A stretch of 64,000 nt of DNA, taken from assembly GCA_011772755.1 (NCBI GenBank), contig WVYX01000244.1, positions 15,960 to 79,959 on the forward strand, written 5' to 3'. Under the pieces are notes generated by a model, which did no database searches, was not told the DNA's origin, and saw only the letters and a list, made by a program, of their open reading frames with translations. Made by a program: the position numbers and the translations under genes. Shown piece by piece: positions 1-64,000 of this stretch; the stretch's first letter is position 1, and each line of letters starts with the position of its first letter. The stretch is from Gemmatimonadales bacterium (GTDB lineage Bacteria > Gemmatimonadota > Gemmatimonadetes > Gemmatimonadales > GWC2-71-9).

Positions 1-153
1 AGAACGTCCCGGGAGTCCTCGGTCAGGTAGGCGTCGGCCATGGGAATTGGGATACTAGCCCCAGAAACACGTGGTGACAACCATCTGAAAGGTGAGTGGC
101 GGCTGACCAGAGTCTAGGCGTCCGGGCGTCCAGCAATTATCTTCCCGCTCCAG

Positions 154-588
154 ATGGGCTTCTGGAAACGCCTCCTTGGTCGCCGCCGCGATGCGGATCT
201 GAAGCCTCAGCGGCTCGACTATCTCAACGAGGCGCTGGCGCTGGAGCGGCAGGGTGATTACGACGCTGCATTGACTTCCTACCGTTTGGCGCTACGCGAC
301 CGCCCGACCGATGCCCGCGTGTTGCAGAACATGGCGATCGCCTACACCAAGACCAATCGGCCCGACGAGGCGATCCGCCATTACCGCCGCGCCCTCGAGG
401 TGGACGCCGACCTGCCCGGTGCCCACTACGGACTGGCCTTCCTCCTCATGCGTCGTGGAGAGACCGAAGCGGCGGCGCAGCATCTCAAGGTCTTTCTGGA
501 GCACCCTCTTCGAGGTCCCGACGCTGACAGGTGGATTGAGCACGCCCAGCAGGCGCTGGCACAATTGGAAGCCCGGGAGGTACCCTGA
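154..588 (+). CDS. TPR-repeat protein
   Basis: ORF 144 aa with TPR-like repeats (DYDAALTSYRLALRDRPTDARVLQNMAIAYTKTNRPDEAIRHYRRALEVDADLPGAHYGLAF). Confidence 0.85.
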   Translation: MGFWKRLLGRRRDADLKPQRLDYLNEALALERQGDYDAALTSYRLALRDRPTDARVLQNMAIAYTKTNRPDEAIRHYRRALEVDADLPGAHYGLAFLLMRRGETEAAAQHLKVFLEHPLRGPDADRWIEHAQQALAQLEAREVP

Positions 589-605
589 GGCGCTGGCTGG
601 GACTC

Positions 606-1322
606 GTGGCGTTAGCCCTCGCCTGTACCGAAATCGCCGGCGATCTCGGTAGAGTCGTGGCCATCGACATCGTTGGCTCTCTCAACCCAAGCGTGGAGGA
701 AGGTGATACGCTGCAGCTTCGGGCCCGGGCACTGGACGCGGCGGGAGATTCAGTCCCCGAGGCTACGATCATCTGGGCCATCCTGGACACAGGCAAAGTT
801 GGGTTCACCCTAGACACCGCCACGGGACTCGTCACCGCCGATACCGTGGGACAGGGCCGCGTGCGGGCCAGCGTCGACAACCTGGTCTCTGGGATCGTCA
901 CCGTGGCCGTCGTCCCCGCACCCGATAGCGTGGCCCCTGTCACCGAGCAGCGTACGACGGTAGCTGCGACGGCCGTGGCCTCACCACCCCTCACCGTGGC
1001 GCTGTACGATCTGACCTCGACCCCCGGGCAGCAACTCGCGCTCGCCAACAAGCCGGTGCATTTTGACGTTGTGGACCCGCCACCCGGGAGCGCCACGGCG
1101 GAGGGGTTCTTTCTGGCAACCACCGATACGGTCCCAGGACCCGACCCCCACCGGGTCGTGGCGATGACCGGAGGCACTGGCCAGGCGACGGCGACGGTTC
1201 GACGGCAGAGTGGCGCCATGCAGCCTGACAGCGTAATCGTGGACGCCGTTGCACTCACCGCAAGGGGCGACAGCGTGGTGGGATCACCAGTGCGGTTCGT
1301 CGTGTTGTTTGAGAGCAACTGA
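606..1322 (+). CDS. Ig-like (BIG2-type) surface lipoprotein
   Basis: Reading upstream of the first GTG in frame gives RRWLGLVALALAC|TE, a lipobox-like end. Body has BIG2-like text (VGSLNPSVEEGDTLQLRARALDAAGDSV...). Exact start uncertain. Confidence 0.6.
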   Translation: MALALACTEIAGDLGRVVAIDIVGSLNPSVEEGDTLQLRARALDAAGDSVPEATIIWAILDTGKVGFTLDTATGLVTADTVGQGRVRASVDNLVSGIVTVAVVPAPDSVAPVTEQRTTVAATAVASPPLTVALYDLTSTPGQQLALANKPVHFDVVDPPPGSATAEGFFLATTDTVPGPDPHRVVAMTGGTGQATATVRRQSGAMQPDSVIVDAVALTARGDSVVGSPVRFVVLFESN

Positions 1323-1363
1323 GCTGAATGGGAACAGGACAGCAAGGGAGCCGGAGGTGAGCC

Positions 1364-3166
1364 GTGAACGCTCCTGAGACGCTCAACGAGCTTTTCTTCG
1401 CTGCCGTAGAGCGCTTCAGCTCGAAGCGCGCGGCGTTGCGGTACAAGGACGGAGATGTGTGGCGCGACATCACCCACCAGGAAGTGGCGCGCCGGGTTCA
1501 CCACGTCGCTGTCGGTCTGATCGAGTTGGGCATCCGCCCCGGCGAGCGTGTGGCGATCCTCTCCGAGAACCGCCCCGAGTGGGCCGTCACCGATTTCGCC
1601 TGCCTGACCGCCGGTTTCGCCGACGTGCCCATCTATCCCACGCTTCCAGCTGCGCAGATCGCGTACCTTCTGAACGACTCCGGAGCCCGGGCCATTTTCG
1701 TCGAGAATAGCCTGCAGTACGACAAGGTAGCGGCGATACGCGACGAGGTGTCGGCGACCGAGCACGTCATCGCGTTCGACGTCCAGGAGGGAATGGAGGG
1801 ACCGGGCGTGATCAGCTTTCAGGAGTTGGTACAGCGTGGCGCCGCTGCCGAGGACAAGCACCCCAACTACCGCAAAGACGCCCTCTCGGCAAAGGGGGGA
1901 GATCTCGCGACGCTGATCTACACCTCAGGCACCACGGGGCCGCCGAAGGGGGTCATGCTCACCCACTACAACTTCTGCTCCAACGTGGTGAGCGCTCTCA
2001 AGGTACTGTCCGTCGGGCCCGACGATTCCGCCCTGTCACTCCTCCCGCTCTCCCACAGCTTCGAGCGGATGGCCGGCCACTACACCATGTTCCACGCCGG
2101 CGTCACCATCAACTACGCCGAGAGCATCGAGCAGGTACCGGCGAACCTGCAAGAAGTGAAACCGACCGTAGTGCTCTCGGTGCCACGCCTGTTCGAGAAG
2201 ATCTACGCACGGGTGCTGGAGAACGCGATGGCCGGTGGGGCGCTCAAGCGCCGCATCTTCTTCTGGGCGCGCCGGAACGCGGAGCGCTGGGCGGATCGCA
2301 CCTTGGCAGGCCAACCCATCCCCGCAGTCCTGGCCTTCAAGAAGAAGCTGGCAGACCGGCTTGTGTTCTCGAAGCTTCGGGCGCGTACCGGCGGGCGGGT
2401 GCGGTTTTTCGTGTCGGGCGGAGCCCCCCTCAACCCTGAGATCGCCAAGTTCTTCTACGCGGCTGGCCTGGCGATCCAGGAGGGCTACGGACTCACGGAG
2501 ACGTCACCGGTGATCGCCGTCAACGCCATTGAGAACCTGCGAATAGGGACTGTCGGGCGGCCAATCCCTGGCGTGGAGGTCAAGATCGCTCCGGATGGAG
2601 AGATCATCTGCCGCGGCCCGAACGTGATGCAGGGATACTACAACAAGCCCGAGGCGACGCAGGAAGCCATCGACGAACAGGGCTGGTTCCATACCGGCGA
2701 TATCGGAGACCTGGACGACGACGGCTTCCTCAAGATCACTGACCGGAAGAAGGACCTGATCGTCACCGCAGGCGGGAAGAAGGTGGCGCCTCAGCCGATT
2801 GAGAACATGATCAAGACGAACAAGTACGTGCTGAACGCTGTGATGGTCGGCGACAAGCGGAAGTTCCCAGCACTACTCGTGGTGCCCAACCTCGAAGCCC
2901 TGAGCAAGTGGGCCGGGGAGCGCAACCTGTCGGTGGACCAACCCTCCGCATTCCTGTCGCAGCCCGACGTGGTTGCGAAGATGGAACGAGAGGTGATGGG
3001 AAGCCTGCGGGATCTCGCCAGCTTCGAGATGCCCAAGAAGATGACACTGCTCGAGCAAGACTTCACGATCGAAAACGGCGAACTCACACCGACGCTCAAA
3101 GTGAAGCGGCGAGTGGTGGAGGACAAGTATAGGGACAAGATTGAGGCGTTGTATGCGGAGGAGTAG
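1364..3166 (+). CDS. Long-chain fatty-acid--CoA ligase (AMP-binding)
   Basis: 600 aa; TLIYTSGTTGPPKGVMLTH, GYGLTETSPVI, GWFHTGDIGDLDDDGFLKITDRKKDLIVTAGGKKVAP. Confidence 0.95.
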   Translation: MNAPETLNELFFAAVERFSSKRAALRYKDGDVWRDITHQEVARRVHHVAVGLIELGIRPGERVAILSENRPEWAVTDFACLTAGFADVPIYPTLPAAQIAYLLNDSGARAIFVENSLQYDKVAAIRDEVSATEHVIAFDVQEGMEGPGVISFQELVQRGAAAEDKHPNYRKDALSAKGGDLATLIYTSGTTGPPKGVMLTHYNFCSNVVSALKVLSVGPDDSALSLLPLSHSFERMAGHYTMFHAGVTINYAESIEQVPANLQEVKPTVVLSVPRLFEKIYARVLENAMAGGALKRRIFFWARRNAERWADRTLAGQPIPAVLAFKKKLADRLVFSKLRARTGGRVRFFVSGGAPLNPEIAKFFYAAGLAIQEGYGLTETSPVIAVNAIENLRIGTVGRPIPGVEVKIAPDGEIICRGPNVMQGYYNKPEATQEAIDEQGWFHTGDIGDLDDDGFLKITDRKKDLIVTAGGKKVAPQPIENMIKTNKYVLNAVMVGDKRKFPALLVVPNLEALSKWAGERNLSVDQPSAFLSQPDVVAKMEREVMGSLRDLASFEMPKKMTLLEQDFTIENGELTPTLKVKRRVVEDKYRDKIEALYAEE

Positions 3167-3176
3167 GCAAGGTCAA

Positions 3177-3251
3177 CGGCATCACGGGATGACGGCATGA
3201 CGGCATAGGAGGCTGAACCACCCATAGTGCCGTTATGCCGTCATGCTCTCT
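3177..3251. repeat. Period-8 word array forming an inverted repeat (bidirectional terminator candidate)
   Basis: cggcatca cgggatga cggcatga cggcatag ... tgccgtta tgccgtca tgctctct; perfect 13-nt inverted arms gcatgacggcata (3195-3207) / tatgccgtcatgc (3234-3246), between convergent genes. Confidence 0.8.
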
Positions 3252-3252
3252 C

Positions 3253-3864
3253 TCACCGTTTCTGCCCCACCCACAGTCCTCCCCCTGAAGCGAGTTGCTC
3301 AACACCCGGTACCGTCGCCCCCTCTCCGAAGACGACTACCCTCAGCCCCCGGAGCACCAGTCGGGCCGCTTCACTGAGCCACGGTGCGCGTCCGTGCTCA
3401 TGGTCAAGCACGACACCGCGGGCCATGGACGAAGTGAGGGGAATTGCCTCCCACCCCCGAAGCAGACTCAGCACCGGCGACGGTTCCACATCAGGCGGCG
3501 CGTTGATCCCCACGAAATGAACACCGTCGAGCAGTCGGGCGAGTCCCCTGGCGACGCGGGCCGCTTCACCCACGAGCACCACGTAGCCTCCCGGGCTCGC
3601 GAGTCCCAACAGGGCCTGCACGACTGAGGGACCCGGCGGTGCCACCGGCTCCGCCCTGCCGGAGGCAGGCAACGGCGGATCGGACACTTGCAGGTCCAAC
3701 AGCGCGACACCATCACGGATCGGGTAAACGTTCTTGCAGACCGGACAACCGATGGAGCCCTGCGCCACCCTGCGGCCGACCATCTCCTCCGGCACGAGCA
3801 CGCATGGCTGCTTGTCATCATTGCAGTGGGGACACCGAAGGAACTCGGCCAGCTCGATGAACAC
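3253..3864 (-). CDS. Trm112-like zinc-ribbon protein with degenerate methyltransferase-like C-terminus
   Basis: GTG start inferred; FIELAEFLRCPHC...IGCPVCKNVYPIRDGVALLD, then a Rossmann-like GGYVVLVGEA segment. Confidence 0.55.
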   Translation of the reverse strand: MFIELAEFLRCPHCNDDKQPCVLVPEEMVGRRVAQGSIGCPVCKNVYPIRDGVALLDLQVSDPPLPASGRAEPVAPPGPSVVQALLGLASPGGYVVLVGEAARVARGLARLLDGVHFVGINAPPDVEPSPVLSLLRGWEAIPLTSSMARGVVLDHEHGRAPWLSEAARLVLRGLRVVVFGEGATVPGVEQLASGGGLWVGQKR

Positions 3865-3952
3865 GGGAATGCGGACTAACGTTGATGGGGGCGGACGCAC
3901 GCCGACCGTGTAAGGGCGGCCCTTGATGGCTGTAGGCCGTGGGCTGACGGCC

Positions 3953-4651
3953 TCATCCCACCGGCATGAGCCTGATCCAATCCACGTTGACGTGGGGAGG
4001 ACGGGTGACAGCGTACAGCACCGCATCCGCCACGTCGGTGGGAAGCAGCATCGTGCTGCGGCTCGGTAAGTCGTCTCTGCCGTCGGGATCCAGGGAATCC
4101 CACAGCTTGGTGTCGGTGGGCCCCGGTGATACGAGGGTCAGGCGGATGCCGCTACCTCGGAGCTCTTCCGCGAGCACTTCGTGCAGCCCTCGCACACCAT
4201 ACTTGCTCGCGCCGTAGGCGACATTCTCCGGATAGGGGCGGTGGTCCACCACGCTCCCAATGGTGACCAGATGGGTGTCCCCACTCCGGGCGAGGTGGGG
4301 CAGCAGCGCCCGCAGCACCAAAAAGGGTCCCACGAGGTTTACCCTGAGCTGTTCCTCGAATTCGGACTTGCTCGTGTCGCTCAGCGGTTTGAGCAAGAAC
4401 GCTCCAGCATTGTTGACCACGATATCCGGCGCCCGGACCTCGTGCAGCATTCGCTCCACGGCACGCTGTATGTCATCCTCCCGGGTCACGTCGCAACGAA
4501 TCTCCAGGCGAGGCCCCGCACTCCGTTCCGTGAAGCTGCGGGCCAATCCAATGACCTGAGCGCCAGCGTCTTCGAGCCGATCGGCGATTACCCGTCCGAT
4601 CCCTCGGCTGGCGCCGGTGACCAAAGCGACTTTGTCGGCGAGCGCCGTCAC
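3953..4651 (-). CDS. SDR-family oxidoreductase
   Basis: TGASRGIGR cofactor motif, NNAG, YGASK catalytic motif. Confidence 0.92.
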
Positions 4652-5292
4652 TCGAGCCAGCTACCGCCGTGCGCAAGCCGCAGGAACTCATCCCGCGTCT
4701 TGTCGTCAAGGAAGCTGCCGCGCAGCGCACTGGTCACTGTCTTGGAGTGTTGCTTCTCCACGCCACGCATCATCATGCAGAGGTGGTACGCCTCGATCAC
4801 GACGCCCACTCCCCGGGGCTCGAGAACCTCCACGAGCGCGTCCGCTACTTGATCGGTCAGCCGTTCCTGCAGCTGCAAGCGCCGCGCAAAGACATCCACC
4901 ACGCGCGGGATCTTCGAGAGTCCTACGATCTTCCCATTCGGCAAATACGCCACGTGTGCCTTGCCGAAGAACGGCAGGAGGTGGTGCTCGCACATCGAGT
5001 AGACCTCGATATCCCGCACCATGATCATGCTGTCGTGGGGTTCTTCGAAGATCGCTTCGCGGACGATGTCCGGCACCGAGTCGTTGTAGCCTCTAGTCAG
5101 CCAGCGGAACGCGGACTCCACTCGCGCAGGCGTGCGGGCAAGGCCGTCCCGTTCGGGTTCCTCACCCAGCAGCTCCAGCATCCGGCGGACTAGCTGTTGG
5201 AATTCCATCTCACTGGCCGCTGGCGTGAGACGAACGACCTTGGGTTCCGTATCGTTCTTCGATAGGTCACGGGCAGGTTGCTGCTTATCCAC
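4648..5292 (-). CDS. folE: GTP cyclohydrolase I
   Basis: [55 protein letters not shown]; overlaps the SDR start by 4 nt. Confidence 0.96.
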
Positions 5293-5625
5293 TAATTCAC
5301 TCCTGTTGTGCGAGAATGCCTACTGCCTCGGCCATCAGCGCACGGCCAGCTCTGCTGGCGCGCGGCATGGGAACTGCTAATCTAGCAGGAAACGACGCTG
5401 GAAACCGAGGCTGGGACCGGGCCTGGCCGCCGGGCGGCGACGCGCGAGGACACACAAAGTGCGGGAACGAAGAGGAATTATTGAAGCCCGAGTTCACAGG
5501 AACCGTGCCCTAGCTGCAACTTCTGCCTTCCCCGCAGGGGCGTGCCATCAGTCACCGCAAGCGGGCACGTTGTCGAGCTTGTTGGCTCAATAATAAGAGC
5601 TCTTCGCTCCCGCGATGTGCGAGTC

Positions 5626-5631
5626 TATAAT
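5626..5631 (+). promoter_or_regulatory. Candidate -10 element (TATAAT)
   Basis: Perfect TATAAT about 53 nt upstream of the small membrane protein start; -35 weak. Confidence 0.35.
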
Positions 5632-5683
5632 AGGATGCGTGCAAAAGGGCGTCAAGAAAGCAAATCCCTCCAGTGAGGTCGGG

Positions 5684-5836
5684 ATGAATCTCGTGTTTGC
5701 TGCAGCGCTCGTGTGCCTTCTGGCGTGGATCATGCTCGCCTTTGTGGTGGCGATTCCCAGCGGGTGGGTCCACGTGCTGCTCGCGGCGGGATGCCTCCTC
5801 CTAACGAAACGCATCATCGAGGCGAACCGACCCTAG
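5684..5836 (+). CDS. Small two-TM membrane protein (lmo0937-like)
   Basis: MNLVFAAALVCLLAWIMLAFVVAIPSGWVHVLLAAGCLLLTKRIIEANRP; ATG at 5684 chosen over the longer ORF. Confidence 0.5.
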   Translation: MNLVFAAALVCLLAWIMLAFVVAIPSGWVHVLLAAGCLLLTKRIIEANRP

Positions 5837-5950
5837 CGCCGTCCCGACTGCTCGAGTCCAACCATTGACCCGAGAGGGAAAGCGTTGTCCAGACATCGCC
5901 CTAGCCGTGTTCCTCGGGAAAACGGGGGCAGCGCGATGCAACAGCACTAG

Positions 5951-6919
5951 TCAGATTTCCCAGTTCGAGAACAGCACCTCGCCCGCAGGTAGGACCGCCT
6001 CCGGAAACTGCTCCAGCGTCATCCGCAGGTCTGTCCAGCGCACCCGGTAACCCCGGGCCGTGAGCAACCGGTATGCCGTGGAGTATCCGGTTTGGCAGCG
6101 AATGGCCACCCGACGAACACGCAAAGCGGCCGCGCAGGCCTCCAGCGCAACCAACAGTCGGACGAACGACTCGCCGGAATCGGCAAACAGCTTGAGCACC
6201 CGTAGTTCATCGGCGGCGCGGGCTTCGGCCAGTGGCGCCGAGTGCCACAATGCGAAGCCGGCGATCTCCTGGTCACCTTGCAGCACGATGGTGTCGCCGA
6301 TCCCAAGTTCCTCGGTCAGATCGATCTCCCGTCCGAAATCGCACCCCGGTGCGGACCGATCGAGTCGGTCCCGGCAGCGCTGCAGCATGGCGGCCCGGTC
6401 GGACGACGCCAGGCGACCCAGCCGGCAGAACTCACCGGCGACGCGTCGCCGGGAGGCCTCGCCCGTCATGGTGATGGTCAGGTACTTCGGAAGGAAGCCC
6501 AATTGGGCGTAGAAACCGATGTTCTCCACCGTCCGAGGCATCGTCTCGAGACCCAGCGTCCTGACGGCTCGGCCATGGAGCCACTCGATCGCCGTCTCGA
6601 CGACGACGCGCCCCACACCCATACCCTGGCGATCCGTTCGCACGGCGAGGGGGCCCATCCACCCTTCCGACCCCGAACAGTGAGCAATGTTGAACGCGAC
6701 GACCTCGTCGCGCTCGTCGCACCACAGCATCGCCCCGTCGCCTGAGTCGCTGATCGCGTAGTGCCAGATATCGGCGTTGAGCCGCGGGACCCGCACACCC
6801 ACCAGGCCGTCCCGCCGATAGCGGTCGGTAAACGCCTCGGAGAACACCCGGTTCATCGCCGGCACATCGTCCAGCGACGCCGTCCGTGGACCCACGAGCG
6901 TTCGCTCAGGCCGCAACAT
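5951..6919 (-). CDS. GNAT-family N-acetyltransferase
   Basis: GPLAVRTDRQGMGVGRVVVETAIEWL acetyl-CoA-binding motif; overlaps the end of rad50-like gene. Confidence 0.8.
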   Translation of the reverse strand: MLRPERTLVGPRTASLDDVPAMNRVFSEAFTDRYRRDGLVGVRVPRLNADIWHYAISDSGDGAMLWCDERDEVVAFNIAHCSGSEGWMGPLAVRTDRQGMGVGRVVVETAIEWLHGRAVRTLGLETMPRTVENIGFYAQLGFLPKYLTITMTGEASRRRVAGEFCRLGRLASSDRAAMLQRCRDRLDRSAPGCDFGREIDLTEELGIGDTIVLQGDQEIAGFALWHSAPLAEARAADELRVLKLFADSGESFVRLLVALEACAAALRVRRVAIRCQTGYSTAYRLLTARGYRVRWTDLRMTLEQFPEAVLPAGEVLFSNWEI

Positions 6920-9335
6920 GTCCTCCCCCTGCCGGGCCCAAGTCGTCCACGACGACCGCTGTGCCACGGTTTTCATCGAGATCCACTCGCAACACTCGAT
7001 CCACACCCTCCCTCACCGACTCGATGTGCGTTATGACAATTACCTGCGGGAACCGGTCCGCCAGGTTGCGCAGGAGCTGGACAACATTGTGCCGTCGGTG
7101 CTCATCCAAACTGCCAAAGATCTCGTCCAGCACAAGGAGCGATAGGGGCTGCCCAGCCCGCTCCGCCACCATCTGACTGATCGCCAGGCGCAGCACCAGA
7201 TGTGTGAGATCCTCCTCACCTCCGGAGATCACCGGCTTCGCCTGACCGTCCTCAACTACCAGCAGCTGGTACTGCTCATCCAGATCCAGCTCGTGGTATC
7301 GACCGTCGGTCAGATCGGACAGAAGCTCGGATGCCCGCTCCGCGAGCTCGGGCCGCATGGTCGCGTTCAGCTCCAAACGCAGGTCGTGCAACGCCCGGTC
7401 CAACTCGTCGTGGAGCTTGAGTTCACCCTTGATCTGGTCGACCCGAGCCGCCCGCTCCTCACGCTCCCGAAGCCGGCGTTCAGCACTCTCGAGAGCGGCT
7501 TCAGCCGCCCGCTGATCGCCCTGCAAAGAGGCAAGCTGCAACTCCACATCACGCAGCGCCGCCTCTGCCGCTTCGTAGCGTTGACGGGCTCCGACGTAGG
7601 CCTCTTCGCTGAAGCCCAGGCTCGCAATGGCGGCTTCTAGATCCTTGACCGTGGCCTCACGCTCCGAAAGTGTCCGCTCCGCCGCCTCAGCCTCTGCGAC
7701 CAGGTGTTCCGCGTGGGTCGCCCTGACGTTGAGTTCCGCCGCTAGCTGCACCGTCGGCTCGAGCGATCGCAACTTCTCCCGCACCTCGTCGTGGCGCGCC
7801 ACGTCATACGCGTGCGGCAGCGCCGCTACCTCCCGCTCCGTTTCTACCTTCCGCGTCTCGAGACGCCGTAGCTCCACTTCGGTCTCCCGACTCTCGCGGA
7901 CCCGATCTTCGCAGCGAGCCAGCTCCTGCACCGCTCGCTCCACCCGCTGCGACGCCTCCGTAGTGCGCGCCTCGGCTTCCTGCACCTCGGGCGGCAACTC
8001 GTTCAACTGCTCCACCCGCTGCTTGAAGTACTTCCCCCGGACCTCGATCTCCTCGAGCTGGCGGTCCAGCGTGTCCAGCACCTCACGATAGACCTCCCCA
8101 AGGGGACGCTTGCAGATGGGGCATTCGCCATCGGCACCCGCTGCTACCACGCTCTGCCGATGTCGCTGGTGATCGAGATACTGATCCCGGAGATTGAGGC
8201 GCTTGGTCTGAGCATCCTGTTTGTCCCGCACCCAAGTCGTCCGCGCCACCTCTTCGGCCCGCTCCGCTCCCTGGAGATCTCGGCGCGCTGCCTCGAGCGC
8301 AGCTTTGGCATGGTCGACGGCTACCCCTACCTCGCTCATCTGAGCTAGGCGCTCCCGGATCCGATCGGCCTGCTCTCCGATCTCGCTGAGCTGCCCGGTG
8401 AGGGAGCGCCGGCGACCGGCGTCCCGGGCCTCCTGTTCCAGTCGCTCAAGCTCCTCCCGCAAGGGCGCCACCGCGTTGAGGTCCTCCCTAAGCTCCTCCA
8501 GTTTGCTGCGGGCTGACAACGCCTGCGCGAGCTCCTTGTCAAGACGCTGAAACTCGCGGCGGGCCTCTGTGACGTCTCGCTCCGCCACCCGACGCTCGCC
8601 GTCCAGGGCTAGCGCCGACTCCCGCAGCTGCACCATTCGCGTCCACGCCGGACCCTCACGATCCAGCTCAGTAGCTGCCTGGGTCTTGGCCTCCATCGCC
8701 GTTCCCACGGCATCCTTCGCCTCGGCCACACGCTGCTCCGCCTGCTTCCACTCCCGCTCGAGCTCCTCAGGATCGGCCAGCCCCCGCTCCAATCCGGCGA
8801 GCTCGCCGCGCAGCCCAGAGCGAGCCTCTCGGAGCCGCTCCTGTGCCAGGCGAAGCTTCTCGTAGCCCAGAACCCGGGAGAGGAAGCGAGCCCGGTCCGT
8901 GGGCCCCATCGCCGCCATGACCGCGAGCTCTTTCTGGCCGGTGAAATAGGTGCTAAAGAACTCATCGCGGGTCATGCCCAGCAGCCGCTCCACCCGAGCA
9001 CTCACCTCCTGCTGCGTCCTCACGTGGGGGGCGTCGAACCGATCCTGGTACAGCTCAGCGTTGTACAACCCCCGCACGACCTGGAACTCATGGGCCCCCA
9101 GCGCAAAATCCACCTCCACTCGAACCGAGGAGCGCGCCGGAGCCCGATTCCAGCGCAACGTGTCCCGGCTGCCCCGAGCCGCGGGGTTGCCGTAGAACGC
9201 CCAGGCGATGGCCTCGAGTAGAGTGGTCTTGCCGGATCCGTTGGGGCCGATGATGGCCGTGATGCCGGGACCGAAAACGATCTCCGTGTCGGCGTGCTGC
9301 CGAAAGTTGAGCAGTCGCAGACGGTGGAGCTGCAC
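6906..9335 (-). CDS. Rad50/SbcC-family ATPase (809 aa)
   Basis: Walker A IIGPNGSGKTTLLEAI; zinc hook CPICK (about 8112-8123); signature VISGGEEDLTHLVLRLAIS; Walker B LSLLVLDEIFGSLDEHRR. Confidence 0.95.
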   Translation of the reverse strand: MQLHRLRLLNFRQHADTEIVFGPGITAIIGPNGSGKTTLLEAIAWAFYGNPAARGSRDTLRWNRAPARSSVRVEVDFALGAHEFQVVRGLYNAELYQDRFDAPHVRTQQEVSARVERLLGMTRDEFFSTYFTGQKELAVMAAMGPTDRARFLSRVLGYEKLRLAQERLREARSGLRGELAGLERGLADPEELEREWKQAEQRVAEAKDAVGTAMEAKTQAATELDREGPAWTRMVQLRESALALDGERRVAERDVTEARREFQRLDKELAQALSARSKLEELREDLNAVAPLREELERLEQEARDAGRRRSLTGQLSEIGEQADRIRERLAQMSEVGVAVDHAKAALEAARRDLQGAERAEEVARTTWVRDKQDAQTKRLNLRDQYLDHQRHRQSVVAAGADGECPICKRPLGEVYREVLDTLDRQLEEIEVRGKYFKQRVEQLNELPPEVQEAEARTTEASQRVERAVQELARCEDRVRESRETEVELRRLETRKVETEREVAALPHAYDVARHDEVREKLRSLEPTVQLAAELNVRATHAEHLVAEAEAAERTLSEREATVKDLEAAIASLGFSEEAYVGARQRYEAAEAALRDVELQLASLQGDQRAAEAALESAERRLREREERAARVDQIKGELKLHDELDRALHDLRLELNATMRPELAERASELLSDLTDGRYHELDLDEQYQLLVVEDGQAKPVISGGEEDLTHLVLRLAISQMVAERAGQPLSLLVLDEIFGSLDEHRRHNVVQLLRNLADRFPQVIVITHIESVREGVDRVLRVDLDENRGTAVVVDDLGPAGGGHVAA

Positions 9336-10523
9336 TCAGTCCTCCAGCAGCTCTCGCTCGACCTGGTCCATATAGCTCTCACCCAGCGCGATCAGGCGAC
9401 GGCGATCCACCTCGGCGTCGATGGGACGCCGGCCCAGGTAACCGGTCAGGATATCCGTCAGGGTCTGGCGCACACCTGGCGCGCCGACACCCACCTCGCG
9501 ATGCGGTCGGGGGCGACGGAGATCGAGATGGTAGTGCAAGGCGCGGGCCTTGAGCTCCCTAACCCAGGCATGATCCAGATCGCGGGCGATAGGCCGCGGC
9601 ACGTCGTGGACCACTTGACGAACGACCTGATCGACGACGCCTCCCGGAACGCCATCGATCCGGGCCTGAATCTGCGCGTCGATCTCCTCAGCAGTCATCC
9701 CCGCAGCGTGAACGGGGCGCAGATCAATCAACCGACGCGCGAGGGGGACGGGACGGAACTCCACGCGCACGTCATCGGCCAGGTCCACCAACAGCCACCC
9801 CTTCTGTCCCTCTCGCCCCTCCCGCGCTTCGTCGCGGAGTTCACCCCAAGGATTCGGGCTCACGTATTCCAGCGCGCCGCTGTACCACGCGTTGTCCCTC
9901 ACCCGATGCGCCACGTGGTAATGTCCCAAGGCCACGTAGTCCCACCGCTCCGCGTTCAGCTCGGATGGTTCCAACACCGCACCCCCGTACTCCACCGCCA
10001 TCGCGTCGCGGTGCAGCACTCCCGCTACCTCCCCATGGGTGACCACCACCCTACATCCGGCATCGCGCGGAGGTGTCAGTGTGGGACGGGCGCCGCTGGT
10101 CCACGCAGCGTGGGGAACACACGTCACGGTGAGATTCAGGTCTTCGAACACCAGATCTCGTGGCGCGTCCGCGACGACATGCACGCCGCCCACTGCTTCG
10201 AATAGTCTGAGAATGGTGCCCGTTTCGAGCGAGCGCGGTGTGTCGTGGTTACCCGCTACGATGACGACAGGCGCGTCGGGGAGCGCCTCTCTGAGCCTCC
10301 GAAACTGGTCGAAGGAGTGGAGGATGGCTGGGTTAGTCGGGCGCACGGAATTGAAGAGGTCCCCGGCAATGATGACGATGTCAGGCCGTGCTCCCACAAT
10401 GTCGTCGATGGTCTGCCGGAACGCCGCGGCAACATCCGCTTCGCGTTGGTTGATCCCGTGCGGCGTCAGACGATGAAACTGCCGGAACCCGAGGTGGACG
10501 TCCGCGAGGTGAGCGAGCTTCAC
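9336..10523 (-). CDS. Mre11/SbcD-family exonuclease
   Basis: LAHLADVHLGF, IIAGDLFNSVRP, GNHDTPR, VTHGEVAG, LGHYHV phosphoesterase motifs; directly abuts the rad50-like gene. Confidence 0.95.
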   Translation of the reverse strand: MKLAHLADVHLGFRQFHRLTPHGINQREADVAAAFRQTIDDIVGARPDIVIIAGDLFNSVRPTNPAILHSFDQFRRLREALPDAPVVIVAGNHDTPRSLETGTILRLFEAVGGVHVVADAPRDLVFEDLNLTVTCVPHAAWTSGARPTLTPPRDAGCRVVVTHGEVAGVLHRDAMAVEYGGAVLEPSELNAERWDYVALGHYHVAHRVRDNAWYSGALEYVSPNPWGELRDEAREGREGQKGWLLVDLADDVRVEFRPVPLARRLIDLRPVHAAGMTAEEIDAQIQARIDGVPGGVVDQVVRQVVHDVPRPIARDLDHAWVRELKARALHYHLDLRRPRPHREVGVGAPGVRQTLTDILTGYLGRRPIDAEVDRRRLIALGESYMDQVERELLED

Positions 10524-10526
10524 TGG

Positions 10527-11390
10527 CTACTGGCGGACCGACTCGCGGATAGTGGTCTCGACGGTGATCCGTCCGCGAGTGGGCCCCGGAGTTGCTCCAG
10601 CCCCCGCCATACTCACCACGACCCGGAGGCGGGTGGCAGCGGAGACCCACGCCCCCCAGCCGGTCGACCAGACAAGGGCGCCCTGGACGCCACCTGAGTA
10701 ACTCAGTGCCGTGCCGTGCGCGTCGGCCACCTTCTTCGGCGCGAAGGCGCCGGCGAACTCCACGTAGGCCAAGGTGTCTCTGGCGCGGGCGATAACGCTG
10801 TCCACCGCGAAGGTGGTCCGGCCAGCCAGGGTCGGTACGTATGCGATCGTCGGTGGTCGGCCGCCGAAGGCGTCCAGGGGGACCTCAAGACGCGCCGTCC
10901 AGCGGTCGCCTGCTTTCACCCACTGTTCGGGAAGCACCAGGCCGGGAACGCCCGTGAGCAGAGGAACGAGCAGCTTGGCCCCCGGAGCGTCGCCCCCAGC
11001 ATTGGTTCCCAGCACCCGCATTCGCCGATCGATCCGCACCTGAATCCATAGGCTGTCAGGCTGGCCGACCTGACGCTCTCGCCACCGCTCACCACCCTCG
11101 CGCATTCGCGCCCGAAGGGAATCGAATGTGAGGTGGACCACCAACCCACCATCCGGCCCCTCGAGCGCCACCTGCGTCATGCCGCCGAGCTCCGCAGTTT
11201 CCCGCGTGGAAGTCTGCATGGCGCCGGCGCTGTCCACCCGCGACACCGTCGTGCGCGTATGCGCTTGAAAGACCCGGTGAATCCGTACTCCGCGGACTGG
11301 GGAGAACTGGAGCCGGAGGCTGTCTTGTGCCACAGCGCTGTGGGGCAACGCCAACAGGACGAGCCCGAGACCCGCAGCCCCTGGTGTCAT
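10527..11390 (-). CDS. Secreted hypothetical protein (paralog A)
   Basis: Signal peptide MTPGAAGLGLVLLALPHSAVAQ; shares LVLPEQWVKAGDRWTARLEVPL, DTLAYVEFAGAF and LVWSTGWGAWVSAATRLR with the next gene. Confidence 0.7.
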   Translation of the reverse strand: MTPGAAGLGLVLLALPHSAVAQDSLRLQFSPVRGVRIHRVFQAHTRTTVSRVDSAGAMQTSTRETAELGGMTQVALEGPDGGLVVHLTFDSLRARMREGGERWRERQVGQPDSLWIQVRIDRRMRVLGTNAGGDAPGAKLLVPLLTGVPGLVLPEQWVKAGDRWTARLEVPLDAFGGRPPTIAYVPTLAGRTTFAVDSVIARARDTLAYVEFAGAFAPKKVADAHGTALSYSGGVQGALVWSTGWGAWVSAATRLRVVVSMAGAGATPGPTRGRITVETTIRESVRQ

Positions 11391-12289
11391 GGGCGAACCT
11401 GGAATCGGGTCGAACCGTCGAGACTGAGCACCATAGTGACCATACCCGCCTCGGGCGTACCCAGCTGGAACCGCACCGTGGCCCGCGTACGCACCGCACC
11501 CGAGACGAACGCGTCCCACGCCGTCGACCAGATCATGTGGCCGCCGAAGGCACCGGTGATGTCGAGCGCGCCTCCTGCCTCCTCCCCAGCCTCCGTAACC
11601 GTGGTGGGCAGAAAGCTGCCCCTTATCCGCACGTACGCGAGGGTATCGGTGGGCCGCACCACCAGGCTGTCCAGAGTGAACGTGGACAGAGCGATGATCT
11701 CCGCCTGTTGCGGCAGGCTTTCCGCCACCCCCTCCTCGCCCTCCAAGCCCGAAGAGGTGGACAGCGGAAAGACGATGTCAGCCGTCCAGCTCTCTCCCAC
11801 GGCGATCGGCTCCTCGGGCAGGACGAACTCGAACCCGGGTGCGAGGCCTCCCATGGTCTGGATCTCAGCTATCAGCGCTGTGTCCTCGCCTACAGCCTCC
11901 ACATCGGAGATGCGGAACCGATCATCGACGAGAAACCGGGCTGCGACGTGCTGGGCCGGGTGTTCAACATCGCTCCACGCTCCTCCCAGCGGGCGCGTCC
12001 GGGCCCGAGTGGAATCGATCATCACTTCGATCAGGTAGAAGGCGCCCCGTTCCTCGACCAGCCGCTGCGTGATGCTCTGAAGGGCGCCAGCTTCGATCGT
12101 GATGCTGTCAGCCGACCCTTGCTCGCTGATCGTGCTCGTGAGGTCGGACCACACCACCGTCTGCATCTGTGCCCGTGGGTGGGGGTGATAGCGCAACAGT
12201 ATGCTCTGCTGGGCGCGGGCCGCGTGCGGCATGACTGACAGCGCCAGGCAGGCGGCAGGGACACCGAGCCATGTCGTGTTACGTCGCAT
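11387..12289 (-). CDS. Secreted hypothetical protein (paralog B)
   Basis: Signal peptide MRRNTTWLGVPAACLALSVMPHAARAQ; FVLPEEPIAVGESWTADIVFPL, DTLAYVRIRGSF, MIWSTAWDAFVSGAVRTR. Confidence 0.7.
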   Translation of the reverse strand: MRRNTTWLGVPAACLALSVMPHAARAQQSILLRYHPHPRAQMQTVVWSDLTSTISEQGSADSITIEAGALQSITQRLVEERGAFYLIEVMIDSTRARTRPLGGAWSDVEHPAQHVAARFLVDDRFRISDVEAVGEDTALIAEIQTMGGLAPGFEFVLPEEPIAVGESWTADIVFPLSTSSGLEGEEGVAESLPQQAEIIALSTFTLDSLVVRPTDTLAYVRIRGSFLPTTVTEAGEEAGGALDITGAFGGHMIWSTAWDAFVSGAVRTRATVRFQLGTPEAGMVTMVLSLDGSTRFQVRP

Positions 12290-14228
12290 ACGGATCCTCC
12301 ACCGATCTGAGTGGTCGTGCCACGCTCTCTCCTCGGCCGATCGGTTCACGGCTTACGGCGGGGCCCAGGCTCGCCATGAAGAACCCTACCACATCCTCTG
12401 GCCGGGTCCGCTTAGTCGCAAGCAGCGCACGGCGCACGTCGTCCTCCCTCCGGCCCGCAATGGAATCCTTGATTCGGGCGGAAGACACCCGCCGGTCGAG
12501 CGCAGCGAGCTGTCGTACCACGGCTTCTTCGAACGGCAGGTCAGCAGCCGGCGGAAACTGCTTGAGTCCCACCGGTCCACTGAGAACCGGCGGCCGGGGA
12601 AAGCGCACGAACACCGGCTGCGTGAAGTGCGGATGCCGCACCATCAGCTCGCCCTTCGGCAAGGTGGCCAGCTTGATCTTGGTGGCCGGCGACAGGACCT
12701 GATAGCCCGGCGTCGCGAGCTCATCCATGTCCATACGACCGAACACCACGGTACCGGCATTCCCCACAATCCGACGATGCACCTGCGACCGGAACTGTTG
12801 GGCAGCGAACAGTACCAATCCGAGATACCGCCCTCGCTCCGAGATGTCCAGCAGCATCTTCTTGACATACGTCTCGGGACCGTCGCTGGGCGCATACTTG
12901 TTCAGCTCGTCAACGAACACAATGACGTGCTCCACCCCGAGATCCCCCCGCTCGAGGTGCTCGCGCAGCATCGAGACCACCCGGGTGAAGACCAGATCCT
13001 GTCCCAACTGGTCCATGCCCGCGACATCCAGCACGTAGACCGCCCGGTCCTCGAGCTGCCCGAAGGGTAGATCGCTCACCGTCCCGTCGTCGGTCACCAG
13101 TCCCTTGCAGCGCGTGGAGATGTTCAGCAGCCGGTTCCGAACCTTGCGAATCGTGGCGACGTGATGGGTCCGCCACACGTCACTCCGCCCCGCCTGCTCC
13201 AGCCCGTCGAAGATGCAGCGGAACAGGCGCTCGAGGTCCGCAAAGCTTCGCACGCGGTGGGTATTGCCCCACTCATCACGGAATTCCCTCTCCACCACCC
13301 GATCGGCTAGGAAGTCGAGGAAGGCGTCCGCCTTGGCGTCGATGTCATCGCGGTTGAGCAGCACCTCGTGGAAATTCAGCACCTCCCGCAGCCCCCACAC
13401 GAGAGGCTGCACCGAGCCCAGGAGATCAGGGTGGGAACGGAGCGTGTTCAGGTTCACTCCGTCCACCTTGAACGGCGCATAGTAGTGCACTCGGTCGAAT
13501 GGTCGGGGCTCGATGCCCAGCGCCGCGTACAGTTCCCGGTCGGCGTCGGCCAGCTCCCCGGGCTGGTCCAAGAAGCACAGGTCCGGTCCCTTCACGTTGA
13601 AGCAGACGGCGGCGACTGTGCCCTTCTGCATCGGGAGGCGCTGGAAGATGCTGGCGAGGATGAATTCCACCGCGCTGGTCTTGGTGGCGAGCCCCGAGAC
13701 ACCGTTGATGTTCAAGTGGGCCGATTCAGGACCGAGCAAGAACTCGGCGTCCAGGGAGACTGGAGCCGTGAGCCCGCCAGCACGGTACACGCCCACCGGA
13801 ATCGCGCTGGGTTGCTCAGACCGGACGTAGGCATCCATGCGCAGCGCGGCCTCGACATCCTCATCCGTCGCCAGCCGCACCTCCGCCAGGGGAACGGGCT
13901 GAACTGGCTCCTCCGGCACGTGACGTAATACCGCCGCTGTCCAGAGCCGCACCTCGGTGCGCCGGGTCGGCGCCCGCGTGCCGGCGGGGTCCCCTTCGGC
14001 AGCTACCACTTCGTGCAACGGCGTGGCCAGATCGGAGTAGGCTCGTCCGTCCACCACCACTGCGTACACGGTGCGCCCGGCTTCCTCGTCGACCCGGACG
14101 ATCGCCCCAATGCCGACGGGCGTTGCAGTCGCGGTCCAGAAGTGAAACTGATGCGGTCCGGCCGGCAGCGCCTCGGTAGCCACCACCCGGCCGACAGGTC
14201 CACCGTCGCCGAGTCGAATCACCACCAA
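12279..14228 (-). CDS. HerA-like ATPase (HAS-barrel plus DUF87-type ATPase)
   Basis: N-terminal HAS-barrel-like segment; P-loop-like LNINGVSGLATKTSAVEF; Walker B-like VIVFVDELNKYAPSD; adjacent to NurA. Confidence 0.8.
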   Translation of the reverse strand: MVVIRLGDGGPVGRVVATEALPAGPHQFHFWTATATPVGIGAIVRVDEEAGRTVYAVVVDGRAYSDLATPLHEVVAAEGDPAGTRAPTRRTEVRLWTAAVLRHVPEEPVQPVPLAEVRLATDEDVEAALRMDAYVRSEQPSAIPVGVYRAGGLTAPVSLDAEFLLGPESAHLNINGVSGLATKTSAVEFILASIFQRLPMQKGTVAAVCFNVKGPDLCFLDQPGELADADRELYAALGIEPRPFDRVHYYAPFKVDGVNLNTLRSHPDLLGSVQPLVWGLREVLNFHEVLLNRDDIDAKADAFLDFLADRVVEREFRDEWGNTHRVRSFADLERLFRCIFDGLEQAGRSDVWRTHHVATIRKVRNRLLNISTRCKGLVTDDGTVSDLPFGQLEDRAVYVLDVAGMDQLGQDLVFTRVVSMLREHLERGDLGVEHVIVFVDELNKYAPSDGPETYVKKMLLDISERGRYLGLVLFAAQQFRSQVHRRIVGNAGTVVFGRMDMDELATPGYQVLSPATKIKLATLPKGELMVRHPHFTQPVFVRFPRPPVLSGPVGLKQFPPAADLPFEEAVVRQLAALDRRVSSARIKDSIAGRREDDVRRALLATKRTRPEDVVGFFMASLGPAVSREPIGRGESVARPLRSVEDPYAT

Positions 14229-15136
14229 CCTCCGGCCTGGGCCCGCAGGTAGGTCTCCACCTGCTGTATCGGATAGATCAGACGATCCCAGCGCCCGTCG
14301 CGGGCGGCCAGCGGCGCCCGCTCGGCGAGGAGCCAGCGGCTCACCGCTGTGGCCTCATCCACCGTGGCATCCGTTGGCGCACGCTCCACACGCACCAGTC
14401 CGTACAGGAGATCGTGTTCCTCCCAGGGCCACAAACGAAGATACCACGTGTAGACCCGGCCGTGCTCCCCCACCGCCCTAGCGAAGACGCTGGTGCGGTG
14501 CGCGGCGGGCAGGGTCAGGGCTACCTCGAGGTCGCGGCCGTCGAGAAACTGCGTCTCGTGACTCTTGATCAGGCCAAGCACCTTTGGCGACATCTCAAGT
14601 ACTTCACTCAGCGCCGTGAGCGCCCCATCCACCACCAACCAGCCTGCCGGCTCGGCCTCGAGGTATCGCCGGGCGATTTCCAGCTCCAGCACCTCGCGCT
14701 TGGTCTCCACCTCCTTGGCCGCAAGCCGTACATCGAGGATCGGGTGAGATCGCTCCGCCGCGGGGCAGTCGTACAGGGGGAGCCCCACCCCTTCCAGCTC
14801 GGCACGTTGCTGGCTAGTGAGCCGCTCGAACGGGGCCAGCACGAACTCCTCGGACCTCGACTCGACGGCTTGCAGAGTTTCCCGCACCCGCCGCAGCACC
14901 GCTGCAGCGACATATCCCCGGACCACAGGCACGAGTCCGATGCGACCCTCCACCGCGTAGCGCTGAATGCCGTCGAGGAAGGCCAGCTCAGTCGGAGGAA
15001 CTGCAGCATCACCGACTTCCAGGGCGCGTATCCGATCTCCCTCCACGTAGCTGGCAGATCCAAAGGGAGAGGTAACCGACGGGGCCGCATGGCTGAGGGG
15101 GACGCCAGCACTGACCGTCCCCCCTACTCGGAGCAC
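14219..15136 (-). CDS. NurA-domain nuclease
   Basis: LAFLDGIQRYAVEG acidic motif; GWLVVDGALTALSEVLEMSPKVLGLIKSHETQFLDGRDLEVALTLPAAHRTSVF; paired with HerA-like gene. GTG start inferred. Confidence 0.75.
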   Translation of the reverse strand: MLRVGGTVSAGVPLSHAAPSVTSPFGSASYVEGDRIRALEVGDAAVPPTELAFLDGIQRYAVEGRIGLVPVVRGYVAAAVLRRVRETLQAVESRSEEFVLAPFERLTSQQRAELEGVGLPLYDCPAAERSHPILDVRLAAKEVETKREVLELEIARRYLEAEPAGWLVVDGALTALSEVLEMSPKVLGLIKSHETQFLDGRDLEVALTLPAAHRTSVFARAVGEHGRVYTWYLRLWPWEEHDLLYGLVRVERAPTDATVDEATAVSRWLLAERAPLAARDGRWDRLIYPIQQVETYLRAQAGGWW

Positions 15137-15168
15137 CGCGTCACAAAGACGATGACGACTCGACGCTG

Positions 15169-15801
15169 TCAGTCCCCCACCTTCACGCCAATGGTGAGTC
15201 CATCCCGCACCGGGACGATGGCCGAAACCAGGCGGCGATCGCTCGCCGCCAAGCGATTGAGCGTGCGAACCCCCTCGACGTCTGGCTCGGCATCTCCCGC
15301 ATCCACCACTCGGCCATGAATGAACGCGTTGTCGCACAGCAACAAGCCACCCCGTCGCAAGAGCCGCATCGCCTCGTGGAAGTAGTCTCCCAGGGGCGGC
15401 TTGTCGGCATCCAGAAACACCGCATCGAAGGGCGGTTGCAGGGTGGCGAGCACATCCCTGGCTTCCCCCACCCGAAGGTCCACCCGGTCGGCCACCCCGG
15501 CTGCCGCGAAGGCCTCTAGCGCCACCTGGGCATGGGCGGGGTCACGCTCGATCGTCACGAGGACCCCCCCGGGTGGGAGGGACCGAGCAATCCACACGCC
15601 GCTGTAGCCGCCCAGCGTACCCACCTCAAGCACCCGTCTTGCCCCGACGGCTGCCAGGAGAACCGTAATGATCTTGGCTTCTTCCGGGGAGATGAAGATG
15701 AGCGGCAGCCCATCCTTCTCATGTCGGGCTCGGATCCCCACGAGCACCTCGTCTTCGGGAGCAAACAGGGCTCGAACGTACTCGACGATCCGCTCCTCCA
15801 T
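15169..15801 (-). CDS. O-methyltransferase (class I SAM-dependent)
   Basis: VLEVGTLGGYSGVWIARSLPPGGVLVTIERD, FDAVFLDADKPPLGDYF, LLCDNAF. Confidence 0.9.
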   Translation of the reverse strand: MEERIVEYVRALFAPEDEVLVGIRARHEKDGLPLIFISPEEAKIITVLLAAVGARRVLEVGTLGGYSGVWIARSLPPGGVLVTIERDPAHAQVALEAFAAAGVADRVDLRVGEARDVLATLQPPFDAVFLDADKPPLGDYFHEAMRLLRRGGLLLCDNAFIHGRVVDAGDAEPDVEGVRTLNRLAASDRRLVSAIVPVRDGLTIGVKVGD

Positions 15802-15803
15802 GA

Positions 15804-17471
15804 CTAGGGAGAAAGCGCCTCGGCCGAGTAGACCCACCGCCCGGAGACCATGGTACGCAGGACGCGCACATCCTTGATCGCGTCGGGCGCAATAGCGAAC
15901 AGGTCTTCAGACAGCACCACGAGGTCCGCGACGTATCCCGGTGCCAGCTTGCCCTTCCAGTCCTCTTCAAAGGCGGCGTACGCTGCGTCGACCGTGTAGG
16001 CCTCCAACGCTTCCTGCACCGTCACCCGCTCGTCCGGATACCAGCCCCCCTCGGGCTTCCCGTCCAGGGTCTTGCGGGTGACCGCCGCGTAGATGCCCAG
16101 CACCGGATCGGCTGGGTACCACGCTGCGTTGGTGCCAGGCCAATCGGACCCGAACACCAGGAGGGCTCCGCCATTCTTGAGGGAGCGGAAGGCATAGGCC
16201 CCCCGGGACCGGCTGCCGATCCGGTCCTCCATCCAGCGCATGTCATCGATGGCATGGTATGGCTGGACTTCCGCGATGATTCCCAGTTCACCAAAGCGGC
16301 GGAAGTCGTCCGCTTCGACCACCTGGGCATGGATCATGCGCAAGCGCCGGTCCCGTGGACCATTCTGCTCAATGGCATCCGCGAACATGTCCAGCAGGGT
16401 GTCCACTGCCAGGTCACCGATGGCGTGGATCTGGGGAGTGAGTCCCGCCGAGTCCGCGGATCCGATGAGGCGCTCCATGTTGCCCGGCGGGGACATCATG
16501 GTCCGCCACCGCCCCCGAGTGTCCGGCATGTGGCGGTAGGGCTCCCGGAACATGGCGGAGGAATTGCCCATGATGCCGTCTACGAAGCCCTTCAACCCGC
16601 AGATAGAAAGCACTTCGTCGCCATAGCCAGTGACGATGCCGACCGCGGCCAGATCCTCCCAGTGATCCAGCGTGGGGCGAGCGCACACGCGTACGGTGAG
16701 AGAATCACGCGCCTTGAGGTACTGGTAGGTGCGCATCGCTCCAGCACCCGTGATGTCGTGGATCGTGGTCACCCCGTGGCGCACGAGGTCCCAGAGCCCC
16801 AGCCGGGCTTCGGCAAGCCGCTGCTCGAAGGAGGGCCGCGGCATCGCACGATAGATCCGGCCGGCTTCTTCCCGGCTCAGTAAGCCGTCGTGGGTGGCCG
16901 GGTCGATCCCCGCAGCGGCCAGCGCGGCAGCGTTGGCAACGAACTGGGATCGATCCCACTTGTTGAGCAGCGCCGGGCGGTCGCCGGTGAGCGAGTCGAG
17001 CACGGACCGCCGTGGGGCCCAGTCACTCTCAAGGTCGTACGCCCCCCAATCACCTCCCACCATCCACGAGCCCGGGGGGAGCCGATCACCAGCCTCCCCT
17101 ACCCGGCGTCGAAGCCCGGTATCGTCGGATACGTCTAGCAGGTTGACGCCCAGCAGCAGTTCGCCTGCCCGGGCGAAATGGGTGTGCGTGTCTATGAACC
17201 CGGGGGTCACGAAGCGACCTGCCAGATCTTCCTGGCGAGCGTCGGACCCGGCGGCCCGCACCACTTGAGCGCGATCACCGACGGCGAGGATACGCCCGTC
17301 TTGGAGCGCGACAGCCTCCGCCCACGGGCGCGCCACGTCTCCCGTCCAGATCCGCCCATTGACCAGAACCCGGATCTGGCTCTCCGCCTGCCGTGCATTG
17401 ACGGCCGTGACGCACAGGCTTGCCGTGAGTGCGACGAGGGTCGTTGTGAGAATCGATAGGATGCGTCTCAC
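15804..17471 (-). CDS. YtcJ-like amidohydrolase, secreted
   Basis: Signal peptide; FVTPGFIDTHTHFARAGELLLGVNL; IHAIGDLAVDTLLD; LVFGSDWPGTNAAW. Confidence 0.9.
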   Translation of the reverse strand: MRRILSILTTTLVALTASLCVTAVNARQAESQIRVLVNGRIWTGDVARPWAEAVALQDGRILAVGDRAQVVRAAGSDARQEDLAGRFVTPGFIDTHTHFARAGELLLGVNLLDVSDDTGLRRRVGEAGDRLPPGSWMVGGDWGAYDLESDWAPRRSVLDSLTGDRPALLNKWDRSQFVANAAALAAAGIDPATHDGLLSREEAGRIYRAMPRPSFEQRLAEARLGLWDLVRHGVTTIHDITGAGAMRTYQYLKARDSLTVRVCARPTLDHWEDLAAVGIVTGYGDEVLSICGLKGFVDGIMGNSSAMFREPYRHMPDTRGRWRTMMSPPGNMERLIGSADSAGLTPQIHAIGDLAVDTLLDMFADAIEQNGPRDRRLRMIHAQVVEADDFRRFGELGIIAEVQPYHAIDDMRWMEDRIGSRSRGAYAFRSLKNGGALLVFGSDWPGTNAAWYPADPVLGIYAAVTRKTLDGKPEGGWYPDERVTVQEALEAYTVDAAYAAFEEDWKGKLAPGYVADLVVLSEDLFAIAPDAIKDVRVLRTMVSGRWVYSAEALSP

Positions 17472-17992
17472 TGCTCCCCCTCCGTGTCCGGAAACGGCGG
17501 CACATTGAGCAGCCAGAATCCCGCCAGCTCACCGGAGCCGTCCAGCTCGAGAACCAGATTATCCGCCAACGCGACCGCCTCGGATCGGCGGCGAGTGCCA
17601 ACCTGCAGGTGGATCACCGATTGGTCGGGGGTCCACTCGGCGAACAGCGTCACGTCGACTTCGAGCAGCGCAATGCCAGGCTGGGAGACCCGGGAAGGCA
17701 CGATCAGGCGGCCTTCGCGCTCCGCAGCCGGAGGCGTCAAGCCGGGCACGATCTTCGTGCTGGGCCACACCACCACCTCCAATGCCCGCATGACTCCGCC
17801 CGTGAGATCCAGCGTGATGATCGAGCCCTTTGCATCCTCCAGCTCGATGGAACCCGTCAGCCCCCGCGCTCCCTCGACGTGCTCCAGAGCGCCGGACAGG
17901 ATCTCGGTCTCGGCATCCCACCGGAACTGGACGCGCGGCAACTCGCCGCTCAGCGGTTCCACTGCGCCGGAGAAGTCTCTCAGGCCGGTCAC
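17468..17992 (-). CDS. Hypothetical protein
   Basis: 174-aa ORF overlapping both neighbours by about 4 nt in an operon-like arrangement. Confidence 0.55.
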   Translation of the reverse strand: MTGLRDFSGAVEPLSGELPRVQFRWDAETEILSGALEHVEGARGLTGSIELEDAKGSIITLDLTGGVMRALEVVVWPSTKIVPGLTPPAAEREGRLIVPSRVSQPGIALLEVDVTLFAEWTPDQSVIHLQVGTRRRSEAVALADNLVLELDGSGELAGFWLLNVPPFPDTEGEQ

Positions 17993-19221
17993 TTGCCCCC
18001 CACTGTCTCGAGGGAGCGGGCAAACTCGGCGATCCGGGCAACCGCTTGCTCGAGGTCCTTCTCCGACGCGGCGTAGGAGAGCCGCACCCAGCGATGGTCT
18101 CCGAACGCCTCACCCGGGACCAACGCAACGCCCTGTTCCGCCAACAGGCGCCCGCAGTAGTCAGTGGCCCCCGACAGCTTCTCGCTGAAGAATCCGTCGA
18201 CGCGGAAGAAGAAGTAGAAAGCGCCGAGGGGTTCCACGAACTCCACCCCAGGGAGCCGCTCGCGGAAATACGACACCACGAAATCCCGACGGTGCCGGAA
18301 GGCTTCGACCATCCGGGTTACATCCGCTTCAACCCGCTCGTCGGACAATGCGGTCGCCGCCGCCCACTGCGCCGGGTGCGAGGCGCCGCTGGTTACATGG
18401 CTCTGGATGGCCGCCATGGCTTTGGCCACTGGTAGAGGTGCTACGGTGAATCCGATCCGCCAGCCCGTCATGGCGTACGTCTTGCTCACTCCTGTCACTA
18501 TCACCACCCGATCCAGCAGCTCGTCCGGCTGATCCAGGGCCGATGGCGCGGGCCCTGAGCCGTAGTGAATCCGCCGGTACACTTCGTCCGTGATGACCCA
18601 TAACTCCCGCTGCCGCGCCCATTCGAGGATTGCCTTCAACTCGGCGCGAGTGTAGACCGCTCCCGTCGGGTTGACCGGGGAACACAGGATCAGGCCGGCC
18701 GCACGCTGATCGCTAGCCTTCTCCAAGTCCTCCACACCAACCTTGAGACTCCACTCCACGTCGCCCGGTACCAGCACCGGGGTCGCCCGCGCAAAGTGCA
18801 CCATGTGGGGGTAAGACACCCACGCCGGTGAGGGGATCAACACACGGTCGCCCGGCCCGAACAACGCGAAACAGGCGTTGAAGAGACACTGCTTGGCACC
18901 GGTTGAGACCACGATGTGATCGGCGTTGACGCTACGCCCGCCTGAGAGCAGCGACAGGTGGCGGGCGGCAGCCGCCCGCAGCTCCAAAATGCCCGGGTTG
19001 GCCGGATAGTGCGTCATCCCTTGCTGGATCGCTTTTATGCCCGCCTCAGCAGGAATGCGCGGAGTATCGAAGTCCGGCTCGCCCGCTGACAGATCGATTA
19101 CGTCCTCACCTGCGGCCTTACGCCGCTGCGCTTCCAGTGAGACCGCGATCGTGGCGGACGGCTTGAGGTGCTCGAGATTCCTGGAAGGCTTGAAGGCTGG
19201 CTGTGCCGATTCGGTCGCCAT
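17989..19221 (-). CDS. PLP-dependent aminotransferase (AspC-like, class I/II)
   Basis: AGEPDFDTP, SPVNPTGAVY, VSKTYAMTGWRIGF. Confidence 0.95.
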   Translation of the reverse strand: MATESAQPAFKPSRNLEHLKPSATIAVSLEAQRRKAAGEDVIDLSAGEPDFDTPRIPAEAGIKAIQQGMTHYPANPGILELRAAAARHLSLLSGGRSVNADHIVVSTGAKQCLFNACFALFGPGDRVLIPSPAWVSYPHMVHFARATPVLVPGDVEWSLKVGVEDLEKASDQRAAGLILCSPVNPTGAVYTRAELKAILEWARQRELWVITDEVYRRIHYGSGPAPSALDQPDELLDRVVIVTGVSKTYAMTGWRIGFTVAPLPVAKAMAAIQSHVTSGASHPAQWAAATALSDERVEADVTRMVEAFRHRRDFVVSYFRERLPGVEFVEPLGAFYFFFRVDGFFSEKLSGATDYCGRLLAEQGVALVPGEAFGDHRWVRLSYAASEKDLEQAVARIAEFARSLETVGGK

Positions 19222-20420
19222 TAGCGCACCACTCCGTGTCGCTTGAGAATCTCCAAGGTCGCCTCGACGGGCAACGCCTCCACCGTACCCCGATGCCCTT
19301 TGACCGTTGTTGCCATGAAGAGGGAGTTGTAAATGGCTTCCTCCGTGGCCTCGATCACCGCTTGGAACAGGGGACTCATGCGGTTGTTACTCACGATTGG
19401 CACCGATCCGATCTGGGACACCGGAACGGTGGTGAAGGCGATCACGTAGTCACCCGAGCCGTTCGTCATGGAACTCCCTGTCCGCGCGAGACCAGCCAGC
19501 GCGCGGCGCGCCAGCCGCTCCAGGTTGCGGTGACTCAAGGGCGCATCGGTGGCGACCACGATCATGATCGAACCGTCAGCAAGGTCGGGGTCACCTTCCA
19601 CCTGCCACCCACTGCCCGCTGCAGCCCCCCCAGCCCCTGGTACCCGACCCCTGAGATAGTGCCGCCCCAGCTCCTGTCCGACGGGAGCGCCGGCAATGGT
19701 AAGCACGCCACCATAGTTCGATTGGACCAGCACGCCAACCGTCCAGCCTCCCAGATCCGACGGCAGCCTCCGGCTCGAGCTGCCAATGCCGCCCTTCCAC
19801 CCGAAGGCCGTCGTGCCCCGCCCTGCGCCAACGCTTCCTTGCTCAACCGGGCCTTCCTTGGCAGAGCGAATCGCGCCCAGGACGTCGTCCTGAGTGATGG
19901 GACGCAGTCGAATGTGGCTGAGGTATCCATCGTTCGTCTCCCCGACCACGGCATTGGCCGACCGGACTCCCTCGTTGCCGGGAAGCGATAGCAGATACGT
20001 CAGGACGGCGTCGGCGGCCCGAGGGACGCAGAGGGTGCAGGTGAGCACCACAGGAGATTCGAGCTCTCCCAGCTCCTGCACCTGGGTGAAACCCACCAGC
20101 TTGCCGAACCCGTTGCCCACCACCACGGCGGCCGGGACCTTTTCGCGGAAGACGTTCTCACTGTGGGGAAGGATGGCCGTGACGCCGGTGTTGATGGAGT
20201 CACCCCGGGCGATAGTGACCTGGCCTACGCGCACCCCCGCCACATCGGTAATGGCGTTGAGCGGACCCGGCGAGAGAATCCCGACGACAACGCCTAGCTC
20301 TCGGGCGGTTGCTCGTTCTTGCGCCTCGAGCGGGGCTCGCACCAGCACCAGGGCGGCGACCAGACAAAGGACCAACCCTGCTCGCATCGTTGCTCCTCCA
20401 GGAGGCAAAGCCCGGGCCAT
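19221..20420 (-). CDS. P1-family (DmpA-like) peptidase
   Basis: ITDVAGVRVGQVTI, VVGETNDGYL, GRGTTAFGWKGGIGSSSR. Confidence 0.88.
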   Translation of the reverse strand: MARALPPGGATMRAGLVLCLVAALVLVRAPLEAQERATARELGVVVGILSPGPLNAITDVAGVRVGQVTIARGDSINTGVTAILPHSENVFREKVPAAVVVGNGFGKLVGFTQVQELGELESPVVLTCTLCVPRAADAVLTYLLSLPGNEGVRSANAVVGETNDGYLSHIRLRPITQDDVLGAIRSAKEGPVEQGSVGAGRGTTAFGWKGGIGSSSRRLPSDLGGWTVGVLVQSNYGGVLTIAGAPVGQELGRHYLRGRVPGAGGAAAGSGWQVEGDPDLADGSIMIVVATDAPLSHRNLERLARRALAGLARTGSSMTNGSGDYVIAFTTVPVSQIGSVPIVSNNRMSPLFQAVIEATEEAIYNSLFMATTVKGHRGTVEALPVEATLEILKRHGVVR

Positions 20421-20510
20421 TACCGCCCGGTCGGTTGCGTGCGGCTCCAGAAGAAACTACCATGCCGAAGGAGTCGGAACCACCGCCACTTTTTGATAAC
20501 TGAGGGCACC

Positions 20511-21839
20511 GTGTCCTGGGAGTATGCGCCGGAGTTCGACGCCGCCCATCGCGCCGCGCTGCAGAGTGGGAAAAGCCTAGTCTACGTATCCCCTCCGGTG
20601 GGTTGGGCGATCCTGCCACTCCTGCGGCGGCTGTGCCGCACCGATGGCTGCGGTATCCAGACACTAGTGCTCGTCCCCGATCTCAGCGAAGCAGCCGATC
20701 TCTCGGACCAGATCAGGTCACTCGAGACGCTCCGCCCGGTACACGTGGCCAGTGGGCTGGCTCGCACGGGTCGGCTGGTGAAGGCGGGGCGGGTGCGCAC
20801 CTTGCTGGCGACACCCGCCGACGTAGTGCAACTGCTGGCGCGCTCGATCGTCAGGCTCGAAGCGCTATCCCGCGTGGTGGTGCTCTGGCCGGAAGCCCAG
20901 TTGCTGCTCGGCGCCGCCGAGTCGATCGACACCGTGCTGGCCGAATGCACCGGCGTGCAGCGGCTGGTCGCCACCGCCGACGTGTCGGCGGTGGACGACT
21001 TCGTTGAGCGACATGCGCGACGCGCCCCCAGGGTCACGGCTGCGAGCATACCAGAAGCACCGATCGGGCCGGCGCTCTACGCGCTCGTCAGCCGGCAGCG
21101 CCTGCAGTGGGCGGTCCGCGCCACCCTCGACAGCCTCGATCCCACCTCGGCCCTCATCTGGGACCCTGGTCCCGCTCCGGAGGCCCGCTGGTCCGAGCAT
21201 GCCTTGGACCCCAACGTGCGGTTCGGAGCGGATCCCAGTTCAGAGCCCGTAGACTTGGCGCTGGCGGTGGAACTCCCCTCCGCTGAGGTACTCGGGGCAT
21301 TGCTCGGCGCCGCCCGCAAGGTGGCCGTATTCGCACGACCGGCTCAGCTGTCGTATCTCCGCCGCCTGGCCCGGCCCCTGGAGGTCTTGCGTCTGCCTCA
21401 CGAGGCCGACCGAGCACGAGACCGTCTCACAAGGTTCCGAGAAGCCGTTCGAGGGCAGCTAGAAGAGAGTGACTACTCACATGACCTCTTGGCGCTGACC
21501 CCACTATTTGATGAGTACGATCCGGCGCTGGTGGCAGCGGCCCTGCTGCGGGCCCGGGAGCCCGAATCGGCCCCCCAGCCGTCTGCTCCCGTGGCGGTCC
21601 CCACCTGGGTTCACCTCCACCTCAACGTGGGCAGGCAGGACCGGGTCCGGACGGGTGACGTGGTGGGTGCTCTCCTCAATGCGGTGGGACTATCGAGGGA
21701 CCACATCGGACGGGTGGAAGTGCGGGAGAGCTTCACGGTGGTGGAGGTACGCGAGGAAGCCGCACACCGGGCGCTCCAAGGGCTGCAGGGCGTGCCGCTG
21801 CGCGGACGTACCGTGGCCGTCCGGTTCGATCAGCGATAG
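20511..21839 (+). CDS. DEAD-box-helicase-like protein with eroded motifs plus DbpA-type RNA-binding domain
   Basis: C-terminal VHLHLNVGRQDRVRTGDVVGALLNAVGLSRDHIGRVEVRESFTVVEVREEAAHRALQGLQGVPLRGRTVAVRF (DbpA RBD-like). The core reads like a helicase but lacks GKT and DEAD. GTG start inferred. Confidence 0.7.
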   Translation: MSWEYAPEFDAAHRAALQSGKSLVYVSPPVGWAILPLLRRLCRTDGCGIQTLVLVPDLSEAADLSDQIRSLETLRPVHVASGLARTGRLVKAGRVRTLLATPADVVQLLARSIVRLEALSRVVVLWPEAQLLLGAAESIDTVLAECTGVQRLVATADVSAVDDFVERHARRAPRVTAASIPEAPIGPALYALVSRQRLQWAVRATLDSLDPTSALIWDPGPAPEARWSEHALDPNVRFGADPSSEPVDLALAVELPSAEVLGALLGAARKVAVFARPAQLSYLRRLARPLEVLRLPHEADRARDRLTRFREAVRGQLEESDYSHDLLALTPLFDEYDPALVAAALLRAREPESAPQPSAPVAVPTWVHLHLNVGRQDRVRTGDVVGALLNAVGLSRDHIGRVEVRESFTVVEVREEAAHRALQGLQGVPLRGRTVAVRFDQR

Positions 21840-21851
21840 GGCGCCTTCAGC

Positions 21852-21960
21852 GGGCAATTGGCAATTGGCAATTCGCACTTCGGGCGGCCGCTGGAAGGAC
21901 CACCGAATTGCAAACTGCTAATTGCTAATTGCAACAAGCAGCGGCAAGCGGCTGACTGCT
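21852..21960. repeat. Period-7 A/T-rich word array with inverted arms between convergent genes
   Basis: ggcaatt ggcaatt ggcaatt cgcactt cgggcgg ... aattgca aactgct aattgct aattgca acaagca gcggcaa gcggctg actgctt. Confidence 0.8.
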
Positions 21961-22244
21961 TACCTGTTCAGCGCGTCTTTCAGCGCCTGCCCCGCCTTGA
22001 ACGCCGGCAGGGTCGCCGCCGCGATCGGGATCGTGGCGCCTGTGCGCGGGTCTCGACCGGTCCGGGCAGCGCGCTTGCGGGCCACGAACGATCCGAATCC
22101 GGTGATCTGGACGCGGCCGCCTGCCTTCAGCTCCTTGACGATGAGACCGTCATCGCCGAACAGCGCCTCCACCGCCCGTCCTGCGTCCGCTTTGGACAGA
22201 CCTGTCTGGGACGCGAGCGCATCAGTCAATTCTGTCTTGTTCAC
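21960..22244 (-). CDS. HU-family DNA-binding protein
   Basis: VNKTELTDALASQTGLSKADAGRAVEALFGDD...ITGFGSFVARKRAARTGRDPRTGATIPIAA; GTG start. Confidence 0.93.
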   Translation of the reverse strand: MNKTELTDALASQTGLSKADAGRAVEALFGDDGLIVKELKAGGRVQITGFGSFVARKRAARTGRDPRTGATIPIAAATLPAFKAGQALKDALNR

Positions 22245-22419
22245 CCCTGATACCCCTCTGCGTAAGATTAGGAGAGCTACGCGTGAGTCGGCACGCCGGA
22301 CGCCAGCCGTCCGCCGCCGGCAACTAAGTAAGGATGCGTGACCGAGATTGGCAAGCGCCTTGCCGCAGCTCCGCGCTGGCGATACCCTCTCCGGCCTCCG
22401 GCAGCGAAAGGCCCGCCAC

Positions 22420-23022
22420 ATGTTGCACAGCCCACGCCCCGGCTGGATCGAAGTCATCACGGGCGTCATGTTCAGCGGCAAGAGTGAAGAACTCATTCGC
22501 CGGGTCCGGCGGGCCGTCATCGCTAGGAAGAGCGTCCAGGTCTTCAAGTCCCACCTGGACGACCGCTACAGTGTCTTCACGGTCACCACCCATGACGGGC
22601 TGTCGGTGGAGGCCCAACCCGCGGACTCGGCGGCTGAGATCATGCGGCAGGTACGCCCCGAGACCGAGGTCGTTGCCATAGACGAGGCGCAGTTCCTCGA
22701 TCCGGGCGTCGTCGACATCTGCACCGCCCTGGCCCAGCGGGGGGTTCGGGTGATCGTGGCCGGCACGGACACCGACTTCCGTGGCGAACCGTTCGGCCCC
22801 ATCCCCGAGTTGCTGGCGGTGGCCGAGGTCGTGGACAAGCTCCACGCCATCTGCGTCCGCTGCGGCAACCCCGCCTGCCGCAATCAACGCCTCATCGACG
22901 GCAAGCCCGCCCGGTACGACTCGCCGACGATCATGGTGGGTGGAAGCGAGGCGTACGAGGCTCGCTGCCGCCACTGTCACGAGCTGCCCACGGTGGACGA
23001 GGATCAGACGAGGTTGTTATGA
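22420..23022 (+). CDS. tdk: Thymidine kinase
   Basis: [67 protein letters not shown]. Confidence 0.93.
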
Positions 23023-23160
23023 GAGCGATTAGCAGTTTGCTATTAGCAGTTTGCGGAAAAGGGCGTGCGGCCGACAGCGTCCCATTCCAGAGGCAGCCAC
23101 GAACTCCAGACTGCGAATCGCAAACTGCTAATTGCTAATCGCTACTCGCTAATCGCTCCC
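23023..23160. repeat. Period-7 word array with inverted arms in the tdk-coaE spacer
   Basis: gagcgat tagcagt ttgctat tagcagt ttgcgga ... aatcgca aactgct aattgct aatcgct actcgct aatcgct c. Confidence 0.85.
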
Positions 23161-23161
23161 G

Positions 23162-24424
23162 ATGCTCAACGTCGCGCTCACCGGTAACGTCGCCTCCGGC
23201 AAATCCATCGTAGCCCGGCATTTCGCGGAATGGGGCGCCACCGTCATCGACGCCGACGAGCTGGTTCGCGAGGCACAGCAGCCGGGTTCGGAGACCCTAG
23301 CCGCCATTGTCGACCGCTTCGGTCGAGACGTGCTCTGCCCAGATGGGTCCCTGGATCGCGGCGCCCTGCGACGCAAGGCGATGGGAAACGAAGAATCCCT
23401 CGCGGCACTGAATGCCATCGTGCATCCCGTGGTGCAACAGCGCCGGGCGGAACTCGCCACTGCGACCGCTGCTCGTGGCGACTGCGTGCTGGTGAACGAC
23501 ATCCCGCTGTTGTTCGAGGTGCTCAACCCGGACGACTTCGATCTCGTGGTCCTGGTAGATGCGCCGGTCGAGCTGCGCCACCGGCGCCTAACCACGCTCA
23601 GGGGCATGCCCGCGGAGGAGGCCGATCACCTCATTGCCGCCCAGGCGCCGACCGACCGGAAGCGCGAGCGCAGCGATATCGTGCTCGACAACGCAGGTAC
23701 GCTCGCCCAACTGGAAGATGCTGCGCGGGGGGCTTGGCGGTCGATCCGGGCCCGCGCTGCCGCCCGACTCGCTGGCCGCGGCGGGCCGCTCCTCGCAGTC
23801 ACCGCGCATCCGGATGACGCCGCGTTCGCCATCGGCGGAACCTTGGCACGGTACGCCGATGCGGGCATCGAAACGCACCTGGTGTGCGCGACAGCTGGTG
23901 AGTCTCCGCGTGAGCTGAGTGAGGATGCCTCGCTCTTGGGGCTGACCGGAACCGTCGGCCTCGGGTACTCAGCCGGCACGCTCGAGTCCCACGACGCGTC
24001 GGCCGTCAACGCCCTGGCCCACGCCATCCGGCGGATTGCGCCAGCCGTGATCGTCACGTTCGGCGCCGACGGCGGCAACGGGCATCGCGATCACGTCGCT
24101 GTCCACCAGTGGACGCACCAGGCATCGTCCCAGGCGCGCTCGGCGTGTTCCCTATTCTATGTCGCCTATCCCGAACCGGTGGCACGACGCATCTCCAGCA
24201 GACTCCGCGGTACGCCGGACCGGCAACTCGCCGCTCGCCTCGACGTGCGACCCTGGCAGGATGTGAAACGCGCCGCCAACGCCGCGCACGCCTCTGGCGA
24301 TGCACCGTTCGACCTCGACGACCCGTCGGCGAGCCCGCCGATGGAACGAGAATGGTACGCCGCCGAACGCGCAGCTATTGGGCTCGAGACAGACCTCTAT
24401 CAGGGACTCGAACGGCGCGGTTGA
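23162..24424 (+). CDS. Dephospho-CoA kinase / PIG-L (LmbE) deacetylase fusion
   Basis: N-terminus MLNVALTGNVASGKSIVARHFAEWGATVIDADELVREAQQPG...VHPVV (CoaE); C-terminus LLAVTAHPDDAAFAIGGTLARYADAGIETHLVCATAGESP...GHRDHVAVH (PIG-L). One uninterrupted ORF. Confidence 0.88.
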   Translation: MLNVALTGNVASGKSIVARHFAEWGATVIDADELVREAQQPGSETLAAIVDRFGRDVLCPDGSLDRGALRRKAMGNEESLAALNAIVHPVVQQRRAELATATAARGDCVLVNDIPLLFEVLNPDDFDLVVLVDAPVELRHRRLTTLRGMPAEEADHLIAAQAPTDRKRERSDIVLDNAGTLAQLEDAARGAWRSIRARAAARLAGRGGPLLAVTAHPDDAAFAIGGTLARYADAGIETHLVCATAGESPRELSEDASLLGLTGTVGLGYSAGTLESHDASAVNALAHAIRRIAPAVIVTFGADGGNGHRDHVAVHQWTHQASSQARSACSLFYVAYPEPVARRISSRLRGTPDRQLAARLDVRPWQDVKRAANAAHASGDAPFDLDDPSASPPMEREWYAAERAAIGLETDLYQGLERRG

Positions 24425-24485
24425 CATGCCGTGGGCACCCACATAACCTACGCCTCGCCACTCGTCCTTGAACAGCGGAACAGGC

Positions 24486-24875
24486 ATGTCGGAAGTTCCC
24501 GAGAGTCTACATTATACCGAAGAGCACGAATACGTTAAGCCGACTGCGGACGCCAGCATTGTACTGGTGGGTATCACCGACTACGCCCAGGGAGAGCTGG
24601 GCGACGTCGTATACGTGGACTTGCCCGAAGTCGGAGCCAAGTTCAGTCAGATGGACGTCTTCGGTACTATCGAAGCCGTCAAGGCCGTCTCCGACCTCTT
24701 CTGTCCGGTAGCGGGAGAAGTGACGGAGGTCAACGAGGCTCTCGAGGGGGATCCCGGGCTGGTGAATCGCGATCCTTACGGCGACGGGTGGATGATCAAG
24801 CTGCAGGTTCGCAATCCTGAGGATCTCGGCCAACTGCTGACGGCAGCGGATTATTCCTCACACATCGGGGAATAG
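24486..24875 (+). CDS. gcvH: Glycine cleavage system H protein
   Basis: [10 protein letters not shown]...[25 protein letters not shown]...[21 protein letters not shown] with lipoyl-lysine context. Confidence 0.97.
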
Positions 24876-24916
24876 CAGCTGGCCGGAGGGACCAACGACG
24901 AGACCGGTACACTTAC

Positions 24917-24939
24917 ACGCCCTGGGTTCCCCGGGGCGT
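24917..24939 (+). terminator. Strong hairpin between gcvH and gcvP (attenuator or terminator candidate)
   Basis: acgccctggg-ttc-cccggggcgt: 10-bp stem with one G-T wobble, 3-nt loop, then ttg. Confidence 0.45.
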
Positions 24940-24964
24940 TTGCATGCATAGGGTAGTCGACACG

Positions 24965-27865
24965 ATGAATAGTCAATCACAGTTCACACATAGCGACGAC
25001 CGCTTCGCATCGCGTCACCTCGGCCCCCGTCCCAACGACATCCGGGCCATGTTGGAGACACTGGGATACGAATCGCTGGACGCGCTGATCGACGCAGCAG
25101 TACCAGAGGACATCCGACTCGAGCGACCGCTCGACCTCCCCCCTGCGCTAGGCGAGTACGAGGTCCTCAAGGCGATTCGGAGGATTGCGTCGCGCAATCA
25201 AGTCTATCGCTCCTACATCGGCATGGGATACGCCGACTGCATCGTACCACCGGTGATCCAGCGCAACATCCTCGAGAACCCAGGCTGGTATACCGCCTAC
25301 ACGCCGTACCAGGCGGAGATTTCGCAGGGGCGCCTCGAGGCATTGCTGAACTTCCAGACCATGATCTGCGACCTCACCGGCCTGGAGATTGCCAACTCGT
25401 CCCTCCTCGATGAGGCCACGGCCGCCGCTGAAGCCATGACGCTCACCCTCGCCGTCACCAAGCCAAAGGGGACGCCGGTCTACATGGTGGACGAGGGCTG
25501 CCATCCGCAGAACATCGCCGTCATTCAGACCCGAGCAGAGGCCCGTGGCATCGAGGTGGTCGTCGCCAATCCCCACGAGTTCAGCTTCGGTTCCGGGGTA
25601 GTAGGCGCGCTGGTTCAGTACCCGTCGACCGAAGGACGGATCGACGACTACCGCGCTCTCTGCGACCGGGCACATGACGCCGGCGCCCTCGTGACCATGG
25701 CGGCCGACCTACTGAGCCTGGCCCTGATCGTCCCTCCCGGCGAGCTCGGTGCAGACGTCGCGGTGGGCAACACGCAACGGTTCGGCGTGCCGATGGGATA
25801 CGGCGGACCCCATGCTGCGTATTTCGCCACGCGGGAAGCCTACAAGCGGCACGTGCCAGGGCGGATCATCGGGGTCACGCGAGATGCCGCTGGCCGGACC
25901 ACGTTTCGCATGGCGCTCCAGACCCGGGAACAGCACATCCGGCGCGACAAGGCTACGAGCAACATCTGCACCGCTGAGGTGCTGCTTGCGGTCCTGGCGG
26001 GCATGTACGCCGTCTACCACGGCCCAGATCGCATCAAGCGCATCGCCGAGCAGGTGCACCAGCGCACTACGGTGCTGGCAGAGGCCCTGCGGAGGTTGGG
26101 CTACACCCTCGTCCACGACGCTTACTTCGATACCGTGGCGGTCGATACCGACCCGTCGCAGGCCGCGCGGGTGCACCAGGCAGCACGGCGACACGAGATC
26201 AACCTGCGGGCGGTCTCACCCACCCGCATCGCCGTCGCCCTGGATGAGACGACCTCGCCGGACGACGTGGCAGACCTGGTCGCCGTGTTCGCCCTGGGTG
26301 AGCCGGTGGATTTCGCCGTCGGCGATCTGGTAGATACGGTCGCGCCTGCGATCCCCGAGGCGCTCATGCGAGACAGCCCGTACCTGACCCATCCAGTTTT
26401 CAATCGGTACCACTCCGAGACCGAGATGCTGCGGTATCTGAAGAGGCTGGAGGATCGGGACATGTCGCTGACCTCGACGATGATCCCCCTCGGCTCGTGC
26501 ACCATGAAGCTCAACGCCACCACCGAGATGGTGCCGGTGACGTGGCCGGAGTTCGGCGGGCTGCACCCGTTCGCGCCCCGGGAGCAAGCCAGCGGCTACA
26601 CTGCGCTGTTCGAGCAATTGGAGGCGCAGCTTGCCGAGATCACGGGATTCGCGGCGATCTCGCTCCAGCCGAACGCCGGCGCGCAAGGCGAGTTTACCGG
26701 TCTCCTGGTGATCCGGGCGTATCACAGAGAGCGGGGTGAGGGACACCGGAACGTGTGCCTCATTCCGCAGTCGGCCCACGGCACGAACCCAGCGAGCGCG
26801 GTCATGGCCGGCATGAAGGTGGTGGTGGTGCGCACCGACGAGCAGGGCAACGTGGAGATGGCGGATCTTCGGGAGAAGGCAGAGGCGCACCGCGACGCCC
26901 TCGCCGCCTTGATGATCACCTATCCATCCACCCACGGCGTGTTCGAGGCGACCGTGCGGGAGATCTGCGAGATCGTGCACGCCAACGGCGGCCAGGTGTA
27001 CATGGACGGCGCCAACATGAACGCGCTGGTCGGCATCTGCCGACCCGCTGAGATCGGGACCGACGTCATTCATCTCAACCTGCACAAGACGTTCGCCATC
27101 CCTCACGGCGGTGGCGGTCCAGGCATGGGACCCATCGGCGTCGCCCCCCACCTGGCGCCGTTTCTGCCGGACCATCCCGTGGTATCACTCGGGATTGAGC
27201 GGCCGTGCGGTACCGTCTCCGGCGCGCCGTGGGGCAGCCCCTCGATCCTGCCCATCTCGTGGATCTATGTGGCGCTGATGGGTGCCGACGGACTCACCGA
27301 GGCCACGAAGGTGGCAATCCTCAATGCCAACTACATCGCCAAACGCCTCGAGGGATACTTCGATCTACTGTACGCCGGGCGAAACGGCTTGATTGCCCAC
27401 GAGTGCATCATCGACACTCGTCCCTTCAAAGCGTCCGCTGGCGTCGACGTAACCGACATGGCCACGCGGCTCATGGATTACGGGTTCCACGCGCCGACCG
27501 TTTCATTCCCCGTTCCCGGCACCATGATGATCGAGCCCACGGAGAGCGAATCGAAGGAGGAGCTGGATCGCTTCTGCGACGCGATGATCGCGATCCGCGA
27601 GGAGATCCGGGAGATCGAGGAGGGGCGCGCCGATCCGGAGAACAACCTGCTCAGGAATGCCCCACACACCCTTGCTGATCTCGTGGCCGACGACTGGGAT
27701 CGGCCCTATTCGAGGGAGCGTGCGGCGTTCCCTACGGCGGCGACCCGAGAGCACAAGGTGTGGCCACCGGTGGGCCGGGCGGATGCAGCGCATGGGGACC
27801 GGCACCTGATCTGCACATGCCCGCCACTCGAAGAGTACGAAGCCGTCGCCGAAGGAGCGGCGTGA
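24965..27865 (+). CDS. gcvP: Glycine dehydrogenase (decarboxylating), full-length P protein
   Basis: [68 protein letters not shown]. Confidence 0.97.
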
Positions 27866-28719
27866 CCAGGAAGGTGGTCGGACGGTCGGACGGTCGGACG
27901 GTCGGTGGAATCGCCGAATCAACTCGCCTGCTGACCGCCAGACCGCCGGAGCGCCAGACCGCCGTTGATTGGTACCTCATTGTCGACCCCGTCGGCCGCT
28001 CCGGTGCCGAGAACATGGCGATCGACTACTCCCTACTGCGCAACGCACAACAGGGAGTTGCCTTTCTCCGTCTGTATCGGTGGATGCCCCCCTGCCTGTC
28101 CTTCGGGCGAAACGAGCCCGCCCGCACCCGATACGACACTGACGCGATCGCGCGACTGGGCCTCGACACGGTGCGCCGTCCCACAGGCGGGCGGGCGGTA
28201 TGGCACGACCGCGAGGTCACCTACGCGGTCGCCGGCCCCACCAACATGTTCGGATCGCTGCGAGAGGCGTACATTAGGATTCACGGCGTCCTCGCCGCAG
28301 CCTTGCGCAGACTGGGCGTGCCGGCGGAGCTCGCTCCGCACCCCAGGACTCGGGCAATCACGCCCGATGGCGGCGCCTGCTTCGCGTCGCCTGCAGGTGG
28401 GGAAATCGTGGTGGGGGGCCTCAAGCTCGTGGGCAGCGCGCAAGTACGCGAGGCTAGCGCGCTCCTCCAGCACGGTTCGATCTTGGTCGAGAACGGCCAG
28501 GACGTGGTGGCCCGGATCACCCGGGGTCGCCGCCGCTCCCCTGCGGCGACGTCCCTAACAGCCGCGCTGCGGCGTTCCGTCAGCCTCGAGGAGGTGAGCG
28601 ATGCCATCGTGGCCGAAGCCCGACAGTACTGGAAGGGCGCGTGGCAAGATGGGATGGCGTGCTGTACCGCTGATGCAATCGCGCGGTTCCAGGATCCAGC
28701 CTGGACCTGGCGCCGATAG
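27862..28719 (+). CDS. Lipoate/octanoate protein transferase, LipM-like
   Basis: [57 protein letters not shown], Cys and GSAQ..LLQHGSI context. GTGA overlap with gcvP stop. Confidence 0.8.
27876..27967. repeat. Period-8 word array with inverted arms in the 5' end of the LipM-like ORF
   Basis: ggtcggac x3 + ggtcgg (27876-27905), then ctgctgac cgccagac cgccggag cgccagac cgccgttg (27928-27967). Confidence 0.85.
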
Positions 28720-28747
28720 GCGGAGCCGCCGCACACGGCGGCGATCG

Positions 28748-30406
28748 ATGAAACGGCCGAACCCGCATCTCCTGGCTTCTGTGTGCGCAGTCGTAGGGAT
28801 ATCTGCGGCGTGCGCCCCGGAACCCACCTGCACCGGCGACTGGTGCGGCACGGCTGTGGTAGTAGCGTTTACCGAGGCGGACGCGCTGCTTCCGCCAGTC
28901 GTACGGAACGACGTCGGCCAGAGCATCGCCGATCTCCTATTTCTCAAGCTCGCGGACGTGGGCCCGGAGCTGAACACTGTCGATCCGTCGACCTTCGTCC
29001 CGGAGCTGGCGGAGTCGTGGACGTTCGAGGACGATCGCACGATCACCTTCACACTGCACCCCGAAGCTCGCTGGCAGGACGGCACACCGGTCACGGCGGA
29101 CGACGTGGTGTTCACCTATGAGGTCTACCGCGATTCGCTGGTGGCATCGAATGCACGGCCGCGGATACTGCACATCGAGTCGGTGACAGCTCGCGACTCC
29201 AGGACCGTGGTCTTTCGGTTCCCCAAGCCCTACGCCGAACAGTTCTTCGACGCGGTCAATCACCTGCGCATCATCCCGCGTCACCTGCTAGGCACTGTGC
29301 CTCGGGCGGACCTGGTGGCGCACCCCTTCGGCCGAAATCCTGTGGGCAATGGCCCGTTCCGCTTCGTGCAGTGGCGGGCGGGCGAGTCGATAGAGCTGGT
29401 CGCCGATTCGACGTTCTTCCTGGGTCGCCCGGGACTGCGCAGGATCATTTGGCGCGTCGCCGGAGATCCCTCCACCGCGGTCACGCAGCTCCTCGCTGGA
29501 GAAGCTGACGCACTGAACTACATCCCGCCCGACGCCGTGGAGCGGGTGGCCGAGTCGGAGCACCTGCAAGTGGTGGACTATCCGTCGACGTACTACTCCT
29601 ACGTCGCCTTCAATCTGCGGGATCCGGACGACCACTCCCGTCCCCATCCGCTGTTCAGGGATCGGAGTCTGCGGCGCGCCCTCTCGATGGCGGTGAATCG
29701 GGAGCAACTCGTACAGGCCGTCGATGGCGAGACCGGGATTGTGGCTCGGGGCCCCGTCACCCCCGCCTTCTGGATCTGGGACGAAGAGTACGAGCTTCTG
29801 CCGTTCGATTCGGCACAGGCCCGTCGGCAGCTTACCCAGGTCGGATGGCAGGATGCCGACGGCGACGGGGTGCTGGATCGAGGGGGGCGCCGCCTCGCGT
29901 TCGATCTCCTGGTGCCGATCACCAGCGCTTCCCGGCGGCGGGCGGCTCAAGTCATTCAGGAGCAGCTGAAGCGGCTCGGGGTGGAGGTCAGTATCAACGA
30001 GCTGGACTTCGGGGCGTTCAGAGAGCGGGGCGAGGCGCACCGGTTTGACATGTTCTTTGGGTCGTATGGCGGAGACCCCAGCCCGGCTACCATCGCCGAG
30101 GTGTGGACCGGCGATGGGTCCGGGAACTACGGTTCCTACGTCAACCAGACCGTTGACCGGCTGGTGCGAGATGCCCTCGACGCCCGGGATGTCGCGACCG
30201 CTCGAGCCAAGTGGCGCCAAGCCGTGAACCTGATCGTCCAGGATGCACCAGCCATTTGGACCAGTGTAGTAGCGATGCGAGCAGGCGTGCATCAACGGTT
30301 CGAGAACGTCTCCCTCCGCGGGGACAATTGGGCGGCTACCCTGTGGGAGTGGCGGGTGCCCCCCGATCGCCAGATCGATCGCGACCGCTTCACGATCACG
30401 AACTAG
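28748..30406 (+). CDS. Peptide ABC transporter substrate-binding lipoprotein
   Basis: MKRPNPHLLASVCAVVGISAAC lipobox; LAESWTFEDDRTITFTLHPEARWQDGTPVTADDVVFTYE (SBP family 5). Confidence 0.93.
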   Translation: MKRPNPHLLASVCAVVGISAACAPEPTCTGDWCGTAVVVAFTEADALLPPVVRNDVGQSIADLLFLKLADVGPELNTVDPSTFVPELAESWTFEDDRTITFTLHPEARWQDGTPVTADDVVFTYEVYRDSLVASNARPRILHIESVTARDSRTVVFRFPKPYAEQFFDAVNHLRIIPRHLLGTVPRADLVAHPFGRNPVGNGPFRFVQWRAGESIELVADSTFFLGRPGLRRIIWRVAGDPSTAVTQLLAGEADALNYIPPDAVERVAESEHLQVVDYPSTYYSYVAFNLRDPDDHSRPHPLFRDRSLRRALSMAVNREQLVQAVDGETGIVARGPVTPAFWIWDEEYELLPFDSAQARRQLTQVGWQDADGDGVLDRGGRRLAFDLLVPITSASRRRAAQVIQEQLKRLGVEVSINELDFGAFRERGEAHRFDMFFGSYGGDPSPATIAEVWTGDGSGNYGSYVNQTVDRLVRDALDARDVATARAKWRQAVNLIVQDAPAIWTSVVAMRAGVHQRFENVSLRGDNWAATLWEWRVPPDRQIDRDRFTITN

Positions 30407-30407
30407 C

Positions 30408-31382
30408 GTGGTCCGCTATCTCGCGGTCCGGTCGGTGCAGGCGGCCGCGATCGTGTTCCTGGTCGCCACCCTGACCTTCGTGCTCCTGCATCTCGCGCCG
30501 GGTGATCCGGTGATCGCCTCCACCGAATCGACGCTGGTACGCCGAGAGGTCATCGAGCAGCAGAGGCGAAACTTCGGCCTGGACCGCCCTATCCATGTCC
30601 AATACCTGCGCTATCTGCGCAACCTGAGCCGGGGTGACTTGGGGTACTCGTTCCGTGAGCGCCGATCGGTGTGGCACGCGGTCCGGGAGCGAATCCCCAA
30701 CACGCTCCTCCTGGCCACCGCGGCGCTCCTGGTGATGTTCGGTTTGGGAATGCTGATCGGCGCGGTTCAGGCTGCCGTACCACGGTCTCGCGCCGATGAC
30801 GCGCTATCGATCCTGACACTGGCAGTCTACTCGATGCCGGTCTTCTGGCTGGGACTCATGCTGATGCTGGTCTTCGGCCTGGGCCTCGGCTGGTTCCCGG
30901 TGGGTGGCGCGGTGGACCAAGTGCTCTATCCCCACATGTCGCTGCTCGGCAAGGTAGGGGACCGGGCGGTCCACCTGTTCCTGCCGGCCCTCACCCTGGG
31001 CCTGGTGGGCGCCGCCGTGACGGCCCGGTACCAGCGAGCGGCAATGCTGGACGTGATCCGCCAGGACTTCGTCCGCACCGCACGGGCCAAGGGGCTGAGC
31101 GAACGTACGGTATTCCTCAAGCACGCGCTGCGGAACGCGCTGCTCCCCATCGTGACCCTCTTCGGCCTCACGTTTCCCCTGCTCCTATCGGGAGCCGTCC
31201 TGATCGAGAGCGTGTTCGCCTGGCCGGGAATGGGCAAGTTCGCCGTCGACGCCTTGCACGGGCGGGACTACAACGTGGTGACGGGAACTGCCATTATCGC
31301 CGCGGCCATGGTCGTGCTAGGCAACCTCCTGGCAGATCTCCTGTACCGAGTCGTGGACCCCCGGACCAGGGAATCATCTTGA
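30408..31382 (+). CDS. Peptide ABC transporter permease (DppB-like)
   Basis: FVLLHLAPGDPV; MLDVIRQDFVRTARAKGLSERTVFLKHALRNALLPIVT. Confidence 0.95.
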   Translation: MVRYLAVRSVQAAAIVFLVATLTFVLLHLAPGDPVIASTESTLVRREVIEQQRRNFGLDRPIHVQYLRYLRNLSRGDLGYSFRERRSVWHAVRERIPNTLLLATAALLVMFGLGMLIGAVQAAVPRSRADDALSILTLAVYSMPVFWLGLMLMLVFGLGLGWFPVGGAVDQVLYPHMSLLGKVGDRAVHLFLPALTLGLVGAAVTARYQRAAMLDVIRQDFVRTARAKGLSERTVFLKHALRNALLPIVTLFGLTFPLLLSGAVLIESVFAWPGMGKFAVDALHGRDYNVVTGTAIIAAAMVVLGNLLADLLYRVVDPRTRESS

Positions 31383-32215
31383 CCGAGGCACTGCGACGAT
31401 TCCTGGCGCAGCGCCGCGCCCGCCTGGGGTTGGCGCTCGTGGGCGTTCTCTGCGTCATGGCACTGGCCGCTCCGTGGCTCACGTCCCATGACCCCACCGC
31501 TCAACTCGATCTGGTTCACGGAAGGCTCCTACCACCTTCGGCGGCGCATCCTTTCGGAACCGATGACCTGAGCCGCGATCTCTTCAGCCGGGTACTCTAC
31601 GGAGCACGAATCTCGCTGACGATTGCCGTGTTCTCGGTCCTGGTGTCGGTTGGCATCGGCACCGCAGTGGGACTGATGGCCGGGCTCGCCGGTGGCGTGG
31701 TGGACACCCTGCTCATGAGAAGCGTGGACGCTGCCCTGGCGATTCCCCGAGTGTTTCTCCTCCTCGTTGTCCTGGCGCTGTGGGAGAACGTGGGCGTAGC
31801 CGGCCTCATCGCCATCCTCGGGCTGACGAGCTGGCTCGACGCCAGCCGGATCGTGCGCGCCGAGGTGCTGAGCCTCAAGGCGCGGGCGTTCATGGCGGCC
31901 GCACGAGCTCTCGGGTTCGGCTCACACCGACTGGCCTTGCGCCACCTCCTACCCAACGTGGCAGCTCCCGTCATCGTGGCCGCGACACTCGGCATCGGAC
32001 AGATCGTGCTCGTGGAGGCCGGGCTGTCCTACCTCGGCATCGGCGTTCCGCCGCCAACGCCCTCGTGGGGATCCATCATCGCTGACGGTCAGCGCCAGCT
32101 CGCCGCCGCGCCCTGGATGGCGACCATCCCGGGCGTCGCCATCGCCGTGACGGTGGTCGGCTTCAGCCTGCTGGGGGACGGGCTGCGAGACGCCCTCGAC
32201 CCGCGCACCCGATGA
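31379..32215 (+). CDS. Peptide ABC transporter permease (DppC-like)
   Basis: HPFGTDDLSRDLFSRVLYGARISL; VEAGLSYLGIGVPPPTPSWGSIIADG. Confidence 0.95.
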   Translation: MTEALRRFLAQRRARLGLALVGVLCVMALAAPWLTSHDPTAQLDLVHGRLLPPSAAHPFGTDDLSRDLFSRVLYGARISLTIAVFSVLVSVGIGTAVGLMAGLAGGVVDTLLMRSVDAALAIPRVFLLLVVLALWENVGVAGLIAILGLTSWLDASRIVRAEVLSLKARAFMAAARALGFGSHRLALRHLLPNVAAPVIVAATLGIGQIVLVEAGLSYLGIGVPPPTPSWGSIIADGQRQLAAAPWMATIPGVAIAVTVVGFSLLGDGLRDALDPRTR

Positions 32216-33201
32216 ATCCGCTCCTGTCGGTCCGTCACCTGCGGACGAGCTTCGAAACCAACGGTTCGATTGCCCGTGCCGTCGACGGCGTGTCGTTCGA
32301 CCTCTTCCCTGGCGAGACCCTCGGGCTAGTGGGGGAGTCGGGCTGTGGCAAGACCGTGACCGCCCTCTCGATTCTCCGGCTGGTCAGCGGTCCCACCGGG
32401 CATATCGTCAAGGATAGCGTCATCGAGTACCAGGGCACCGACCTGCTCCGACTACCCCCCCGTGAGCTGCGCCGCATCCGAGGCGCCGAGATCGCGATGA
32501 TCTTCCAGGAGCCGACGACCAGCCTCAACCCGGTGCTCACCGTCGGCACACAGATAGCGGAGACGCTCCGGGCCCACACCAAGATGGACCGCAAGGGTGC
32601 CCGTCGCCGGGCCATCGAGCTCCTGGAGCTGGTAGGCATTCCTGATCCCGAATCCCGAGTGGACGACTACCCGCACCAGCTGAGCGGCGGAATGCAGCAA
32701 CGAGTCATGATTGCCATGGCCTTGTCGTGCGATCCCAAGATCCTCATCGCGGACGAGCCCACGACTGCCCTGGACGTCACCATCCAAGCCCAGATCCTGG
32801 CGCTCCTCGCCAAGCTCAAGCGCCGACTGGGCATGGCGATGATCTTGATCACCCACGATCTGGGCATTGTGGCGGGGCTCGCCGATCGCATCGCGGTGAT
32901 GTACGGGGGGCAGATCGTTGAGCAGGCACCCACCGACATCCTGTTCCAGCACCCCCAGCATCCCTACACCGAGGCGCTCCTCAAGGCGGTGCCCCGGATC
33001 GACCGGCCGACGACGCGGCTGGCCGCGATTCCCGGCATGGTCCCGCGAGCCACCAAGTGGCCCACCGGGTGCCGGTTCCATCCCCGGTGCCAGCACGTGT
33101 GGGAGCGCTGCCGGGTGCGAATGCCGGACCTGCTCACTTGGTCACCGGAACAACACTCCCGCTGCTGGCTGGTCGAGGAGCCGGAGCGACGGCAGGAATG
33201 A
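32212..33201 (+). CDS. Peptide ABC transporter ATP-binding protein (DppD-like)
   Basis: [57 protein letters not shown]. Confidence 0.95.
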
Positions 33202-34187
33202 CGACCCTACCGCCGCTGGTCGAGGTGGAACACCTCGCCGGGGAGTTTCGTGTCGGGGGAGGACTCTTCTCTCCACGACGCGTTGTCCGAGCCGTCGACG
33301 GCGTGAGCTTTGCCCTGGGCACCGGCGAGACATTGGGGTTGGTGGGCGAGAGCGGAAGCGGCAAGACCACCCTGGGCCGACTCATCCTGCGTTTGATCGA
33401 ACCCACGAGCGGGACCGTCCGGTTCGACGGGGCCGACATCTACGCGCTGGACACGGGCGCCCTCAGGGCGCTCCGGCGGCGCATGCAGATCGTATTTCAA
33501 GACCCCTTCGGCTCTCTCAACCCTCGGATGACGGTGGGCGCGGCGGTTCGGGAGCCAATCACCGTGCACCGATTGGCCCGCGGCAGCGAAGCCGATATAC
33601 GGGTGGCAGCGCTGTTCCACGAGGTCGGGCTGGACTCGTCCCACTTGAGCCAGTATCCCCACGAGCTGTCGGGTGGGCAGCGGCAGCGCGTGGGCATCGC
33701 CCGAGCGCTATCGGTGGAACCCGACTTCCTGGTGCTCGACGAGCCAGTCTCTGCGCTGGATGTCTCAGTGCAGGCGCAAGTGCTCAACCTGCTGGCGGAT
33801 CTCCGGGGTCGCCGCGGTCTCACCTACCTGTTCATCGCGCACGACCTCGCCGTGGTTCGGCACCTGGCCGACCGCGTGGCAGTGATGTATCTGGGCAAGT
33901 TCATGGAGGTGGCGCCAGCGCCAAGTCTCTACGCGCAGCCGCTGCACCCGTACACCACCTCCCTGCTCTCGGCCGTGCCCTCGCCCGATCCCAGCCAGCA
34001 GCGGGAGCGCGTCGTACTCACGGGCGAGGTGCCCATGGCGTGGCGGCCGCCGTCCGGCTGCGTGTTCCATCCGCGGTGCCCGCACCCCATGAAGGACGTT
34101 CGCTGTCGTAGTGAGCCGCCGCCGCTGCGGGAGGTGCAGCCGGGGCGCTGGACCGCATGTCACTACGCCGAGCAGCCGATTGCATAG
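33198..34187 (+). CDS. Peptide ABC transporter ATP-binding protein (DppF-like)
   Basis: [57 protein letters not shown]. Confidence 0.95.
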
Positions 34188-34240
34188 GGCGGTCGGGCGG
34201 ATCGGCGGAAGGGCGGCATGATCGAACGACGGAAGGACAG
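34187..34240. repeat. Period-8 word array
   Basis: gggcggtc gggcggat cggcggaa gggcggca tgatcgaa cgacggaa ggacag: GGCGG/CGG in register every 8 nt. Confidence 0.7.
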
Positions 34241-34421
34241 TAGATAGGCGCCCCTTCAACACGCTCGCCCCAGCGCCAAGTCCGCCCCCAGGGGCCAGAC
34301 TAAGCATGGAATGTGTGCCGGCTCCAGGCCCAGGGTTGGTTGCGACAGCTGTTACCTGCGCCCATCTTACCGCCGCCCTTGACCACGCGAGCCACCCGCG
34401 ACCTCCCACTGGAGGAACTCC

Positions 34422-35927
34422 ATGAACCTGCTGGTCGCCGTCGTTCTCATCTACCCCCTGGTCCTCGTTGGAGTGAGCCTGTGGCGCTCCCGCGCAGTGA
34501 AGGGCCACGACGACTTCATGGTCGCGGGACGTGCAGTGCCGGTGACGCTGCTGGTGGGCACGCTGGTGTGCACCTGGATCGGCTCAGGGTCGCTGTTCGG
34601 CGGAGCGGGGCTCGCGTTTCGCTCTGGGATCGCGGAACTGTGGTTCTCCTTCGGTGGCTGGGTCGGGCTACTCGTGGCGTTCTTCATTGCGGGGCGGGTG
34701 CGACGCATCGCCCAGTACACCGTACCGGACCTGCTGGAACAGCGGTACAACGAGATGGCTCGCATCCTCGGAACCTTGGCCATCATCCTCGCCTACGTCA
34801 CGATCGCCTCGTACCAGTTTCGCGGCGGCGGCTGGATCCTCAGCATCGTTACCGACGGCAAGATCAGTCCAGACGCCGGCATGCTCATCACCGCCGGAGC
34901 CATCGTGGTCTTCACGGCCCTCGCCGGCATGGTATCCATCGTCACGGTGGATGTCTTCAACGGCATCATCATCACCCTCGCCGTCCTGCTGACGCTGCCG
35001 TACATGGTCTTCCAGGTCGGAGGCATAGGAGAGGTCGTGGCAAACCTGCCGCAAGGGCATACCACGCCACTGGGCGGGCACAACGTGCTATGGGTGGCGG
35101 GGGTGGCCATGCCCACGTTCCTGCTGATTCTGGGAGAGAGCGGGATGTATCAGAAGTTCTTTTCCGCCAAGGACGAGAACGCCGCGCGCAGGGCCGTGGT
35201 GGGCATGGTCGTTGGCATCGTCGTGATCGAAACCGCGCTGGCGCTGGTGGCCATCGTGGGACGCGCCGCGTTCCCCAACCTGATCGAGGAGACCTCGATC
35301 GTGGGACGGGCCGCTTCGGAAACGGTGATCATGCACGTCGCCCGGCACGGGCTGCCACTCCTGGGCGGGGCCGCCCTGCTCGCGGCGGCCGTGGCAATCG
35401 TGCTATCCACCGGAAACACGTTCCTGCTCGTGCCCTCCACGAATGTCAGCCGGGATATCTATCAGCGGTTCATCAATCCGAAGGCGACCGAGAAACAGAT
35501 GGTGGGCCTGCAGCGAGTCTTCATCGTTCTGTTCGGCGCCCTCGGACTGGTGTTGCTCACGCAGTTTGAAACGGTGCTTTCGATGGCTCTGTACGCCTAC
35601 TCGTTGGTCGGAGCGAGCATCACGCCGGTACTCCTGGCAGCCTTCTTCTGGAAACGGGTGACGCCCCAGGGGGGCGTGGCCTGCATCGCCGGCGGCTTGG
35701 GGAGCATCGTGGGAATCGGGATATTGGGCCGCCTCGGAGTGAACTTCACCGTCTCGCTGGGCGGCACCGAATTCGACTTCGCCGGTAGCGAGTACATCGT
35801 CATTCCGGGGGTGCTCATCTCCGTCGGGCTGCTCGTGGTGGTGAGCCTCCTCACCAAGCCATCGCCGGCTGAAAAGTGGGCGCCATTCTTTCAGGAGGAG
35901 GGAGCCAACCTCAAGCCAGCAGACTAG
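34422..35927 (+). CDS. Sodium:solute symporter family protein
   Basis: About 12-13 TM; GGGWILSIVTDGKISPDAGMLITAG; LSTGNTFLLVPSTNVSRDIYQRFINPKATEKQ. Confidence 0.9.
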   Translation: MNLLVAVVLIYPLVLVGVSLWRSRAVKGHDDFMVAGRAVPVTLLVGTLVCTWIGSGSLFGGAGLAFRSGIAELWFSFGGWVGLLVAFFIAGRVRRIAQYTVPDLLEQRYNEMARILGTLAIILAYVTIASYQFRGGGWILSIVTDGKISPDAGMLITAGAIVVFTALAGMVSIVTVDVFNGIIITLAVLLTLPYMVFQVGGIGEVVANLPQGHTTPLGGHNVLWVAGVAMPTFLLILGESGMYQKFFSAKDENAARRAVVGMVVGIVVIETALALVAIVGRAAFPNLIEETSIVGRAASETVIMHVARHGLPLLGGAALLAAAVAIVLSTGNTFLLVPSTNVSRDIYQRFINPKATEKQMVGLQRVFIVLFGALGLVLLTQFETVLSMALYAYSLVGASITPVLLAAFFWKRVTPQGGVACIAGGLGSIVGIGILGRLGVNFTVSLGGTEFDFAGSEYIVIPGVLISVGLLVVVSLLTKPSPAEKWAPFFQEEGANLKPAD

Positions 35928-35971
35928 CGAGACGCGTGACACCCGGCGGTACGATCCCGCCGTACAGAGAG

Positions 35972-36008
35972 CGGCCCGCCGTGGGCACCTGATGCACACG
36001 GCGGGCCG
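35972..36008. terminator. Bidirectional intrinsic-terminator-like hairpin
   Basis: cggcccgccgtg ... cacggcgggccg perfect 12-bp inverted repeat between convergent genes. Confidence 0.6.
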
Positions 36009-36018
36009 TTCCGCAATG

Positions 36019-36042
36019 CGTCTACCCGTCTAGGCGTCTATT
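36019..36042. repeat. Period-8 word array overlapping a stop codon
   Basis: cgtctacc cgtctagg cgtctatt; minus-strand stop at 36038-36040. Confidence 0.6.
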
Positions 36043-36442
36043 CAAACAGCTCGCTCTGGTCCTGCTGTCCCTCCACGCTCTCCGTCTTGAGCAGGGTCCG
36101 GAGGCGGCGTACCCATGCCGACACGTCAAAGTATGCCTCGGTGGAGAGCATGCGCCGCAGCACGTCGGGGACCTCCTCGAGCCCGTCGAGCAGATCGCCC
36201 ATCGCCTCCTGAGCCTCCCGGATGCGGAACTCTTCCTCAGTGGCGACCGCCATGTCTCGCAGGATCGCCCCCTCACTGCGGGACGCGACGATGGGACGGT
36301 CGAGGGTGGCCGTATAGACTTCGGTCCGCCGTCCCGGTCCTCGCTCCTCGTCAATGGGTTTCAGCCCGACGATCGCGTCTGACCGCCAATACTTCCCATA
36401 CCCCAAGTAGACCATCCTGCCCGGTTTGATTTCCACACGCAC
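36038..36442 (-). CDS. Hypothetical protein
   Basis: 134-aa ORF with good start context; MRVEIKPGRMVYLGYGKYWRSDAIVGLKPIDEERGPGRRTEVYTATLDRPIVASRSEGAI. Confidence 0.65.
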   Translation of the reverse strand: MRVEIKPGRMVYLGYGKYWRSDAIVGLKPIDEERGPGRRTEVYTATLDRPIVASRSEGAILRDMAVATEEEFRIREAQEAMGDLLDGLEEVPDVLRRMLSTEAYFDVSAWVRRLRTLLKTESVEGQQDQSELFE

Positions 36443-36444
36443 CT

Positions 36445-37014
36445 CTAGGACTTGCCCATCTTTTTCTTCAGTGCCTGCAGCTGCTCTTCCGCCAGCGCCT
36501 CCCGCGCGGCGCGGTCCAGTCGCGATCGCAGGACCTCATCCTGCGCGTCGGTCTCCGGTCGCTCACCACCAGCCGCTTCCAGATCCCGCCACGCGGCGTC
36601 CACGCGCCGGCTTGCGTCGGTCGCGGCCCGCGTCCGCACGAAGTCGCGCAGCTGCGTCTTCATCTCCCCGTACTCCCGCTCCGCCAGCACCAGTTCACTG
36701 CGCTGCGCTTCCAGCTTGCGCTCCAGCACCTCCACCCGCTCGCGGTGCTTTGCTGCAAACCGGGCGGCGACCTCCACGGTCTCCTGGTCTTGAATGCCGG
36801 CCGCGAGCCGGCCGCGGCGCTCGGCGTCGGCCAGCTGCTGCCGCTGGAACTGGAGTTGTCGTTCCGTCCGCTCGACACCGTCCCGCATCGCCCCGACGGA
36901 GGTTCCGGCTTCCAGGACGGCTTCGCGCATCTGCGAGGCGATGCTCCGTGGGTCGGCGTCTGCCGTTGCTGCGTCCAGCGCGGCATTGATTGCCGCGCGC
37001 AAACGTTCGAACAC
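36445..37014 (-). CDS. PspA-like coiled-coil protein
   Basis: MFERLRAAINAALDAATADADP start and long heptad-rich E/R/Q coiled coil. Confidence 0.55.
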   Translation of the reverse strand: MFERLRAAINAALDAATADADPRSIASQMREAVLEAGTSVGAMRDGVERTERQLQFQRQQLADAERRGRLAAGIQDQETVEVAARFAAKHRERVEVLERKLEAQRSELVLAEREYGEMKTQLRDFVRTRAATDASRRVDAAWRDLEAAGGERPETDAQDEVLRSRLDRAAREALAEEQLQALKKKMGKS

Positions 37015-37178
37015 TAACTCTTCTTCACCGTCTTCGCGTAAAACGGCGAGAAAATCTGGATGACCTTGGTGGACTTACACTTGGGACAGATGGGGCGTTT
37101 CCGCCCATGCTCGGAGATCGATTCCACCCGGGAGAATCGCTTCTGGCACTTGTCACAGCGATACTCATATGTTGGCAT
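37014..37178 (-). CDS. FmdB-family zinc-ribbon protein
   Basis: MPTYEYRCDKCQKRFSRVESISEHGRKRPICPKCKSTKVIQIFSPFYAKTVKKS. Confidence 0.92.
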   Translation of the reverse strand: MPTYEYRCDKCQKRFSRVESISEHGRKRPICPKCKSTKVIQIFSPFYAKTVKKS

Positions 37179-37341
37179 ACCGCATCCCTCGATCGGCAAT
37201 GCAAGAGACAAAAAAACGATACGCCGCCGTTCTGACGGGGTCAAGCGAACTCTCACAGTGGCAGCGTGGTGTCAGCATGCTGTCGTTTCCGCAGCTTCAG
37301 GTGCCTGGTCAGGACGGGGCGGGCCGCGTACAATACCTATC

Positions 37342-37845
37342 ATGACTCGAAAGATGCTGCTCGTCCCAGTCCTGGCATGGGCCTGCAGCGGCGGGAACCC
37401 CGAAAACCGCGCCTCGTGCGGTTTCGCAGGCATGGCAGGCGCGACGATGGCGCTGGAGCAACTCCGCGTTGGCAGTAAGGTACTCACCGAAGTACCGGAC
37501 GCCTTTCTTGGAACGGTGCCGGCCCGGGTGGTGGGCTACGGCACAGTGCCGGCGCTGGGCAGCGAAGGCCCCGACGGCGCGTTGCTTGCGTACGACGGGC
37601 CCGGCTTCCCCCGCCTGCCGGGGTTCGGTTTGATCATGGTTGAGGACTCTGCTGATACGTTCAAAGGCGTCCTCATCTATGACACCGAGCCGCCCAGGGG
37701 CCTCCCGCTCCTAGGGGGTGTCACCGACGGAAGCTACACCGTTCCCCTCTACGGAATGCGGGTGAGCTGGGGCGCGGTCAGCACGCCGCGGTGTCCGCTG
37801 TTTGGCCCGATGGATACCACGGGAGTGATGACGGAGGGGCCGTAG
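37342..37845 (+). CDS. Putative lipoprotein of unknown function
   Basis: MTRKMLLVPVLAWACSGG lipobox; ATG at 37342. Confidence 0.6.
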   Translation: MTRKMLLVPVLAWACSGGNPENRASCGFAGMAGATMALEQLRVGSKVLTEVPDAFLGTVPARVVGYGTVPALGSEGPDGALLAYDGPGFPRLPGFGLIMVEDSADTFKGVLIYDTEPPRGLPLLGGVTDGSYTVPLYGMRVSWGAVSTPRCPLFGPMDTTGVMTEGP

Positions 37846-37899
37846 GACGGTACGGCAGTAGGCCAGAATAACGGAACGAAGCCGTGGCAGACGCCTCGC

Positions 37900-38646
37900 C
37901 TACCAGCCTTGCGTCGTTCCCTCGTTCCCGAGTCGAAACTCGTCGGCCACCTGCCGCAGCAACCGGCCCGGTGTGGCGACGTTGGGGAAGAACAGCCGGT
38001 CCGACAGCCGGTTGAGCGCTACACGGATGACGGGGAACGACTCCGCGGCCCGAGCGTAGATGTCCGCCAGATCGAGCTGCCGCGCCAACCGATGATGCGC
38101 GGCGAGCCGAAAACCGTGGGCGCCTAGCTCTTCATAATAGCCCAGCCCCGGCCCGCCTTTGCGCTCCTCTCGTGCGGTTATATAATCGGGGAAGATTCCA
38201 GCGAGCCAGAGACTGAAGTTCCCCAGATGGGCGCGGAGCAGGAATCCGCGTCGGCCAGGCACGGACTCGACATCAGCGAGGATATCGGCCAGGTAGTGGT
38301 ACACCTCGTCGTCAGACCGACTGATGCGGTGCGCGCGATCGCGCAGCCCGAACTCGAAGATGAGCGCGCCAAGGTAGTCACTGAGGCGCGCGTCATCGAT
38401 GCCCACCGCACGCAGTGTGTGGCGCACCACGACGTAGATGAAGAGTGCGGGAGAAGGGCTGCCGTGCTGAGGCCGGTCACGCAGCAGCGTGGACAGCCTC
38501 GGTTCGTCGAGCAGGACGTCGATACCCTGCCCAGCAGCAACCCGCTGGAGCGTGAGCTTGCGCCCGGGGTCGCCCCGTGCAAGCAGCTTGACCACCAGAT
38601 CGACATCGGTGGCGCTGATACGCTCCCGCAAGTTTGCCAAGATCAT
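37900..38646 (-). CDS. Hypothetical protein
   Basis: 248-aa ORF divergent from the histidine kinase. Confidence 0.6.
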   Translation of the reverse strand: MILANLRERISATDVDLVVKLLARGDPGRKLTLQRVAAGQGIDVLLDEPRLSTLLRDRPQHGSPSPALFIYVVVRHTLRAVGIDDARLSDYLGALIFEFGLRDRAHRISRSDDEVYHYLADILADVESVPGRRGFLLRAHLGNFSLWLAGIFPDYITAREERKGGPGLGYYEELGAHGFRLAAHHRLARQLDLADIYARAAESFPVIRVALNRLSDRLFFPNVATPGRLLRQVADEFRLGNEGTTQGW

Positions 38647-40594
38647 GTCGCGACCTCCACAACCAGATAGCGCTCCGGCTCACGACACGGGTTCCCACTC
38701 CATCAAGAGGCTCTCGGCGCTCGGACAGCAGCTGAGCGGAGCCTACGATCCCGGCGCGGCCGTAGATCGGATCGCCGACACGCTGCGCACCGTGCTGCGA
38801 CCGGATGGGATCCTCATCGTCCTCACGGATCCCGACAGCAACACGCCGACCGTTGCCCACACATTTCAGTATGCCAATCCCCGGGCAGATGATCCACTGG
38901 CGCACGCTGTTATCAGCGACGGCCCGCGAGTGCTGCCCCACGCCACACCCCAGCGACTGAGCGAACTCGGCATCACGGTCGAGTACGCCGTCGGCTCGTG
39001 GGTGGGCGCTCCCATCGTCGCCGCAGGACGCTGCCTGGGAGCAGTGTCCGTCATAGCCGAACAACCGAGTCGCTACAGCGAACGGCACCTCGAGTTCGTG
39101 TGTGCCGCCAGCGCCCAGCTCGGCATCGCCCTCGAGAACGCCCGCCTGCTGCAACTGCTCTCTCGCGGCAAACGCGAGTGGGAGCAGACGGTCGACGCCA
39201 TCGGACAGGCGTTCTGCGTAGTGGACAACAAGGGACTAATTCGCCGCGCGAACCGAGCTTTCAGTGTCATCGCTCACATTCCCGTCACAGCCGTGGCGGG
39301 ACGGCCGTGGCTCTCGGTACTGCCCGAGCACTGGGCGGACCCTGTGGCGCGGGCACTGGCGTCAGCGGGCAGTCGCACCCAACACGAGCTCAAGTCGGGA
39401 GACCGCATCTTCATCGTTTCTGCCTTCCTCCAGGACGAGCCCGAGGGCACGGCCGTGCTCGTGTTCGAAGACCAAACGGACAAGCGCCATCTGCAGGAGC
39501 AGCTCATCCAGTCTGAGAAGATGTCCGCCATCGGCGAGCTCATCGCAGGAGTCGCCCACGACCTCAACAACCCGCTGGCCTCAGTGGTGGGATTCGCCGA
39601 CTACCTGGTGGAAGAGAGCAAGGCACCGGAGAACCTACGGGAACCCCTCGAGGCCATCCGCCAGGAGGCCGAACGAGCCGCGAACATCGTGCGCAACCTG
39701 CTGAACTTCGCCCGCAGGCAAGAGGGTCAACGCCGATCCCAGCACATAGGCCCAATCCTGGAGGCCACCCTCCTGCTCGTCCGCAACCAACTGATGGCGT
39801 CGAAGGTAGAAGCGATACTCGAGATCGATCCGGACCTGCCGAACGTCGAAGTGAACGGCAATCAGATCCAGCAGGTGTTCGTCAACCTGATCAACAATGC
39901 GGCGCAGGCCGTCAAGGCTTCGGACATCGGGGGCAACGTGGTCGTGCACGCCGCCAAATGGCTCGATGGGGTCGCGGTCACGGTGGCCGACGACGGTCCC
40001 GGGATCCCCGACAAGATCGCTGACCGCATCTTTGAGCCATTCTTCACCACCAAGGCCGAAGGGGAAGGGACCGGCCTGGGCCTGTCCATCTGCCACGGCA
40101 TCATCCAGGAGCACGGCGGCCGAATCCGCTACAGCCCGGGGTCGGAGGGCGGTGCCGTGTTCCGAGTGGAACTCCCGGGGGGTGCTCCCACCGGCGAGCC
40201 CGAGGAAGCTCCGCCTGCCCAGGTCGGCAAGCTCAAGGTTCTCGTGGTCGATGACGAGCCCCATATCCTGCACTACATGCGGGCGACGTTGGAGGCGTGG
40301 GGGCACGCGGTGGCAGTCTCCGCCGACGGCAACGAGGGATTCGATCAGGCAACCTCCCAGCCCTTCGACGTCATCATCACCGACCTGCGGATGGGCGACC
40401 TCGGCGGGCGGGAGATGTTCGAGATGCTGAGCCGCGACCGCCCGGACATCGCCCGGCGGGTGGTCTTCTCCACCGGAGACACCCTCGGCGGCGATGCCCT
40501 GGAGTTCCTCGAATCGGCAGGCCAGCCGTTCCTCCGCAAGCCGTTCACGCTAGCTGAGTTGCGGACGGCGTTGGCCCAGGCCGCCGGCCGCTGA
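38645..40594 (+). CDS. Hybrid sensor histidine kinase/response regulator (GAF-PAS-HisKA-HATPase-REC)
   Basis: [81 protein letters not shown]...[15 protein letters not shown]. Confidence 0.95.
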
Positions 40595-40754
40595 CTGCTG
40601 ATCCACCCAGGCACGCGGTCCGTGGCCTGGCTCGTGAGGGTGGCGAGCGACTCGGCGGCTTCCCCCGCCTACTAGATTCCCCCACGCGCCGAACTTTTCG
40701 CTACCGCCGGCAGTATTGTTCAGGTGGAATACGGGGGAACGATGCCCACGAGTC

Positions 40755-40862
40755 TCGCTGACCGCCGCACCGCTCAACCGACCGACCGCCACAGGGCGGG
40801 GAGTCGAACAGGGGAAGCGGCCCGCCGATTGTGCGACCGCCGGACCGCCGGGTTAGACGGTG
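40755..40862. repeat. Period-8 word array, two blocks
   Basis: cgctgacc gccgcacc gctcaacc gaccgacc gccacagg (40755-40794); gtgcgacc gccggacc gccgggtt agacggtg (40831-40862). Confidence 0.75.
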
Positions 40863-40884
40863 GGGCGGATGGGGACCGCCTGAA

Positions 40885-41634
40885 GTGATCTACGTGTGCG
40901 TCACCGCTCGGAACAACGCCTCGACGGTGGGGCTGTTGCTCTGGAAGCTCCGCAAGGTCTTCCTGGAGTTCCCCCGAGAGTATCACATCCTGGTGGCGGA
41001 CGATGGATCCAGCGACGGCACCACCGAGACGCTGGAGACGTACCAGCGGGCGCTGCCGATGACCCTGGTGCGTCAGCGGGGCGGGAGCGGATACGGGGCG
41101 AGCCTAGAAGCCCTGCTGCGCGACGCGCTGGGGCGCACCGACCGCCCTAAACGGGACTGTGCCGTCACCTTGCCAGCGAGCTTCGCGGTCTCGCCCGCAG
41201 TGCTACCGGAGCTAGTGAAACGCTTCGAGTCGGGTGCCGACGTGGTGGTCGGAGAGACGGCGCCACACAACACGCCCCTGGGCATGCGGCTGGTCCGCTG
41301 GTCCGCTCCCTGGCTGTTGCGACCCGGGGTGAACCTCCCCGGCGTGAGGGACTTCAGCTCCGGCGTGTGCGCTATCCGTCTCATCACCCTCAAGAACTGC
41401 CTGCGGGATCAGGACAGGGCGCTGCTGGAGTGCGAGGGTCCGTGCGCCCACGCCGAGCTGTTGGCGCGGGCCGCGGTCAAGGCTCGTCAGATTTCAGTGA
41501 TTCCCCTGCCGGCCGGAGCCCGGCGAGCGCTGCCCGGCACCTCTGGAAACGCGCTGGCTCTGGCCCTGAGCCTCTACCGCGCTGGCCGCCAGCTCCGCAT
41601 TCCCACTCCCACGGCGCCCGTCCAACGGTCCTAG
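40885..41634 (+). CDS. Glycosyltransferase family 2
   Basis: VIYVCVTARNNASTVGLLLWKLRKVFLEFPREYHILVADDGSSDGTTETLETYQ; GTG start inferred. Confidence 0.85.
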   Translation: MIYVCVTARNNASTVGLLLWKLRKVFLEFPREYHILVADDGSSDGTTETLETYQRALPMTLVRQRGGSGYGASLEALLRDALGRTDRPKRDCAVTLPASFAVSPAVLPELVKRFESGADVVVGETAPHNTPLGMRLVRWSAPWLLRPGVNLPGVRDFSSGVCAIRLITLKNCLRDQDRALLECEGPCAHAELLARAAVKARQISVIPLPAGARRALPGTSGNALALALSLYRAGRQLRIPTPTAPVQRS

Positions 41635-41640
41635 GATCTC

Positions 41641-42414
41641 ATGCCCGCCCGTATCGCGTATCTAGTCACGTGTCTCGCCCTCACGCCGGCGCTGCTCAAG
41701 GGACAAACGCGGCCGCACTCGGCTGGCAATCTGCTGCAACGGTTTCCCGTGGGTGAGACGCTCCTGTACGACGCCAGGTTTGGCCTCATCACACTGGGGT
41801 CGGGCATGATGCAGGTGGCGGGCGTCGACACCATCCGGGGAGTGCCGTCCCTGCACGTGGTGTTCACGCTGGAGAGCAACACGTTCATCTACCGGCTCAA
41901 CGACCGAATGGATTCCTGGGTCGGCCTCGAGGACTTTGCGTCCCGACGGTTCGTACAGGACTTCCACGAAGGCGGTTCGGATCGTTACACGGCCTACGAG
42001 ATCTACCCGGACTCGGGCTTCTACACAGAGAGCGGTGTCGACTCGGTGCGGGCCACGGCTGATGGCCCGCTCGACGACGCGGCATTCTTCTATTTCGTCC
42101 GGACGGTGGATCTCGAGGTGGGTGAGCGCTATCAGTTCAATCGCTATTTCCGGCCGGACCGGAACCCCGTGACCATTGAAGTCCTGAAACGGGATACGCT
42201 TGACCTGCCGGCAGGCCGGTTCCCCACCATCCTGATCCGGCCCACCATCAAGGGGCGTGGCATCCTAGCAGAGGCCAAAGAGCCCCGGATGTGGCTCAGC
42301 GACGACGAGCGCCGCATCATGGTGCAGCTCAAGGTGAAGTTCGCCTTCGCCACGATCACCTTGCGTCTCCGAGAGATCGCCGACCCACCGCCGTCGGAGT
42401 CGACGCAGCGCTAG
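41641..42414 (+). CDS. DUF3108-domain protein
   Basis: Signal peptide; FPVGETLLYDARFGLITLGSGMMQVAGVDTIRGVPSLHVVFTLES...RMDSWVGLEDFASRRFVQDFHEGG. Confidence 0.8.
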   Translation: MPARIAYLVTCLALTPALLKGQTRPHSAGNLLQRFPVGETLLYDARFGLITLGSGMMQVAGVDTIRGVPSLHVVFTLESNTFIYRLNDRMDSWVGLEDFASRRFVQDFHEGGSDRYTAYEIYPDSGFYTESGVDSVRATADGPLDDAAFFYFVRTVDLEVGERYQFNRYFRPDRNPVTIEVLKRDTLDLPAGRFPTILIRPTIKGRGILAEAKEPRMWLSDDERRIMVQLKVKFAFATITLRLREIADPPPSESTQR

Positions 42415-42436
42415 CGTACGGGAGGACGGCCAGCAA

Positions 42437-42466
42437 GAGGAAAGGGGCTCGACGGCCCCTTTCCTC
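42437..42466. terminator. Bidirectional intrinsic terminator
   Basis: gaggaaaggggc-tcgacg-gcccctttcctc: perfect 12-bp stem, 6-nt loop, between convergent genes. Confidence 0.8.
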
Positions 42467-42494
42467 AGTCCTATTGGTGCTGCGCGGTCCGTGC

Positions 42495-42713
42495 CTACTC
42501 GGCGTCCGGCTGGCCGCGAATCGATTCCTTGACGCGCCGCGCCGTGCTCGGACTGATGATCTTCAGCACCAGGTAGAACACAAACCCGAGCGCGGCAAGC
42601 CAAAGCAAGACCCACAGGATGTGGAAGGCGATACTCAGGAGCCCAAAGACCAGCTTGAGGGCAATGATGCCGATGATCGCGAGCACCGAGTAGCCCACGA
42701 GTGCGCGAACCAT
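42495..42713 (-). CDS. Small membrane protein
   Basis: MVRALVGYSVLAIIGIIALKLVFGLLSIAFHILWVLLWLAALGFVFYLVLKIISPSTARRVKESIRG. Confidence 0.7.
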   Translation of the reverse strand: MVRALVGYSVLAIIGIIALKLVFGLLSIAFHILWVLLWLAALGFVFYLVLKIISPSTARRVKESIRGQPDAE

Positions 42714-42866
42714 GAGGTGCCTCCAGAAGTGATGACTTCTCTTGACCTTACGAAGTTACGACCCGGGGGGTTTCAGCTCAACCCGACTGTCCGCACCCGG
42801 AGTCTTCAACCAGATGGCTGACGGCCGCTGGTCGCCACTTCCACCAGGGACTAAGTTACGAACCTC

Positions 42867-43769
42867 ATGGAATTGACACAGCTCACTCCTACAGCTCGCC
42901 CAGCCCCGCCAGGGCGCAAGCCCGCTTGGCTCAAGGTCAAAGCGCCCGGCGGCGAGAGCTACGTCGAGCTCAAGCACCTGATGCGGGAACTCGGGCTCCA
43001 CACAGTGTGCGAAGAGGCACACTGCCCCAATATCGGCGAATGCTGGGAGCATCGGGCCGCCACCTTCATGATTCTGGGGGACGTCTGCACGCGGAACTGC
43101 CCCTACTGCGCAATCGCCCACGGCACGCCGGCCCCCTACGACCCAGAGGAGCCCGTTCGCCTCGCCGACGCCGTGGCCAGGATGGGGCTCAAGCATGTCG
43201 TCATTACTAGCGTCGACCGCGACGACCTGCCCAACGGCGGGGCCGAGATTTTCGCCGGCTGTGTGACCGAGATCCGGAAGCGGCTGCCGGAGACGTCGGT
43301 TGAGCTGCTGATTCCCGACTTCAAGGGATCGGAAATTGCGCTCCAGATCGTGGTCGGCGTCCGGCCCGACATCCTCAATCACAATCTGGAGACGATCCAG
43401 CGACTTTATCGCATCGCTCGCCCGGGAGGCCGCTACGACCGGGCCCTCGGACTTCTCGGGCGGGCGAAAGAGCTGGACCCCTCCATCACCACCAAGTCTG
43501 GGATCATCTGCGGGCTGGGCGAGGAGTGGGACGAGCTCCTCACTGCGATGCACGATCTCCGTGAGCACGGGGTCGAGCTCCTGACGCTGGGGCAGTACCT
43601 CCGGCCGTCCGGCGGGCATCTCCCAGTGGCGCGCTACTACAAGCCCGATGAGTTTCGGGAGCTACGCCAGCTGGGGCTGGGCATGGGGTTCCGGCATGTG
43701 GAAGCTGGGCCGCTGGTGCGCTCCTCCTACCACGCCTGGGAGCAGGTCCAGCGAGCAGCCGTCCCCTAA
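42867..43769 (+). CDS. lipA: Lipoyl synthase
   Basis: VCEEAHCPNIGECW; FMILGDVCTRNCPYCAI radical-SAM Cys triad; TKSGIICGLGEE; HLPVARYYKPDEF. Confidence 0.97.
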   Translation: MELTQLTPTARPAPPGRKPAWLKVKAPGGESYVELKHLMRELGLHTVCEEAHCPNIGECWEHRAATFMILGDVCTRNCPYCAIAHGTPAPYDPEEPVRLADAVARMGLKHVVITSVDRDDLPNGGAEIFAGCVTEIRKRLPETSVELLIPDFKGSEIALQIVVGVRPDILNHNLETIQRLYRIARPGGRYDRALGLLGRAKELDPSITTKSGIICGLGEEWDELLTAMHDLREHGVELLTLGQYLRPSGGHLPVARYYKPDEFRELRQLGLGMGFRHVEAGPLVRSSYHAWEQVQRAAVP

Positions 43770-43789
43770 AGAACCTGGAGGACCAATAC

Positions 43790-44788
43790 TTGGCCCAACC
43801 GGCAACGGCGTCACATCTCGACGCGGCGCAAGCCGATTTCTACCGGCATCTGTTGCGGCAGATGCTCCTCATCCGACGCTTCGAGGAGAAAGCGGGTGAA
43901 GCGTACGCGCAGGGCAAGATCGGCGGTTTCTGCCACCTGTACATCGGTCAGGAGGCGGTAGCAGTCGGCGCGATAGCGGCCCTGCGAGATGACGACTATG
44001 TGTTCGCCGGGTACCGGGAGCACGGTCATGCTCTGGTGCGGGGAATGAGCCCCCGCGTCGCGATGGCTGAGCTGTTTGGCCGGTCGGACGGGTGCTCGCG
44101 GGGCAAGGGTGGCTCTATGCATCTGTTCGATGCGGATCGTCTCTTCCTGGGCGGACACGCCATCGTGGGAGGATCCCTTCCCCTCGCGGCCGGCGCCGGA
44201 TTTGCCATCCGCTATCGGGACACCGACCAGGTTGCCATCTGCTTTTTCGGCGAAGCATCCGTGAACATCGGCGCCTTCCACGAGACCCTCAACATGGCGG
44301 CCCTGTGGGAGCTTCCTGTGGTGTTCCTGTGCGAGAACAACCGGTACGGGATGGGTACCGCGCTGGAGCGGGCGGCAGCGGTCTGGGATGTGTACCGCCG
44401 TGCCTGCTCGTATGACATGGCCGAAGAGACCGTAGACGGCATGGACGTGCTGGCGGTGCACGAGAGCACCAGGCGCGCAGTGTTGAGGGCACGGGAAGAC
44501 AAGGCACCGACCTTGATCGAGGCCCGGACGTACCGCTACATGGGCCACTCGATGGCCGACCCGATCCACGGTCATTACCGCACGAAAGAGGAACTCGAAG
44601 AGCAGAAGCAGCAGGATCCCATCGAGAAGCTGAGGATGCGCCTCACCGACGAGGGGCTACTCGACGACAGTCAGTTCGAGGTAATGGCCCAGCAGGTCCA
44701 GGGAGAGGTAGAGGACGCACTGGCCTTCGCCGACCAGAGCCCGAATCCCGAACCAGACGAGCTCTATACCGAGGTGTACCGGTCCTGA
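43790..44788 (+). CDS. pdhA: Pyruvate dehydrogenase E1 alpha
   Basis: YREHGHALVRGMSP; GCSRGKGGSMHLF; FFGEASVNIGAFHETLNMAALWELPVVFLCENNRYGMGT. Confidence 0.95.
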   Translation: MAQPATASHLDAAQADFYRHLLRQMLLIRRFEEKAGEAYAQGKIGGFCHLYIGQEAVAVGAIAALRDDDYVFAGYREHGHALVRGMSPRVAMAELFGRSDGCSRGKGGSMHLFDADRLFLGGHAIVGGSLPLAAGAGFAIRYRDTDQVAICFFGEASVNIGAFHETLNMAALWELPVVFLCENNRYGMGTALERAAAVWDVYRRACSYDMAEETVDGMDVLAVHESTRRAVLRAREDKAPTLIEARTYRYMGHSMADPIHGHYRTKEELEEQKQQDPIEKLRMRLTDEGLLDDSQFEVMAQQVQGEVEDALAFADQSPNPEPDELYTEVYRS

Positions 44789-44789
44789 C

Positions 44790-45773
44790 ATGCCGACGAT
44801 CACCTACCGAGACGCGCTGAACCAGGCGCTCCGCGAGGAGATGGAGCGGGATCCCGACGTGTTTCTGATGGGGGAAGAGGTGGGCGTGTATCAGGGTGCC
44901 TACAAGGTCAGCCGTGGTTTGCTGGAGCGGTTTGGCGAGCGGCGGGTCGTCGACACACCCATCGCCGAGCTCAGCTTCGCCGGGATCGGCGTGGGCGCGG
45001 CGATGGTGGGCCTGCGGCCCATCATTGAGTTCATGACTTGGAACTTCGCACTCCTCGCCATCGACCAGGTCGTCAACTCCGCGGCCAAGATGCTATACAT
45101 GTCTGGGGGGCAGATTCCGATCCCCATTGTCTTTCGTGGGCCGGGCGGTGCGGCCCTCCAGCTCGCCGCGCAGCATTCCCAGGCCTTCGAAGCGTGGTAC
45201 GCGCACGTTCCCGGACTCAAGGTCGTGGCGCCAGCAACGCCGTACGATGCCAAGGGACTCCTCAAGACGGCGATCCGCGACGACAACCCAGTGGTGTTCC
45301 TCGAAGGGGAGATGCTCTACAACATCAAAGGCGAGGTACCAGAAGAGGAATACACCATCCCATTGGGTGAGGCGGAGGTGAAACGGGAAGGCTCGGATGT
45401 CACGGTGATCTGTCACTCCAAGACCGTAGCCGTGGCCCTCAAGGCCGCGCAGCAACTCGAGGCAGACTTCGGCATATCGGCCGAGATCTTGGATCTCCGT
45501 ACCATTCGCCCGTTGGATGTTCCGACGATTGTGCGGAGCCTCCGGAAAACCAACAGGTGCGTGATCGTAGAGGAGGGCTGGCCGTTCTGCGGTATCGGCG
45601 CCCAAGTGGTTGACGAGATCCAGCGCGAGGCCTTCGACCACCTGGACGCGCCGGTCCTCCGGGTAACCGGTGCCGACGTGCCCATGCCGTACAACAAGTA
45701 TCTCGAGCGGGCGGCCAAGCCAGACCCAGCCAAGGTGGTTGAGGCGGTCAAGAAGGTGACGTACCTCGACTGA
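44790..45773 (+). CDS. pdhB: Pyruvate dehydrogenase E1 beta
   Basis: ITYRDALNQALREEMERDPDVFLMGEEVGVYQGAYKVSRGLLERFG; VDTPIAELSFAGIGVGAAM. Confidence 0.96.
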   Translation: MPTITYRDALNQALREEMERDPDVFLMGEEVGVYQGAYKVSRGLLERFGERRVVDTPIAELSFAGIGVGAAMVGLRPIIEFMTWNFALLAIDQVVNSAAKMLYMSGGQIPIPIVFRGPGGAALQLAAQHSQAFEAWYAHVPGLKVVAPATPYDAKGLLKTAIRDDNPVVFLEGEMLYNIKGEVPEEEYTIPLGEAEVKREGSDVTVICHSKTVAVALKAAQQLEADFGISAEILDLRTIRPLDVPTIVRSLRKTNRCVIVEEGWPFCGIGAQVVDEIQREAFDHLDAPVLRVTGADVPMPYNKYLERAAKPDPAKVVEAVKKVTYLD

Positions 45774-45793
45774 GACTCCCAAACCGGTACGCG

Positions 45794-47014
45794 ATGGCAA
45801 CGAAAGTCTTCATGGAGGCGCTATCCCCGACGATGGAGGAGGGGAAGGTCCTCACGTGGCACAGGAAGGAAGGGGACCAAGTCAGCGATGGCGACGTCCT
45901 CGCTGAGGTGGAAACGGACAAGGCGGTAATGGAGCTCCAGGCGCGAGGAGTCGGCGTGCTCCGGAGGATCCTGGCGGCAGAGGGAGCCGTGGTTGAAGTC
46001 GGCCACCTCGTCGCCGTAATTGCCGCGCCGGAAGAGGATATCGAGGAGCTGCTGACAGAGGAGCGGCAGGAGCGGCCGGAGCCGCAGCCGGTGGGCACAG
46101 CAGGCGGGCGTCCCGCAGTCACTGCTCCCGCCCCTGCCGCAGCTGCCGCCCATCTCCCACAGGGGGGTGAGGCGGCGGGGCAAATCAAGTCCTCTCCCCT
46201 TGCCCGGCGCCTCGCGCGAGAGCGCGGGCTCGACTTGCGAATCGTCCGGGGGTCCGGCCCGGGCGGTCGGATCACCAAGCGGGACGTGGAGGCGGCGACG
46301 GAGGCCGCACCGGCGGCCGGCATACCGCAAACGGGCTACCAGGACATCGAGCTCAGTCAGATCCGCAAGACCATCGCCAAGCGGCTGGCTCAGTCATTGG
46401 GGCCGGTTCCTCATTTCTTCCTCACCACCGAGATCGATATGGAGCGTGCGGTTGAGGCCAGGGACGCCCTGAATGCGCTGGGCGAGGGACCAAAGATCTC
46501 GTTCAACGACATCATTCTCAAAGTCGTAGCCGCCGCCCTGCAGCAGCATCGGGAGTGCAACGCGTGGTGGTTGGAGGGTGCCATCCGCCACTTCAACGAG
46601 GTCCACCTCTCCATGGCCGTCGCGGTCGAGGACGGTCTCATCACGCCGGTGATCCGCAACGCCCATCTCAAGTCACTGCGGGAGATCGCCACGGAAGCCC
46701 GCGAGCTCGCCGAGCGGGCGCGGGCTCGCCGACTGACACCGGAGGAATACACCGGCGGCACCTTCTCGGTGTCTAATCTCGGCATGTTCGACATCGATCA
46801 GTTCACTGCCGTCATCAGTCCACCGGAAGCCGGCATCCTCGCCGTCGGCAGCATCATTGAGAAGCCCGTTGCCCTGGACGGCGACGTTACCGTACGCAAA
46901 CGCATGCGGGTCACCATGAGCTGCGACCACCGGGTGATCGACGGCGCCACCGGCGCCCGATTCCTCCAGACCGTCCGGCGCATGCTGGAGAACCCGCTGG
47001 CAATCGTCTGGTGA
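45794..47014 (+). CDS. pdhC: Pyruvate dehydrogenase E2 (dihydrolipoamide acetyltransferase)
   Basis: MEALSPTMEEGKVLTWHRKEGDQVSDGDVLAEVETDKAVMEL lipoyl domain; SPLARRLARERGLDL PSBD; MSCDHRVIDGATGARFL. Confidence 0.96.
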   Translation: MATKVFMEALSPTMEEGKVLTWHRKEGDQVSDGDVLAEVETDKAVMELQARGVGVLRRILAAEGAVVEVGHLVAVIAAPEEDIEELLTEERQERPEPQPVGTAGGRPAVTAPAPAAAAAHLPQGGEAAGQIKSSPLARRLARERGLDLRIVRGSGPGGRITKRDVEAATEAAPAAGIPQTGYQDIELSQIRKTIAKRLAQSLGPVPHFFLTTEIDMERAVEARDALNALGEGPKISFNDIILKVVAAALQQHRECNAWWLEGAIRHFNEVHLSMAVAVEDGLITPVIRNAHLKSLREIATEARELAERARARRLTPEEYTGGTFSVSNLGMFDIDQFTAVISPPEAGILAVGSIIEKPVALDGDVTVRKRMRVTMSCDHRVIDGATGARFLQTVRRMLENPLAIVW

Positions 47015-47020
47015 CAGAAG

Positions 47021-47076
47021 ACGGGAAACGGGAAGAATGCACCAGGTGCAAATTGCTAGCTGCTAACTGCTCCTAG
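47021..47076. repeat. Period-7 words in the pdhC-lpd spacer
   Basis: acgggaa acgggaa g (47021-47035) and aat tgctagc tgctaac tgctcc (about 47051-47073). Confidence 0.55.
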
Positions 47077-47086
47077 GAATAGAACA

Positions 47087-48481
47087 GTGGCCAAGACCTT
47101 CGATGTAATCGTTCTCGGCGGGGGCCCAGCGGGGTACGTGTGTGCCATTCGGGCCGCGCAGTTGGGATTGAGCACCGCCGTCATCGAACGAGAGAAGCTC
47201 GGCGGGGTGTGCGTCAACGTTGGCTGCATTCCGAGCAAGGCCCTGCTTCACAGCGCGTATGTTGCCAAGCTCGTCAAGCACGACGCCAAGACCCTCGGGG
47301 TCAACGTTGGCGATGTCAAACTCGACCTCGGGGCCGCCGTGAGACACTCGCGGAAGGCAAGTGAGCAGAACTCCAAGGGCGTCGAGTTCCTTCTGAAGAA
47401 GCACAAGGTCACCATCGTCAACGGTGACGGAAAGCTGCAGACCGCCAGGAAGGTGAAGGTCGGAAAGGACACCTACAGCGCCTCCAAGGGGGTGGTCATC
47501 GCCACCGGCACCCGGGTGAAAGGGCTCGCGCAGATCGGGCTGGAGATCAACAAGACGACCGTCATCTCATCCGACGAAGCGCTGTTCCTGCAACAGGCAC
47601 CCCAGTCTCTGGCGATCATCGGCGCCGGAGCGGTGGGATGTGAGTTCACCGACATCTTCAACGCGTTCGACTCCAAAGTGACGTTGATCGAGGTCCTTCC
47701 CCGGATTCTGCCGCTGGAGGATCACGAGTCGTCAGAGGCGATTACGCGGAGCTTCGAGAAGCGAAAGATCCAGGTCCTTGCCGGCGCGAAGGTGAAGGGA
47801 GCGGAGGTCACCGAAGCCATGGTCACGCTCGACGTCGAGGCAGGTGGCAAGGCTCAGAAGATCGAGGTGGAAAAGGTGTTGATGGCCGTGGGTCGAGCAC
47901 TCAACACAGAGAGCATCGGTCTCGAGGACGCCGGCGTGACGCTGACAGATCAGGGGTTCGTGGCGGTGGACCAGAACCTCAAGACTGCGGCAGACGGCAT
48001 CTATGCGATTGGGGACATCGCCGGCCCACCGATGCTGGCGCACAAGGGCAGCCGAGAAGGCGTGTTCGTGGCAGAAGTACTGGCAGGGCAGAAGCCACGT
48101 CCGATCCGCTACGACAATGTACCCAGTGTCACATACTGCCATCCGGAAGTTGCCAGCATTGGGCTGACAGAGGAGCAGTGCAAGAAGCAGAAGCTCGACT
48201 ACGTGGTGGGGAAGTTCCCCTTGAGTGCCAACGGGCGTGCCCGCGTAGCGCTGGAAACTGAAGGGTTCGTAAAGATCATCCGGGACAAGCGTTACGGCGA
48301 GATTCTGGGTGCCCACATCGTGGCATCCCACGCGAGCGAGCTGATCCACGAGCTCACCGTGGCCCGGGAAAACGAATACACGGTCGAGGAGGTGGATCTA
48401 GCCATCCACGCCCATCCGACCCTCTCGGAAGCCGTCGCCGAGGCGGTGCTGGACTCCCTCGGCCGGGTCATTCACATGTAG
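47087..48481 (+). CDS. lpdA: Dihydrolipoyl dehydrogenase
   Basis: VIVLGGGPAGYVCAIRAAQLG; REKLGGVCVNVGCIPSKALL; AIGDIAGPPMLAHKGSREG; HAHPTLSEAV. Confidence 0.97.
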   Translation: MAKTFDVIVLGGGPAGYVCAIRAAQLGLSTAVIEREKLGGVCVNVGCIPSKALLHSAYVAKLVKHDAKTLGVNVGDVKLDLGAAVRHSRKASEQNSKGVEFLLKKHKVTIVNGDGKLQTARKVKVGKDTYSASKGVVIATGTRVKGLAQIGLEINKTTVISSDEALFLQQAPQSLAIIGAGAVGCEFTDIFNAFDSKVTLIEVLPRILPLEDHESSEAITRSFEKRKIQVLAGAKVKGAEVTEAMVTLDVEAGGKAQKIEVEKVLMAVGRALNTESIGLEDAGVTLTDQGFVAVDQNLKTAADGIYAIGDIAGPPMLAHKGSREGVFVAEVLAGQKPRPIRYDNVPSVTYCHPEVASIGLTEEQCKKQKLDYVVGKFPLSANGRARVALETEGFVKIIRDKRYGEILGAHIVASHASELIHELTVARENEYTVEEVDLAIHAHPTLSEAVAEAVLDSLGRVIHM

Positions 48482-48484
48482 CCG

Positions 48485-48889
48485 GTGACTACCAGCGACC
48501 CTGTCGGCACCGCGCTCGGGAGCATCGGCGCCGGTGCTACCACCGGCGCCGTCGTCGTGACCATGGGCGTGCTCCTCCTGCGTACCCTGCAGTCGAGCAG
48601 CGAGCCGGAGGCGGTCGGGGGAACGGGGGACCTAGTGCTCGGCATCACGGTGTTCGCCGGGATTGTGGTTGCGGCAGCGTCCGGGTGGCTCAGAAGTCGC
48701 GCCATCGACGATCTCTGGCGCCGTGGGGTAACCGCTACTCTCTCGGTCTTCGGCACCACCTTGCTCGGGCTGTTGGCGGCTCCCGCCGACATGGTCGGCG
48801 GACGGCCCGGCCTCGCCGTATACCTCCTGCTCCTGCTGGTCGCCGCGTTCCTCACCCACGCTGCGGCCCGGCAGGCTGCCTCCCGATGA
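48485..48889 (+). CDS. Hypothetical membrane protein
   Basis: 4-TM-like 134-aa ORF between lpdA and lipB, ATGA overlap with lipB. Confidence 0.6.
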   Translation: MTTSDPVGTALGSIGAGATTGAVVVTMGVLLLRTLQSSSEPEAVGGTGDLVLGITVFAGIVVAAASGWLRSRAIDDLWRRGVTATLSVFGTTLLGLLAAPADMVGGRPGLAVYLLLLLVAAFLTHAAARQAASR

Positions 48890-49578
48890 GTGCCGAACTC
48901 GCAGTCGTCGGGTTGGGGAGAATGCCGTACGGCCAGGCGCTGCAGCTGCAGCGTGCGCTGGCACAGGCGCGGATCGACCGCTCCATCCCGAACGATCTCT
49001 TGCTGCTGGTGGAGCACCCGCCCGTCATCACCTTGGGGCGATCGTTCAAGGCGGATCACCTCTCGACACCCACACACGTTCTGGAAACGAGGGGGATCGA
49101 GCTGTTCGAGATCGAGCGAGGTGGCGACGCCACCTTCCACGGACCGGGTCAGCTCGTGGGCTACCCGATCTACGATCTATCGGAGCACCGCAAAGACCTC
49201 CATTGGTTCCTCCGCCAGATCGAGGAGAGTCTCATCCAGGCCCTGACCACCCTCGGCGTCCCGGCCCAGCGCGATTCCCGTTACACCGGCGTCTGGACCC
49301 GCAATCGCAAGATTGCGAGCATCGGGATCCACGTGAAGCAATGGGTCACGTGGCACGGCTTTGCTCTCAACGTCACCACAGATCTCTCCTACTTCGACCT
49401 GATCGTGCCGTGCGGGATCCCGGAGGTGGCGATGACCAGCGTCAGCAGGGAATTGGGGGAGCAGACACCACGAGACGTATGGGCCCGCATGCTGGACAGT
49501 GTGGTGCTGGGCTTTGCAGAGGTGTTCGACCAGCAGGCTAGGGCGACGACGATGGAAGAGTTGAATCTGGCAGTGTAA
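48886..49578 (+). CDS. lipB: Octanoyltransferase
   Basis: RGGDATFHGPGQLVGYPIYDL; KIASIGIHVKQWVTWHGFALNV; IVPCGIPEVAMTS active-site Cys context. Confidence 0.95.
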   Translation: MSAELAVVGLGRMPYGQALQLQRALAQARIDRSIPNDLLLLVEHPPVITLGRSFKADHLSTPTHVLETRGIELFEIERGGDATFHGPGQLVGYPIYDLSEHRKDLHWFLRQIEESLIQALTTLGVPAQRDSRYTGVWTRNRKIASIGIHVKQWVTWHGFALNVTTDLSYFDLIVPCGIPEVAMTSVSRELGEQTPRDVWARMLDSVVLGFAEVFDQQARATTMEELNLAV

Positions 49579-49583
49579 AGCAG

Positions 49584-49643
49584 AAGGGGGAGAGGGGTGA
49601 GGGGGTTATGTGTGACGATCCCCCCTCCCCTCACCTCCCCCTA
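49584..49643. repeat. G-rich/C-rich period-8 inverted array between convergent genes
   Basis: agggggag aggggtga gggggtta ... cccccctc ccctcacc tcccccta; right arm includes the stop of the M20 gene. Confidence 0.75.
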
Positions 49644-50966
49644 TTCTCCCAGCAGCTCGAAGAACCGCCCGAACACCCTGACCCCATTCATGAACTGATC
49701 CAGCCCCAGCTTCTCGTTCGGCGCGAGCAGCACCGGCGCCCCCTTCTTGCCGAGCGCGGGCACGACGGGAATCGAGCCGCCCGAGCGGGTGAACACGATG
49801 CCCCGCCCCTCGACCTCCTCGAACGCCTGATTGATCAGCTCGAAGGGTTTGGCTTTGATGTCCACCAGCACTGGGTCGGCGCCGTGGATGAAGGAGAACG
49901 ACACGTCGGCGTACTTCGGCGCGAGCCGCTTCACCGCCTTGATGAGCTGCCGCTCCACCGTCTTCAGCTTCTGGTTCGGCACGAGCCTGAGACTCACCTT
50001 GGCTGTGGCCTCCGCCGGGATCACCGTCTTGGCGCCCTCGCCGGTGAAGCCGCCCATGACGCCGTGGATCTCCAGCGTGGGCAGTCCCCACAGGCGCTCG
50101 AACACCGAGTAGCGCGTGAGGCCGGTAAGCGCTTTCGCACCCACCTCGTCGCGCATGAACTCGCGCTCCCTGAAGGGGAGCTTGGCCCAGGCGTCGCGCT
50201 CCGCCTTGGCAGGGCGCTGTACCGCTTCGTACAGCCCCGGAATGTTGATCCGCCCCTTCTCGGTCTTGAGCTTCGCCAGGATGTGCACCAGGGTCTCGTG
50301 CGCGTTGGGCGCGACCCCGCCGTACAGCCCAGAGTGGAGATCACCCTTGAGGGTGCGCACCTTGATCTCGCCGTAGCAGATCCCCCGCAGACCGACCTCG
50401 ATGGCTGGAATGCCCGGTGCGAAGTACTGCGTGTCCGCCACCAGCACAGCGTCGGCCTCCACCAGCTCGGGACGCTCATCGAGCAGTCTGAACAGCACGC
50501 CGCTCCCCATCTCCTCCTGGCCCTCGATGAGAAACCGCAGGTTCACCGGCGGCTTTCCGCCCCGGCTCACCGCCTCGAACGCCTTGACGACGGCGAACAT
50601 CTGTCCCTTGTCGTCGGTGGCGCCGCGGGCGTAGAGGTTGCCGTCCCGCACCGTGGGCTCGAACGGGGGCGACTCCCACTCCTCCAGGGGGTCGGGTGGC
50701 TGCACGTCGTAGTGGCCGTACACCAACACGACGGGCTTCCCCGGGACCGCCGGTCCCTTCGCCCACACCACGGGGTGGGTGTCGCTGGCGAGTAGCTTTA
50801 CCTCGCAGTCCAGGTTGCGCAGTTGGTCCGCCACCCACTCGGCGGCGCGACGACAGTCGCCGGCGTTGGCCGGCAGGGCGGAGATGCTGGGAATACGGAG
50901 CAGGTGGTTCAGCTCCTCAAGCATTCGGTCGCCATCGGTCGCGACGTAGGTTTGCAGATCAGACAT
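49641..50966 (-). CDS. M20-family dipeptidase
   Basis: VVLVYGHYDVQPPDPLEEWESPPFEPTVRDGNLYARGATDDKGQMFAVVKAFEA; FLIEGQEEMGSG. Confidence 0.95.
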   Translation of the reverse strand: MSDLQTYVATDGDRMLEELNHLLRIPSISALPANAGDCRRAAEWVADQLRNLDCEVKLLASDTHPVVWAKGPAVPGKPVVLVYGHYDVQPPDPLEEWESPPFEPTVRDGNLYARGATDDKGQMFAVVKAFEAVSRGGKPPVNLRFLIEGQEEMGSGVLFRLLDERPELVEADAVLVADTQYFAPGIPAIEVGLRGICYGEIKVRTLKGDLHSGLYGGVAPNAHETLVHILAKLKTEKGRINIPGLYEAVQRPAKAERDAWAKLPFREREFMRDEVGAKALTGLTRYSVFERLWGLPTLEIHGVMGGFTGEGAKTVIPAEATAKVSLRLVPNQKLKTVERQLIKAVKRLAPKYADVSFSFIHGADPVLVDIKAKPFELINQAFEEVEGRGIVFTRSGGSIPVVPALGKKGAPVLLAPNEKLGLDQFMNGVRVFGRFFELLGE

Positions 50967-51216
50967 GATGACTTGGCACTCGACGATCGTCGGTGAATGA
51001 GCTAGCCGCAGACAGACACGTACGCTGAAGCTGCGGTTGGAAGCAGACTGTAGATTCCCGGCAGACGCGGATTCTGGAGCTGCAGGCCGACACGGGTATC
51101 CCGCCCTAGCCAGGCAGCCGAGCCTAGATGAACCTCACCAGCACCGCATCCGCGTCATTTCGCCGCCCGCCGACATCCGCGCCCTCAAATATACCCAGCC
51201 CTGCAACGCAGACACA

Positions 51217-52323
51217 TCACTTCAACCCTTCCCTACCCAGTAGTTCGACAACCTCGAACGGATCACTGTCAGAACGCTGCTCAACTGCTGTGACGATGCG
51301 CGCAACGGCGGCCCGTACATCCCCCTCCGCGCGCTGCAGTACACGGTCGAACAGGCGTAGGCGCGTGCGATAGATACGGCCAGCAATCACACTGGCGTTG
51401 TTGAGGGGGCGCAGGGCCAGGCGATCACCCCGGTAAACCTCGAGCTCCGCTGCCAGCGGCCCTCGCAGGCGCTCCCGCGCACGGCCAAACGCGCGGGAAC
51501 GCTCGACCTCCAGCCGGTCGGCGCCCAGTCCCGACGCGTAGATCGTGTCGAGCTCTGCACGGAGTTCTGCAAAGAAGTGGCCCAGACGTATTTGATCTCT
51601 CCAGATCGCCGCGGCCCGAGCAGCCAGCAGAGTATCGCCGCGACCGCGAAAAAAAGCCTCGGCGCCGCGATACCCCACGAACAGGGCAAAGCTCTCATCG
51701 AAGGGCGTCGCATTCGGAACGTACAGGGTGTTGTGGGCGATCTCGTGGAGCACCAGCTGAACCACAGCCACGGGATCGTCGCTGAGAGCGGTGGAGAGCA
51801 GTGGATCATTGAACCAGCCGAGGGTCGAGAACGCGGCTGCCGGCCGCAAGTAGGTGTCGTAGCTTCGGCGCTGGAGCCGTTCGGCAGCTGCCCTGCCAGC
51901 CCTGAAGTTGAAGAACCCTTTGTACGGGACGGTCCCCACGATGGGGTACCACCAGGTGTAGGGAACGAGGGCATCCCGCGGACTGGCCGTCAGGAGGAGG
52001 AGCAGGGTGTCCCGCCCGACGTCGGCAAACGTCGTGTACGTGTCTCCTGAAGCCAGGCCCAGGGAATCGGCGGCAAAGGTGCGTGCATCCAACACCAAAC
52101 GAAACTGGACGCGCCGTCCCGGCGACGTCCCCGAATCCGCGATCAACTCCTCGAGGGAGCGGCGCTTGAGCAGTATGCGGGCCTCTTCATACGCCGCCCG
52201 CATCACAAAGCGGACGTCTGCACTCAAGGCCGCTGCCGCACCGACCGCCAGCACCACCGCGGCGAGGGCGACGAGGAGGACCCGAATGACCACCCGCCGC
52301 CGCGGGACCGTGCACGGGCTCAC
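51217..52323 (-). CDS. Putative secreted/membrane aminopeptidase (HEIAH metalloprotease)
   Basis: [64 protein letters not shown]. Confidence 0.85.
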
Positions 52324-53285
52324 AGCGTTAATCGAGCGCCGAACTGGTGGGACGAGCGGCCGAGCAGATCGGAGGCCCGATAGGCGTAATCCAAGCTCAG
52401 GGCCCCGATGCGGAGGCTCCCCCCGTACGTCGCATTCGAAGCCGCCAACGCAGCCGCGTCGCCGCTATACCCGACGCGTCCAATCACACCCACGCCTCGC
52501 ACCACGACCCCGGCCTCGCCACCCACCACAATCCGAGCCTCCGCGTCCTCGGGCCACTGCGCCTCCAGAATGGACATCAGCCGGAACGACTCCTGCGGAT
52601 CAACATAGTTCATGGTGAACCCGAGGCGAGTGAGCCGCGGCAGGGTGAGGGAGGAAGCATCCCGCCAGTTGCCGCCAATGTTCTGCACTGCGAAACCGAG
52701 CGCCATGATGTCGAAGAATGCAATGGCGAGCCCGGCATCCACGCTGACTCCCCGCTCCACCGCGTCGCCCACCGTCCGCCGCACGACCTTCCCACTCCCC
52801 CCCAATGCAATCAGCCCAAAGCGATAGACGAGGGAACCAACACCCAGAAGCTCTCGGGCGTCCGCGCCCGGCGCCACGCTGGGTCCGAGGTAACTGGCCG
52901 GATCAGGTCCGAAGTCGAACAGGCGGCCGCCCAGGCCGATGTCGAATTGCCTGAGGCGCCACCCGAGGGCACCCGAGACCACGAACGCGTCGCCAGGAGC
53001 CGCCCGGTATCCTCCTTCCAGCGCGATGTGCCTGATCGTGGCGAGACCCGCAGGATTCGCGAACACCGCACCGGCATCGCCCACGATGGCGACAGCTGCC
53101 TCGTTGAGGCCCACCACACGAACGGACGCGGGTACGTGGAGGACATAGGGCGTGGTAGTGTCGACGGTCTGGGCGGCCAGGGGGAGCAGGGGGAAGAGCG
53201 GGAGAAGGAGCACGGGAAGAACAGCATGACGGCGTGGCGGCATCACAGCAGAGGTTTCCCTCGTTGCAACATCCCGCTCCTTCAT
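52320..53285 (-). CDS. Outer-membrane beta-barrel protein (PorV/UPF0164-like)
   Basis: Signal peptide; [43 protein letters not shown]; terminal aromatic/L-rich strand. Confidence 0.6.
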
Positions 53286-53295
53286 CGTTCCACCC

Positions 53296-55539
53296 CTACC
53301 TGATCCGAATCACGTTCAGCCGTGGCACCGCCGCCGCGCTCACCGGACCGCCGGCAGAATCCCGCAGCCGGAGGGTGAATCCCCGCCCTCCCGGGTCCTG
53401 CACCACGCGAACGTAGTCGCCCGATCCCGAGTGCAGAACGCCGCCCACGTCGAAGGTGCCTCCCGTGAACAGCAACGGAACGATGGGAAACGGTCTGTCG
53501 AACCGCTGCGGCAGCTGGTCGTGTAGCGACCCGTAGGTGGTACGGAGCTCCCAGGTCACGTAGCGGAGACGGGGCGGAGCCGCAAAGTTGACCAGATCGG
53601 ACACGTAGTTCGCCAGAAACCACTCGGGAAGGAGCCGGGCCATGGGCTCACCCACGGCCGCGGCGACGTTCTCCCCTCCTGTGCGCTCGGTCTCCACCAA
53701 CCGCCGGCTCATGTCGGTCCCAAACTGATCCACCAACCAGCGAAGGAAGAGCCATGACGCTCCCCGTTCGGCCAGGGTCCCGGTGCCCTCGCTGAACAAT
53801 ACAAACTGCGAGCCCGGGTCCTTGAGGAAGCGGTAGGCATTGAACAGATCCCCGACGGCGAACTGCGACAGAAGCTTGTCGTCGCCGAGGGCGGCGAAGT
53901 GCAAACCCGCCAGTTCCTCCGACAGGTGGGACAATCCCTCATTGAGCCACAGTGCTTCCGAGTCGCCACCCCGCACCAGTACGTGCTGATGGTAGCTAAT
54001 CATGTGCTGCAACTCGTGCACGAACGTCACGGGCACAAGCCGCTGAATCACGTCGATCGTGATCGCACAGCTAACCGTCGCACCAGGGTCCGCCGCGAGG
54101 GTGTAGAACAGCTCGGCCTCATTGGAGGGGACGTTGAACCGTCCCGCGTCGACATCCACCGCGAAGAAGAACCCGGTGACGATAGCCGTCCCGCAGTCCT
54201 CCTCCGGCGTGAGCCCGTTGACTACCGGCGTCATCAGGATGAGCACGCGTCCATTCCGGTCGACATCCGATTCGGCGCCGAACGCCCGCGTGGCTACCTC
54301 GTAGAGGTCCTGGTCGAAGAGGCTGCCCAGCTGTTGGATATCAGTGTCCGATAGCCCGCCAGTGGGTGCGCCGAGGTCCTGGTAGATGGCCGCATGCTCG
54401 CCCACATACCGCACCTCTGCCGTCACTTTGGTGAACGCCTCTGCCGTACTGCAGGGCACCGAATCGCAGACGTGAAAGTCCCTGCGGTCACCGATCTTGA
54501 TCTCCGCCAGCGCGCCCACCCCGGCCTCGGGCGACAGCTGCCGTCTCGGCCCCCGCGCGAGCTCCGCTTCCCGCCTACGCAGGAGGTCGTGGAATCGCGT
54601 TGCTAGCGGGAGGCTCGCCTGGGGTGGCGCCGGACGGCTGACGACCGTCACGATCGAGTCCCCGAAGAGTCGATACTCGGCTGTAACCCCGGGGACGCTG
54701 GAGACCGATTGCGGCACGACCAGGTATTCCGCGCCGGAGGGTCCGGCTGGCGCAAACGTGGCGCATGCGTCGAGCGTCGCTGGGTCCAGAGACAGGTACT
54801 CACCCGACGCGAGGGTCAGTGCCCCAGCGGAGGCAACATAGGTCCCCGAGATGGCGTTCGACTGCGCTGCGCCAAACAGCACGTGGATTGCCACGGTACC
54901 AGGGACGAGACACGGGGGGACGATGGCGTTCAGGGTATCGCCCGCCGGAGAGGCCCCAAGGACGTGCGCCAGGGCAGCCCCAACCTCGACGCGCAGCGAG
55001 TCGCTCAAGTTGGCGCCGTAGAGAGCGATGGTATCGCCGCTGGCGAACGTCGCCGGCTCAACCCCGGTGAGCGTTGGCGGATCCAGCGCCACCGCGGAGA
55101 ACGACACCGACTTGTCCTCATCGACGACCAACGTCGCCCGCACCCCGTAGCTACCTGGCTCCTGGCCGAGAGTGAGGACGACCTCCGCTCGTCCGGTACC
55201 GTCAGAGACGGTGAGGGAGTCTGAGAGACCAGCACCGGTACCGGCCGTGACGGTCCAGCGCACCTGCGCCCGGGGCACCCTGCGGCCGTCACTGGCGCTA
55301 ACCGCGGCCGCCAGCGGTCCTGGCAGGCGCGCACCGGCAAATGCCTGCTGGCCGTCTGTCTCTGCAACGATAGTCACGGTCGCGGGCGCCGGCAGGTCGA
55401 GATCGCCCCCACAGGCGCCGGCGGCGAAGAACACGACACCGGCGCCGAGCAATCGAGCCTTCAAGAGTCCTCCAAGCAGTAGAATTCCCCAACGCGGAGC
55501 GCCCAGCCCACCCGCCGCCCGCGTCTGGTCGCACAACAT
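53296..55539 (-). CDS. Secreted Ig-like/IPT-domain metalloprotease-like lipoprotein
   Basis: AGVVFFAAGACGGDLD lipobox; LTGVEPATFASGDTIALYGANLSDSLRVEVG (IPT/TIG); VTFVHELQHMISYHQH...EALWLNEGLSHLSEELAG. Confidence 0.75.
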   Translation of the reverse strand: MLCDQTRAAGGLGAPRWGILLLGGLLKARLLGAGVVFFAAGACGGDLDLPAPATVTIVAETDGQQAFAGARLPGPLAAAVSASDGRRVPRAQVRWTVTAGTGAGLSDSLTVSDGTGRAEVVLTLGQEPGSYGVRATLVVDEDKSVSFSAVALDPPTLTGVEPATFASGDTIALYGANLSDSLRVEVGAALAHVLGASPAGDTLNAIVPPCLVPGTVAIHVLFGAAQSNAISGTYVASAGALTLASGEYLSLDPATLDACATFAPAGPSGAEYLVVPQSVSSVPGVTAEYRLFGDSIVTVVSRPAPPQASLPLATRFHDLLRRREAELARGPRRQLSPEAGVGALAEIKIGDRRDFHVCDSVPCSTAEAFTKVTAEVRYVGEHAAIYQDLGAPTGGLSDTDIQQLGSLFDQDLYEVATRAFGAESDVDRNGRVLILMTPVVNGLTPEEDCGTAIVTGFFFAVDVDAGRFNVPSNEAELFYTLAADPGATVSCAITIDVIQRLVPVTFVHELQHMISYHQHVLVRGGDSEALWLNEGLSHLSEELAGLHFAALGDDKLLSQFAVGDLFNAYRFLKDPGSQFVLFSEGTGTLAERGASWLFLRWLVDQFGTDMSRRLVETERTGGENVAAAVGEPMARLLPEWFLANYVSDLVNFAAPPRLRYVTWELRTTYGSLHDQLPQRFDRPFPIVPLLFTGGTFDVGGVLHSGSGDYVRVVQDPGGRGFTLRLRDSAGGPVSAAAVPRLNVIRIR

Positions 55540-55756
55540 AGTGGCCCCACAGGCCCGTGAGTAGCGAGCAGCATCACATCGATGGTAAACCCGCGTCCCG
55601 CTTCCCCATACCACCGGCGGGCACCCAGCGGTTCCCCAAACCCTCCGGCCCGTCCTCCCACCGCTCCAGCAACGGTGATCCCGGGACCGTACCTGACGTC
55701 CGGCTGGCGGTCGTAACCCGCTACACGGCCAGGAGATAGGGCATTTCGCGCCATCT

Positions 55757-58700
55757 TTGACAATGGAGAACAGCCTGAATAAGCTTAGCGATTGCCCCAT
55801 GGCGTTCGTTCATCTTCACACCCACTCGGAATATTCGCTGTTGGATGGCGCGAATCGGATTCCGGACCTCGTGGCCCGGGTGTCCGAGTTGGGGATGGAC
55901 AGCCTCGCGATCACGGATCACGGGAATCTGCATGCGGCCTGCTCGTTTTACGAGCACGCAAAGGCAGCCAAAATCCGGCCGATCCTAGGATGCGAGGCCT
56001 ACCTGGCGTTCGGGTCGCGGCACGACCGAGACCGGCCAGCCTGGGCGCCAGCCTACTACTCACACCTGGTGCTGTTGTGCCGGAACCGCACCGGCTACAA
56101 CAACCTGATCAAGCTTTCGTCGATGGCTCATCTGGAGGGTTACTACCGGCGCCCGCGAGTCGATAAGGAAGTGTTGGCCCAGCACGCGGAGGGTCTCGTC
56201 TGTCTAGCGGCCTGCCTGTCCGGGGAGATCGCCCTATGGCTCCGCCAGTCGAACTACGAGGAGGCCCGGCGTTCGGCTGAGTGGTTCTCCACCACCTTCG
56301 GACCCGATGGCTTCTGGCTCGAGGTTCAGGACCACGGAATCCCCGATGAGAAGATCGTGCAGGAGGGTATGTACCGGCTGTCGGACGACCTGGGCCTCCC
56401 GGTAGTCGCCACCAACGACGCCCATTACCTGGAGCGGGCGGATCACGAGGCGCACGACTGCCTGCTGGCCATCGGAACGGGCAAGGACCTGGACGACCCC
56501 AATCGCTTCCGTTTCTATGGCTCCGAGAGCTACGTCAAGTCGCAAGCCGAGATGGCCGAGCGCTTCCCGAACCGGCCCGATCTGCTAGAAAACACCGCGC
56601 GCGTGGCCGAGCTCTGCGAGTTCGACTTCGAGAAGCGCTACTATCTGCCGGAGTTTCCGCTTCCTGCCGAGCACACCTCGGACAACGACCTCCTGGTTGA
56701 GCTCGCCACGACCGGCGCCGAGCAACGTTATGGCGAATCGCTGCCCGCGGAGGTCCAGCAACGCCTCGAGTACGAGTTAGGGGTAATCACCAAGACCGGC
56801 TATGCCAGCTACTTCCTGATCGTCCAGGATTTCATCCAGGCAGCGCGGGAGCGGGGTATTCCCGTGGGACCCGGTCGCGGGTCCGCCGCTGGCTCGCTGG
56901 TGGCCTACGCCCTGGGCATCACCAACATCGACCCACTGCGCTTCGATCTCCTGTTCGAGCGGTTCCTCAACCCCGAGCGGGTGTCCATGCCGGATATCGA
57001 TGTGGACTTCTGCTTTGAGCGCCGCGGCGAGGTGATCGAGTACGTTCGCGAGCGGTATGGCCGAAATAGCGTCGGTCAGATCATCACCTTTGGAACCCTC
57101 AAGGCCCGGGCGGCTGTGCGGGATATCGCCCGCGTGCTGGGTGTGAGCCCCGCCGAGGCCGACAAGATCGCGAAGCTCATCCCGTCGGGTCCGGGATATC
57201 ACCTCTCGGTATCCCAGGCCGCACACAGGGTGCCGGAACTCGCGCAGCTCATCCGGTCCGATGGCACGATGGAGCGCCTGGTCGATCTCGCCCAGCGTAT
57301 CGAGGGGCTAGCCCGTCACGCGTCCGTCCACGCTGCCGGGATCGTCATCGCTCCAGGCCCTCTCGACGAGTACGTGCCGGTGTGCGCCCCGCCGCAACGC
57401 AGTGCTGGTGCCGCTCCTGGGGGCGAGGAAGCGATCATCACGCAGTACGACATGATCGGCCTTGAGCAGGTTGGCATGTTGAAGATGGACTTCCTCGGTC
57501 TCAAGACACTCACGGTGATCCACGATGCCGTGGAAATGATCCGGGAGCGGCACGGGGTAGACGTCGACTTGGACGAACTCGATCTCGACGACCCGGGCGT
57601 GTACGAGCTGTTACGCGATGGTCGTACAGCGGGCGTATTCCAGTTCGAGTCCCCACTGGCAACCGAGATCGTGCACCAACTTCGGGTGGACCGGTTCGAC
57701 GACCTGGTGGCCACCAACGCACTGATGCGTCCCGGCCCACTCGATTCCGGGATGCACCAGGTCTACACCCGCCGCAAGCGTGGTGAGGAGGAAGTGCGCT
57801 ACCCCCACCCCGCGGTGGAAGAGGTTCTGGCACCGACGTATGGGGTCATCCTCTACCAGGAACAGGTGATGCGCATCGCCCATGTCCTGGCCGGCTTCAC
57901 GCTGTCCGAGGCCGACGTGCTTCGGAAGGCCGTGGGTAAGAAGGATCAGGAGCTCATCGAGCACGAACTGGAGCGCTTCGTGGATCGGTGTGTCGAGCGG
58001 GGTCACCCCCCTCGCGTAATCAGGGATATCGCTGGCCAAATCAAGACGTTCGGTCGCTACGGCTTCAACAAGTCCCATTCCGTCGCGTACAGCATCCTGT
58101 CGTTCCAGACGGCGTGGCTCAAAGCGCACTACCCCGCGGAGTTCATGGCAGCCCTGCTTTCGTCCGAGATCGGCGACACAGACAAGGTGGTGTCCTACAT
58201 CAACGAAGCACGGGAACTCGGGCTTGCTGTCCTGCCGCCCTCGGTAAATGAATCGGGCTGGAAGTTCACCGTCATTGGCGATGCCCAGATCCGCTTCGGG
58301 CTCGGAGCGGTGCGCCACGTCGGGCGGGGGGCCATCGAGTCCATCATCGCCGGCAGGGATTCGCAGGGACCATACCGCTCCATTGCTGACTTCTGCGGGC
58401 GCGTAGACCTCCGGCTCTGCAACAAGCGGGTTACCGAATCACTCATCGCGGCCGGTGCACTAGACCAACTCGGGGGACACCGGGCGCAGTTGATCGCTGC
58501 GCTCGACAGTGCGCTCAATGAGGCGCAGCTGCTACAGGCGGAGCGGGAATCAGGTCAGGTGTCGCTGTTCGGCGAGGCCGCGGAGGCCCAGACACCTCCA
58601 CCCGCTCACCAGCTTCCGGACGTCCCCCCTTGGTCGGAGGCGGAGCGCCTCGCCAGGGAGAAGGGAGTCGTCGGCTTCTTCATCTCCGGGCACCCCTTGG

Positions 58701-59287
58701 GACGCTTCCGGGAAGAGGTGCAGCTGTTCGGAACCCGCACCACCGCCACGTTGGGCTCCTGGAGCGAGCACAAGGTGCGGGCTGCCGTCGTCGTGACGGC
58801 CGTCAAGCGACGAATCAGCAAGAAGACGGGCGCCGAGTACGCACGCCTTACGGTGGAGGACTTCCACGGCACGGCAGAGGCCATTGTCTTCCCCGAGACA
58901 TGGGGGAAGCTCTCGCAGACGATCGTTCCCGATGCCGCCCTGCTCCTCACCGGGGGCTACAGCGCCCGAGACCGGGGCGAGGACCGGGCGCCGTTCATCG
59001 TGGAAGAAGCCCAACCGCTGGTGGAACTCAGGACATCGGGGGCCATCGGTGTCGCCTTGGAGCTCCGGTCGGGCACGGGATCCGAGCCAGAGGCCGCCCG
59101 AGCCATCAAGGCACTGTGCGCAGCGCATCCGGGGCCCGCCCCGGTGTTCGTTGACTGGAGCGACGGCAACGGAGCTACCGCGCTGCTTCGTTCCCGGGAC
59201 ACCCAGGTGGCTCTGGACGAAGACTTCTTGGATGCCCTGCGACAACTAGTCGGCACCGATCGCGTGCGGCTGGTCAGGGCACGGTAG
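55757..59287 (+). CDS. dnaE: DNA polymerase III subunit alpha
   Basis: FVHLHTHSEYSLLDGANRI PHP; GPGRGSAAGSLVAYALGITNIDPLRFDLLFERFLNPERVSMPDIDVDFCFERR; KTFGRYGFNKSHSVAYS. Confidence 0.98.
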   Translation: MTMENSLNKLSDCPMAFVHLHTHSEYSLLDGANRIPDLVARVSELGMDSLAITDHGNLHAACSFYEHAKAAKIRPILGCEAYLAFGSRHDRDRPAWAPAYYSHLVLLCRNRTGYNNLIKLSSMAHLEGYYRRPRVDKEVLAQHAEGLVCLAACLSGEIALWLRQSNYEEARRSAEWFSTTFGPDGFWLEVQDHGIPDEKIVQEGMYRLSDDLGLPVVATNDAHYLERADHEAHDCLLAIGTGKDLDDPNRFRFYGSESYVKSQAEMAERFPNRPDLLENTARVAELCEFDFEKRYYLPEFPLPAEHTSDNDLLVELATTGAEQRYGESLPAEVQQRLEYELGVITKTGYASYFLIVQDFIQAARERGIPVGPGRGSAAGSLVAYALGITNIDPLRFDLLFERFLNPERVSMPDIDVDFCFERRGEVIEYVRERYGRNSVGQIITFGTLKARAAVRDIARVLGVSPAEADKIAKLIPSGPGYHLSVSQAAHRVPELAQLIRSDGTMERLVDLAQRIEGLARHASVHAAGIVIAPGPLDEYVPVCAPPQRSAGAAPGGEEAIITQYDMIGLEQVGMLKMDFLGLKTLTVIHDAVEMIRERHGVDVDLDELDLDDPGVYELLRDGRTAGVFQFESPLATEIVHQLRVDRFDDLVATNALMRPGPLDSGMHQVYTRRKRGEEEVRYPHPAVEEVLAPTYGVILYQEQVMRIAHVLAGFTLSEADVLRKAVGKKDQELIEHELERFVDRCVERGHPPRVIRDIAGQIKTFGRYGFNKSHSVAYSILSFQTAWLKAHYPAEFMAALLSSEIGDTDKVVSYINEARELGLAVLPPSVNESGWKFTVIGDAQIRFGLGAVRHVGRGAIESIIAGRDSQGPYRSIADFCGRVDLRLCNKRVTESLIAAGALDQLGGHRAQLIAALDSALNEAQLLQAERESGQVSLFGEAAEAQTPPPAHQLPDVPPWSEAERLAREKGVVGFFISGHPLGRFREEVQLFGTRTTATLGSWSEHKVRAAVVVTAVKRRISKKTGAEYARLTVEDFHGTAEAIVFPETWGKLSQTIVPDAALLLTGGYSARDRGEDRAPFIVEEAQPLVELRTSGAIGVALELRSGTGSEPEAARAIKALCAAHPGPAPVFVDWSDGNGATALLRSRDTQVALDEDFLDALRQLVGTDRVRLVRAR

Positions 59288-59296
59288 GAAGCGACC

Positions 59297-60259
59297 GTGG
59301 CGAACGGATTCAGCCTCGATTTCGAGAAGCCGATTGTCGACCTCGAGCGGCAAATCGAGAGCCTCAGGCGCATGGCCGCTGACCGCGAGCTCGACGTAGA
59401 GAGCGAGATCACACCGCTGGTGGCGAAGCTGGCAGACCTGAGACGGGAGATCTATCGCGGGCTGACGCCGCTCCAACGGGTGCAAGTTGCGCGGCATCCT
59501 CGGCGACCGTACTCGCTGGACTACATCAACCGGATCTTCACAGACTTTGTCGAGTTGAAGGGCGACCGGCTGTTCCGGGACGATCCGGCCATCGTAGCGG
59601 GGTGGGCCCGCCTCGATGCGCAACCGATCATCGTCATCGGCCAGCAGAAAGGGCGTGACACGAAGGAAAACCTGCAAAGGAACTTCGGGATGCCCCATCC
59701 GGAAGGATACCGCAAGGCACTGCGCCTGATGCGAATGGCCGAACGCTTCCGTGCGCCGGTAATCACGTTGATCGACACGCCCGGGGCCTACCCGGGGCTC
59801 GGGGCGGAAGAGCGCGGGCAGGCAGAGGCGATCGCCCGGAACCTGGAAGAGATGGCCGCCCTCAGGACGAGCGTCATCGCGGCAGTGATCGGTGAGGGCG
59901 GGTCAGGTGGTGCGCTGGGCCTCGGCCTGGCGGATCGCGTACTCATGATGGAGAACGCGATCTACTCCGTGATCTCGCCTGAGGGGTGTGCCGCGATCCT
60001 TTGGAAGGACGCGTCGCAAAAGGAACGAGCGGCGGAAGCGCTGAGGCTCACGGCGCAAGACTTGCACGAACTGGGTATCATTGACGAGATCGTGCCGGAA
60101 CCGCCAGGCGGGGCGCACACTGACCCCGACGGCGCGGCCAACACCCTCGCGGCATGTTTGGAATCCCACCTGGGCGAGCTCGCGGATGTCGAACCGGAGG
60201 AGCGCGTCCGTCAACGGGCCGAGAAGTACCGCAAGATCGGTCGAATTGTCGAGGGCTGA
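59297..60259 (+). CDS. accA: Acetyl-CoA carboxylase carboxyltransferase alpha
   Basis: [72 protein letters not shown]. Confidence 0.97.
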
Positions 60260-60260
60260 T

Positions 60261-61310
60261 TTGTCAGAGCTAGTCGAAGTCCGTTTCAAAGGCAACCGGA
60301 GAGCGTGCTTCACCTGGGAGGAGGCATCGTCCCTCGCCCTGGGCGACCCAGTGGTCGTGGCGGTGGAGCGTGGGGAGGACCTGGGCCGGGTGTCAGCGGT
60401 TGGGGCAATTGCCGAGCGAAAGTGTGGGGTAGGATGCAATGGGTGTTCTCTGGGCGAGTTGCCTGAGGCCACTGGCAAGGTGCTCCGCAACGCATCGGTG
60501 GAGGACGCCCATTTGTCGAACGAGCTCCGCAGGGCCGAGGAAGACGTGCGCCGCAAGGTGATGGAGCGGGTGCAGGCCCATGGGCTGCTGATGAAGGTCT
60601 CCGACGCCGAGTGGCAGTGGGACCGCAAGAAGCTCACTGTCTATTTCACCGCAGACAAGAGGGTGGATTTTCGCGCCCTGGTGCGCGACCTCGCGGGACT
60701 CTTCCGAACCCGCATCGAGCTTCGGCAGATCGGAGCGCGAGACGAGTCGAAGCGACTGGACGGCGTCGGCCGCTGCGGGCGGCAGTACTGCTGCTCCTCC
60801 TGGCTCCCGGAGCTCCGCCCTGTCAGCCTCTCACTGGCGAAGGACCAGCAGCTCTCGCTGAACCCGAGCCAGATTTCCGGTGGTTGCGGGCGGCTGTTGT
60901 GTTGCCTGCGCTACGAGCACGACTTCTACGTCAGCTCCCGCAAGCGATTCCCCAAGGTGGGACGCCGTCTGCGTACGGAACGCGGTACCGAGAAGGTCGA
61001 AGCGGTGGACATCTTCCGCGACCGTGTGCTTCTCAAGGGCGAGGATGAGACGACCCGCACCGTTATGCTGTTTGACCTCAAGCAGGAGGTCGCAGCGGAG
61101 ACCGCTGGCACGGCCGCCACGGAGAAGCGCCCAGCGGAGCCGGCATCCGAGAGTGCCGAGGCTGCGCTGACGACGCAGGAGGTGGTGGAGGCGGTGAGTC
61201 CTCGCAAACGCCGGCGGCGCAGGCGACGAAAGCGTGGCCGCCGGGGCAGCCGGCGACGCTCCCGAAGCGAAGACCGGCCTGATAGCCCGAAGGACGAGCG
61301 TGATGACTAA
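60261..61310 (+). CDS. ricT: PSP1/RicT (YaaT)-family protein with Arg-rich tail
   Basis: DKRVDFRALVRDLAGLFRTRIELRQIGARDESKRLDGVGRCGRQYCCSSWL; GGCGRLLCCLRYEHDFY; TTG start inferred. Confidence 0.88.
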   Translation: MSELVEVRFKGNRRACFTWEEASSLALGDPVVVAVERGEDLGRVSAVGAIAERKCGVGCNGCSLGELPEATGKVLRNASVEDAHLSNELRRAEEDVRRKVMERVQAHGLLMKVSDAEWQWDRKKLTVYFTADKRVDFRALVRDLAGLFRTRIELRQIGARDESKRLDGVGRCGRQYCCSSWLPELRPVSLSLAKDQQLSLNPSQISGGCGRLLCCLRYEHDFYVSSRKRFPKVGRRLRTERGTEKVEAVDIFRDRVLLKGEDETTRTVMLFDLKQEVAAETAGTAATEKRPAEPASESAEAALTTQEVVEAVSPRKRRRRRRRKRGRRGSRRRSRSEDRPDSPKDERDD

Positions 61311-62835
61311 GTACTACATCACGACGGCCATCGACTACTCGAATGGTGAGCCGCACCTCGGTCACGCCTACGAGAAGATCGGAGCCGACTGCGTTGCCCG
61401 ATACCGTCGGCTACGAGGCCACGACGTGTACTTTTCCATCGGGATGGACGAGCACGGCCAGAAAGTCGCGCAGGCGGCGGAGGCAGCCGGCAGCGACCCG
61501 CAGGCGTGGGTGGACGGGATTGCTCAGCAGTTCCAAGCTGCGTGGTCCGAGCTCAGCATCAGTCACGACGCCTTCATTCGAACCACCGAGCCGCGACACC
61601 ACGGTGCCGTCGAGGAGCTGTTCCGTCGTATCCAACACAGCGGACACATCTCGCAAGGGACGTACGAGGGCTACTACTGCGTGGGCTGCGAGGCCTTCAA
61701 GTTGGAGAAGGATCTGGTCGACGGAAAGTGTCCCGTTCATCCGACTCGCGAGGTCAAGTGGCTGGAGGAACCGAACTTCTTCTTCGAGATCGGTCGGTTC
61801 CGTCAGAAGCTGCTGGACCTGTACGACGCCAACCCGGGGTTCATAAAGCCGAAATCGAAGTCCAATGAGGTGTACAACGTCGTCTCAGAGTGGACCGACG
61901 ATCAGAAGATGTCCGTCAGCCGTGCCCGGGTTCCCTGGGGCATCCCGTGGCCGGGCGACGACAGCCATGTGGTTTACGTGTGGTTCGAGGCGGTAATCAA
62001 CTATCTCTCGGCAGCCGCGTTCCCCAACCCCGGCTACGAGGCGATCTGGCCGGCCGACGTCCACGTGATCGGACCGGACATCGTGCGCTTCCACGCAGCC
62101 ATGTGGCCGGCGATGCTGATGGCGGCCGACGTCGAGGTTCCCAGGCAGGTGTGGTGCCACGGATGGGTGAGCACCGGCGGTGCCCGCTTCTCGAAATCGG
62201 CTGGCGTCGCAGTCACGCTGCGTAACCTCATTGACCGTCACGGATCCGACGCTCTACGGTATTTCGTGCTGCGGGAGATACCTTGGAACGCCGACGGGAA
62301 TTTCACGTGGGAACGGTTTGACACCCGGTACACTGCCGAGTTGGCCGACGGCTACGGGAATCTGGTAAGCCGGGTCCTGGCGATGATCCGCCGCTACCGA
62401 AACGCTATGGTACCGGACGTGAGTACGCCAACCCCGCTGGACACTGCGGGCGACGAGCTAGTGGCGGCCTACCGGGGCGCCATGGATGGCCATCTGCTGC
62501 ACGAGGGTGCGGACCACGCGTGGAAGCTTGTGGACCGAGCCAACGGGTTCGTCGAGCAGCGGGCGCCATGGAACCTGGCCAAGGGTGGACAGGACGCCGA
62601 GCTGGACGAGACCCTAGCCGCCCTGAGTCGGGCCCTCGCGCGCATCACTTTGATGGCGAGTCCATTCATGCCCGGCAAGACGCAAGCCGTTTGGGAGGCG
62701 CTGGGCCTGCCCGGCGAGGTCTCCACCGCGTCCTGGCAAGCGCTGGAGCAGCCACCCACCGGGGGTGGGAGCGTCCAGCGGCTGGCGCCACTTTTTCCCA
62801 AACCCGCGCACGTGCCACAAGCGGTTGACAAATAG
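61303..62835 (+). CDS. metG: Methionine--tRNA ligase
   Basis: YYITTAIDYSNGEPHLGHAYEKIGADCVARYRRLRGHDVYF; HGWVSTGGARFSKSAGVAV. Confidence 0.96.
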   Translation: MTKYYITTAIDYSNGEPHLGHAYEKIGADCVARYRRLRGHDVYFSIGMDEHGQKVAQAAEAAGSDPQAWVDGIAQQFQAAWSELSISHDAFIRTTEPRHHGAVEELFRRIQHSGHISQGTYEGYYCVGCEAFKLEKDLVDGKCPVHPTREVKWLEEPNFFFEIGRFRQKLLDLYDANPGFIKPKSKSNEVYNVVSEWTDDQKMSVSRARVPWGIPWPGDDSHVVYVWFEAVINYLSAAAFPNPGYEAIWPADVHVIGPDIVRFHAAMWPAMLMAADVEVPRQVWCHGWVSTGGARFSKSAGVAVTLRNLIDRHGSDALRYFVLREIPWNADGNFTWERFDTRYTAELADGYGNLVSRVLAMIRRYRNAMVPDVSTPTPLDTAGDELVAAYRGAMDGHLLHEGADHAWKLVDRANGFVEQRAPWNLAKGGQDAELDETLAALSRALARITLMASPFMPGKTQAVWEALGLPGEVSTASWQALEQPPTGGGSVQRLAPLFPKPAHVPQAVDK

Positions 62836-62860
62836 GAAGTTAGCATTGTGACATAAGTGG

Positions 62861-62890
62861 TTGACAGTGTTTGTTCCCAACGTCTAATTT
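62861..62890 (+). promoter_or_regulatory. Sigma70-like promoter candidate
   Basis: TTGACA (62861-62866), 16-nt spacer, TCTAAT (62883-62888), or 18 nt to TAATTT; precedes M23 peptidase gene. Confidence 0.5.
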
Positions 62891-62987
62891 CATCGCGGCT
62901 CCTTGCGGGAGCCCGAAAAAGGCCCTATCCCTGTCTGTGCGAGGGGAGTCCATCTAGGCTAGATTTCGACCTGTCGGGGAGCGGATC

Positions 62988-63926
62988 ATGGCAACACGGC
63001 AGTGGACCGTGGTACTGGTTCCGCACGGTGCAGGGGGATCGCGGGCGGTCAAGGTGTCGCTGCGCGGGTTCAGGATTCTGGTCACCCTGCTCGCAGCAGT
63101 GGCCGTGACGGCGATCGCGTTCGGCTACGCCACCATCACACGGGCGGTGGATCTCTCCCGCCTCGACCGACTGGAGCGCCGCAACGAGCTCCTGGCCCAG
63201 GAGCTCGAAAGCGCCCAGCACATCCTCGCCAGCCTTGGCGACACCATCGCGGCAATTGCGGAGCGCGATGAGATGATCCGCCTCCTGGCAGGACTCGACC
63301 CCATCGACCCGGACGTGCAGCTGGCCGGCGTCGGTGGACCGGCCGAAGCAAGGACGCCAGGCGACCAGATCCTCTCCGAGGGACTGGAAGGCCAGCAAGC
63401 TCTAGCGGTGCGCGCCCAACTCGACAACTTCATCCGGCGCGCCAGTCTCCTGGCTAGTTCCTACGATGAAGCGGTGACAGGTCTGCAGGAGCACACCGAC
63501 CGGCTCGAGCGCACGCCGTCGCTCCGGCCGATCGCCCCCACCGCGGGTTACATCACCAGCAACTACTCCCGTGCTCGGATGCACCCCATCTATCACCAGC
63601 CCAAGCCCCACATGGGGATCGACATCACGGCGGCCGTGGGCACGCCGATCCTGGCACCAGCGAGCGGGCGGGTGATCGAGGTGGGTGCCAAGACGGGATA
63701 CGGCAAGACGGTCACTATCGACCACGGCTACGGCGTGCAGACGTTCTACGCCCACTGCTCGCGGACTCTGGTTAGGGTTGGACAGTGGGTGCGGCGTAAC
63801 GACAAGATCGCCGAAGTCGGTCGCACGGGGACCGCCACCGGACCGCACCTCCACTACGAGGTGCTTGTCGACCAGAAGCCGGTTGATCCGCGAAAGTACA
63901 TCTTCCCGGCATTCATCGTCGATTAG
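62988..63926 (+). CDS. M23-family metallopeptidase, membrane-anchored
   Basis: N-terminal TM plus coiled coil; MHPIYHQPKPHMGIDITAAVGTPILAPASGRVIEVGAKTGYGKTVTIDHGYGVQTFYAHCS...GRTGTATGPHLHYEV. Confidence 0.96.
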   Translation: MATRQWTVVLVPHGAGGSRAVKVSLRGFRILVTLLAAVAVTAIAFGYATITRAVDLSRLDRLERRNELLAQELESAQHILASLGDTIAAIAERDEMIRLLAGLDPIDPDVQLAGVGGPAEARTPGDQILSEGLEGQQALAVRAQLDNFIRRASLLASSYDEAVTGLQEHTDRLERTPSLRPIAPTAGYITSNYSRARMHPIYHQPKPHMGIDITAAVGTPILAPASGRVIEVGAKTGYGKTVTIDHGYGVQTFYAHCSRTLVRVGQWVRRNDKIAEVGRTGTATGPHLHYEVLVDQKPVDPRKYIFPAFIVD

Positions 63927-64000
63927 GCGTCCGCGTACCCCGGCGGCTGGCTCACAACTCATTCCCGCAGCACAGCCTCGACCCGTGGCGCGCCGCATCG

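Follow-up and report, generated by a model that had tools for sequence, protein, structure and literature searches.

A putative RNA-binding pseudohelicase of Gemmatimonadota with a DEAD-box fold and no ATPase motifs

Introduction

Pseudoenzymes are seldom described among helicases, and a family of pseudohelicases raises the question of what role a DEAD-box fold can play without ATP. This question is posed by a single gene in the window, the 64,000-nucleotide stretch of Gemmatimonadales DNA analysed here, which the first-pass annotation had described as a degenerate DEAD-box protein with an intact DbpA-type RNA-binding domain (RBD). The word "pseudohelicase" is itself rare in the open literature, where it denotes one eukaryotic RNA protein and one bacterial DNA protein and appears in one further passing mention; the part of that literature searched, the coverage of which was incomplete, yielded no earlier description of a bacterial DEAD-box RNA pseudohelicase. 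Based on sequence comparison and structural models, the protein is best explained as a CsdA/CshA/Hera-type pseudohelicase, that is, an ATP-independent, dimeric RNA-binding scaffold that would assist assembly or act as a chaperone, with rRNA as its most likely substrate. We assign this reading a probability of roughly 0.6.

The gene and its annotation

The gene is defined as follows.

20511..21839, + strand: pseudohelicase gene; GTG start, stop codon at 21837-21839, product of 442 aa, start supported by relatives

The frame is open from GTG 20511 through the stop codon, and the start is backed by the same-genus loci L002 and L003, whose reading frames extend no more than a few codons further upstream. 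In Pfam, the product matches the DbpA domain (PF03880) at residues 369-438 with an E-value of 1.7e-20, which bears out the proposed RBD at the C-terminus, and the DeaD dimerization domain falls below threshold at residues 303-347. NCBIfam returns a weak CshA match at residues 35-148 (E 0.0017), and a PDB sequence search with the protein retrieves DbpA, YxiN and CshA. Pfam thus labels the protein by its RBD only, so that the core remains invisible to routine annotation.

Fold and domain architecture

To characterize the core, an AlphaFold2 model was generated from a 32-sequence alignment (mean pLDDT 90.8) and analysed with Foldseek, and profiles were compared with hhalign. The following domains were assigned.

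20511..21044, + strand: RecA1-like domain, catalytically degenerate (aa 1-178; AlphaFold2 pLDDT 93, Foldseek, hhalign E 6e-16)
21048..21398, + strand: RecA2-like domain (aa 180-296; hhalign E 6e-6 alone; motifs IV-VI absent, and with them the arginine finger)
21399..21566, + strand: dimerization domain of the DeaD/CsdA/CshA type (aa 297-352; PF25399, hhalign, three AlphaFold2 helices)
21606..21836, + strand: DbpA-type RNA-binding domain (aa 366-442; PF03880, E 1.7e-20; present in 32/32 members of alignment A1)

The full-length model has DbpA (7pli, E 1.2e-18) as its top match, and also matches CshA (5ivl, E 4e-13); the full-length TM score is low, about 0.4, as expected from domain orientations that differ. 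The isolated RecA1 model (pLDDT 93) reaches TM scores of about 0.72-0.80 to domain 1 of Hera, CshA, eIF4A and DbpA. In profile comparison with active Gemmatimonadota DEAD-box helicases, the whole length of the protein is aligned with an E-value of 3.6e-39. To rule out that the RBD alone drives this score, domains were also compared one by one, giving E-values of 8e-18 for the core without RBD, 6e-16 for RecA1, 6e-6 for RecA2 and 3e-8 for the dimerization domain. By these profile and model comparisons, the likeness of the core to DEAD-box helicases exceeds chance. Predicted fold and profile homology both point to tandem RecA-like domains of the DEAD-box type, and structure prediction gave this fold where an unrelated one would have spoken against the first-pass annotation.

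Such a dimerization domain typifies Hera, CshA and CsdA (PMC7721647, PMC3695512). PF25399 is matched in 6/32 members of the alignment, with a best E-value of 3e-5, and does not reach the Pfam cutoff in the window protein itself, where three helices make up the domain in the AlphaFold2 model. As predicted from sequence and model, the architecture is RecA1-RecA2-dimerization-RBD, as in CsdA/CshA/Hera. The presence of this domain implies descent from a helicase of that type, and makes DeaD/CsdA/CshA-type helicases, rather than DbpA in the strict sense, the nearest relatives. The DbpA-like identity originally proposed therefore stands for the DEAD-box fold and the DbpA RBD, and fails for strict DbpA kinship, the dimerization domain having been overlooked.

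The family shares with CsdA/DeaD, CshA and Hera the layout of two RecA domains, a dimerization domain and a C-terminal RNA-binding extension, which in the window protein is a DbpA-family RBD, as well as whole-length profile homology to Gemmatimonadota helicases of that type. It differs from them in lacking any ATPase or helicase motif and in having an acidic rather than basic core. In the case of DbpA/YxiN, the likeness consists of the top Foldseek match, the related RBD and a retained I-G-x-V guanine-binding loop, whereas the CsdA/CshA-type dimerization domain, the loss of catalytic motifs and the variable position of YxiN Lys427 set the window protein apart.

Loss of the ATPase motifs

Motifs Q, I (GKT), II (DEAD), III (SAT) and VI (HRxGR) are all absent from the window protein. 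The peptides quoted in the first-pass annotation are all present, in helicase-motif order, and alignment with active helicases confirms the placing of motifs I, Ia, Ib, II and III and the reading of these motifs as eroded. Former motifs I, II and III lie as follows.

20589..20609, + strand: former motif I (Walker A), replaced by a shortened SPPVGWA (aa 27-33) that lacks GKT, placed by alignment with active helicases and intermediates
20886..20894, + strand: former motif II (DEAD), replaced by Trp-Pro-Glu (aa 126-128), placed by alignment
20964..20981, + strand: former motif III (SAT), where LVATAD (aa 152-157) immediately follows the invariant Arg151

A GKS at residues 20-22 was considered as a residual Walker A and rejected, since it precedes the strand at residues 23-26 in the predicted structure and aligns before motif I.

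Motifs were scored for 55 dead members and 11 active helicases on one alignment. The catalytic glutamate of DEAD is found in 0/55 dead members and 11/11 active controls, and the same counts apply to the arginine finger of motif VI (the second Arg of HRxGR); the degeneration noted in the window protein is thus conserved among its relatives. Throughout the window's order (f1-f3, n=32), the Q-motif Gln, the Walker A Lys, the first Asp and the Glu of DEAD and the arginine finger are all absent, and motif I is a shortened Pro-Pro loop with a P-loop about four residues shorter. Together with the RBD, these losses strongly predict that the window protein is catalytically dead and binds RNA.

RNA binding and proposed function

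The RBD has a pI of 11.3, compared with 5.8 for the core, and is 38-41% identical to DbpA RBDs. YxiN and Hera read guanine through backbone amides in a loop of the form I-G-x-I/V (PMC3695512). This loop is kept in the window protein as I399-G400-R401-V402, with G400 invariant in 32/32 sequences. Meanwhile, the position of YxiN Lys427, with numbering mapped by hand and residues taken from PMC3695512, is variable across the family (N 11, K 9, R 5, G 5), and the Hera RBD binds the same 23S fragment without reading the hairpin 92 loop (PMC3695512). Hairpin 92 of 23S rRNA, for which DbpA and YxiN are specific, is therefore only a possible target of the window protein, and ribosome assembly is a guess by descent. 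As no ribosome-assembly gene was found among the neighbours, the link to rRNA is likewise by descent only; by that route, a role in ribosome assembly is plausible.

The f2 members L033, L034, L037 and L040 have no RBD and carry R/G-rich tails instead, and some f2-type relatives carry both an RBD and an Arg/Gly-rich tail. The RBD is therefore not indispensable everywhere, and its replacement by such tails suggests that RNA binding may be the retained property, with the RBD as one way to achieve it. Long Arg/Gly-rich, probably disordered tails were also observed in L036, an f2 locus grouped with the RBD-less ones, and in L020, L031 and L039.

In the proposed mechanism, ATP hydrolysis would have been lost in an ancestor inside the class, and the nucleotide pocket would have been lost entirely afterwards, in the window's order. 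The protein would form a dimer via its dimerization domain, the basic RBD would anchor it to structured RNA, and the frozen RecA pair could serve as a platform on which a partner protein or an RNA strand is held independently of ATP. The pseudohelicase would then work in assembly or as a chaperone, and its most likely substrate would be rRNA. Gemmatimonadota have retained the gene over a very long period, probably in this scaffold role. A far more specific version, in which a leader-autoregulated factor of ribosome assembly or translation, present in most of a class, lost first catalysis and then nucleotide binding, works independently of ATP and can act even where a genome has no active DEAD-box helicase, is doubtful when taken as a whole.

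Two known systems offer precedents. Utp25/Def is a pseudohelicase of the eukaryotic SSU processome with a two-RecA DEAD-box fold and vestigial, dispensable motifs (PMC9539457), and so provides a case of a dead DEAD-box protein in ribosome assembly with a fold common to the window family. It differs in being eukaryotic, with a long disordered N-terminus and no DbpA RBD noted, and in having functional data, whereas the window family is known from sequence. In the case of Deinococcus radiodurans PriA, motifs are eroded across a bacterial phylum and nucleic-acid binding is retained (PMC4504706). The window family shows the same phylum-wide pattern, whereas PriA is a DNA helicase of replication restart with a known role.

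Active DEAD-box helicases in the same genomes

A dead helicase may also be a regulator of active DEAD-box helicases, either by forming heterodimers with them or by competing through its RBD for the same RNA sites. The dimerization domain and the RBD are indeed common to the pseudohelicase and to active Gemmatimonadota helicases (L041, L045), and an active-type DEAD-box helicase occurs in 90/101 genomes of the window's family. Most of these, however, are matched over the helicase core alone and not over the RBD region, and the RBD-less active helicases L110 and L113 have no dimerization domain match. Furthermore, genome G019 (99% complete) contains the pseudohelicase and no active DEAD-box helicase at E 1e-20, and the window's own genome (85% complete) likewise yielded none; its PF00270 matches resemble Lhr, RecG, RecQ, Mfd, PriA, SecA, SNF2-like and DinG-like proteins (named by eye from motifs and length). 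An active partner is therefore not needed in every genome, which makes the regulatory reading unlikely. The pseudohelicase carries the only DbpA RBD in the window's genome.

Among genomes at least 90% complete, 4/50 lack an active-type DEAD-box helicase at E 1e-20, G019 among them. G019 (HRbin33-like), G006 and G073 are near-complete genomes with no DEAD-box RNA helicase at this threshold, which seems unusual at such a genome size.

Leader element and promoter

Two candidate control elements precede the gene.

20435..20463, + strand: putative promoter, with -35 TTGCGT (20435-20440), a 17-bp spacer and -10 TACCAT (20458-20463), assigned by consensus only
20491..20505, + strand: leader element TTTTGATAACTGAGG, spanning the Shine-Dalgarno and ending 5 nt before GTG; order consensus CTTTGACAAYCGAGG

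TA(G/C)CAT is found again upstream of the gene in many relatives. The consensus CTTTGACAAYCGAGG is common to most f1/f3 orthologs (L002-L013, L018, L021-L030, L066-L084), usually 5 nt before the GTG start, and is kept across genera with proteins only about 30-58% identical. Leader scores of at least 11/15, which are common in f1/f3, are reached by about 1% of upstream regions after shuffling. Searches for a 14-base version gave a single site in the window's genome and in each of four further genomes, always at the pseudohelicase gene; when two mismatches are allowed, a few extra sites appear in some genomes, with 0-1 in reversed-pattern controls. No conserved RNA structure was found in the leader (-0.29 kcal/mol, no compensatory pairs). 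The near gene-specific occurrence of this element suggests dedicated post-transcriptional control, and autoregulation through it is a guess.

The leader also bears on a reading in which the protein, instead of being a ribosome-assembly factor, regulates translation or acts at the mRNA level by binding to its own leader and to further mRNAs. The position of the element beside the start codon and its unique or nearly unique occurrence per genome fit such a role, but a sequence that contains the Shine-Dalgarno and folds into no conserved structure may merely tune translation, and we consider this reading quite unlikely.

Surviving intermediates and the order of motor loss

Outside the window's order, some dead members retain parts of the nucleotide pocket. 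In lineages f6 and f9, the Q-motif Gln is kept in 7/7, the first Asp of DEAD in 7/7 and the Walker A Lys in 6/7 (f6, 3/3; f9, 3/4), these being the only lineages with this lysine; examples combine ASSGSGKT with VVDGAS. Four f6/f9 members match the Pfam DEAD domain (9e-13 to 5e-17), which has no match in the window protein. In family f5, the Q motif is kept in 9/9 and the Walker Lys is absent. From the distribution of these states we infer a stepwise erosion of the motor, with hydrolysis lost first and nucleotide binding later. Such living intermediates make the order of DEAD-box motor shutdown testable by comparing extant orthologs. In a maximum-likelihood tree, one branch (SH-aLRT 100) separates 59 dead rows from 11 active rows; as the method infers no root, the tree favours one origin for all dead members but does not prove it.

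These intermediates could bind ATP without hydrolysing it, since they retain the Q motif, GSGKT and the Asp, and Trp-Pro-Glu is conserved at motif II of the window's relatives (W 28/32, P 26/32, E 26/32). Both observations would suit a protein that keeps a non-canonical ATP-dependent activity, as an ATP-binding clamp or through hydrolysis with unusual residues. The absence of the key ATP residues from the window protein and all 32 order members, with the shortened P-loop, nevertheless makes this very improbable for the window protein.

Distribution and selection

With the window protein as query, a match was found in 40/41 genomes of the order. A profile match in 383/395 genomes of the phylum is an upper bound, since the profile also picks up active helicases that carry an RBD; its use as an exact presence count was rejected, and presence was judged from the order-level count and from ORFs inspected one by one. 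In public genomes, a set of seven closer sequences retrieved 15 named loci, 14 of them under the titles Gemmatimonadota, Gemmatimonadetes or Gemmatimonadales and the remaining one under "Bacterium HR33"; a plasmid search returned DbpA RBD matches only. Among the genomes searched, the family has so far been found only in Gemmatimonadota, probably across most of a class.

Sequence conservation indicates that the pseudohelicase is upheld by selection across lineages and is not decaying. The dN/dS ratio between relatives is about 0.24-0.35, with synonymous sites partly saturated, and in five of six pairs the RBD has the lowest dN of the domains. Although the loss of all catalytic motifs might recall a pseudogene in decay or a spurious ORF that resembles helicases by chance, this reading is negligible given the low dN/dS, frames intact in nearly every relative, a kept gene order and eight residues invariant across 32 sequences (R85, L108, R151, A172, A342, A344, G374 and G400).

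In most of the order, the upstream neighbours are an aminotransferase and S58 peptidase (divergent), and the downstream neighbours are a convergent HU gene, thymidine kinase, CoaE, GcvH and GcvP; HU is still close by in several deeper families. In several of the f5 genomes G263, G377, G069, G150 and G137, the pseudohelicase has a DEAD-box helicase match on the opposite strand, about 3-5 kb away, perhaps as a trace of an old local duplication. In the window, a single ORF at 23162-24424 (+ strand) encodes CoaE (aa 4-182) fused to a PIG-L/LmbE-type deacetylase (aa 211-321), and the CoaE ORF of the same-genus locus L115 is seemingly shorter, about 220 aa.
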